Source of the DNA: a virus
Reading direction: 5' to 3' (one strand)
IMG/VR virus record: IMGVR_UViG_3300042566_000522
Coordinates: 1 to 35,566 of that record
Length of the DNA: 35,566 bases
Under the pieces are notes generated by a model that saw only the letters and a list, made by a program, of their open reading frames with translations, made no database searches and was not told the DNA's origin. Shown piece by piece: positions 1-35,566 of this stretch. The position numbers and the translations under genes were made by a program. How positions within the stretch are numbered: position 1 is the first letter of the stretch; every line of letters starts with the position of its first letter.

Positions 1-575
<575 letters not shown>

Positions 576-576
<1 letters not shown>

Positions 577-2411
577 TGCCGTACTACATCACAGACAAGT
601 CAAGTGACTGCTCAGGCTGGGCAGTTGTAAAACAAGATGGCGAAGTACTCGGTTGCCACGACAACAAGCAGTCAGCTATTGACCAGGCAGTTGCAGTTAG
701 CCTTGCCGAAGATACAGAGTTCGGTGGCGAGAGAGCTGCCGTTGGACTTCTTGCTTCAGGTGACTGGGTGTCATGGGAGCCTAACGACTCTAAAATTCTT
801 GCTCAGGTTGTTGTTGTTGAGGATCAGTACGCGGTTGTTCGCATCTTTGAGTATGAGTACGGAGTATTCAGTCCGACTGACAAGCTAATGGTCATAAATG
901 TTTTTAGCATCGAGAAGATTCAAAGACCAGAGCGAGTTGCTGTTGAAGAAGAAGAATTAGATTCGGTTGAAGACATGGGCGATGAAGCTATGCCTGACGA
1001 GGAGTTTATGACCCGTGCTTTGCCAGATGAGCTAGAAATCGGTGACTTTGTTTCTTGGCGTGCATCAGGCGGTAGAGCCAGAGGTCGTGTGACTCGCATT
1101 GTGAGAGATGGCGAACTAACTGCTCCAGAGAGCGACTTCACAATCAGCGGTACTCCTGATGACCCAGCCGCAATGATTCGCATTTACGAGCAGACTGAAG
1201 ATGGCTGGAGAGACACACCAGTTCTAGTAGTTCACCGCTTCACTACCTTGACCAAGATTGAGGACCTAGAGGGCAGAGCTATAAACCAGAAGGCTCCTGC
1301 TTACATGAGAGCTGCTGCTCGCCGTGGACTAGAGCTTTACGAAGAAGGATTCGGTGGAGCTGGACTCACACAGAAGACAATCCGTGAAGCACGCCTGATG
1401 GCACAAGGTCAAGTGTCTGATGACAAGTGGGTACGCATTGGCGCATGGATAGCACGACACATGCCAGACCTTGACGCACCAAAGAACTCCAACAGGAATG
1501 ACCCTGAGTATCCAGGACCAGGATTGGTAGCTCATTTGCTTTGGGGATCAGGACCAACCAAGAGAGCTGCTGAGCGTGCTATGAGCTACGCTAACGGTGT
1601 TGTTGCTAGGATTGAAGCAGAGGAAAGAACTATGACTGACACTACTGAGAAGCTAAACCGCTGGGCGGATGTAGCTCGTGCAATCCAGAAGAAGATTGAC
1701 GGCGAGCCAAACACCAAAGAACCAGAAATCCGTACCAACAACACAGAGTTTGAGATTCGGTCAGAGGGCGAAGACGGCATGACCTTCACAGGCTACGCCT
1801 CTGTGTTCAACAGCTCATCCGAAGACCTAGGTGGCTTCCGTGAGTTCGTAGCCCCAGGTGCTTTCAAGCGCTCGCTACAGTCGAGAAACGAAATCAAGCT
1901 TCTTTGGAACCACGACACTAACGAGCCACTTGCTTCGGTTCGCGGTGGAAGCCTTGAGCTTGTCGAAGACCGCTACGGACTAAAGGTAAAGGCAAAGCTG
2001 CCAAACACAACCCGCGGTCGTGATGTTGCCGAGCTTCTTCGCTCAAAGGTTATTGACTCAATGTCATTCGGTTTCAATGTCATCAAAGACGCATGGTCCG
2101 AAAATGGTTCGGTCAGAACCCTAGAGTCTGTGCGCTTGCACGAAGTGAGTATTGTGACCTACCCTGCCTACACCGCTACAACTGCTCAGGTGCGTTCAAT
2201 TCAGCCAACTATTGACGCAGACGAACTTGCTAACGCACTTCTAAAGCTAGAGTCAGGTGAAGACTTGGATGAAAAGTCAGCTACCCTGATTACAGATGTC
2301 GTTGGCAAGCTAAGACAGCAGCCTGAAGCTGAGGTTGAGACTGACGATAACGGTCTTGCCCTGCTAGACCTAAAGAAGAAACAACTCGACCTGCTATTGA
2401 AAAGGATCTAA
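576..2411 (+). CDS. HK97-type prohead protease with long N-terminal extension
   Basis: A 611-residue capsid maturation protease (assemblin-like serine protease that cuts scaffold/capsid during head maturation). The protease domain is at about residues 385-545: it starts with the substrate-like strand EFEIRSEG and GYASVFN, carries the catalytic His in LLWNHD (H446) and the catalytic Ser in DSMSFGF (S497), and ends with the typical LHEVSIVTYPAY. HK97 gp4-type proteases are about 200-250 residues. The extra 380 residues hold a small N-terminal domain (CSGWAVVKQDGEVLGCH), two SH3/Tudor-like segments (GDWVSWEPND and GDFVSWRASGG) and a helical block (YMRAAARRGLELYEEG ... LLWGSGPTKRAAERAM), an arrangement seen in actinophage proteases. 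The start overlaps the upstream stop. Confidence 0.93.
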
Positions 2412-2585
2412 ATGGCTACCAAACAAGAAATCAAAGATGCTATCCTAAAGGCCGCTGGCAACCCATCAGTAGGCGTTATTGCTGAGATGGCGGACCAGTT
2501 CGCTGAGGCCGTACTAGGCCTAGAAGAAAAGTCTTCGGCCCCTGCTAAAGAAGTCAGGGTTGTCGAATCCAAAGAAATCAGGTAA
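2412..2585 (+). CDS. Small acidic protein between protease and capsid
   Basis: A 57-residue protein starting MATKQEIKDAILKAAGNP, with its ATG directly after the protease stop and in the same orientation. It is helical with a charged C-terminus (VRVVESKEIR). Short proteins at this position are common in actinophage head operons; a role as scaffold fragment or capsid accessory would be inference. A rho-independent terminator follows at once, so this is the last gene of the terminase-to-protease unit. Confidence 0.75.
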   Translation: MATKQEIKDAILKAAGNPSVGVIAEMADQFAEAVLGLEEKSSAPAKEVRVVESKEIR

Positions 2586-2596
2586 ACTGATTTCCT

Positions 2597-2640
2597 GCCC
2601 TCACCGAGTATTCCCTTCCTCGGTGGGGGCCTTTTCTTTT
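2597..2640 (+). terminator. Rho-independent terminator after protease operon
   Basis: The arms CACCGAG and CTCGGTG form a 7-bp core stem around a short loop, extended by C/G-rich flanks, and are followed by CCTTTTCTTTT. It separates the protease unit from the separately promoted capsid gene. Confidence 0.8.
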
Positions 2641-2666
2641 ACCGTGTTTTTTCTAACTAATAGACT
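2638..2666 (+). promoter_or_regulatory. Candidate promoter of the major capsid gene
   Basis: TTTACC (2638-2643) and TAGACT (2661-2666) are 17 bp apart, as in a sigma-70-type promoter with an actinobacterial TAnnnT -10. It lies just after a terminator and about 90 bases before the capsid start. Similar TAGACT-N5-TA blocks precede the genes at 6672 and 8597. Confidence 0.5.
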
Positions 2667-2672
2667 TGAGCT

Positions 2673-2722
2673 ATCAGTTGAGTGTTAGCACCGCTGTATC
2701 TGTTGAGTGTTAGCACCGCAGG
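2673..2722 (+). repeat. 25-bp tandem repeat in the capsid leader
   Basis: Two adjacent units (2673-2697 and 2698-2722) share TATC, one variable base, then GTTGAGTGTTAGCACCGC. They lie in the presumed untranslated leader of the capsid mRNA, 32 bases before the capsid ATG. A duplicated, near-perfect non-coding element suggests a binding site or mRNA-stability element. Confidence 0.85.
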
Positions 2723-2754
2723 AATCCCTATAAAAAACTATTTGAGGAGACTAC

Positions 2755-3939
2755 ATGTCTGAATTTGTAAAGTCTCAGGTAGAAGTTCGCAACAACTTGA
2801 TTGCTCAGGCACGCGAGGTCCTAGACCTAGCTACTGCCGAGAACCGCGGACTATCTTCTGAGGAAAGCGAAAAGATTGCTCGCATTGAGGCTGACATTGA
2901 CCAGCGCGATGCAGCGATTGACACCGCACGCAAGCTAACCGAGCGCGAGAACCGTGCTTACGAAGCTGCTGCAACACTAAACACATCTGTTGAGGAGAGC
3001 CGTCAGTCTGAGTCTGACATCCTACGCTCAATCGCCCTAGGCGAAATCCGTGGCGGACACGAGTTCAAGTCTGAGAAGCGTACACTTACTTCTTCTGACA
3101 ACACTGTTCCAAAGAGCTTCTACGACCAGGTATTCCAGATCGCTAGACTTGCTGGTCCAATGCTTGAGCTTGGTGAAGTTATCAACACTTCAACTGGTGA
3201 GAACCTAACCATCCCGACCCTAACTGCTCGCTCAACCGCGACCATCAAGGGCCAGGCTGTTCAGATTTCTGACTCAGACCCAACATTCAGCTCAATCACA
3301 CTAGGGGCTTTCAAATATAGCTTCCTGGTACCTGTCGCTAACGAACTATTGAACGATGCAGGTTTTGACCTATCAGCGCTTATCGCTGAGCAGGCTGGTA
3401 ACTCAATCGGTTTCGCAGTAAACACTGGTCTAACCACTGGAACTGGAACTGTTGAGCCTACTGGTGTTATGACCGCTGCTTCTTCTGCTGTAACTGGCGG
3501 AACTGGAGTTGCTGGTGCGCCAACATACGAGAACATCGTGGACTTGGTTTACGCACTAGACGGACAGGCACGCTTGCTTCCAGGAGTTGGCTTCATCACC
3601 GCTAAGTCTGGTCTTGCTGCACTTCGCAAGATCAAGGATGGCGATGGTCGCTACATCTGGACTGACGGTGGAAACGCTGCTCAGAACCAGCCAGCAACAC
3701 TACTTGGCTACCCAGTATATGAAAATCCTGCCGTTAGTGCAGTTGCCACTTCGGCATTCAGCCTGGGCTTCGGCCACATGCCTAGCTACAAGGTTCGCAC
3801 CGCAGGTGGAATCCAGATTGCACAGTCTGGTGACTTCGCGTTCGACAAGGATGTAACCACATTCCGTGTCACCATGCGCGTAGACGGAAACCTAACCCAC
3901 GCTTCACATGTTGTGAAGTACCGTGGTGGCGCAAGCTAA
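2755..3939 (+). CDS. Major capsid protein, HK97 fold
   Basis: A 394-residue HK97 gp5-type capsid protein that forms the icosahedral shell. Residues 1 to about 105 are a charged coiled-coil delta/scaffold region (SSEESEKIARIEADIDQRD), normally removed by the prohead protease. The mature part begins near KRTLTSSDNTVPKSFYDQ, followed by E-loop and P-domain sequence (ENLTIPTLTARSTATI, FLVPVANELLNDAGFDL) and a C-terminal A-domain ending THASHVVKYRGG. The start has a good ribosome site (TTTGAGGAGACTAC). The gene stands alone between two terminators with its own candidate promoter, consistent with high expression. TTCGGT motifs, frequent elsewhere, are absent from it. Confidence 0.95.
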   Translation: MSEFVKSQVEVRNNLIAQAREVLDLATAENRGLSSEESEKIARIEADIDQRDAAIDTARKLTERENRAYEAAATLNTSVEESRQSESDILRSIALGEIRGGHEFKSEKRTLTSSDNTVPKSFYDQVFQIARLAGPMLELGEVINTSTGENLTIPTLTARSTATIKGQAVQISDSDPTFSSITLGAFKYSFLVPVANELLNDAGFDLSALIAEQAGNSIGFAVNTGLTTGTGTVEPTGVMTAASSAVTGGTGVAGAPTYENIVDLVYALDGQARLLPGVGFITAKSGLAALRKIKDGDGRYIWTDGGNAAQNQPATLLGYPVYENPAVSAVATSAFSLGFGHMPSYKVRTAGGIQIAQSGDFAFDKDVTTFRVTMRVDGNLTHASHVVKYRGGAS

Positions 3940-3956
3940 TTACTAGCTAAAAAGCT

Positions 3957-3998
3957 GATAGACCCCTAGCGTGTAGGTTCGCTAGGGGTCTATCTTTT
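3957..3998 (+). terminator. Strong terminator after capsid gene
   Basis: A perfect 15-bp stem (GATAGACCCCTAGCG with CGCTAGGGGTCTATC) around an 8-base loop, followed by TTTT. It insulates the capsid transcript from the glycosyltransferase cassette. Confidence 0.9.
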
Positions 3999-4029
3999 GC
4001 TATGCTGAGGACAAAGAAAGGCAACCTAC

Positions 4030-5205
4030 ATGTCAAAAATAAAAGGGACTGTTTCCGTATTCTCAAACTCGCCTGGTCAGCCAACTGGCTATGGCATCGC
4101 TGCTGAAGCACTAATACAAAGACTAAAAAGAGACGGAGCAGATGTAGCTGCTATCTCTAACTATGGAAACGAAGGAATCAAGACTCAGTTTGCTACTGAG
4201 TATGGCGATGTCCCCGTTTACCCTCGTGGTTCTGATGTCTACTCAAACGACTCAGCCATCTTGGGTCACAAGCACTGGCGAGCGCTAAACGAAAAACAAC
4301 CTGACCTAATGATTACTCTTTACGATGTGTGGGTGTTTCAGGGCAAGGGCTGGGATGGCTTGAATGTAGCATCTTGGACACCGATTGACCACAGCCCAGT
4401 TCCACCAGCCGTAGCTAAGTGGAGTGCAAAAGAAAATGTCACGCCCCTTGCAATGTCAAAATTCGGTCAGAAAGAGCTAGATTCAAAGGGAATAGAATCC
4501 ATCTACATTCCGCACTCTGTAGATACAAAGGTCTTCAATCGCAGAGAAAAAATTGCTGGTCAGTCAATAGAAGATTATATGGGATTCGGTAATGACCGCT
4601 TTGTAGTGGGCATGAACGCCGCTAACAAGTCGGGTGGCATTATTCATCGCAAAGCTTTTGGCGAGAACCTTATGGCGTTCTCTATTTTTGTCAAAAAGTA
4701 CCCAGACGCAATGCTTTACATCCACACAGACCCAGTAAGTCCGCACGGATGGAACCTTATGGGACTAGGCGAGATACTGGGCATCCCCAAGGACAACATG
4801 ACTTTCGTGGATCCAGTCAGCTACCGATTCGGTATCAGTCAAGAAGACCTAGCTGGAATCTACAGCTCTTGGGATGTCATGCTTGCAACTAGCTACGGAG
4901 AAGGATTCGGTATCCCGACAGTTGAAGCTCAAGCCTGTGGCGTGCCAGTAATTGTTTCTGACTTTGCTGCTTCGGCTGAGCTTGTGGGTGACGGATGGAC
5001 TGTCGGTGGTCAGCCTTTATACGACAACTCTCAAGGAGCTTTCTACAACATTCCGTCAGTGCCACTAATAGTGCAGGCATTGGAAGAAGCTTATGCAAGA
5101 GGAAAAGGAAAGTCAGACAAGGCTATAGAGTTTGCTCAGCAGTATGACCACGATTCGGTTTGGGAGAATAACTGGCTTCCAGCCCTAAAAAAGCTTCTAA
5201 AGTGA
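4030..5205 (+). CDS. GT-B glycosyltransferase, GT4-like
   Basis: A 391-residue retaining glycosyltransferase with two Rossmann domains. The N-terminal acceptor domain has the usual glycine-rich start (PGQPTGYGIAAEAL). The C-terminal nucleotide-sugar domain carries the E-x7-E signature in YGEGFGIPTVEAQACGVP (E291, E299) followed by VIVSDFAASAEL. The start is ATG after AAAGGCAACCTAC; TATGCT at about 4001 may be a -10. It is the first of three overlapping glycosyltransferase genes placed between capsid and connector genes, so capsid or tail glycosylation is the simplest role. Donor sugar and target cannot be read from the sequence. Confidence 0.88.
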   Translation: MSKIKGTVSVFSNSPGQPTGYGIAAEALIQRLKRDGADVAAISNYGNEGIKTQFATEYGDVPVYPRGSDVYSNDSAILGHKHWRALNEKQPDLMITLYDVWVFQGKGWDGLNVASWTPIDHSPVPPAVAKWSAKENVTPLAMSKFGQKELDSKGIESIYIPHSVDTKVFNRREKIAGQSIEDYMGFGNDRFVVGMNAANKSGGIIHRKAFGENLMAFSIFVKKYPDAMLYIHTDPVSPHGWNLMGLGEILGIPKDNMTFVDPVSYRFGISQEDLAGIYSSWDVMLATSYGEGFGIPTVEAQACGVPVIVSDFAASAELVGDGWTVGGQPLYDNSQGAFYNIPSVPLIVQALEEAYARGKGKSDKAIEFAQQYDHDSVWENNWLPALKKLLK

Positions 5206-5942
5206 TTGCCTGGGTCTCTCATCACTTGCCAGATGCAGAAGGCAAGCTAATTGGCGGTGCAGAAATGACAGATCAGACATTTCTTGACGATGCGCCGACT
5301 GAAGTAACCATTATTAGCCCTGAAAACTGGAAACAAGCCCTAGATTTTGACAAAATAGTCATTACTGGCACTGATTTACTCAGTCCATTTGCCATGACTC
5401 AACTTGCAAGGCGCAATCCAGTTGTTGCCATACATCACTTGCAAACAAGAACACCAGAAAGAGCAGAATTGCTCAGTTCAGCTTCAACTTTGATTTGCAG
5501 AACTCCAAAACACATAGAACATGAGTTATCTTGGACAAATCCGCAAAAAAGCGCGTGGGTACTATCGCCCTTAGACCCAAATCAGTTCACTATTAAGCGA
5601 AAAGAAAACTTTGCATTGTGGGCAGCTAGGCTACATCCGCAAAAAGGGCCGATGGAAGCTATGCAGTGGGCAGCAGAGATGTCTATTCCGCTACTGATGA
5701 AATACAACAAGCCAAGAGCTGAAGTTTTAGAGGCAATGAGCAGGGCTAGGGATTTTGTTCTATTTCCCAATGGCTTTGATGCTGAACCACGAGTTATTGT
5801 TGAAGCAGTTTTGTCAGGCTGTAATGTTTACACCAACGAAAATGCTGGTATTACCTCAGTTCCTAATTGGCAAAATCCAGACATTTTGACGAAGCTAGTG
5901 ACAAATTCTAAGGAGCTATTTTGGAAAACAGTTCTAAACTAA
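5202..5942 (+). CDS. Second GT-B-like glycosyltransferase, short form
   Basis: A 246-residue protein with a GTG start overlapping the upstream stop (GTGA). A short N-terminal region with AEMTDQTF resembles a reduced acceptor domain. The C-terminal half looks like a GT4 donor domain: FALWAARLHPQKGPMEAMQWA corresponds to the usual 'VGRLxxxKG' strand and FPNGFDAEPRVIVEAVLSGC to the E-x7-E region, with Asp in place of the first Glu. It is much shorter than usual GT4 enzymes (about 350-400 residues) and may work with the neighbouring enzyme. It overlaps the next gene by 22 bases. Confidence 0.7.
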   Translation: MIAWVSHHLPDAEGKLIGGAEMTDQTFLDDAPTEVTIISPENWKQALDFDKIVITGTDLLSPFAMTQLARRNPVVAIHHLQTRTPERAELLSSASTLICRTPKHIEHELSWTNPQKSAWVLSPLDPNQFTIKRKENFALWAARLHPQKGPMEAMQWAAEMSIPLLMKYNKPRAEVLEAMSRARDFVLFPNGFDAEPRVIVEAVLSGCNVYTNENAGITSVPNWQNPDILTKLVTNSKELFWKTVLN

Positions 5943-6613
5943 CACTAGGGCTGGGTTCAGTCCTGTTTGGCACTCGCTACAACTCATTTCTTGTTGGTTG
6001 GTGGGATAGCGTCAAAACCCTAACTAGGCAACCCGACTCAATAGTCTTTGTGCATGACTCGGACAACAAAAACTTTGTTGAAATAAATGTGCCAGATGAA
6101 TACAAAGCCGTAACAACGCTTATTCAGTTAGATGGCGAATATTGGGAATACCGACAAGCAGTACAAGCCAATCAAACAGCAGACTGGTTTAGCATCTGTG
6201 GCATAGACGATAGATACCTACCAGGAGCCTTTGACGAGCTAGAACTAGCAGATGAACAAGGTTGTGACCTCTACATTGACAAACTGCAATACAAACACAA
6301 CGGTCAGATTCTTGAGGGAAGATGGATACCAGAGGAAGTGCCTCACAGGATGACTTGTCCTGGTCAGGCTACAGCCAAAAAAGACCTTTTCCACAAGACC
6401 AAAGGAGTGACGCAAGGCTCAATTTACGATGACTGGGAGCTTTACATCAGATTTGTTGCCGCTGGTGCAAAGCCGTACCACGCCGACACGATTAGGATTA
6501 TTCACGATTTAGGCTATGACCATGTGACTCTAAGCGGGGTAAATAGAGAAAGAAGCAATGATTCGGTTGGCAAGGATCACATTGCAAAAGTTAGACAAGA
6601 GCTGGGTTTATAG
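5921..6613 (+). CDS. GT-A-like glycosyltransferase
   Basis: A 230-residue protein. TTG is taken as start because AGGAG lies five bases before it and the next in-frame ATG is far inside. The N-terminus (LGSVLFGTRYNSFLVGWWDSV, then PDSIVFVHDSDN) resembles the nucleotide-sugar strand of GT2/GT-A enzymes. SICGIDDRYLPGAFDELE carries a paired Asp like a DxD metal site, and a later DDWELYIRFVAAG resembles the acceptor/catalytic segment (ED/DD-W). It closes the three-gene cassette. Function as a glycosyltransferase is likely; substrate unknown. Confidence 0.7.
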   Translation: MENSSKLTLGLGSVLFGTRYNSFLVGWWDSVKTLTRQPDSIVFVHDSDNKNFVEINVPDEYKAVTTLIQLDGEYWEYRQAVQANQTADWFSICGIDDRYLPGAFDELELADEQGCDLYIDKLQYKHNGQILEGRWIPEEVPHRMTCPGQATAKKDLFHKTKGVTQGSIYDDWELYIRFVAAGAKPYHADTIRIIHDLGYDHVTLSGVNRERSNDSVGKDHIAKVRQELGL

Positions 6614-6639
6614 TCCAGACGGCTTTCTCTTTTAGACGA

Positions 6640-6655
6640 TAGACTAGACCTAGAT
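6640..6655 (+). promoter_or_regulatory. Possible promoter -10 block before connector genes
   Basis: TAGACT followed after five bases by TAGA, about 27 bases before the connector ATG. It matches blocks at 2661 and 8567. No convincing -35 is visible (CAGACG at 6616 is the best), so it rests on the shared sequence and position. Confidence 0.3.
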
Positions 6656-6671
6656 TTAGCAAAGGACCCCA

Positions 6672-7271
6672 ATGGCATTGACCAACGCTTACGCAACTTT
6701 AGCTCAAGTAAAAGCGGCTTTGAGGATTACGGATTCAGTAGACGATAGTTTGTTGGAGATGGCTATTGACTCTGCCTCTCGACTTATTGACGGTTACACC
6801 TATCGGTACTTCTACAACGCAGGAACCGCAACAAGAGACTTCGTTGCCGAGGACTCCTACCTAACAATTATTGACGATTTGATTAGCATTACCCAGTTGA
6901 GGACAACTGATGAAATCGGTAGCGAGTATGTGACCTGGAACGCAGATGATTACCAACTACGCCCAGTAAACGGAAAGCAAGATGGACTAAATGTCCCTTA
7001 CACAAGCATCCTTTCCACCGATGACTTGCTATTCAACACAAAGGGTGAGCAGGCTCTAGTCCGTGTGACTGGCGTGTGGGGCTGGTCAGCAGTTCCAATC
7101 GCTGTAACTCAGGCAACCATCATTCAGTCATCCAGAATTTACAAGCGCCTAGACTCACCTCTTGGTGTTGCAGGATTCGGTGATCTTGGAGCTATCCGTG
7201 TTGGTCGTGCGCTTGACCCAGATGTAGAACAGTTAGTTATGCCGTATCGCATTATGAGGACCTTTTCCTAA
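6672..7271 (+). CDS. Head-tail connector protein, gp6-like
   Basis: A 199-residue protein with the N-terminal helical core of HK97 gp6/phi adaptor proteins: YATLAQVKAALRITDSVDD, SLLEMAIDSASRLIDGYT, then a beta-rich part and TQATIIQSSRIYKR. It would bind the portal ring after DNA packaging. It overlaps the next gene by one base (TAATG), starting the connector-tail operon. Identification is from domain pattern and gene order. Confidence 0.75.
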   Translation: MALTNAYATLAQVKAALRITDSVDDSLLEMAIDSASRLIDGYTYRYFYNAGTATRDFVAEDSYLTIIDDLISITQLRTTDEIGSEYVTWNADDYQLRPVNGKQDGLNVPYTSILSTDDLLFNTKGEQALVRVTGVWGWSAVPIAVTQATIIQSSRIYKRLDSPLGVAGFGDLGAIRVGRALDPDVEQLVMPYRIMRTFS

Positions 7272-7675
7272 TGGCTTCTATCTCAGACATCCGCGCTGGG
7301 ATTGCCGCTAACCTTGCGACCATCCCTGGTCTTCGCACATCGGCAGAAATTCCTGACAACCCGAACCCGCCTGTGGCTATCGTGTCTCTGGATTCGGTCA
7401 ATTACGACAGAGCCTACGCAGGTGGCATGGTGGACTACAGCTTTACAGTGACCGTGATTGTAGGCAGGTCAGCCGAGAGGATTGCTCAGAGAACACTAGA
7501 CACTTACATCTCGACAGGGCAAAACTCTATCAAAAATGCGATAGAGTTAGACAAGAGCCTCGGTGGTGCAGCCTACGACTGTCGAGTCACTTCATTGAAC
7601 TCCATTGGTTCAATTCAACTAAATGACAACACATATTTGGCAGCAGACTTTACAGTCTCTGTCATAGCAAACTAG
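7271..7675 (+). CDS. Tail terminator / head-tail joining protein
   Basis: A 134-residue protein (MASISDIRAGIAANLATIPG ... FTVSVIAN) of the length and position of tail-completion proteins that cap the tail tube and join it to the connector. The strand pattern YSFTVTVIVGRSAERIAQRTLD is typical of that fold. The assignment relies mainly on its place between gp6-like and tube genes. Confidence 0.65.
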   Translation: MASISDIRAGIAANLATIPGLRTSAEIPDNPNPPVAIVSLDSVNYDRAYAGGMVDYSFTVTVIVGRSAERIAQRTLDTYISTGQNSIKNAIELDKSLGGAAYDCRVTSLNSIGSIQLNDNTYLAADFTVSVIAN

Positions 7676-7683
7676 GAGAAATC

Positions 7684-8097
7684 GTGGCTAAATTTTACGC
7701 TCAGGATTACAAAATCACCGTTGGAACTGCTAACCTCAGCACATCCTTGGCTTCTGTAACCCTCGACATCACCGCAGACGAAGTCGAAACTACGGCTTTT
7801 GGCAGTAATTACAGAACGAGGATCGGGGGGCTTCGCGATGCATCTGTATCCCTAGACTTCCACCAGGACTTTGGAGCTGGAGCTGTAGACGCTCTATTGT
7901 TCCCGCTTCTTGGCTCAACCGTAGCTGTAAAGATTGTTCCTACTTCTGGAACCATCACCGCTACCAATCCTGAATATTCCATGGACTGCTTGGTTACCCA
8001 ATATCAGCCATTCGCAGGAGCTGTGGGAGACCTCGCTACCCTGTCAGTAACATGGCCTGTATCTGGTGCTGTCACCAGAGCAACCGCAGCAGCCTAA
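7684..8097 (+). CDS. Major tail tube protein
   Basis: A 137-residue protein with a GTG start behind GGAGAAATC. It has the beta-sandwich pattern of siphovirus tube subunits (YKITVGTANLSTSLASVTLDI, DASVSLDFHQDFGAGAVDALL, ATLSVTWPVSGAVTRAT). It sits directly before the tail chaperone genes, the invariant place of the tube gene. It would polymerise around the tape measure into the tail tube, and is a possible glycosylation target. Confidence 0.8.
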   Translation: MAKFYAQDYKITVGTANLSTSLASVTLDITADEVETTAFGSNYRTRIGGLRDASVSLDFHQDFGAGAVDALLFPLLGSTVAVKIVPTSGTITATNPEYSMDCLVTQYQPFAGAVGDLATLSVTWPVSGAVTRATAAA

Positions 8098-8116
8098 TCT
8101 CTGCTAGGATTCAGCT

Positions 8117-8371
8117 ATGAGACTAAACCTACAAGTACAGTACACAGCTAAGCCTGACGAGGCGAAGGATCTTGTTTGCAACCCATCAGACATGGTGAAG
8201 TTGGAAGAAAGATACAACATCTCGATAGCCAGTCTTGAAAACAACATCAAGATTACTCACTTGCTTTTCCTAGCTTGGGCAAGCGAGTCCCGCACTAAAG
8301 CAACTACTCTTTCGTTTGAGGAGTGGGTAGACACCGTTGAAAGTGTCAGCCCGTCTGAACAAAAAAAATAG
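8117..8371 (+). CDS. Tail assembly chaperone, gpG-like
   Basis: An 84-residue acidic protein ending SPSEQKK. It sits between tube and tape measure genes, where lambda gpG equivalents lie, and ends in the A-rich slippery sequence that allows production of a longer gpGT-like fusion. It would coat the tape measure during tail assembly. TAATCT about 20 bases upstream may be a -10, but transcription through from the tube gene is as likely. Confidence 0.85.
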   Translation: MRLNLQVQYTAKPDEAKDLVCNPSDMVKLEERYNISIASLENNIKITHLLFLAWASESRTKATTLSFEEWVDTVESVSPSEQKK

Positions 8372-8529
8372 TTGGGCTTGGTGAATCGTCAGCTCATTGG
8401 TACATAGCCACATTAGCTGTCGAGACAGGCATCAGTCCCATTGAGCTTATGAAGCTTGATGAGAGGATGCTCTGGACCATTGGTCGTTATCTAGTATGGC
8501 GAGCTACGCACCAAGCACCTAAGCGCTGA
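8117..8529 (+). CDS. Tail assembly chaperone gpGT-like -1 frameshift product
   Basis: Ribosomes slipping by -1 on A-AAA-AAA (8362-8368) leave the gpG frame just before its TAG and read IVGLGESSAHWYIATLAV ... RYLVWRATHQAPKR to the TGA at 8527-8529, adding 53 residues for a total of 137. The extension has no start codon or ribosome site, but its composition is protein-like and it ends cleanly before a terminator. This reproduces the conserved gpG/gpGT arrangement of long-tailed phages. Confidence 0.88.
8362..8368 (+). promoter_or_regulatory. -1 ribosomal frameshift slippery site
   Basis: The heptamer A-AAA-AAA is in the X-XXY-YYZ register of the gpG frame, inside a run of eight A directly before the zero-frame TAG. 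tRNA-Lys re-pairing on AAA gives the -1 shift. Confidence 0.85.
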
Positions 8530-8530
8530 G

Positions 8531-8560
8531 AAGAAGCACCCTTCGGGGTGCTTCTTTTTT
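8531..8560 (+). terminator. Terminator after tail chaperone genes
   Basis: An 11-bp perfect stem (AAGAAGCACCC with GGGTGCTTCTT) closed by a TTCG tetraloop and followed by a T run. Confidence 0.9.
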
Positions 8561-8596
8561 GTTCGGTAGACTTAGGTTAGATAGGCGGACTAACGG

Positions 8597-9256
8597 ATGA
8601 AACTTTACACTAGCGGAACTGGTGCTTTGAAGGTTTACGCATCCGACTACAAAAAGCTCATCAGAGAACTAAACAAGGTAGACAAGACTCAAAGCCTAGA
8701 GCTAAAAAGGCGCTACAGAGAAATTGCAGGTCAGGGTCAGCGTTCGGTAAAAGATGAGCTAGACAGCCTAGGTCGTACTGGACCTGCTCCAAAGGGTATG
8801 CTTCACGGTGGTCGTACTGGTTGGGGAACTAACTACGGTAAGACTGGTGGCCCAGTCAGCGGTGTAAAGCGCTACCCATACAACTCTGTGATGATTGAGG
8901 CTTACACAAGAGCCAAAAGAGGCCAGACGGGCATTGCACGCCTAAGAGTTAGATCAGCAGCTACAGTCCTTACTGACCTAGCTCAAAAGTTTCAAGGTAT
9001 TCGACAGACAAGGGCCTATAACATTCGGTTATTTGGCGGTCCAGAGATTACCCGTAGACACACAACTAGCTACAAATCTACGGCTTACTTTATCCGCAAG
9101 CTTGGTGCAATTACCAAGCCAAGCAAGAAAAAGAAGTCAAGGAATGTTTATCCTGGCTTTGACAAGGCTTACCCTGCAATGAAGAAGGAAGCCGAGATAG
9201 CGATTCAAAAGGCTGTCAGAATAGTACAAACAAACATTGATAGGACAACTCGATGA
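8597..9256 (+). CDS. Basic tail protein of unknown role before the tape measure
   Basis: A 219-residue, strongly basic protein (REIAGQGQRSVKDELD, KPSKKKKSRN, AIQKAVRIVQTNIDRTTR). It lies between chaperone and tape measure, follows a terminator and overlaps the tape measure start by four bases (ATGA). The upstream TAGACT/TTAGAT block (8567-8582) may be a promoter. HK97 gp10-like tail completion proteins are also basic, but here the gene follows the chaperones, so I leave it as a structural or assembly protein of unknown function. Confidence 0.7.
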   Translation: MKLYTSGTGALKVYASDYKKLIRELNKVDKTQSLELKRRYREIAGQGQRSVKDELDSLGRTGPAPKGMLHGGRTGWGTNYGKTGGPVSGVKRYPYNSVMIEAYTRAKRGQTGIARLRVRSAATVLTDLAQKFQGIRQTRAYNIRLFGGPEITRRHTTSYKSTAYFIRKLGAITKPSKKKKSRNVYPGFDKAYPAMKKEAEIAIQKAVRIVQTNIDRTTR

Positions 9257-11511
9257 GCAACATGTTCTTGAATGTGGTCAGCACATTCAAAGGCGATGGC
9301 ATAAACCAAGCCACTAGGCAACTGGGGGCTTTCGGTAAGGCTACTAGCGGATTCGGCTCTATGCTTGGCAAAGTCGGTGGGGCATTAGCGGCTTTTGGCG
9401 TTGCAACTAAGGCTGTTCAATTCGGTAGAGAGAGCATCACGGCTGCTCGTGATCTTGAAAGAAACTTATACGCTCTAAACACAGTTTTTGATGAACTTTC
9501 ACCAGGGATGCGTCAGTTTGCTATAGATGCAGAAAACATTGGTCTAAGCCAGTCAAAGGCCGCTAAGGCATCTGTATTTATTGGTTCGGTTCTAAAGCAG
9601 TCTGGTTTTGCAATGAACGATGTTGCAAAAGAGACCAAGAACCTTGTAGCCCTAGGTACTGACCTAGCTGCTCTGTATGGCTACGATGTGCAAGAAGCCT
9701 TGCTTGGTATGACTGCGCTGTTCCGTGGTGAATACGACCCGATTGAGAAGTTCGGTGTCGCTATGAAGCAGAGCGAAATCAATGCTGAACTTGCTGCTAG
9801 AGGACAAAACAATCTTGAAGGTGCAGCTCGCCGTAATGCAGAGCAGACTATTCGGTTGGAGCTTTTGTACCAAAGAGCTGCCGATGCTATGGGAGCCTTT
9901 ACCTCTCAAAGCGGAAGCTTATACACCGAGCAAAAGAAACTTGGTGCAACCTTTGAGAACATGCAGGCGCAACTTGGTACTGCCCTTCTTCCAGCCATTG
10001 TGGATGTCAATGAACAGCTAAGGCTAATGCTAAAAGAAGCCACTCCTGGTCTAATTGACATGTTCAATGGTTTGGCTGCTGCGCTAGAGGGAATTATTGG
10101 GCTATTCAGAGATGCGATGAACCCAACTACTGATCTTGGTGAGAGCGTCGCTGCTCTTGGAATCCAATTTGAGTCTTTGCTGAAAACCATCTTTGGGCAA
10201 GACTTTACACTAGCTGACTTCTTTGAGGGTGCTAGTGCGGCAATCGGCATGTTCCTTGACTTTTTGCATGACATGATGAATTTGGTTGAAAACCTAATTA
10301 TCGGTTTTCAAGTTATGGGTCATCAGATTGGTTTGTTATTTAGTGGAAAGTTTGAAGAATTACTAAACTTTGATGGCGCAAAAGCCATTCGCAACCTGAT
10401 TGACCTAAAAGATGGCGCAAAGGACCTCAGACTTCAAACTGTTATTGCTGGGCAGGCGGTCAAGGATCTAGGGATTCAAGTTACTAATGCCAATAAAGGC
10501 AAGCTTGACGATTTACAGAACGCAATTTACAAAACAGGGATAAGCGCCAAAGAAGCTGCAATCCAAATGGGTGTTCTCAATAGAGCAGCTGGTATCCCTG
10601 ACACTGGTGGTGGCACTCCACCGCCAGACCCAGAACCAGATCCAGACCCAAGTTCAGGACCGAGCGCTGCTGCTAAAAAAGAACCAACTATTATGCAGAC
10701 TCTTAAGCAAGAAGCCACCAAATCTCGCTTGGCTGGAAAGCTAATTGGTAAAAACCTTAGTGAAGGTTTGGCACAGCAGATTGTAGATAAAGGGCCAAAG
10801 GCTGCCAGAAAACAACTAGCAAAGATTGAGAAATCAGCAGGAGCGCACGCGACAAAGCTTCAAAAGATTTACAACAAGACTGCTGCTGGTAGAGCTGAAC
10901 TTGAGAGAATCCAAGCTGCTGCTGATGCTAAGCAAGATGAAATTGACAGAGAAAACGACAGAATTGCTCAAGAATTAGCAGAAAAGGAAAAAGCTAGGAT
11001 TGAAGAACAAAAGCGCGTTTACCAATCTTTCCTAGATTCGGTCAAAAACACTTTTGGCGGTATTAGAGATGCCATTGTTGGGGCTTTTGACATTAAAGGC
11101 CTAGGCGGATCTACAAACGCAATAATCCGCAACATGAATAAGCTTTTGTCTAAAGTGAGGGACTTCTCCAAGAACATCTCACAGCTTGCCACCATGGGGC
11201 TTGACCCAGCACTACTACAGCAAGTCATCCAAGCTGGTCCTATGGCTGGTGCAAGGCTGGCAAGCGCTCTTGTAGCAGGTGGGGCAGGCGCTTTAGGTGA
11301 GATAAACGCAGGATTCGGTCAGATTGGCTCACTAGCTACGGAAATCGCTACAACAGGCACAAACTCGATGTTTGGTCAAACAAAGCAGGAAACCATTTAC
11401 AACATAAATGTCAGCGGTGGAGTCGGTTCTGGAGCAACCATCGGTAAAGCCATCGTAGACGCAATCAAGGACTACGAGCGCACTTCTGGTGCTGTCTGGC
11501 AGGGTGCGTAA
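9253..11511 (+). CDS. Tail tape measure protein
   Basis: A 752-residue protein that sets tail length and probably enters the cell envelope during DNA ejection. The N-terminus shows the typical phage tape-measure start (FKGDGINQATRQLGAFGKA, then SARDLERNLYALNTVF). Hydrophobic helices lie in the middle (LEGIIGLFRDAM, NLIIGFQVMGHQIGLLF). A Pro/Asp linker (PPPDPEPDPDPSSG) near residue 455 is followed by a long charged coiled coil (ERIQAAADAKQDEIDRENDR). At roughly 1.5 angstrom per residue the tail would be about 110 nm. Confidence 0.93.
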   Translation: MSNMFLNVVSTFKGDGINQATRQLGAFGKATSGFGSMLGKVGGALAAFGVATKAVQFGRESITAARDLERNLYALNTVFDELSPGMRQFAIDAENIGLSQSKAAKASVFIGSVLKQSGFAMNDVAKETKNLVALGTDLAALYGYDVQEALLGMTALFRGEYDPIEKFGVAMKQSEINAELAARGQNNLEGAARRNAEQTIRLELLYQRAADAMGAFTSQSGSLYTEQKKLGATFENMQAQLGTALLPAIVDVNEQLRLMLKEATPGLIDMFNGLAAALEGIIGLFRDAMNPTTDLGESVAALGIQFESLLKTIFGQDFTLADFFEGASAAIGMFLDFLHDMMNLVENLIIGFQVMGHQIGLLFSGKFEELLNFDGAKAIRNLIDLKDGAKDLRLQTVIAGQAVKDLGIQVTNANKGKLDDLQNAIYKTGISAKEAAIQMGVLNRAAGIPDTGGGTPPPDPEPDPDPSSGPSAAAKKEPTIMQTLKQEATKSRLAGKLIGKNLSEGLAQQIVDKGPKAARKQLAKIEKSAGAHATKLQKIYNKTAAGRAELERIQAAADAKQDEIDRENDRIAQELAEKEKARIEEQKRVYQSFLDSVKNTFGGIRDAIVGAFDIKGLGGSTNAIIRNMNKLLSKVRDFSKNISQLATMGLDPALLQQVIQAGPMAGARLASALVAGGAGALGEINAGFGQIGSLATEIATTGTNSMFGQTKQETIYNINVSGGVGSGATIGKAIVDAIKDYERTSGAVWQGA

Positions 11512-12758
11512 TGCCAGCTCCCGCAGTCAAGGTTGAGCTTGGCCTAAACCTAGGCGATAAAGACCCTTTTGCTTTTAGGCTTGATGATTCGGTCAAAGGC
11601 GTGCTTGACAACACGGACTTTACTCTTGGTGGTGAGCGTTTCTTTGACATTACTCCGCGCCTAGTAACTTGCCAGATTCGCCGTGGTAAGTCTCAAGCCC
11701 TAGATCGCATTGACGCTGGTGTGATTTCGGTCACAGTAGACAATTCAGACAGAACATTTGACCCGCTATACGAGAACGGCCCATACTTCGGTCAGCTTGT
11801 ACCTAGGCGTTCGGTTCGAGTGACAAGCAACAACCAGCCAGTCTTTATCGGCTTTATAGATGACTTTGACATTCAGTACGAGCCAGGTGTGCAGTCCGTT
11901 GTACGAATTGACGCTTCTGATGCTCTTTCTGTCTTGACAAACGCAGGACTTGAGGAGTTCACTCCTGACTCAGAGCTATCAGGCGCTCGCATAAACACAA
12001 TCCTAGATAGACCTGAAATTGACTGGCCTGCTGCTCTAAGAGAGATTGACCCTGGTAACTCCATAATGCTTGATACAGATGTTGCCGAAGGCACGGGTGC
12101 GCTTGAGTACTTACAGCGTGTAGCTAACTCAGAGTTCGGTACTTTGTTCTTGGGCAAGGATGGCAAGGTTGTCTTCCGCGAGAGAAACGCTGTTCCTAAC
12201 ACACCTGACCTAGTGTTCTCAGACGAAATAGTCTCAGGAGCTTACACGGGTATTCAGTTTGCCGATGTAAACATTGTCTACGGATCAGAAAACCTGTACA
12301 ACAGAATTGCGCTAGAGAACGCAGATGTATTCCCAGAAGAAGCCTTCGCCGAGGATGCAGATTCTCAGGCACTCTACGGACCAAGAACTCTAAGTCAAAC
12401 AGGACTACTTATTCAAGAGCCTGAGCAGCTTCAGTTTCTAGCTGACTTTTTCCTAGCTCGCTACAAGGAGCCTCAGTACCGCTTTGAGACAGTCACCGTA
12501 GTCCTAGACACCCTAACCACTGTAAACCAGGAAAAGGTGCTAGAGCTGGAAATCGGTGACATTGTTCTGGTTCGGTTTGAGCCTTCTGACATCCCGCCAG
12601 CCATTGAGCAATACTGCCGAATCATCGGGGTAAACCACGACTGGACCCCTGGTAGCAAGAACATCAGCTTTGCCCTAGAACGCCTAGACTTTGCGGTCTT
12701 TATCCTAGATGACGCGGTACTCGGTCAGCTAGACAATGACCGTCTTGCCTACGAGTGA
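11511..12758 (+). CDS. Minor tail protein, tail-tip hub-like
   Basis: A 415-residue protein directly after the tape measure with TAATG overlap. Segments such as IDAGVISVTVDNSDRTFDPL, FIGFIDDFDIQYEPG and LEYLQRVANSEFGTLFLG resemble baseplate hub/Tal-like domains of actinophage minor tail proteins. The C-terminal part (LELEIGDIVLVRFEP ... IIGVNHDWTPG) is beta-rich, ending at the tail tip. A fusion of distal-tail and hub functions is possible; precise assignment needs structure comparison. Confidence 0.78.
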   Translation: MPAPAVKVELGLNLGDKDPFAFRLDDSVKGVLDNTDFTLGGERFFDITPRLVTCQIRRGKSQALDRIDAGVISVTVDNSDRTFDPLYENGPYFGQLVPRRSVRVTSNNQPVFIGFIDDFDIQYEPGVQSVVRIDASDALSVLTNAGLEEFTPDSELSGARINTILDRPEIDWPAALREIDPGNSIMLDTDVAEGTGALEYLQRVANSEFGTLFLGKDGKVVFRERNAVPNTPDLVFSDEIVSGAYTGIQFADVNIVYGSENLYNRIALENADVFPEEAFAEDADSQALYGPRTLSQTGLLIQEPEQLQFLADFFLARYKEPQYRFETVTVVLDTLTTVNQEKVLELEIGDIVLVRFEPSDIPPAIEQYCRIIGVNHDWTPGSKNISFALERLDFAVFILDDAVLGQLDNDRLAYE

Positions 12759-12787
12759 TAAACTAAACCCAAGACAAAAGGAACCCA

Positions 12788-13177
12788 ATGCCTAGAAAAA
12801 CTTTTACCGCAGGAGATGTCCTAGCTGCTGCTGATGTGAACTTGTATCTCAGCAACGAGACCACACTTACTGCCTCTACTGCTGCCTCTTATACAGTGCT
12901 GACCTCTGACCGCTACAAGATCCTTGAGTTTGACTCTGCCTCAAACACCACAGTCACCATTGGAACTGCCACAGCGTTCCAGGCTGGCGAGCGTATTGAC
13001 ATCTTGCAGGATGGTGCCGGAACTGTCACGATCACTAGGGATGGCACAGCAGTTAGTCTTGCAGGTCGAGGAACCGCTGGAACCGCTTACCGAATTGGTC
13101 AGCGTTATGACGCAGTTTCTGTTGTATGTGTAGCTGCTAACTCTTACAGGATTATCGGGAACGCGACCGCCGTCTGA
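12788..13177 (+). CDS. Tail-tip/fibre protein, beta-rich
   Basis: A 129-residue protein beginning MPRKTFTAGDVLAAADVN, the usual opening of tail-fibre proteins in many siphoviruses, followed by Thr/Val/Ala-rich beta strands (SYTVLTSDRYKILEFDSASN, GTVTITRDGT). It follows the hub gene after a 29-base gap with AAAGGAACCC as ribosome site, and overlaps the glycine-rich gene by one base. A role at the tail tip in host contact is likely from context. Confidence 0.7.
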   Translation: MPRKTFTAGDVLAAADVNLYLSNETTLTASTAASYTVLTSDRYKILEFDSASNTTVTIGTATAFQAGERIDILQDGAGTVTITRDGTAVSLAGRGTAGTAYRIGQRYDAVSVVCVAANSYRIIGNATAV

Positions 13178-13974
13178 TGTCTCTTTCAGCGTTAGGTATT
13201 TTTAGTGCTGCTGGCGTTGTCAGTGCATTTTCTCTTGAATACCTCGTTATTGCTGGTGGTGGAGGTGGCGAAACTATTGCTGGTGGTGGAGGTGCTGGTG
13301 GATACAGGTCATCGGTTGTTGGTCAATCTTCAGGAGGAGGCTCATCAGCAGAATCAGCTTTGACCATAACCCCAGGAGTTAGTTACACAGTAACTGTTGG
13401 AGCAGGTGGTTCTGCTGGCACTGATGGTATAAATTCTGTTTTTTCAACTATTACTTCTACTGGTGGAGGTGGAGGAACACAGGGAAACGGAAGACCTGGA
13501 GGTTCTGGAAGTGGTGGAGGTAGATTTGGTGGACCTTGCACTCCCGGAGCTGGAACTACAAATCAAGGTTTTGCTGGTGGAACTTCATTTGGGTCGTCAT
13601 TTGGAAAAACTGCTGGTGGTGGAGGCTCTGGTGGTGTAGGTGGAGACTCAGACTCTGGCTCAGTTGGGGCTGCTGGAATTGGAACCTCAAGCAATGTGAC
13701 GGGCACAGCAGTCACTCGTGCTATTGGTGGATTGGGTGCTGACAACAACTCTGGTTCTGGAGTAGACGGAGCTGCAAACACTGGTAATGGGGCTTCTCCC
13801 TCTGCACAAAACATTAGAAATTCAAGTGGAGGCTCAGGTGTTGTTTTCCTAAAATACCCATCGGCTTATACAATTACCATTGGGGCTGGCTTGACTGGTA
13901 CAACAGCCACAGTTGGAGCCAATAAAGTCACCACAATTACTCAGGGAACTGGCAATGTTAGTTGGGCAGCATAA
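13177..13974 (+). CDS. Glycine-rich tail adhesin
   Basis: A 265-residue protein with a conserved opening (SLEYLVIAGGGGGE), repeated Gly-rich stretches (GGGGAGGYRSS, TGGGGGTQGNG, GGGGSGGVGG) and the typical end GGSGVVFLKYP. The same layout occurs in phage glycine-rich receptor-binding proteins, where polyglycine helices carry variable loops that touch the receptor (compare T2-type gp38 adhesins). A further Thr/Gly-rich tail follows (GLTGTTATVGANKV). It is the best candidate for the host-range determinant. Confidence 0.78.
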   Translation: MSLSALGIFSAAGVVSAFSLEYLVIAGGGGGETIAGGGGAGGYRSSVVGQSSGGGSSAESALTITPGVSYTVTVGAGGSAGTDGINSVFSTITSTGGGGGTQGNGRPGGSGSGGGRFGGPCTPGAGTTNQGFAGGTSFGSSFGKTAGGGGSGGVGGDSDSGSVGAAGIGTSSNVTGTAVTRAIGGLGADNNSGSGVDGAANTGNGASPSAQNIRNSSGGSGVVFLKYPSAYTITIGAGLTGTTATVGANKVTTITQGTGNVSWAA

Positions 13975-14252
13975 TGGCACACTACGCTTTTTTAGATAAC
14001 GACAACATTGTCACCGAGGTTATAACTGGCATTGACGAAACTGAACTTATCGAGGGTCTTGATACCGAAACTTGGTACGGCGACTTTAGAGGACAGGTTT
14101 GCAAAAGAACAAGCTACAACGGAAACTATCGCAAAAACTACGCAGGGTTGGGCTTTACCTATGACGCTGAGCGTGATGCCTTTATTCCGCCTAGGCCTGA
14201 AGGAAACTACATTCTAAATGAGCAGCTTTGTGTTTGGGAACTTGAAAGCTAA
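13974..14252 (+). CDS. Small tail-associated protein, cyanophage-like family
   Basis: A 92-residue protein. ATG at 13974 overlaps the upstream stop (TAATG) and is preferred to an in-frame TTG at 13962. The sequence MAHYAFLDNDNIVTEVITG, then RTSYNGNYRKNYAGLGFTYD and DAFIPPRPEGNYILNEQLC, matches a family I recognise from marine cyanophages and pelagiphages (MAHFAKLDENNVV ... NYAGIGYTYD). It is found among structural genes; function unknown, probably a tail-fibre accessory protein. Confidence 0.75.
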   Translation: MAHYAFLDNDNIVTEVITGIDETELIEGLDTETWYGDFRGQVCKRTSYNGNYRKNYAGLGFTYDAERDAFIPPRPEGNYILNEQLCVWELES

Positions 14253-14497
14253 TGGCTGAGGAAACAACTGGGGTTCGCATAACCCAGCAAGCAATTTACG
14301 CCAAGCAACTTGAGCATGGGGAAACCCTTGTCAAGATCCTTGAGAAGCTGGACCACTTAGACGAGGTTCCTGCTCGCTTGAGAGAGGTAGAGCTAACCCT
14401 TGCTCGCCTGGCTTGGATTGAGAAGATTGCTTACTCAGGGCTTGCTGCTGGAATTGTTGCCCTTGTTGGCTCTGTAATAAACATGATTGGAAACTAA
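14252..14497 (+). CDS. XhlA-like holin-associated membrane protein
   Basis: An 81-residue protein with an amphipathic N-terminal coil (HGETLVKILEKLDHLDEVPARLREVE) and one C-terminal membrane helix (YSGLAAGIVALVGSVINMIG). This matches the layout of haemolysin XhlA-type proteins that lie before phage endolysins. Its stop overlaps the endolysin start (TAATG), so it is coupled to lysis, but an anchor or tail-associated role cannot be excluded. Confidence 0.65.
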   Translation: MAEETTGVRITQQAIYAKQLEHGETLVKILEKLDHLDEVPARLREVELTLARLAWIEKIAYSGLAAGIVALVGSVINMIGN

Positions 14498-15120
14498 TGA
14501 CATCAAAACCTCAAATGCCTCTAGACGGCAAGTTCGGCAAGGACTGGAAGGTCACTAGCCCATTCGGTTGGAGAATCCACCCTATTGAAAAGTACAAGAA
14601 GCATCACAACGGCGTAGATCTTTGGGGACCAAAAGCAAAGATTTGGAACGAAGCCTGGCACGATGGCAAGGTTATTGCTGCTGGAACATCAAAACTAAAG
14701 AACCCAGACGGCTCTCTAGGGGGCGTTGGCTACTATGTAGACCTAAGAGTCATCATTGACGGCAAGCCTTATGTCACACGGTACGCACACATGGTTGAGG
14801 GTTCCCTGACTGTTGTCAAGGGCGAAAAGGTCAAGGCTGGAACTCGGTTGGGCATTATGGGCAACACAGGCGCTTCCGCTGGCAGACACCTTCACTTTGA
14901 GATTTGCAAGGGTCGCGTTCACCGCTGGACATCAGATGGTAAGGGCTTTGTAGATCCACTGAAGTTCGTCAAGGCAACTATCGCCAAGTGGGAGCTAAAC
15001 GCTGAAGTAAACCTAGCCACCCCAGACACAGGAGAAGTTCTACCTGCCCCAGTTCACGAGCCAGAGCCTAAGTTGCCGAAGGTAAAAGAAGAAAAGGTCA
15101 AACCCAAACTTGCTAAATAG
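14497..15120 (+). CDS. M23 peptidase endolysin
   Basis: A 207-residue zinc metallopeptidase of the LytM/M23 type that cuts peptidoglycan cross-bridges or stem peptides. It has the H-x3-D motif HHNGVD (H37, D41), the third His in RYAHM (H98), and H-x-H in GRHLHFE (H131, H133), all expected zinc or catalytic residues. After the domain comes a Pro/Lys-rich tail (PAPVHEPEPKLPKVKEEKV) instead of a recognisable wall-binding domain. There is no signal peptide, so release needs a holin, and several small membrane proteins lie around it. Confidence 0.9.
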   Translation: MTSKPQMPLDGKFGKDWKVTSPFGWRIHPIEKYKKHHNGVDLWGPKAKIWNEAWHDGKVIAAGTSKLKNPDGSLGGVGYYVDLRVIIDGKPYVTRYAHMVEGSLTVVKGEKVKAGTRLGIMGNTGASAGRHLHFEICKGRVHRWTSDGKGFVDPLKFVKATIAKWELNAEVNLATPDTGEVLPAPVHEPEPKLPKVKEEKVKPKLAK

Positions 15121-15964
15121 ATTAGCCAAGAACAAAAGCCTACGACTTATGTTTGTAGGCTTTTTTCTTTTTTTTATGGTGTGGCAACCCAGCCCTGCCT
15201 ACTCAGCTCAAGCCAGCGCTACGATAACCTGCCAAGATACGATTGGCAATTTACAAACATTTCAGGTTGGATGGAACAATGAAAACGACTACTTTTTGGA
15301 CAAAGGAAACATTGCCCAGCATTTTTGCGAGGGCGGGTATGCTGGCGGGTTCGCCACTTTTGTTAGTGTTGCTGGTTGGAATGGCGGGGAGCTGGATAGT
15401 TCTTTGCTTTACCATCCTGGTTACAGTCCTACTCCCACTCCTAGTCCTACTCCTGTTCCTGAACCTAGTGCTGAAGATCAAACAACGGATACAACAGTAA
15501 GGACAGAAGATGTCACACGCACAGAAGATGTTGCTCGCTCTGAGGAAGTTGTCAGAGAGCCTGAGCCAGTGGCTTCGGTGGCTCCCGTAGCTCCAGCCCA
15601 AGAGCCACAACCCGAATCTACGCCTGAACCAACCCCAGAACCCACGCCAGAACCAGAACCTACTCCAGAACGCCCTGTAAAGCCCGTAGAGCCGACAAAG
15701 GCTCCAGAAGTCCCAACACCTAGCCCTGAGCCTTCTGAGACTCCTACGAGCCTTCCAGAACCTCAAATTCCATCCGAACCTGCTCCAGAAGTACAAGAAG
15801 AAGTAATAAGCATCGAACTAGCGTTTGAAGCAGTCGGTAAACTTGTAGATAACCTACGCTCAATCGGGTCGGATCTAACTCCAGAAGTACGAGAGCAGGC
15901 ACAGCAAGTAATTGTTGCGTCTGTAATCGTCACCCAGGTCGCATTAGCAGGTAGGAAACCTTGA
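15110..15964 (+). CDS. Secreted Pro/Glu/Thr-rich protein of the lysis cassette
   Basis: A 284-residue protein with a TTG start overlapping the endolysin end by 11 bases. A signal peptide is clear: basic start (LNRLAKNKSLRL), hydrophobic FVGFFLFFMVW, and AYSAQA as probable cleavage site. A 70-residue domain with two Cys (ITCQDT, HFCEGG) follows, then a long P/E/T/S linker (PTPTPSPTPVPEP, TPEPTPEPTPEPEP) and a helical C-terminus. ATG at 15149 is an alternative start but loses the basic part of the signal. A wall- or membrane-spanning lysis accessory is possible. A terminator-like hairpin lies inside its signal sequence. Confidence 0.72.
   Translation: MLNRLAKNKSLRLMFVGFFLFFMVWQPSPAYSAQASATITCQDTIGNLQTFQVGWNNENDYFLDKGNIAQHFCEGGYAGGFATFVSVAGWNGGELDSSLLYHPGYSPTPTPSPTPVPEPSAEDQTTDTTVRTEDVTRTEDVARSEEVVREPEPVASVAPVAPAQEPQPESTPEPTPEPTPEPEPTPERPVKPVEPTKAPEVPTPSPEPSETPTSLPEPQIPSEPAPEVQEEVISIELAFEAVGKLVDNLRSIGSDLTPEVREQAQQVIVASVIVTQVALAGRKP
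15134..15175 (+). terminator. Terminator hairpin inside the secreted-protein gene
   Basis: AAAAGCCTAC (15134-15143) pairs perfectly with GTAGGCTTTT (15155-15164) around an 11-base loop, followed by an almost pure T run that encodes the Phe-rich part of the signal peptide. It would end or attenuate endolysin transcripts while lying within the next coding region. Confidence 0.75.
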
Positions 15965-16119
15965 AATTTCTCAAAGACCAACTAGAGCAAGCTTGGACCA
16001 TCGTTGGTCTCTCGATTGCATGGGTCGTTCTTGAAGGCTCGGCTAAAGACTTTGCAGGTTGGGCAATCCTTATCACTATTGCCATTTGGGCAGCAACTTA
16101 CCCTCTAAGAAAGGACTGA
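15961..16119 (+). CDS. Small two-helix membrane protein, holin candidate
   Basis: A 52-residue protein starting MKFLKDQLEQAWTIVGLSIA with a TTG start behind AGGTAGGAAACC, overlapping the upstream stop. It has two membrane segments (AWTIVGLSIAWVVLEG and GWAILITIAIWAATYPL) with a short loop and a basic end (LRKD). Size, topology and place after the endolysin fit a class II holin. Confidence 0.65.
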   Translation: MKFLKDQLEQAWTIVGLSIAWVVLEGSAKDFAGWAILITIAIWAATYPLRKD

Positions 16120-16122
16120 CCT

Positions 16123-16365
16123 ATGTGGTTAGACATCGCACGCAGAACCTTAGCAGTAATCATCCTCAAGGTCACAGGTATCTTCGTTGGTGGTTCGGTT
16201 ATCGGACTTGAAGTTATGCAGGCTGTAGCTATGGCTGCTTTCGCTGGAATCATAGATGTCGCTCAGGAGCTTTCACGCGCTTACCTGTCAGACGGCGAAA
16301 TTGACCCAGAAGAAATAAACAAGACTTTTGGCAAGATTGGCAGCAAAGAAGTCAAGAAGGACTAG
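16123..16365 (+). CDS. Membrane protein of the lysis cassette, second holin candidate
   Basis: An 80-residue protein: basic start (MWLDIARRTLAVIILK), two hydrophobic segments (VTGIFVGGSVIGLEV and AVAMAAFAGIIDVAQ), then an acidic tail with DGEIDPEEINKTFGKI, a pattern seen after the membrane helices of actinophage holin-like proteins. The CTA-G at its stop is shared with the stop of the opposing whiB gene, with no terminator between them. Confidence 0.68.
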   Translation: MWLDIARRTLAVIILKVTGIFVGGSVIGLEVMQAVAMAAFAGIIDVAQELSRAYLSDGEIDPEEINKTFGKIGSKEVKKD

Positions 16366-16634
16366 TTTCTTCTTCTTTCGCTATCTGTAGTTCCGCCCCA
16401 AACGCCGTGCATACCCGCTGACACTGCGTAGTCAAGACACATGATTTTGACTGGGCATTGTGAGCAAATAGCCTTAGCCTCATTGGCAACCATTTTTCGG
16501 TCATGGGGACTGCCCACAAGATCATCAGGGAAAAACAAAGTCGGGTCCACAGCGCACCCCACTCCGCCTGGAATCTCTCTAATGGCTTCTTGAAGCTCGA
16601 TGTATTTGCGTTCTAATTGTCGGTGGCTAAGCAT
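16362..16634 (-). CDS. WhiB-family iron-sulphur regulator
   Basis: A 90-residue protein with the four cluster cysteines at C27, C57, C60 and C66 (GVGCAVDP, AICSQCPVKIMC) and the WhiB turn plus basic end GMHGVWGGTTDSERRR. WhiB proteins bind a [4Fe-4S] cluster and act with the housekeeping sigma factor; phage versions (studied in mycobacteriophage TM4) can interfere with host WhiB2. It is the only minus-strand gene, between lysis and early regions. No ribosome site precedes the ATG, but a -10-like TAATGT ends six bases before it, so the mRNA is probably leaderless. Confidence 0.93.
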   Translation of the reverse strand: MLSHRQLERKYIELQEAIREIPGGVGCAVDPTLFFPDDLVGSPHDRKMVANEAKAICSQCPVKIMCLDYAVSAGMHGVWGGTTDSERRRN

Positions 16635-16637
16635 AGG

Positions 16638-16666
16638 TTTACATTACATAAAAAACCCGCTAATGT
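16638..16666 (+). promoter_or_regulatory. Promoter of the early operon
   Basis: TTTACA (16638-16643) and TAATGT (16661-16666) are 17 bp apart. The initiation region falls in the inverted repeat at 16665-16698, and the first gene starts at 16723. It overlaps the opposing whiB promoter almost completely. Confidence 0.6.
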
Positions 16667-16669
16667 GAA
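16641..16669 (-). promoter_or_regulatory. Leaderless promoter of whiB
   Basis: On the minus strand TTCACA (16669-16664), a 17-bp spacer and TAATGT (16646-16641) are followed after six bases by the whiB ATG. Its -35 overlaps the -10 of the early promoter and vice versa. Confidence 0.6.
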
Positions 16670-16698
16670 ATCCCACACCGAATAGATGTGGGATTCAC
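16665..16698. promoter_or_regulatory. Inverted repeat, candidate operator or leader hairpin
   Basis: GTGAAATCCCACA and TGTGGGATTCAC form a 12-bp inverted repeat with one bulged A and a 9-base centre. It covers the predicted early transcript start and the -35 of the whiB promoter. It could be a repressor site or a 5' mRNA hairpin. Confidence 0.7.
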
Positions 16699-16722
16699 GC
16701 CAAATGAAAGAGAGGGAAACAC

Positions 16723-17613
16723 TTGGCCTTATCTAAGCTACCAAGCGTAATAAACGAGATACAGGATGCCGTACTCCTAGGAGACTTTGAAAACGGCTCA
16801 GACGAATGGCATGAGCTAAGAAACGAGCAAGGCGCTATCGGTGGTTCTGACATCGGAGCTGTTGCTGGATTGTCGCAGTGGGAAAGCCCCTATACCAAGT
16901 GGGCAAAAAAGACAAAGCAAATCCCAGATGACTTTGAGCCAAATATGTCAATGCGACTTGGCACAAAACTAGAAGCACCAATCCTAGAAATCTTTTCCGA
17001 GGAACACCCTGAGCTGGAAATCTACACAACAGGAACTTGGGCAAACAAAGAAGAACCTTGGATGCGTGCAAACCCTGACGCAATCTACGCTGACGAAACT
17101 GGCGAGTTCGGAATCCTAGAAGTCAAGTTCTCACGCGACTACTGGACAGCCGTGCCTCAGTCTTACCGCGCTCAGGTTCTTTGGTACATGCGAGTATTCG
17201 GTCTGAAGAAGGCAAAACTTGTTGCACTTGCTGGTTCTACTTACCAGGAGTTTGACATTGAATGGGATCAGTTTGAGGCTGACACTTTGTTCGGTGCTGC
17301 GATTCGGTTTCGCAACCATGTCACGCAACTGCGAGCGCCACAGTGGGATGGCTCGATGTCTACGCTGGAAACTGTAAAGCGCCTGAACCCCAACATTGCA
17401 GACGGAGAAGTAGATCTAGATGACTTGGGTATGCATTACTTCAATAAGTTGGATGAGTTCGAGCGTGTTGAAAAGGAACTGACAGAGCTAAAGAGTAGAG
17501 TCCTATCTGCTATGAACGGCAACAAGAGGGGCTTGATTTACGGAGAACACCGAATTAGCCTCAGAGCTAGGGGTGCGGGACTTCCGTACCTACACCACGA
17601 GAAAGGGAAATAA
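16723..17613 (+). CDS. YqaJ-like recombination exonuclease
   Basis: A 296-residue PD-(D/E)XK nuclease of the YqaJ/lambda-exonuclease type, which resects DNA ends for annealing recombination. Motifs: GGSDIGAVAGL (S42, D43), LEAPILE (E84), ANPDA (D119), ILEVKF (E133-x-K135) and QSYRAQVLWYM (Q151), the expected catalytic set. A TTG start is chosen because AGAGGG lies six bases upstream and the next ATG is far inside. It is first in the early operon and is followed without gap by the probable annealing protein, the usual pair. Confidence 0.9.
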   Translation: MALSKLPSVINEIQDAVLLGDFENGSDEWHELRNEQGAIGGSDIGAVAGLSQWESPYTKWAKKTKQIPDDFEPNMSMRLGTKLEAPILEIFSEEHPELEIYTTGTWANKEEPWMRANPDAIYADETGEFGILEVKFSRDYWTAVPQSYRAQVLWYMRVFGLKKAKLVALAGSTYQEFDIEWDQFEADTLFGAAIRFRNHVTQLRAPQWDGSMSTLETVKRLNPNIADGEVDLDDLGMHYFNKLDEFERVEKELTELKSRVLSAMNGNKRGLIYGEHRISLRARGAGLPYLHHEKGK

Positions 17614-18174
17614 ATGGCACACTTCAATCTCCAAGACTATGAAACCGTGGAAGAACGCATAAGGCGTTTTTACAAGGACAATAGCGGGGGTCGCATTATC
17701 ACCGACAACATCACCACGCTTCAGGACCGTCAAGTGGGAACTTGGGTTACTAAAAGCTATGTGTATCTAACAGCCGAAGATCAAGAAAAGGGTTTGCCTA
17801 AGGCAACTGGACTGGCGTTTGAAATTGACTCAAGCAAAGGACCACAGGCTACATCTGCCCTTGAGGTATGTGAGACCAGCTCGATTGGTCGCGCACTAGC
17901 TAACGCGGGATACTCAGGAAACAAGAGAGCATCAAGGACTGAGATGGAGAAGGTCGCACGGGGCAAGACTCCAGTTGCTCCGCTAAAGGATTGGTTAGTG
18001 ATGGCTCAGTCAATGGGCGATGACCTTGACGGTCTTAGACTGTTATACAGCGAAGCGAAAACTGCCAACGCTCCAAAAGAAACGCTAGATAGGATTGCCG
18101 AAATTGCCAATGGATCATCTGGAAATGAACATTCTGATAGCAAGCCTTCGGGAAGTTCAGGAGTGTCTAAATGA
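17614..18174 (+). CDS. Probable single-strand annealing protein
   Basis: A 186-residue protein adjoining the exonuclease. Its central segment (ATGLAFEI ... QATSALEVCETSSIGRALAN, residues 64-98) carries the E-TS-xGRALAxxG motif seen in Erf/Sak-type annealing proteins and actinophage relatives. The C-terminus is low-complexity and polar (NGSSGNEHSDSKPSGSSG). It would load on resected single strands and anneal them. Pairing with YqaJ makes this likely; fold comparison would settle it. Confidence 0.65.
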   Translation: MAHFNLQDYETVEERIRRFYKDNSGGRIITDNITTLQDRQVGTWVTKSYVYLTAEDQEKGLPKATGLAFEIDSSKGPQATSALEVCETSSIGRALANAGYSGNKRASRTEMEKVARGKTPVAPLKDWLVMAQSMGDDLDGLRLLYSEAKTANAPKETLDRIAEIANGSSGNEHSDSKPSGSSGVSK

Positions 18175-18325
18175 GCAGTGGGCTAGGGGCAACTACCCCG
18201 ATGTGGACAAGATGTGGGCGCTACAAAGAGAAAAGGGAGAGAGACTAAAAAATGGAGATTATTTCACCAACACACATCATTCAGGAACTCCAGAGACTAA
18301 CAGCGGAGATGGACAAGGGCAGTAA
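18125..18325 (+). CDS. Small overlapping hypothetical protein
   Basis: A 66-residue frame (MNILIASLREVQECLNEQWA ... DYFTNTHHSG) overlapping the upstream gene by 50 and the downstream by 74 bases. The middle (GNYPDVDKMWALQREKGERL) looks protein-like and fills a 77-base gap. The overlaps and lack of a clear ribosome site argue for caution. A 25-residue alternative (ATG at 18171 in ATGA overlap) is also possible. Confidence 0.4.
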   Translation: MNILIASLREVQECLNEQWARGNYPDVDKMWALQREKGERLKNGDYFTNTHHSGTPETNSGDGQGQ

Positions 18326-18590
18326 CGCCCTTTATGACGCTGAGTGCAAGATGGCAGATGCCGAGGCTGCTTATGACAAGGCTGTCTCACTAGCCTTCAT
18401 AAACAACCAAGGAACCGTGGCAGACAGACAGGCTGTGGCTAAGTTGCAGTCTGTAGACGAAAAGCTGAAAGCTGACCTAGCTAGAGCTGAGTTCAATAGG
18501 GTCAAAACCAAGATGAAAACCTTGTCAGACCAGGCAACAATGATGGCTGTAATGTCCAAAAATGTCGAGCTTCAGTGGCGGACACCCTAG
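18252..18590 (+). CDS. Coiled-coil early protein of unknown function
   Basis: A 112-residue protein, ribosome site GGGAGAGAG, almost wholly alpha-helical with heptad-like charge (IIQELQRLTAEMDKGSNALY, VDEKLKADLARAEFNRVKTK). It lies in the recombination operon. No family recognised; similar small helical proteins accompany recombination genes in other actinophages. Confidence 0.7.
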   Translation: MEIISPTHIIQELQRLTAEMDKGSNALYDAECKMADAEAAYDKAVSLAFINNQGTVADRQAVAKLQSVDEKLKADLARAEFNRVKTKMKTLSDQATMMAVMSKNVELQWRTP

Positions 18591-18606
18591 CTGGTAGCCT
18601 TGAAAG

Positions 18607-18825
18607 GTGATTGCTGAGAGCTGCTCCTGTGGGGCAAAATTCAAGACTGACGAGGCTAAGGCGATAGCCCTAGTCAGAGAATGGCGCAGGAAGCATCACT
18701 GCCAGGAAGCGGTTGCAGATACTAGAGACTACGAAACTAGCTCTACTATCGGCTTCGCTGCTGATTACACTGGCACAGGACTAGACCTACCCGCGAAGAA
18801 ATACGACCCTTGGGAAGATGAATAG
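18607..18825 (+). CDS. Small Cys-containing early protein
   Basis: A 72-residue protein, GTG start immediately after an in-frame stop. The N-terminus has CSCG and a later HHC, perhaps a zinc site (SCSCGAKFKTDEAKAIALV ... REWRRKHHC). The acidic C-terminus (KKYDPWEDE) overlaps the next gene by eight bases. Function unknown. Confidence 0.65.
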   Translation: MIAESCSCGAKFKTDEAKAIALVREWRRKHHCQEAVADTRDYETSSTIGFAADYTGTGLDLPAKKYDPWEDE

Positions 18826-19159
18826 CAAAGAGTTTCAAAAATACATCAGGCGTGATGAAGGAATCTGTTGCCATTGTGGAACCGATGACGATACACTCGT
18901 GCCGAACCACAGACTTAATCGTGGGGCTGGTGGTTCAAAAGCAAGAGATGTGCCATCAAACATAATCTTGATTTGCAGCATGGCAAACGGACAGCTAGAG
19001 TCAAATGCGACTTTCGCTCAAATGGGTAGGGACTTCGGTTGGAAGCTGACATCTGGTCAAGATCCCAAAAAGACTGCCGTTTGGTTGGCAGACGGCTGGT
19101 ATTTGTTAGATGATGATTATGGCAGGCGCAAAGTCAATCCAAGAGAAGAAGCTGATTGA
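18818..19159 (+). CDS. HNH-like endonuclease
   Basis: A 113-residue protein with a zinc knuckle (ICCHCGTDDD) followed by LVPNHRLNRGAGGSKARD and PSNIILICSMANGQLESNA, corresponding to the beta-beta-alpha HNH motif (NH, N, N/H). The second Cys pair of many HNH proteins is reduced to one Cys. It could be a recombination or packaging nuclease; activity is uncertain. Confidence 0.65.
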   Translation: MNSKEFQKYIRRDEGICCHCGTDDDTLVPNHRLNRGAGGSKARDVPSNIILICSMANGQLESNATFAQMGRDFGWKLTSGQDPKKTAVWLADGWYLLDDDYGRRKVNPREEAD

Positions 19160-19168
19160 GAGGAATGA

Positions 19169-19906
19169 ATGACAGAAGGGTACAAAGTCTGCTCTAAGTG
19201 CCAGGCTACAAAACTGCTGTCTGAGTTTTCTGCTCACCGAGGTTCCAAATCAGCAAAATCTGGTTTTAGGTCTACTTGTAAATCATGCGATGTTGAATAC
19301 AACAGGGCCTATAGAGCTAAAAATCGTGAATTAGTCAATGCTACAAAAAGGGCTTGGGCTAAAAAAAACAAAGACAAAAAGTCTCAATCTGACAAGATCT
19401 ATCGTCAAAAAAACAGAGACAAGCTCATTCTAAAGTCTAAGAAATGGTACGAGGATAACAAAGACGCTGCCAATGCGAAAGCAAAAATCTATAGGTTAGA
19501 AAATAAAGAAAAAAAGGCATTGGCGGACAAAAGATGGTCCGCTGCAAACAGAGATAAAACTCGTGCAGCCAGCAAAAGATGGAGAGAGCAAAACCCTGAA
19601 AAGGCCAAGCTAGTTCGTCTAAACAATGAGGCTAAACATCCTTTTAGGGCTAGGCTAAAGCAACAAAAAAGAAGGGAAAGAATCAAAGAAAATGGCTTGT
19701 TTTTAGTTACTCAACAGGATGCTCAAAGGTTATTATCTGGAGCATGTTTTTACTGTGGTGGCTCCTCGGCACACATTGACCATGTGGTCCCCGTAGCTAG
19801 AGGCGGTTCACACTCAATCGGGAATTTGGTCGGGGCTTGCCAGAAATGCAATCAGTCAAAGGGTAGCAAATTCATTACCGAATGGAATAAAGTAAAACTC
19901 AACTAA
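19169..19906 (+). CDS. HNH endonuclease with basic repeat arm, probable homing type
   Basis: A 245-residue protein. N-terminal zinc finger: C8-x2-C11 and C37-x2-C40. Residues about 45-150 are degenerate Lys/Asn-rich repeats (YRAKNREL, WAKKNKDK, YRQKNRDK, WYEDNKDA, YRLENKEK, WSAANRDK, WREQNPEK), a likely extended DNA-binding arm. C-terminal HNH: CFYCGG, HIDHVVPVARGG, GNLVGACQKCNQSKG. The gene is more A-rich than its neighbours and sits between the recombination and replication genes, consistent with a free-standing homing endonuclease acquired by transfer. Confidence 0.85.
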   Translation: MTEGYKVCSKCQATKLLSEFSAHRGSKSAKSGFRSTCKSCDVEYNRAYRAKNRELVNATKRAWAKKNKDKKSQSDKIYRQKNRDKLILKSKKWYEDNKDAANAKAKIYRLENKEKKALADKRWSAANRDKTRAASKRWREQNPEKAKLVRLNNEAKHPFRARLKQQKRRERIKENGLFLVTQQDAQRLLSGACFYCGGSSAHIDHVVPVARGGSHSIGNLVGACQKCNQSKGSKFITEWNKVKLN

Positions 19907-19922
19907 GAGAGGGAAAAGAGAG

Positions 19923-20585
19923 ATGCCACTAATTCGTGGACACCACAGCTTTGATGACCACTACACCCAGATACCTAACGACTGGGTAAGGGACAACAGA
20001 ATTAGCTTGAAGGCGATTGGTTTGCTTGCTCAGATTATGAGTCACAAGCCTGGATGGAACCTTAGCCTGCGTTCGATAGCTCGCATAAACGAGACTGGAG
20101 TAGGGACAATCAAATCCGCTGTTGAGGAGCTAGAGCAGTTTGGGTATTTGGTTCGGTCAAAGGATCAGCTACACAACGAAGATGGCACTTTTGCCGATTA
20201 CCTTTGGACAACCGCTGACCCGTTCCAAAACCCCGTCACGGTGAAAACCGCGCACGGAAAACAGGACACAAAGAAGACTATTACTAAGAAGACTATTTCT
20301 AAAGAAAGCACCAATAGAGCTTCGCAAATTCCAGATGACTTTTCGGTCACAGATGACATGAGATCTTGGGCAAACGAGAAGCACCCGCTGGTAGACATTG
20401 ACAAGGCAACGCTGAACTTTGTGGACTACTGGAAGTCAAAGCCCAAGGACAACAAGCAGCTTGATTGGACACGAACCTGGCAACGATGGATTAGAACCAC
20501 AAGACCCGAAGTAAAGCCTAGGGTTACAAGAGAAGAAGAAAACAAGAAAGCAATTAAGGAGTTTCTAAAAAATGCAGAAGACTGA
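19923..20585 (+). CDS. Replication protein with winged-helix domain
   Basis: A 220-residue protein. Residues 1-85 form a winged helix typical of phage replication initiators (QIPNDWVRDNRISLKAIGLL, RSIARINETGVGTIKSAVEE, FGYLVR). A Lys-rich linker and a second helical part (SVTDDMRSWANEKHP ... TLNFVDYWKSKP ... WTRTWQRWIRT) resemble DnaD/lambda-O-type proteins. Ribosome site AGAGGG. It is coupled by a 14-base overlap to the next gene, giving an initiator/loader pair. No polymerase or helicase gene is present, so host enzymes are probably recruited. Confidence 0.75.
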   Translation: MPLIRGHHSFDDHYTQIPNDWVRDNRISLKAIGLLAQIMSHKPGWNLSLRSIARINETGVGTIKSAVEELEQFGYLVRSKDQLHNEDGTFADYLWTTADPFQNPVTVKTAHGKQDTKKTITKKTISKESTNRASQIPDDFSVTDDMRSWANEKHPLVDIDKATLNFVDYWKSKPKDNKQLDWTRTWQRWIRTTRPEVKPRVTREEENKKAIKEFLKNAED

Positions 20586-20937
20586 GACAGCAGAGCTAAT
20601 AGAGTTTCTAAGCCTCGTAGACGGGCGCAAAATCTCTGGCGAGAAGATTATGGCTTGGCACGAGGTTCTGGGCTTCCTCGACTATCCTGTGGCTAAACAG
20701 GCTGTTATCGAAGCTCAGCGAGACGGCTCGATTCAGTACATTGAGCCAAAGCACATCTTGGGCAAAGCAAAGTCAATCCAAGACAAGGCAAAAGCCGAGG
20801 CCGTGAGAGCTGAGCAGTTCAAGGAAAAGCCTTTGACATTTGGTTCAAGGATGCCAAAATGTCAGCACGGCATAGGACTACTGCTTTGTGATCCGTGTTG
20901 CAAAACGGCTGCTCAACAAGCTGGCTTGGTAAAGTAG
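20572..20937 (+). CDS. Putative helicase loader, G39P-like
   Basis: A 121-residue protein with an N-terminal helical domain (TAELIEFLSLVDGRKISGEK, AWHEVLGFLDYPVAKQAVIE) resembling loader proteins of the G39P/DnaI-N type, and a C-terminal zinc knuckle (KCQHGIGLLLCDPCCK). It overlaps the replication initiator gene. It would deliver host DnaB helicase to the origin; this is inferred from context and weak sequence resemblance. Confidence 0.6.
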   Translation: MQKTETAELIEFLSLVDGRKISGEKIMAWHEVLGFLDYPVAKQAVIEAQRDGSIQYIEPKHILGKAKSIQDKAKAEAVRAEQFKEKPLTFGSRMPKCQHGIGLLLCDPCCKTAAQQAGLVK

Positions 20938-20941
20938 GTGG

Positions 20942-21220
20942 GTGGATGAGAACAAAGCTATCTGCTCGCGTTGCGGTTCAACCTGGACTGTCAATGCTCA
21001 GAAGCGCGACAGAACCGACCTTCGGTGCTTCTCCTGCCGTATGCGAAAATCGCTCGTTATCAAGTATGGCAACCAGAAGTGCGTCACCTGGCAGGGTGAG
21101 TTTGACCGTGAAACGCTAACTGTCCCGATGTACGAAGGACACCCAGTATTGCCAGGATTACGCAGGTGTGGTCACATAGACTGCGTAAATGCTGAGCATG
21201 TTATCCAAGCGGATGACTAA
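20942..21220 (+). CDS. Zinc-binding protein with HNH-derived C-terminal knuckle
   Basis: A 92-residue protein, GTG start five bases after the loader stop. An N-terminal zinc ribbon (CSRCGSTW ... LRCFSC) is followed by CGHIDCVNAEHVIQ, matching the C-terminal Cys-Cys-His knuckle of some phage HNH proteins but without a full HNH core. The same knuckle recurs in the gene at 25448. Nucleic-acid binding is likely; nuclease activity is doubtful. Confidence 0.65.
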   Translation: MDENKAICSRCGSTWTVNAQKRDRTDLRCFSCRMRKSLVIKYGNQKCVTWQGEFDRETLTVPMYEGHPVLPGLRRCGHIDCVNAEHVIQADD

Positions 21221-21246
21221 AATAGAAGAAAGAAAGAGAGGCTGAG

Positions 21247-21555
21247 ATGGCTACTATCGAAGTAAAAGGGAAAATCGGCAGGATTTTCTACGAGAACAAG
21301 GGTCTTGAGGTTATCGAGACTTACACCACCAAAGCAGGCAAAGAAGTAAACGCTTACTACACCGTTTGGCTAAACACTCCTGGCACTTTTAGTGTTGGAG
21401 ATGAAGTCAAGGTAAGAGGGCTTTACTCACACGAGATTTCAGAGTGGGACAACGAGGGCGAAACCAAGCGCAAAATCAAGGTTTCCGTAAACAACCCTCT
21501 AGTCACTTCGACTTCAGAAGGCTTTGCCCCGACACACGAGGCAACACCCTTTTGA
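21247..21555 (+). CDS. ssb: SSB-like OB-fold protein
   Basis: A 102-residue protein with an OB-fold strand pattern (IEVKGKIGRIFYENKG, EVNAYYTVWLNTPGTF, GDEVKVRGLYSHEISEWDN, KRKIKVSVNNPLV). It is shorter than host SSBs and ends HEATPF: the terminal Pro-Phe is kept but the acidic run is lost. It probably coats single-stranded phage DNA in replication and annealing. The gene symbol is by function. Confidence 0.7.
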   Translation: MATIEVKGKIGRIFYENKGLEVIETYTTKAGKEVNAYYTVWLNTPGTFSVGDEVKVRGLYSHEISEWDNEGETKRKIKVSVNNPLVTSTSEGFAPTHEATPF

Positions 21556-21713
21556 GAATCATCCAATGGCTTCTCCCGTCATCTACTGGACTACTTTTGC
21601 TAAACCTATCTAAGACAGCAGAAGGATTCTGGAATGTGGCGGGAGTCGCTGTTGGACTTTTTTACATCTGGGCTGGCCTCAGTGCCGCCTGGATGATTTA
21701 TGTCAGAAACTGA
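21552..21713 (+). CDS. Small two-helix membrane protein
   Basis: A 53-residue protein; TTG overlaps the SSB stop (TTGA) with GAGG ten bases before it. Two membrane helices (WLLPSSTGLLLLNL and NVAGVAVGLFYIWAGLSAAW) and a basic C-terminus. It overlaps the RusA gene by 14 bases. Function unknown; a membrane protein within the replication operon might tether DNA or exclude superinfecting phage. Confidence 0.6.
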   Translation: MRIIQWLLPSSTGLLLLNLSKTAEGFWNVAGVAVGLFYIWAGLSAAWMIYVRN

Positions 21714-22116
21714 ATTTACAATCTCCGTAGTCGGAGACCCCGCCTCGCAGGGATCACACGCCATTATGAACGGGCGCATCGTTCAGGTCAATTCCAAAAA
21801 ACACAAAGCTTGGCGCACAGCCATTGTTAGCACATGCATTGACCAGCTACCTAAAGACTGGACACCGCTAGACGAACCAGTAGAGCTAATCGTCAATTTC
21901 TACATGCCAAAGCCAGTGTCAGTAAAACGCTCATTGCCTACCGTAGCTCCCGACTTGGACAAGCTGATTCGGTCAGTTGGAGACGCTTTAGCTATAGCTG
22001 GCGTTTATACCGATGACTCTCGCATAGTCCGCATTAGCGCTCGCAAGCTGTATGCCACAGGGATAGAACCAGGCGCAACTATCTCGGTCAGAACTATCCG
22101 ACACGCCGAAGAATAA
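21700..22116 (+). CDS. rusA: RusA-type Holliday junction resolvase
   Basis: A 138-residue endonuclease that cuts four-way junctions left by recombination and so prepares branched DNA for packaging. It has the RusA opening (VVGDPASQGSHA), KPVSVKRSLPTVAPDLDKLI and SVGDALAIAGVYTDDSRI; D85, D87, D95 and D105/D106 are the expected metal-binding acids. Normal length for the family. It ends the first early block, followed by a short A/T-rich gap. Confidence 0.9.
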   Translation: MSETEFTISVVGDPASQGSHAIMNGRIVQVNSKKHKAWRTAIVSTCIDQLPKDWTPLDEPVELIVNFYMPKPVSVKRSLPTVAPDLDKLIRSVGDALAIAGVYTDDSRIVRISARKLYATGIEPGATISVRTIRHAEE

Positions 22117-22149
22117 AAATAGCTAAATTCTTGCTTTTTCTCTAAATTT

Positions 22150-22177
22150 TTGCTAATTTCGTTTTGTTAGCTAAATA
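22150..22177 (+). promoter_or_regulatory. Possible promoter of the small-gene block
   Basis: TTGCTA and TAAATA are 16 bp apart in the A/T-rich 85-base gap after rusA, 24 bases before the next start. The gap also repeats AGCTAAAT. Fit is moderate. Confidence 0.35.
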
Positions 22178-22201
22178 GCTGACATAAGGGAAAGAGGGAA
22201 A

Positions 22202-22495
22202 ATGCCACAGGCAAGAAGGACTGATCCGCAGACATCACACGATGCTGCTCGGTCAGTGAAAGATGTAAGCAAAACTAAACAGGCCATTCTGAGCCTGCTA
22301 CGCAAGCACCAGACAGACATGCAACTGGTTGCGAACTACTCAAAGCTAGTCAGACAAAACAAGGCACCGAGAGCCAGCGAATCTGGTATTCGGTCACGCC
22401 GTGCTGAGCTAGTAAAGCTTGGACTCGTGAAAGACACGGGCAAGAAAGATGTATCGGCATCAAACCGTCAAATGATTGTTTGGGGAAGGAACTAA
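22202..22495 (+). CDS. Helix-turn-helix protein of the TDPQTSHDAA family
   Basis: A 97-residue basic protein that opens RRTDPQTSHDAARSV, a signature common to small phage and prophage proteins, followed by a winged-helix-like body (KTKQAILSLLRKHQTDMQL, SESGIRSRRAELVKLGLV). It probably binds DNA; its target is unknown. Ribosome site AAAGAGGG. It begins a chain of small overlapping genes. Confidence 0.7.
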   Translation: MPQARRTDPQTSHDAARSVKDVSKTKQAILSLLRKHQTDMQLVANYSKLVRQNKAPRASESGIRSRRAELVKLGLVKDTGKKDVSASNRQMIVWGRN

Positions 22496-22731
22496 TGCCA
22501 GTAGATTCACCAATCCAGATTGACTTCGACACCAGCGACTTCAATCCACACCAGTACAACCACGGAGTAGCAAAGGCTGAAGGTATCCACATGGGCCGTC
22601 AGCTTATGAAGGATGAAGTGCTGAGACTAATCAGAGCTGCCTATCCAACAGCTACGAAAGCAACAAAAATCATTACCGACTTGATTGAGGAGATTCCGAT
22701 TGAAACGCATTATCGCGCTCCTCTTTCCTAA
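22495..22731 (+). CDS. Small early protein with A-x3-G-x4-R motif, member 1
   Basis: A 78-residue protein; ATG overlaps the upstream stop (TAATG) and is preferred to an upstream in-frame GTG. Helical core AKAEGIHMGRQLMKDEV shares the spaced pattern of the next genes, followed by a second helix (ATKIITDLIEEI). Function unknown; it is the most divergent member of a tandem set. Confidence 0.6.
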   Translation: MPVDSPIQIDFDTSDFNPHQYNHGVAKAEGIHMGRQLMKDEVLRLIRAAYPTATKATKIITDLIEEIPIETHYRAPLS

Positions 22732-22894
22732 AGATAAGTTGGCTGCCTACAATCAGGGCAGACGAGACGAACAGATGGCAGTTGAATCTTTGATTGACTC
22801 GTTTCGTCTAAGCGGCTGGCTTGATGTCGCTACCTGCAATGTGATTATGGATCACCTGAACCACATTGACCGCCGACCAACACTGAGCAAATGA
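22700..22894 (+). CDS. Small early protein with A-Y-x2-G motif, member 2
   Basis: A 64-residue protein; TTG at 22700 is chosen because GGAGA lies seven bases before it, although TTG at 22685 is also possible. MKRIIALLFPKDKL is followed by AAYNQGRRDEQMAVESLI, which fits the shared motif, then a second helix (CNVIMDHLNHI). Overlaps both neighbours. Confidence 0.55.
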   Translation: MKRIIALLFPKDKLAAYNQGRRDEQMAVESLIDSFRLSGWLDVATCNVIMDHLNHIDRRPTLSK

Positions 22895-22902
22895 GGCAAC
22901 GA

Positions 22903-23109
22903 ATGACGAAGGTTGAAGAAGTAAACAAGATAGTAAACGAAGTAATGCAGTTGGCTTTTGACAACGGCAGAAAGTTTGAGCGAGAGAACATTCTGCACTT
23001 GCTTGACCATCACAAACAAGACACAAAGTGCGATTGCCCTGGATGCGAGTCTTGGACCAATGCCTTTGAGTTTCTAACAAGAGAGATAAAAGGAGAAGTC
23101 CGTGAGTGA
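22903..23109 (+). CDS. Small early protein with G-x3-E-R motif, member 3
   Basis: A 68-residue protein. ATG at 22903 has GAGG six bases before it; ATG at 22891 (ATGA overlap) is the alternative. The core LAFDNGRKFERENILHLLDH fits the shared motif, and CDCPGC suggests a zinc site in the loop before the second helix (NAFEFLTREI). Function unknown. Confidence 0.62.
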   Translation: MTKVEEVNKIVNEVMQLAFDNGRKFERENILHLLDHHKQDTKCDCPGCESWTNAFEFLTREIKGEVRE

Positions 23110-23287
23110 TTTACAGGATGTAATTGTCAGCAGTAGCATCAAAGCTTTCAACAACGGTGTCTATTTTGAGCGTCAGCGCATTGCATCTTTGTTGCTTGCG
23201 CTCAAAGATAAAGGAGATAAGCGGAAGCTGCCGCAGTCTGAAAGCATAAACGAAATAATGTCTTTGCTGAATTTGGTGTCTAAATGA
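23102..23287 (+). CDS. Small early protein with G-x3-E-R motif, member 4
   Basis: A 61-residue protein, GTG start after AGGAGAAGTCC, overlapping the upstream gene by eight bases. The core KAFNNGVYFERQRIASLLLA is the clearest example of the shared motif, followed by a second helix (ESINEIMSLLNL). Function unknown. Confidence 0.62.
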   Translation: MSDLQDVIVSSSIKAFNNGVYFERQRIASLLLALKDKGDKRKLPQSESINEIMSLLNLVSK

Positions 23288-23460
23288 GTGAGACCGAATA
23301 CACCAAGGGATTCACAGCAGGCAGGGATTACGCACGAAAGCAGATTCTTGACTACATCCAGCACCACCTAGAAGAAGAAGTGGACATTACCTCAGAGGAC
23401 ATAGCTACTGAGATTGAGTACCTGCAACGCCAGGAGATAAGGGAGAAGAACAATGGATGA
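23284..23460 (+). CDS. Small early protein with G-x3-x-R motif, member 5
   Basis: A 58-residue protein in ATGA overlap with member 4. The core KGFTAGRDYARKQILDYIQH fits the shared motif; the second helix is acidic (EDIATEIEYLQRQEIREK). It overlaps the next gene by eight bases. Function unknown. Confidence 0.6.
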   Translation: MSETEYTKGFTAGRDYARKQILDYIQHHLEEEVDITSEDIATEIEYLQRQEIREKNNG

Positions 23461-23605
23461 GGACTTTACAACAGAAACAAAGCTTGACCTACTAGGGATT
23501 GAGCTGGACAGCATCGCTCAGGATCTTCAGGCTATTGAAGATGGCTTGATTGCGATACAGAAGAAATACGGAAGGGACCCAAATGATGCTATTCAATACG
23601 AGTGA
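23453..23605 (+). CDS. Small acidic coiled-coil protein
   Basis: A 50-residue protein (MDEDFTTETKLDLLGIELDS ... LIAIQKKYGRDPN) that is almost one helix with a leucine/isoleucine heptad. It overlaps both neighbours and looks like a dimerising accessory protein. Function unknown. Confidence 0.55.
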   Translation: MDEDFTTETKLDLLGIELDSIAQDLQAIEDGLIAIQKKYGRDPNDAIQYE

Positions 23606-23777
23606 TGTGACTAAAGAGGCAAAGCTTTACGCAAAAGGTTATGAGCGTGGGGCAAAAGAGATGGCAGAACACCTACGAGAAATGATTATCTACAACATTC
23701 TCAACGATGCAGTCCTAAGTACCTGCATGGGGACTGAAACAATCGAGAAGATTGTCAAGATTGTTGAGGAGTCCTGA
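23583..23777 (+). CDS. Small early protein with Y-x2-G motif, member 6
   Basis: A 64-residue protein starting at the first of two adjacent ATGs behind GGAAGGGACCC. The core KLYAKGYERGAKEMAEHLRE fits the spacing of the tandem set, and a second helix follows (TETIEKIVKIVEES). Overlaps the upstream gene by 23 bases. Function unknown. Confidence 0.6.
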   Translation: MMLFNTSDVTKEAKLYAKGYERGAKEMAEHLREMIIYNILNDAVLSTCMGTETIEKIVKIVEES

Positions 23778-23902
23778 TGGGAAAGCACTTAGCAGTCAGA
23801 AAGAAGCTGACAATCTTTGAATACCGCTACTACCAGCGCAGAGTCCTTGCAGTCTGGATCAAGGCAAAAAGACTAATCAAAGCGAGGCTAAACCATGGAT
23901 GA
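23777..23902 (+). CDS. Very small basic protein
   Basis: A 41-residue protein in TGATG overlap with the upstream gene. It is rich in Arg, Lys and Tyr (KKLTIFEYRYYQRRVLAVWI, KAKRLIKARL), so nucleic-acid or membrane-surface binding is plausible. It is supported by its exact overlaps with both neighbours. Function unknown. Confidence 0.5.
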   Translation: MGKHLAVRKKLTIFEYRYYQRRVLAVWIKAKRLIKARLNHG

Positions 23903-24086
23903 GCTTGAAAAGGCACTAAAGCTACTAGAGGACAAGAACCTGGTCTGGTCTAAGGATTTCGACACGATTCGGTTAGAATTGTCTCAGCTAATGCGAAAGG
24001 CTGCCGAAGTGCGATACCGTGAACTTGAAGCTGAGCTTGAGAGCCTAGCTAACAGCATTACAAACGAAGGGAAGAACGATGCTTGA
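23895..24086 (+). CDS. Small charged helical protein
   Basis: A 63-residue protein (MDELEKALKLLEDKNLVWSK ... YRELEAELESLANSI), strongly alpha-helical with heptads that suggest a coiled coil. Overlaps the upstream gene by eight and the downstream by eight bases. Function unknown. Confidence 0.58.
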   Translation: MDELEKALKLLEDKNLVWSKDFDTIRLELSQLMRKAAEVRYRELEAELESLANSITNEGKNDA

Positions 24087-24306
24087 AGGATTAGAACCAC
24101 CTAAAAAGACACCAGCTTGCAAAGTAAGAAGCGTGCTTGAGTCTCTGGAACCTAAAGACAGAGAAATACTAAAGAAGGCACTAACTGATGCCGAGTGGCC
24201 TCACTCAACTTTGACACACGAGCTAAACAGACGCGGTATCAGAATTAGCGAGCAACCAGTTCGCACCCACAGAATTGGAAGATGTAGCTGTGTTAGAGAA
24301 TCTTGA
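24079..24306 (+). CDS. Small actinophage helix-turn-helix protein
   Basis: A 75-residue protein of a type I recognise from many actinophages: CKVRSVLESLEPKDREILKK ... HSTLTHELNRRGIRISEQPV, then RTHRIGRCSC. The helices fit a helix-turn-helix with a short Cys-containing tail. It overlaps the metallophosphoesterase by 17 bases. DNA binding is likely; the target is unknown. Confidence 0.7.
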   Translation: MLEGLEPPKKTPACKVRSVLESLEPKDREILKKALTDAEWPHSTLTHELNRRGIRISEQPVRTHRIGRCSCVRES

Positions 24307-25444
24307 GCCAACCCCTAAGATTACGGCCCCTAGGGATTGGCGGCCTGCGGTTGAGTTTGATGGCACGAACGGACTTGCCACCACGCCACCGACCACTGGA
24401 GACCAGCCAGACTTCACCCAATTTCTAATAGACCAAGGCTTTGACCCTGAGAGAGTAGAGATCTACGGTCCTGTTAGAACTTCACGCTGGCAACAACGCG
24501 AGGGTGGAGCCTGGTTGGTTTCTTGGCGGTTCAACTTCCGCATGAAGGCAGAGCTTGAGCTGGACCTACCGACACTTTATGCTCAGGCAAAAAAGACTAA
24601 GTTGCCAGTCACAAAGAAAACAGCCGAAGGCAAAGCCTTAGTGATTGTCCCAGCCGACTTCCAAGTAGGCAAGACAGGCTCACGAGGAAACACCCAAGAC
24701 CTAATCGCCAGAGTCTTTGCAAGCTACGAGCGCATCGAGCAGAAGCTAAAGAAGGGTGGCTACGAAAAGGTTGTCATCCTTGACGCAGGAGACATGATTG
24801 AGTCTGTGTCTAACTCAGCTCAGTTCGCTCAGCTTGAGTCAAACGACCTGTCACCGATGCAACAGGTAGACATGGCTGCTGCTTTGCTGTGGGACCTAAT
24901 CAAGCTCGCACACAAGTACGCACCTGTCACCTATGCTTCGGTTGCTTCCAATCATTGTCAGTGGCGCTTCAACAATCAGACAGTTGGTAAGCCTGGACAG
25001 GATGACTGGGGCATCGTGATTCTGCAACAGCTACGCAGACTCAGCACCGAGCTTGGCATGGATGTCACTTACCTGATTCCTGACCCGTTTGACGAGTCTC
25101 TGGCGTTTGATGTCTTTGATGACGGTTTCCACATTGTTGCCTTGGCTCACGGACATCAGGCAAAGCGACCTAACGGCATGGAAGGCTGGCTACAGAAGCA
25201 AACATTCGGTCAGGGACCAACTGCTGCTTTCACCCTGTTTGTAAGCGGACACTTTCACCACCTACGGGTTGAAGAACTTGGTCAGTCACACAACGGCGGA
25301 TCACGCTACTGGGTGCAGGCAAGCACTATGGACAACGGCTCTGACTGGTTCAGGCTTCAGTCTGGTACTGACAGCGTGACAGGAATCGTTTGCTTTGAGC
25401 TAGAGCGACAGGTTCACTTCCAAGGCACGGTCTGGAAGCTTTAG
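24290..25444 (+). CDS. Metallophosphoesterase, Mre11/calcineurin-like
   Basis: A 384-residue protein from GTG at 24290 (GGAAG about eight bases before); TTG at 24275 would add five residues. Two-metal phosphoesterase motifs are present in order: PADFQVGK, VVILDAGDMIES (GD box), ASNHCQWR (Asn-His), LAHGHQAK and VSGHFHHL (two GH boxes). Such proteins are common in actinophages between replication and terminase genes and may act as DNA nucleases or phosphatases. The N-terminal 120 residues (QQREGGAWLVSWRFNFRMKA) are phage-specific. Confidence 0.85.
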   Translation: MLENLEPTPKITAPRDWRPAVEFDGTNGLATTPPTTGDQPDFTQFLIDQGFDPERVEIYGPVRTSRWQQREGGAWLVSWRFNFRMKAELELDLPTLYAQAKKTKLPVTKKTAEGKALVIVPADFQVGKTGSRGNTQDLIARVFASYERIEQKLKKGGYEKVVILDAGDMIESVSNSAQFAQLESNDLSPMQQVDMAAALLWDLIKLAHKYAPVTYASVASNHCQWRFNNQTVGKPGQDDWGIVILQQLRRLSTELGMDVTYLIPDPFDESLAFDVFDDGFHIVALAHGHQAKRPNGMEGWLQKQTFGQGPTAAFTLFVSGHFHHLRVEELGQSHNGGSRYWVQASTMDNGSDWFRLQSGTDSVTGIVCFELERQVHFQGTVWKL

Positions 25445-25447
25445 GCG

Positions 25448-25666
25448 ATGCTGAGAGAGGAGACCCGAAATCGCAAGAACTACTGCTGGAACGAACCAGA
25501 CGCAGAAAAGACTTTGGGAGCAAGGACTTGCAGTAATCCCTCTTGCGTTAGGCCTGGTCATGTCATTCCTGCTATTGAGATGGAGTGGTGGGACATCAGC
25601 TACCGAACAGGTCAAAAGCTTAGTTATCAAGAAACCTACAAAAAGATAGTGAGTGAAGGATGGTAG
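25448..25666 (+). CDS. Small protein with HNH-type zinc knuckle
   Basis: A 72-residue protein three bases after the metallophosphoesterase. Its centre, CSNPSCVRPGHVIP, carries the same Cys-x4-Cys-Val-x3-His-Val-Ile knuckle as the protein at 20942; a further Cys (NYCWNE) may complete a zinc site. The rest is helical (YRTGQKLSYQETYKKIV). A degenerate HNH or zinc-finger DNA-binding protein. Confidence 0.6.
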   Translation: MLREETRNRKNYCWNEPDAEKTLGARTCSNPSCVRPGHVIPAIEMEWWDISYRTGQKLSYQETYKKIVSEGW

Positions 25667-25668
25667 AA

Positions 25669-25773
25669 ATGCTAATGATTTGTCCTAATGGACATGAGTT
25701 AAGAATCATCATTGGACCTAAAAGCGCTTTGCCCCCTGTATGCCTTAGCTGCAACACATCGTTTGGTAAGTAA
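25669..25773 (+). CDS. Mini zinc-ribbon protein
   Basis: A 34-residue protein (MLMICPNGHELRIIIG ... VCLSCNTSFGK) with Cys-x3-His and Cys-x2-Cys, enough for one zinc ribbon. The stop overlaps the methyltransferase start (TAATG), which supports it being translated. Function unknown. Confidence 0.55.
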   Translation: MLMICPNGHELRIIIGPKSALPPVCLSCNTSFGK

Positions 25774-26042
25774 TGCCGAATCTGGGAAATGAAACAACGG
25801 TCTCAGCTACCGATGTATGGCTAACTCCGCCGCACATCCTTGAAGCACTTGGCCCGTTTGACTTAGATCCATGCTCATCTGAAGACAGACCATGGGATAC
25901 AGCCAAAAGTCATTACACGATAAAAGACGATGGCCTAACCCAGCCGTGGTCTGGTCGAGTCTGGTGCAACCCACCTTACGGACCCAAGATGGCCCCGTTT
26001 CTTGAAAAACTTGCCACCCACCCAGGGGGGGGGTGGCTCTAG
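25773..26042 (+). CDS. Dam-family adenine methyltransferase, N-terminal frame
   Basis: Eighty-nine residues of a phage N6-adenine methyltransferase (phage Dam type): VWLTPPHILEALGPFDLDPC (cofactor-side motif) and VWCNPPYGPKMAPFLEKL, with the catalytic NPPY. The frame runs into nine G (26025-26033) and stops at TAG six bases later. The remainder of the domain continues in the -1 frame. A tenth or seventh G, or a -1 ribosomal slip on the G run, would give an intact enzyme of about 160 residues. Confidence 0.85.
   Translation: MPNLGNETTVSATDVWLTPPHILEALGPFDLDPCSSEDRPWDTAKSHYTIKDDGLTQPWSGRVWCNPPYGPKMAPFLEKLATHPGGGWL
26025..26033 (+). repeat. Nine-G homopolymer at the methyltransferase frame break
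   Basis: Nine G in a row exactly where the two methyltransferase halves change frame. Seven or ten G would keep one frame (Pro-Gly-Gly-Val or Pro-Gly-Gly-Gly-Val). It can be a sequencing error, a phase-variable tract or a slippery site. Confidence 0.95.
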
Positions 26043-26257
26043 TGTTCGCTAGAACAGAGACGCGAGCTTTCTTCGATCATGTGTGGGATAAAGCTACTGG
26101 AATTTTGTTTCTAAAAGGCAGACTGAAGTTTCACAAGCCTGATGGAGAATTGGGCGGCACAGCAGGAAGTCCGTCAGTTTTGATTGCTTACGGAGAAGCA
26201 GAAGCAGAAGTGTTGAAAAACTGCAAGCTAAATGGAAAGTACATAAGAATAAACTAA
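26033..26257 (+). CDS. Dam-family methyltransferase, C-terminal frame
   Basis: Seventy-four residues (ALVFARTETRAFFDHVWDKA, TGILFLKGRLKFHKPDGE, TAGSPSVLIAYGEAEAE) that are the usual second half of phage Dam-type enzymes, in the -1 frame relative to the first half. The only starts are a GTG inside the G run or internal codons, with no separate ribosome site beyond the Gs, so independent translation is unlikely. It shows no internal stop, so the break is recent, artefactual or used. Confidence 0.8.
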   Translation: MALVFARTETRAFFDHVWDKATGILFLKGRLKFHKPDGELGGTAGSPSVLIAYGEAEAEVLKNCKLNGKYIRIN

Positions 26258-26430
26258 TGCCAACCTACGAATACCAATGCCAGTGTGGTGACACAACCAC
26301 AATCGTTCGGTCAATTACAGCCGAGGAAAACAAGCCCATCTGCGCTAAATGCGCTGTAGAGATGACAAGAGTGTTTGACAAGCCTGCCGTCACCTTCAAG
26401 GGGGGCGGTTGGGCTGGGAAAGAGTCCTAG
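26257..26430 (+). CDS. FmdB-type zinc ribbon protein
   Basis: A 57-residue protein with the FmdB/CxxC_CXXC pattern: MPTYEYQCQCG, a second pair CAKC, then MTRVFDKPAVTFKGGGWAG, the usual ending. Bacterial members are small, poorly understood regulators; phage copies are frequent in actinophages. It overlaps the methyltransferase stop (TAATG). Confidence 0.8.
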   Translation: MPTYEYQCQCGDTTTIVRSITAEENKPICAKCAVEMTRVFDKPAVTFKGGGWAGKES

Positions 26431-26496
26431 AAAAACAAGGGGGGCCTTTTCTGCGGGGGAAGTTTCCAGAAAAAACAAAAAAAGAGGGGGGCCGTC

Positions 26497-26820
26497 ATGT
26501 ATGCAAAACCTTGCCTAGATTGTGGAAGGCTGACCAAAGGCGCATCCCGCTGCGAGACTCACCAGACAATGATTGAGCAAAGGCTAGAAGCCAAGCGTGC
26601 CGAAAGAAAAAGAGAAACTGGTCAATACGCAGGAGACTATAGAAAGCGTGCCAAGCAAGTCCGAGACTCAGCCCTTTACTGCCACCTATGCAACGAGGGC
26701 ATGAGAATAGATGACCCATTCCAGGCTGATCACTTGATACCAGGAGACCCCAACAGTCCACTAGCCCCAGCTCACAGATCCTGCAACGCACGCCGAGGGA
26801 ACAAGCCGCTAACAAAATAA
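26497..26820 (+). CDS. HNH endonuclease, terminase-associated type
   Basis: A 107-residue protein with a first Cys set (CLDCGRLTKGASRCETH), a basic helical linker (QRLEAKRAERKRETGQYAGD) and an HNH core: YCHLCNEGM (C62, C65), FQADHLIPG (H79), APAHRSCNARRGNK (H93, C96, N97). HNH proteins of this kind usually lie next to terminase genes and assist DNA cutting at packaging. Here a 4-kb block separates it from the small terminase gene. Ribosome site GAGGGGGG. Confidence 0.85.
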   Translation: MYAKPCLDCGRLTKGASRCETHQTMIEQRLEAKRAERKRETGQYAGDYRKRAKQVRDSALYCHLCNEGMRIDDPFQADHLIPGDPNSPLAPAHRSCNARRGNKPLTK

Positions 26821-26839
26821 AATCCTGACTGACTCGAAC

Positions 26840-26948
26840 ATTCGGTTCGGATTCGGTTAGACACTCAGCGACAGAGATTCCGAGATTCGGTCAAGATTCG
26901 GTTGAGATTCGGTTCGAGACTCGGTCAATATTCGGTCAGGATTCGGTT
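26840..26948 (+). repeat. 11-bp-phased array of ATTCGGTY
   Basis: Seven exact copies of ATTCGGT begin at 26840, 26851, 26885, 26896, 26907, 26930 and 26941, with a one-base variant (ACTCGGTC) at 26919. Steps are 11 bp (once 12), and the one gap is 34 bp, about three steps. All point the same way. Phasing to about one helical turn suggests cooperative protein binding on one face of the DNA. Confidence 0.95.
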
Positions 26949-26991
26949 GGAAATTCTGCCAGAAAAGGCCCAAAAAAGTGGCGGTTTTTAC

Positions 26992-27011
26992 TTTCGAACA
27001 TTTGTTCGAAA
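26992..27011. promoter_or_regulatory. LexA/SOS box 1
   Basis: CGAAC-ATTT-GTTCG inside a 20-bp palindrome-like block (TTTCGAACATTTGTTCGAAA). It matches the Gram-positive/actinobacterial SOS box GAAC-N4-GTTC perfectly. Confidence 0.8.
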
Positions 27012-27021
27012 CACTTGTTCT
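27008..27021. promoter_or_regulatory. Degenerate LexA-like box 2
   Basis: GAAAC-ACTT-GTTCT, 13 bp from box 1 and partly overlapping its edge. The right half is intact and the left half has two mismatches to CGAAC. Confidence 0.5.
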
Positions 27022-27032
27022 AATGGGCTTAT

Positions 27033-27046
27033 CGAACGCTTGTTCG
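27033..27046. promoter_or_regulatory. LexA/SOS box 3
   Basis: CGAAC-GCTT-GTTCG, flanked by AT and AAG. A perfect match to the SOS-box consensus, 38 bp centre to centre from box 1. Confidence 0.8.
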
Positions 27047-27246
27047 AAGGGTTTGCCAGGATCAAGGGCTTAGCTGCCACACCTAAACACCCCGAAGGCC
27101 GCCCTAACCCCGCCCCCCGAAGATTGGGCGGCACTATTACTAACGGCGGTTAAATAAGGGGTTAGAGCTTTTATAGAGATCTTCACGCGCCGAAGCCCTA
27201 GGCCGTGAACCAGTACAGCGGTTGGACCAGTAGCAAACACCTAACG

Positions 27247-27299
27247 CCGCCGCACTGGCCCCGAAGCCCTGCCAGGATCACCCCCGCCGCACTGGCCCC
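27247..27299 (+). repeat. 16-bp direct repeat pair
   Basis: CCGCCGCACTGGCCCC occurs at 27247-27262 and 27284-27299. In addition TGCCAGGATCA occurs both between the copies and at about 27053. These are non-coding repeats of the control region. Confidence 0.85.
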
Positions 27300-27338
27300 C
27301 GACACCGCGACACGCCGAAAACAAAAAACAATAAAAAT

Positions 27339-27368
27339 TTGACAAAAAACCTAAAAAAGTGCGAAAAT
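27339..27368 (+). promoter_or_regulatory. Promoter of the unknown-gene operon
   Basis: A perfect TTGACA (27339-27344) and GAAAAT (27363-27368) are 18 bp apart, preceded by an A-rich UP-like stretch, 40 bases before the first ATG. A small GGCC-GCAA-GGCC hairpin lies in the leader. Confidence 0.6.
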
Positions 27369-27408
27369 CTACTTATGGCCGCAAGGCCCTTATCGAAGGG
27401 AAAAAGAT

Positions 27409-27645
27409 ATGAACAAGCTACAAGCCCCGAAGGGCTACGAACTACAAACAAGCCGTGATTATTACGATCACTACATTAGCCGCGGGGATGATGGAATTAT
27501 CGGCGGGGTACTTGATCAAAACAAGTGGCTTATTGTCGATTACTTTAGCAACGGTGAGATTAGAGAATTTAGCGCAACAAGTTTGGCCGAAGCCGTCAAG
27601 CAGATAGAGCTGTACGAAAAAACCAAAAACACCGGAGAATTCTAA
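27409..27645 (+). CDS. Unknown protein, first of the accessory operon
   Basis: A 78-residue acidic protein (MNKLQAPKGYELQTSRDYYD ... KQIELYEKTKNTGEF) with strand-rich middle (GIIGGVLDQNKWLIVDYFSN) and a helical end. The ribosome site GAAGGGAAAAAGAT is of the type repeated in this operon. No family recognised. It ends in GEF like the protein at 27813, and both share KWLI(V/D)D, which suggests distant relationship. Confidence 0.7.
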   Translation: MNKLQAPKGYELQTSRDYYDHYISRGDDGIIGGVLDQNKWLIVDYFSNGEIREFSATSLAEAVKQIELYEKTKNTGEF

Positions 27646-27647
27646 AT

Positions 27648-27788
27648 ATGTATAACTTTTTACTAGCTAGTGCCGCGGGTTTGTTTGGCGGCTATTGGAT
27701 CACCGATCAAGGCCTAGGGCTATTTGGGCCGCTGTTTAGTCTGGTAATACTGCTAAGCGCTTTTATTACGCTTACAAAAACAAAATAA
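27648..27788 (+). CDS. Small membrane protein of the accessory operon
   Basis: A 46-residue protein, two bases after the previous stop. Two membrane segments (NFLLASAAGLFGGYW and GLFGPLFSLVILLSAFITL) with a short TDQG turn. Function unknown; its composition is too hydrophobic to be a chance frame. Confidence 0.62.
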   Translation: MYNFLLASAAGLFGGYWITDQGLGLFGPLFSLVILLSAFITLTKTK

Positions 27789-27817
27789 AAAAACACGAAG
27801 GGAAAAAAGAACATGAA
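27784..27817 (+). repeat. Duplicated 34-bp translation leader, copy 1
   Basis: An exact 34-bp match to 28677-28710, covering seven A, CACGAAGGG, six A, GAAC and the ATGAA start. Two genes of the operon thus share an identical ribosome-binding leader, pointing to duplication or selection. Confidence 0.9.
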
Positions 27818-28190
27818 CCAGAATAAAAAAGCAATACCAGAACTACGAAGCTTGTTTATTAGCGGGCGCTTATGGTTCGACAAGTCTGGCGGCAATACTT
27901 ATCACGCGGTTAGCATTAGCGCTAATGGTAAGTGGCTTATCGATATTGGTATGACTTACGGCTACGGCGATCAATACCTACAAACCGCGCTTGATTGGCT
28001 AAAAAAGTTTGGAATCGTTAGCCAGGATGTTAGAAACCTATTTGAACTTAGGGAAACCTTGGATCTGTATACAAGCTACAAGGACACCCTAAAAAAGAAT
28101 CTTTATCAAGATTCTGTAAAGGGCAAAAAAGTAGAAGAATACGCCGATATCTTGATCAAGATCGAAGCCCTAAAAGCGGGTGAATTCTAA
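27813..28190 (+). CDS. Unknown protein of the accessory operon
   Basis: A 125-residue protein (MNQNKKAIPELRSLFISGRL ... IKIEALKAGEF). The N-terminal half is strand-rich (TYHAVSISANGKWLIDIGMT) and the C-terminal half helical (FELRETLDLYTSYKDTLKKN). Strong ribosome site ACGAAGGG. The stop overlaps the next start. No family recognised. Confidence 0.7.
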   Translation: MNQNKKAIPELRSLFISGRLWFDKSGGNTYHAVSISANGKWLIDIGMTYGYGDQYLQTALDWLKKFGIVSQDVRNLFELRETLDLYTSYKDTLKKNLYQDSVKGKKVEEYADILIKIEALKAGEF

Positions 28191-28681
28191 TGATGAAAAC
28201 TTATGATTGGGAATTGTCTAATTCTTGGGAGTGCTATACCCCCGATATGACTTTTTTGAATTGTGAAACTTGTGCCGAAGAATTCGCTAAGGATCAAGGC
28301 CTAGAGATAACTAACGGCGCTCACCGCTTTAGCGATGACCGCGATGGTGTTGGGGTTAGCGAGTGCTACGCTTGCGGCCACGAATTTGACACCCCGCCAA
28401 GTTGCGATGGTTGCGGTACTTATCTAAGGGGCAACCTAACCAGTGAAGGCCGCTTGTATCTTTTAGAAGATCTCACAAGCTGGCCGCTATGGCTAGTTGA
28501 TTATCACTTGGGTACTGAAGGGGTAGAGCTGTATAACCGCACAAGCGAAGCCGAAGCCGCAGAATCTAAGGTGATCATTGACGGCGAATTAGTTGGGTAT
28601 CACACACACCTAGGCGGCTTGTTTGTTTGTATCAAGTGCGGCCACTTATGCGAGTGCGCCGAAGATCAAGAACAAGAATAA
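28190..28681 (+). CDS. Multi-zinc-ribbon protein of the accessory operon
   Basis: A 163-residue acidic protein with four Cys pairs: CETCAEEF, CYACGHEF, CDGCGTYL and CIKCGHLC (plus a further CEC). These suggest two zinc ribbons flanking a middle part (LYLLEDLTSWPLWLVDYHLG). Acidic zinc-ribbon proteins often bind other proteins rather than DNA; an adaptor or antirestriction role would be speculation. Confidence 0.7.
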   Translation: MMKTYDWELSNSWECYTPDMTFLNCETCAEEFAKDQGLEITNGAHRFSDDRDGVGVSECYACGHEFDTPPSCDGCGTYLRGNLTSEGRLYLLEDLTSWPLWLVDYHLGTEGVELYNRTSEAEAAESKVIIDGELVGYHTHLGGLFVCIKCGHLCECAEDQEQE

Positions 28682-28710
28682 AAAAACACGAAGGGAAAAA
28701 AGAACATGAA
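28677..28710 (+). repeat. Duplicated 34-bp translation leader, copy 2
   Basis: Identical to 27784-27817, including the start codon and two following bases, although the proteins diverge after the first two residues. Confidence 0.9.
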
Positions 28711-28951
28711 TAACCAGGACACTCACGAACTACTAGAGATACAAGAACAGCTGGCCGATTTTATTGCCAGAAGGGGCCATGATGAAACCCCGCCAGAAGA
28801 TCACGCAAGGGCCAGACACGGCGGCAATATGTACAGCACCCGAAAACTAGCCGATTTATTTTTAGAGCTAGATAGGGAAGGGTACAGCGCCCTAGGTTTT
28901 AGCCTTGTTGTTGATCTAATAAACCGCGACGCAATCGAAGGGATGAACTAA
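28706..28951 (+). CDS. Unknown acidic helical protein
   Basis: An 81-residue protein (MNNQDTHELLEIQEQLADFI ... LVVDLINRDAIEGMN), mostly helical and acidic with a His/Arg-rich centre (DHARARHGGNMYS). It starts behind the duplicated leader and overlaps the next gene by one base (TAATG). No family recognised. Confidence 0.68.
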   Translation: MNNQDTHELLEIQEQLADFIARRGHDETPPEDHARARHGGNMYSTRKLADLFLELDREGYSALGFSLVVDLINRDAIEGMN

Positions 28952-29178
28952 TGAGTACCGTTAGACAACTAAAAGAATCGCTAAAAGAATATAGGGATGA
29001 CACGCCGCTATTGTGGCAATTCTACGCTAGTGATCACGCCGCAATACCCGAAGAAGATTTTGTGGCGGTGTCTAATTCACTGATGAATAATCAAGTGTTT
29101 TTGGAAGATCTCCACGAATTCTTAAGCGAGTGGATGGATACAGCGCACACACAACTAAAAGAACAAGGGGTGAACTAA
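28951..29178 (+). CDS. Unknown acidic protein
   Basis: A 75-residue protein opening MSTVRQLKESLKEYRDDTPL, resembling the small phage proteins that begin 'TVKELIEAL..FPDDTPV'. It continues LWQFYASDHAAIPEEDF and ends in an acidic helix. TAATG overlaps at both ends. Function unknown. Confidence 0.68.
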   Translation: MSTVRQLKESLKEYRDDTPLLWQFYASDHAAIPEEDFVAVSNSLMNNQVFLEDLHEFLSEWMDTAHTQLKEQGVN

Positions 29179-29405
29179 TGAAGCGGGAATTTTCTAAGCG
29201 CCTTGTCCCTGGTATCTATTACGGCCACAACAAGGGCGGTTGGCTAGTGCTTATTAGATTAGGCGGCCACGGCTTGAACCTAGGCAGTGGCTTTACTGGG
29301 TACTTATCGCTAAGGCCTTGGGCTTGGGCTAAGTACGATTACGCCGATCACTTTAGTTTCAAAACTTTTTGGCGCTGGCTAAAGTACCCCGAAGGCGGCA
29401 ACTAG
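29178..29405 (+). CDS. Unknown basic aromatic protein
   Basis: A 75-residue protein (MKREFSKRLVPGIYYGHNKG ... FWRWLKYPEGGN), rich in Trp, Tyr and Gly, with probable beta structure (GGWLVLIRLGGHGLNLG). The ATG overlaps the upstream stop. Function unknown. Confidence 0.66.
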   Translation: MKREFSKRLVPGIYYGHNKGGWLVLIRLGGHGLNLGSGFTGYLSLRPWAWAKYDYADHFSFKTFWRWLKYPEGGN

Positions 29406-29413
29406 TGGGGGCC

Positions 29414-29605
29414 ATGAAGCGCGAATTAGAGCGCATGGCAGAAACCGTACTTTTTAGCAGCTACGAAGCTATTAGGGAAGAATTTAACAAGGCCGAACAA
29501 CTAGGCGCAACCGCCGAAACTTTTGCCTTGATCGTAGATATGGCGCGCTTGTTCGCGCCTAATTGTAAGTGTGGCGAAAACTATTTTGAAGGGATAGAAA
29601 ACTAA
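29414..29605 (+). CDS. Unknown small helical protein
   Basis: A 63-residue protein (MKRELERMAETVLFSSYEAI ... NCKCGENYFEGIEN). ATG is chosen over an in-frame GTG at 29405 that would overlap the previous stop. Mostly helical, with CKC near the end. Function unknown. Confidence 0.62.
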   Translation: MKRELERMAETVLFSSYEAIREEFNKAEQLGATAETFALIVDMARLFAPNCKCGENYFEGIEN

Positions 29606-29922
29606 TGAGAGATTACAGCGTTAACACCGTCATTGACGGCTATGGCAACCATATCGCACAAGTTAGCTTTAGCACCCCGATAGGCAACACTTACGCGGGT
29701 GATGTTATCTTGTGGCGCGCTATGGCAACAGCTAAGCGCAAACTAAAGGCCGAAGCCGTAGCTAATGGCGAACTAGGAAAACAAAAGTATTTTGTAAGCC
29801 GTAGCTATGAACTAGGTACAGGACAATTAGCTTGGTTCTGGATCACCAGGGGCGCGCCCCTATGGAGTCCCGCACAAATACAAGTAGCAATAGCAAACTT
29901 GAAGGGCGGCGCTAATGCCTAA
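29605..29922 (+). CDS. Unknown protein of the accessory operon
   Basis: A 105-residue basic protein (MRDYSVNTVIDGYGNHIAQV ... QIQVAIANLKGGANA), strand-rich at first (FSTPIGNTYAGDVILW), then a helix (MATAKRKLKAEAVANGE). TAATG overlap upstream and eight-base overlap downstream. No family recognised. Confidence 0.66.
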   Translation: MRDYSVNTVIDGYGNHIAQVSFSTPIGNTYAGDVILWRAMATAKRKLKAEAVANGELGKQKYFVSRSYELGTGQLAWFWITRGAPLWSPAQIQVAIANLKGGANA

Positions 29923-30193
29923 CGCAAACAGAACCCGCGCTTTACTAGCCGCGCAAAAAGTACGGTTAGTAAGTGATCCTAAGCCCACACCCGAAGAACC
30001 AGAACTAACGGCCGAACAGCGTAAAGCAATGTATGCGCCCAAGTCTGCTGTTGCTATGGTTCCCTATCGCCCCGCTATGCCCGTAAGAGTGGCTAAAAGC
30101 AGCTTGAAGGCTACGGGGTGGGGCCTTGGTATCTTCACCGCGATACTAGGCGGCATCCTGGTAGGTGAATCTAAGCAAGGGTTCCGAAGCTAA
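29915..30193 (+). CDS. Membrane-anchored protein, last of the accessory operon
   Basis: A 92-residue protein with a basic N-terminus (MPNANRTRALLAAQKVRLVS), a Pro/Glu-rich middle (DPKPTPEEPELTAEQRKAMY) and one C-terminal membrane helix (TGWGLGIFTAILGGILVG). Likely inserted in the cell membrane with the bulk inside. A strong terminator follows. Function unknown. Confidence 0.66.
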   Translation: MPNANRTRALLAAQKVRLVSDPKPTPEEPELTAEQRKAMYAPKSAVAMVPYRPAMPVRVAKSSLKATGWGLGIFTAILGGILVGESKQGFRS

Positions 30194-30213
30194 CAAGCAA
30201 ATACCGCAACACC

Positions 30214-30247
30214 CTAAAGCCCTAGGCCTAACCGCTTAGGGCTTTAG
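30214..30247 (+). terminator. Terminator of the accessory operon
   Basis: CTAAAGCCCTA and TAGGGCTTTAG form a perfect 11-bp stem with a 12-base loop. The following T tract is weak (CTTTACC), so it may be a partial terminator or processing site. Confidence 0.65.
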
Positions 30248-30816
30248 CTTTACCCCTAGGCCCCCGCCCTAGGCCACACCCGAACAAACAAACTAAAGCA
30301 AACAAACAACTAACTAAGGGCCATAGCCGCCCCCGCTACGCCGTAGCCCTAACGCTAAAGATCAAGCAAACAAGCAGAACCAGAACCAAAACTAAATAAC
30401 CCCTAGGGGCGGTAAGCCCTAGCCCCTACACACACCTAGGCAACTAATAGGCAGATCCGTAGCCACACCGTTAGGCCCCTAAAGCAATGCGAGCGCAACA
30501 GCTAAAGGATCAAACACGCCTAACGAATAGGCCCCAAGGCAGCGCAACACCTAAAGCGCTGTAAGCCTTGTACAAGCCACAATAAAACAAACAAGCAAAA
30601 CACAATAAGCTCTAAAATTACGCCCTTCTATGGCCCCCCTAACCCTGCTAACGGCTACGCTACGCCCTTACCCCCTAGGTACAGTGCGGGAGTGGGGCAA
30701 ATTCTGACAGACTCCGACCAGCCGACACCCCGCCCCGCCACTTGCGTACTTTTTCTAGGTTCAGAGTTTTTCTGGGATAGGCTAGAGACCAAGAAACACA
30801 AGGGAGAAAACCTACG
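30248..30816. other. Non-coding A/C-rich region upstream of terminase
   Basis: About 570 bases with no credible gene. The plus strand is strongly enriched in A and C, with repeated CAAA blocks (30286-30318 and around 30590), several CCTAGG palindromes and CCCCTAGGGG near 30403. No tRNA fold was found. Its place directly before the small terminase gene makes it a candidate pac/cos region or non-coding RNA, not shown by the sequence alone. Confidence 0.6.
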
Positions 30817-31269
30817 ATGCCCAACCCAGCTAAGCCACTTGAGCAGAAACGCCTGCTCGGAAACCCAGGACACCAGACTTTGCCCAAGGAAGGCGAGCTT
30901 GCTGCCATCCCGCCAGCCAAGCGCCAACCCGTAAGACCACTCGGTCTGCACGGCGGTCAGCTCTGGGATGATGTCTTCAAGTACGGTGTGCCTTGGATTG
31001 GTGCAGTAGATGTTCACTTGCTTCAGATGACCTGCGAGCAACTAGATCGCCGTGACACTATTGAGAGCCGATTAGCCGAAGAATACGACTGGCACTTGCT
31101 AAAGCAGCTAAATGACATAGAAGCGCTAATTGCTGGCAACTTAGGTAAACTCGGTTTCTCACCCGAAGCCCGTACCAGACTCGGTTTGGCAGAAGTCAAG
31201 CGAGAAAGCAAGCTAGAAGAACTATTTGCTAGAAGGGCAAAGCGTGAGCTTGAGAAGGGGCCTAAATGA
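30817..31269 (+). CDS. terS: Terminase small subunit, P27-like
   Basis: A 150-residue DNA-recognition subunit of the packaging motor. N-terminus LEQKRLLGNPGHQTLPKEGE and GLHGGQLWDDVFKYGVPWIG, then a helical oligomerisation region (VHLLQMTCEQLDRRDTIESR, ARTRLGLAEVKRESKLEELF) typical of actinophage P27-type small terminases. Ribosome site AAGGGAG. It probably binds the adjacent non-coding region. Confidence 0.82.
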   Translation: MPNPAKPLEQKRLLGNPGHQTLPKEGELAAIPPAKRQPVRPLGLHGGQLWDDVFKYGVPWIGAVDVHLLQMTCEQLDRRDTIESRLAEEYDWHLLKQLNDIEALIAGNLGKLGFSPEARTRLGLAEVKRESKLEELFARRAKRELEKGPK

Positions 31270-31499
31270 GCTACGCAAGAATGGGTGGCGATTCAGGTGT
31301 TTATGTGTTTGAAACTACTGGTGGTTTGAAATGTTGCTACTGCTCTTTGTTTCTTGACTCACAGCTTTTTGATACAGCTCGTGAGATGCTCAGACATCTT
31401 GACGAACACAGGCTTCATGGGGACTTAGTTCCTGATTACACATACAGAGAAATAAAAGAAGACAACCCTGACCTAGACAAAAAGATTGAAAATGACTAA
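31266..31499 (+). CDS. Small actinophage zinc-finger protein between terminase genes
   Basis: A 77-residue protein of a family I recognise as common in actinophages (YARMGGDSGVYVFETTGGLK, CCYCSLF, then MLRHLDEHRLHGDLVP). CxxC and two His fit a zinc finger. ATGA overlap with the small terminase and eight-base overlap with the large terminase. Function unknown. Confidence 0.75.
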   Translation: MSYARMGGDSGVYVFETTGGLKCCYCSLFLDSQLFDTAREMLRHLDEHRLHGDLVPDYTYREIKEDNPDLDKKIEND

Positions 31500-33015
31500 A
31501 AGCTGGCCCCCTGCTTGGCTGACCCCTGTTGCCGAGGAGTTCATTCGGTCAGGCGAGGGCGAAGATGTTATTGACTTCGCTGAGGCATTTGGCATTATTA
31601 CCAAAGACTCAATCGCTGGTAAGGCAGGTACGCCTATGGACCTACGCGACTGGCAGGCTGAACTACTCCGTCACTTGTTCGCCCACGATGACAAAGGCTT
31701 GAAGAACAGAGTCAGTCTTGTAGGGATGCCAAGAAAGAACGGCAAGTCGAGCCTCATGTCGGTTGTCGCTGCCTACGGTCTTGTTGGTTCTGGCATCCGA
31801 GGCGCTGAGGTCTACTCTTGTGCTGCTGACAAGGATCAGGCTCGGTTGGTGTTTGCCGATACCAAGAAGCTGATTGAGGCGAGCGAGCTGTCGGAGATGT
31901 GCAAGCTCTACCGAGATGCCATAGAAGTTCCAGAGACAGGTTCGGTTTACCGCGTGCTGTCAGCCGAGGCTTACTCAAAAGAGGGTCTTAGTCCAACAAT
32001 GGTCATCTTCGATGAGCTGCATGCACAGCCCAATAGAGAGCTGTTCGATGTTATGGCTCTTGCTCAGGGTGCGCGAGGAAACCTAGCAACCCTTATTGCA
32101 ATCACAACTGCTGGTGTGAAGTCAGACAGCTCAGGCCAAGACTCAATCGCCTACTCTCTCTACCAGTACGGGCAAAAGGTTGCAAGGGGCGAAGTAGATG
32201 ACCCGACCTTCTTTATGGCTTGGTGGGAAGCTCCGCAAGAGTACGACCACACTGATCCGATGACTTGGCGCTTGGCTAACCCTGGCTTTGATGACATTTG
32301 TGCGGAAAGCGACTTTCAGTCAGCCGTGCTTAGGACACCTGAGTCAGAGTTCAGGCGTAAGCGAATAAATAACTGGGTTTCCAGCAAGGATGCTTGGTTG
32401 CCTGCTGGGTCATGGGATCAGTTGGCTGTTCCTAGCGATTACACCGAGGATGACGAGTTCATCATTGGCTTTGACGGTTCTTGGTCCAATGACTCCACTG
32501 CTGTCATCGGGGTTCGGTTGCCAAGGCACGAAGACGATAAGCCACATCTGTTTATGATTCAGACTTGGGAGAAGCAACCCGAAGATGACGCAAGCTGGCG
32601 AGTGCCTACCCTAGAAGTTGAGGATGTCATCATTCAGTTCTGTACCAAGTACAGGAATGTCCGAGAGGTAGTCTTTGACCCGCCACGCTGGACTAAGACA
32701 ATGGTGATGCTTGAGGAGATGGGCTTTCCAGTTGTAGGCTTCCCTACTTTCTCGGCTGCCCGTATTGTTCCAGCCTGTCAAATCTTTTATGACGCTGTGA
32801 CAGAGCAAACCATCACGCATGACGGCAATCCTGTCCTTACAAGGCATTTGGACAACGCTGTAGTGAAATCTGACAGATTCGGTAGAAGAATTACAAAAGA
32901 ATCAGCAGGAAGCCCAAGAAAGATTGACGCGGCGATTGCTGCCGTCATTGCCCTAGACAGGTGCATAAACAGCACTAAACTAGAAGATGAACTATCTCCG
33001 CAATTCTTCATTTAG
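31492..33015 (+). CDS. terL: Terminase large subunit
   Basis: A 507-residue packaging ATPase-nuclease. Walker A is GMPRKNGKSS (residues 78-87), Walker B MVIFDELHAQ (D174, E175) and the coupling motif is near LIAITTAG. The nuclease domain has GFDGSWSNDSTAVIG (first Asp), VVFDPPRWTK and the final DAAIAAVIALDR, matching RNase H-like terminases of HK97/phi-type siphoviruses. ATG at 31492 is preferred to TTG at 31486. Overlaps the upstream gene by eight bases. Confidence 0.95.
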   Translation: MTKSWPPAWLTPVAEEFIRSGEGEDVIDFAEAFGIITKDSIAGKAGTPMDLRDWQAELLRHLFAHDDKGLKNRVSLVGMPRKNGKSSLMSVVAAYGLVGSGIRGAEVYSCAADKDQARLVFADTKKLIEASELSEMCKLYRDAIEVPETGSVYRVLSAEAYSKEGLSPTMVIFDELHAQPNRELFDVMALAQGARGNLATLIAITTAGVKSDSSGQDSIAYSLYQYGQKVARGEVDDPTFFMAWWEAPQEYDHTDPMTWRLANPGFDDICAESDFQSAVLRTPESEFRRKRINNWVSSKDAWLPAGSWDQLAVPSDYTEDDEFIIGFDGSWSNDSTAVIGVRLPRHEDDKPHLFMIQTWEKQPEDDASWRVPTLEVEDVIIQFCTKYRNVREVVFDPPRWTKTMVMLEEMGFPVVGFPTFSAARIVPACQIFYDAVTEQTITHDGNPVLTRHLDNAVVKSDRFGRRITKESAGSPRKIDAAIAAVIALDRCINSTKLEDELSPQFFI

Positions 33016-33022
33016 GTTGGTA

Positions 33023-33160
33023 ATGACAGCGACAATTCTCCAAGCACTAGGGATCTTGACGATTGCCGCAGGTGCGGGTTTACTCTTTCCACCAGCAGGT
33101 GTGATTCTTTTAGGTATCGGCTTACTTGCTTTTGGCATAGCCGTTGAGCGAGGTAAGTAA
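33023..33160 (+). CDS. Small membrane protein between terminase and portal
   Basis: A 45-residue protein with two hydrophobic segments (LQALGILTIAAGAGLLF and AGVILLGIGLLAFGIAV) and a Pro-Pro turn. Small membrane proteins of this kind lie at the same position in many actinophages. The stop overlaps the portal start (TAATG). Function unknown. Confidence 0.68.
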   Translation: MTATILQALGILTIAAGAGLLFPPAGVILLGIGLLAFGIAVERGK

Positions 33161-34494
33161 TGCTAGGCAATTTCTTTGAGAGCCGAAATGTAAGCTTTCA
33201 GTCAATCTGGGGTTCAGGTGAAGTCTGGCAGCTAGACACATCTGCTGGTCAGATGATGAACACCCAGAAGTCGCTAGAAATCTCAGCTTTCTTCTCAGCA
33301 GTCAGCCTTATCTCTGACACCATCTCAACTTTGCCGATTGAGGCGCATGTCCACTCAGGACTGAACCGAATCCCGCTTGACCCAACTCCAGCTTGGGTAT
33401 CACAGCCAGATGTAGACATGACTCGTCAGGGACACTACCAGCAGGTCCTAATCTCTCTCTTGATGCACGGCAACTCTTACACACGCATCTTCCGTGACCG
33501 TTCAGGTGAAGTTGTAAACCTTATGGCGCTCGACCCTGAGAAGATGAAGGTCACTCGGTCAGCAGTTGGTCGCAAGCTTTACGAATACGCAGATGAGAAG
33601 AAAGTTCTTACTGCGAACGAGGTCATTCACATCACAGACCTAGTTCTTCCAGGTAAGCTCATTGGAACTAGCCGAGTAGAGAAGCTTCGTGAGGCACTCG
33701 GACTAAACCTTGCCTTACAGCAGTACGCTGCAAGATTCTTCGGTGCTGGCGCATCAGCTCAGGGCGTTATTGAGTTCCCTGGCAACCTGACTCCAGAGCA
33801 AGCAAAGAACTTGGCTGATGGCTTTGACTCACGCCACAAGAACAACTCACGCAGAGCGCACCGCACTGGTGTTCTTTCAGGTGGAGCTAAGTTTGTCTCA
33901 ACTCAGGTAGATCCAGAGAAGTCGCAGGCACTTGACTCACGCAAGTTCGGTGTAGAGGAAATCGCTCGTATCTTCAACATCCCGCTACACATGCTCGGTG
34001 TTCCTGACACAGCAAGCTACGCTTCGGTTGAGCAGAACGCAATTCAGTTCGTGACTCACACACTTCGCCCATACGCAGAAAAGATTGAGTGGGCTTATTC
34101 ACGCCTGCTTCCACCAAACGCCTACATCAAGTTCAACTTCGGTGCTTTGCTTCGTGGAGACCTAGAGTCACGCTTCAACGCTTACTCGATTGCATCTCAG
34201 GCTGGCTTCCTGTCTATAAATGACATTCACGCCCTAGAAGACATGCAGCCTGTTGAGAACGGTGAAATCTACCGTGTACCACTAGCGAACATAAACCTAC
34301 CTGACGCAAAGCTTGTTGGCGAGCAGATGATGTACGACATCGTTTCTAAGCTTGTACAAGCTGGATACCAGCCAGATGACATCTTGTCTACATTCGGTTT
34401 GCCAGCTATTCCTCACTCTGGAGTACCTAGCGTTCAGTTGCAGCCTGTTGCTCAGATTGACCCTAACGCTCCAACTACTGTTTACGAGGAGTAG
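33160..34494 (+). CDS. Portal protein, HK97 family
   Basis: A 444-residue portal subunit forming the dodecameric DNA channel. Typical segments: ISAFFSAVSLISDTISTLPI near the start, LLMHGNSYTRIFRD, VIHITDLVLPGKLIGTSRVE, FGAGASAQGVIEFPG, FGVEEIARIFNIPLHMLGVP and LRPYAEKIEWAYSRLL, all in the order of HK97 gp3-like portals. Length is normal. It follows the terminase and heads the virion gene block that continues across the contig ends. Confidence 0.95.
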   Translation: MLGNFFESRNVSFQSIWGSGEVWQLDTSAGQMMNTQKSLEISAFFSAVSLISDTISTLPIEAHVHSGLNRIPLDPTPAWVSQPDVDMTRQGHYQQVLISLLMHGNSYTRIFRDRSGEVVNLMALDPEKMKVTRSAVGRKLYEYADEKKVLTANEVIHITDLVLPGKLIGTSRVEKLREALGLNLALQQYAARFFGAGASAQGVIEFPGNLTPEQAKNLADGFDSRHKNNSRRAHRTGVLSGGAKFVSTQVDPEKSQALDSRKFGVEEIARIFNIPLHMLGVPDTASYASVEQNAIQFVTHTLRPYAEKIEWAYSRLLPPNAYIKFNFGALLRGDLESRFNAYSIASQAGFLSINDIHALEDMQPVENGEIYRVPLANINLPDAKLVGEQMMYDIVSKLVQAGYQPDDILSTFGLPAIPHSGVPSVQLQPVAQIDPNAPTTVYEE

Positions 34495-34496
34495 TC

Positions 34497-34760
34497 GTGG
34501 CGATTTCAACCAACCGACTTACAGTTGGAACTGTTGCCACAATCGTAGATGGCACTTATAACTCTAACTTTCGTCTAGTGATCCACAATAACGACAACAC
34601 CGATGCTGTTTACATCGGTGGTCCAGATGTGACTATAACCAATGGTTTAGTTTTGCAAAAAGAAGAAACAATCCAGTTGCAGATGAACCCGCTTGAAAGC
34701 ATCTATGCGGTTTCGGGAAAAGCTGGTCACACTATTAGCTATCTGAAGCAGGTCCAATGA
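34497..34760 (+). CDS. Small beta-rich virion protein
   Basis: An 87-residue protein, GTG start after GAGGAGTAGTC. It is nearly all beta (TVGTVATIVDGTYNSNFRLV, IGGPDVTITNGLVLQKEETI), like decoration or fibre-base proteins in phage head operons. It overlaps the next gene by four bases. Function inferred only from context. Confidence 0.68.
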   Translation: MAISTNRLTVGTVATIVDGTYNSNFRLVIHNNDNTDAVYIGGPDVTITNGLVLQKEETIQLQMNPLESIYAVSGKAGHTISYLKQVQ

Positions 34761-35100
34761 TAAATCCAGCAACATACAACATAACCTCTTACCAGGGTGC
34801 GACTTACAGCCTAAACATGACTTGGGCCATCGGCGGTACAGCCGTGAACCTAACTGGCTACACCGCTGCCATGCAGGTAAAAGAAAACGCAAGCTCTACT
34901 GCTTCGGTTCTTAGCCTTACCAACGGAAGCGGAATTACACTAGGCGGAACGGCAGGCACTATTGCTATCTCGGTTTCTGCAAGCACAATGGGATCCGCAA
35001 CACCTGGCAACTATGTCTACGACCTAGAACTAAACTCTGGCGGTCAGGTGACTCGTCTGATTCAGGGTGGCTTCGCTATCCAAGCTGAGGTCACTAAGTA

Positions 35101-35101
<1 letters not shown>
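34757..35101 (+). CDS. Ig-like/BppU-like virion protein
   Basis: A 114-residue protein with the beta pattern of BppU/Ig-like phage domains: [56 protein letters not shown] and [16 protein letters not shown]. Such domains hold fibres onto the virion, which fits the collagen-like gene starting in its stop codon (TAATG). Confidence 0.7.

Positions 35102-35566
<465 letters not shown>

Follow-up and report, generated by a model that had tools for sequence, protein, structure and literature searches.

A strand-polar word scattered through the genes of an uncultivated phage and ending in a periodic array: a possible domain-boundary signal

To our knowledge, polar signals that extend over a whole genome are few, namely Chi, KOPS, uptake sequences and stoperators, and each of them has revealed a basic machine. 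Chi sites are short, polar, over-represented, independent of the reading frame and individually dispensable, and the conserved inverted repeats of phage phiC31 are palindromic operator sites that lie between genes. Stoperators, in turn, are oriented with transcription and number 20–30 sites per genome (PMC6550527, PMC9283540). Here, we describe a short word, ATTCGGT, in a phage genome sequence of 35,566 nucleotides (hereafter the window, meaning the whole stretch that was analysed), where it is both scattered through genes and gathered in an array. We give slightly less than an even chance to the reading that this is a lineage-specific, genome-wide polar signal, neither stoperator nor Chi, whose one-way sites inside genes end in a periodic array at the boundary of a transcription (or DNA-processing) domain, and which evolution can intensify or extend across the genome.

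The first and last 136 bases of the window agree at 133 positions, so the map is circular, with a length of about 35.43 kb; this overlap (1–136 and 35431–35566) falls inside an ORF with collagen-like repeats. The large terminase shares 54% identity with its counterpart in Pontimonas phage phiPsal1, the gene order of the two phages is broadly alike, and the terminases of the relatives found in IMG/VR range from 99% down to 59% identity to that of the window. phiPsal1 was reported to be clearly lytic, with signs of integration absent (PMC6106888), and no integrase was recognised in the window phage, which encodes RecE-like and Mre11-like exonucleases. In the virion, the physical left end of the genome is placed at 30739/30740, immediately upstream of terS, because many independent contigs of relatives begin there, at CACTTGCGTAC, and because one contig, G001, runs from the equivalent sequence all the way round and back to it. 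This common start, CACTTGCG (window position 30739), is preceded by a C-rich stretch and is a probable cos site. Two local differences from relatives were also observed: a small additional Cys/His ORF between terS and terL (31266–31499), missing from G001, as if inserted, and two adjacent ORFs (25773 and 26033, spanning 25773–26257) that by eye resemble two halves of one N6-adenine methyltransferase and that, among the relatives compared, are present in G001 only.

The array occupies positions 26840–26947 of the + strand, directly downstream of an HNH endonuclease gene (26497–26820, +; PHROG HNH match) with its stop at 26820, in non-coding DNA with no conserved ORF over it. As a prior sequence-only reading had described, it consists of seven exact ATTCGGT units, starting at 26840, 26851, 26885, 26896, 26907, 26930 and 26941, and one variant, ACTCGGT, at 26919, all on the + strand. 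The steps from unit to unit are 11, 34, 11, 11, 12, 11 and 11 bp, so that the 11-bp spacing given in that reading holds for most steps and fails at one 34-bp gap and one 12-bp step. Even against the elevated density of dispersed copies, seven within 108 bp are not expected by chance (Poisson P ~3e-11). The array is found at the same place, directly after the HNH gene, in 22 distinct relatives, the window itself counted among them, and is retained in these although its spacings differ; the neighbouring HNH proteins are 57–99% identical. Across the relatives the spacings group near multiples of about 11 bp (11 dominant, also 10–12, 21–23 and 33–34), and this lattice persists where units have been lost. 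Spacings of 13, 15, 24 and 25 bp occur as well, so the helical phasing is approximate, not strict. The array thus does not come from a chance tandem expansion without conservation, a possibility raised beforehand and ruled out when the relatives were checked, by its recurrence at one locus with spacings near multiples of 11. Arrays in seven members of other phage groups (L101, L123, L159, L197, G225, G226 and G232) were set aside as unrelated, because their context differs and the genome-wide polar excess is absent where it was tested.

Two earlier suggestions for the array did not survive. A cos or pac function is not supported, the natural genome end being next to the terminase at 30739, about 3.8 kb away. 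Replication-origin iterons bound by the phage initiator (19923) would explain direct repeats with helical spacing in non-coding DNA, but their likelihood is remote: in G001 and in a second array-bearing relative, G010, this replication protein is replaced by one of only 34% identity while the array is unchanged, neither a DnaA box near the array nor an AT-rich stretch over it was found, and the polar enrichment inside genes would be left unexplained. The same replacement speaks against protein 19923 as the binder of the array. A GC skew extremum is absent at the array, and it has no Rfam family match.

The same word is scattered genome-wide, as had been stated: ATTCGGT occurs 41 times in the window, compared with 2.15 +/- 1.5 expected from dinucleotide shuffles. 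Causes at the DNA level were separated from those at the protein level by synonymous-codon shuffling of all + strand genes. In + strand coding DNA, ATTCGGT is found 28 times against 2.7 expected (about 10-fold; reverse complement 4 against 2.0), TTCGGT 55 times against 9.4 (about 6-fold; reverse 6 against 8.0), and GATTCGGT 17 times against 0.9, with its reverse complement at or near background. The excess is therefore limited to the + strand, that of transcription, and the word occupies all three reading frames within genes; a coding or protein-level cause is ruled out by the shuffles and the use of the three frames. Evasion of a type III restriction system through site orientation is disfavoured, the reverse word being at expectation and not depleted. 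Pooling twelve relatives gives a core TTCGGT with G at -2, A or G at -1, and T or C next. Of 60 dispersed sites, 56 lie within coding sequence. With the core TTCGGTY, sites run on the + strand over 961–25210, with ATTCGGT examples at 961, 1349, 1755, 2066, 4461, 4584, 4827, 4905, 5153, 6561, 7175, 7392, 9023, 9420, 9850, 11036, 11313, 11587, 14562, 17196, 17302, 21967, 22388, 23967 and 25204, and again in terL, the portal gene and their neighbours (31543, 32877 and 34392; 31543–34398, +). No mention of this word or of its pattern was found in the literature.

A polar excess of the same type recurs in all array-bearing relatives, in which the word ranks first or near the top among polar words. 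Single dispersed positions show little if any more conservation than permuted words do, i.e., density is kept while positions turn over. That turnover, together with a partial 34-bp duplication within the array, is what an artefact of codon usage, composition or tandem duplication without function could produce; the probability of such an artefact, which the statistics refute, is close to negligible, given an excess that is 10-fold over codon shuffles, specific to one strand and present in three frames, its repetition in array-bearing relatives, and an array kept in 22 of them with differing spacings. The data support the array and the scattered copies being one system, and, judged from the sequences, a sequence-specific factor likely recognises the sites, because this conserved system has periodic, same-orientation spacing. 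Such a factor is also what stands of the proposal that same-face phasing implies an oligomerising DNA-binding protein, the phasing itself being approximate.

Some further word counts and local patterns accompany these results. Depletion of near-cognate words was dropped as evidence, several words being depleted on both strands. The WhiB gene, on the minus strand, contains one recurrent site, which is inherited and sits on the + strand of the genome and so antisense to WhiB; a comparison of sense with antisense placement in this gene came down to that single site. Between the divergent WhiB and RecE genes (16650–16700) there is a conserved inverted repeat whose loop holds ACCGAAT, the complement of the motif, replaced in relatives by ACCGAG or ACCGAC. 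Moreover, in two relatives, G010 and G004, the word TGGTGGT shows a strong strand bias within coding DNA (in G010, 33 against 4.2 expected, reverse 0), which may reflect a tail repeat protein or a different signal.

Regarding the extent of the signal, forward sites span from terL to the HNH gene and end at the array. The 4.6 kb that follow (26948–31542), with variable small early-type ORFs, the genome end and terS, hold no + strand site, and the array-to-terL segments of the 22 relatives, 83 kb in all, contain 2 forward sites; the density found elsewhere would predict about 150. This segment is A- and C-rich, and composition shuffles predict about 4.5 forward sites, so the absence is to be read as the end of enrichment only: that the enrichment stops at the array is sure, while avoidance beyond it is not significant given the composition (2 against 4.5). 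A flip of polarity to the right of the array, as at an origin, was also rejected, since the reverse excess (69 against 45) disappears under a third-order model (63.5). The intragenic copies are more than the secondary sites of the array first proposed, being strongly enriched, strand-polar and bounded by it. From the array to the genome end (27409–30193) the small ORFs, many of them acidic, form a cassette that varies greatly, with 161 proteins in 61 clusters over the 22 relatives; these are candidates for host-takeover genes, and recent acquisition of the small genes between array and terL could contribute to their lack of sites.

Immediately beyond the array lie two LexA/SOS-type boxes, TCGAACATTTGTTCGA (26994–27009) and TCGAACGCTTGTTCGA (27032–27047), both exact matches to TCGAACN4GTTCGA, with a degenerate third box observed between them (26994–27047). 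Each relative has one or two boxes of this type after the array and almost none elsewhere in the next 3 kb; in all 22 relatives a box is found 33–49 bp beyond the end of the array, most commonly at 46 bp. The actinobacterial LexA consensus reported for Streptomyces is tCGAAC-N4-GNNCGa (PMC9380542), and the boxes of the window's clade fit this Streptomyces-derived consensus as predicted LexA sites. This suggests that the early genes may be SOS-responsive, in a phage without a recognised integrase.

The position of the array, 3.8 kb from one physical end, with variable early-type genes beyond it and sites only on its other side, would also suit a boundary for genome entry, in which the right 4 kb enters first and the array and the following sites stall or ratchet the rest, by analogy with the first-step transfer of T5. 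We regard this as highly unlikely, given that some more distant phages bear arrays but have no sites over most of the remaining genome. These cousins, G005, G222 and G223, have 38–43% G+C. Only their replication operon shows the excess, at 3.3 to 5.6 times, and their structural genes lack it (0 to 1.5 times); in the window's clade, by contrast, it affects the replication operon and the structural genes alike (about 3–10 times). In the three cousins, counts of TTYGGTT per fifth of the replication operon climb toward the array (1, 2, 3, 3, 18; 1, 2, 3, 2, 10; and 0, 3, 3, 4, 10), and TTTGGT climbs likewise, consistent with TTYGGTT being their word. In addition, a strong intrinsic terminator hairpin directly follows each of their arrays. 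Relatives without the array lack the word, and it is unremarkable in seven relatives at 59–63% terminase identity and in phiPsal1. Three states are represented among these phages, i.e., word absent, word in the replication operon only, and word throughout the genome, which offers a chance to trace how the signal spread.

Because polarity follows transcription, an array marks the boundary, site density rises toward it in the cousins, and terminators or LexA-type boxes lie behind it, we tentatively favour stoperator-like polar sites that would halt rightward transcription and insulate an early operon of LexA type. The array and the dispersed copies would form one set of polar binding sites with the core [A/G]TTCGGT[T/C], and the factor that recognises them would act, as mycobacteriophage stoperators do, on RNA polymerase travelling rightward. 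Each dispersed site, in the replication operon and in the window's clade also in the structural genes, might slightly block or slow elongation, and the 11-bp array closing the co-oriented gene block would be a strong stop, so that on a circular genome read-through would not reach the next operon, in which LexA-type boxes precede small early-type genes. In favour of this stop model, the sites are oriented with transcription and only that strand is enriched for them, terminators come after the arrays of the cousins, and LexA-type boxes come only after those of the window's clade. Against it, a repressor shared only by the phages with the motif was not found, phiPsal1 is reported as lytic, the great majority of dispersed sites are genic with a core of 6–8 bp, and the WhiB site is antisense. 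We infer that a binding factor exists, that it stops elongation and that the early operon is under LexA control.

The strict sense polarity, the location of the array at the 3′ end of a long transcript right before terminators, and the growth of site density toward that 3′ end in the cousins would also fit a signal in nascent RNA, with AUUCGGUY in phage mRNA bound by an RNA-binding protein and the array serving as a multi-site element for antitermination, RNA stabilisation or 3′-end protection. We consider this somewhat unlikely, for the lattice of about 11 bp, conserved across lost units, fits the helical phasing of DNA, the recurrent + strand site is antisense to WhiB, and no Rfam family was matched.

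Another alternative is a phage-specific polar signal for DNA ends or replication, either Chi-like sites that an enzyme coming in at the right end of the genome would reach from their 3′ side, or sites marking a leftward fork or a loading site near the array. A short asymmetric word in all frames that turns over freely with its density maintained, the geometry relative to the right end, the two phage exonucleases and the cousin gradient toward the array all agree with it. Genomes of Microbacteriaceae were sampled because a related terminase occurs in a metagenome-assembled genome of this family and phiPsal1 comes from it; no enrichment of the word was seen in 200 genomes of the Microbacteriaceae and 297 of the class, nor did codon shuffles on six actinobacterial genomes show an excess comparable to that of the phage. 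A host Chi recognised by RecBCD or AddAB was accordingly rejected for the genomes sampled, none of about 500 actinobacterial genomes being enriched. This lack of Chi-like enrichment, the terminal 4 kb without sites, where Chi would help most, the missing polarity flip and GC skew extremum, and the structural genes of the cousins without sites make the alternative unlikely.

Returning to the stoperator-like barrier, the search for its factor gave few candidates. No gene family tracks the word among the phages compared (present with the motif, missing without it), and no repressor-like gene doing so was recognised from PHROG and Pfam matches and the relatives compared. The dispersed repressor suggested by the sequence-only reading is among the best surviving explanations for one conserved system of array and copies, but lacks a repressor gene that tracks the motif. 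HTH protein 22202, one of the binders then proposed, was not found in the array-bearing G001 and G010, and WhiB is present in phages with and without the word. A small HTH-like protein ending in Cys (24079–24306, +), with no Pfam or PHROG family, is the one HTH-like protein that every array-bearing relative covering the region retains; it is also present in the word-free G007, its presumed recognition helix varies, and it may be regarded as a weak candidate. The binder may come from the host, or it may be a phage protein that evolves fast.

Many uncultivated relatives of a Pontimonas phage carry this combination of a polar word with a sharp boundary element, and its predictions are direct, i.e., an orientation-dependent stop and a factor binding the array, for which a fragment of about 110 bp suffices. 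Compared with known systems, it is closest to the stoperators and L5-type repressor of cluster A mycobacteriophages, which likewise have tens of asymmetric sites oriented with transcription (PMC9283540, PMC6550527) and, as a further likeness, a cluster of sites preceding a region at the early promoter that is strongly expressed. Stoperators are 13–14 bp long and mostly intergenic or at promoters, while here the core has 6–8 bp, nearly all sites are genic, a dense 11-bp array is present and no repressor is recognisable. The core TTCGGT, even with its preferred flanking bases at -2, -1 and +6, falls short of a 13–14 bp consensus, and because of this site length, the genic location and the repressor not having been found, we do not file the word as a stoperator. 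It shares with Chi (RecBCD/AddAB) its shortness, polarity, over-representation, frame independence and individual dispensability, and differs in not being enriched in host-type chromosomes, in having a domain bounded by the array, and in its absence near the right end and from the structural genes of the cousins. ParR/parC and plasmid iteron arrays likewise place direct repeats of about 11 bp in non-coding DNA, whereas this word is also scattered in genes, its phage has no recognised par genes, and the initiator has been swapped without change to the array. phiC31, an actinophage with a related terminase, also has dispersed sites, but this word is asymmetric and intragenic. The type III restriction-site bias of T7 type similarly involves an asymmetric word nearly all in one orientation, but it arises by loss of one orientation, while in this genome the forward word exceeds expectation and its reverse stays at background. 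Taken together, the word and its array look, in this family of viruses of aquatic actinobacteria, like a virus-specific "stop" signal that fits no documented system.
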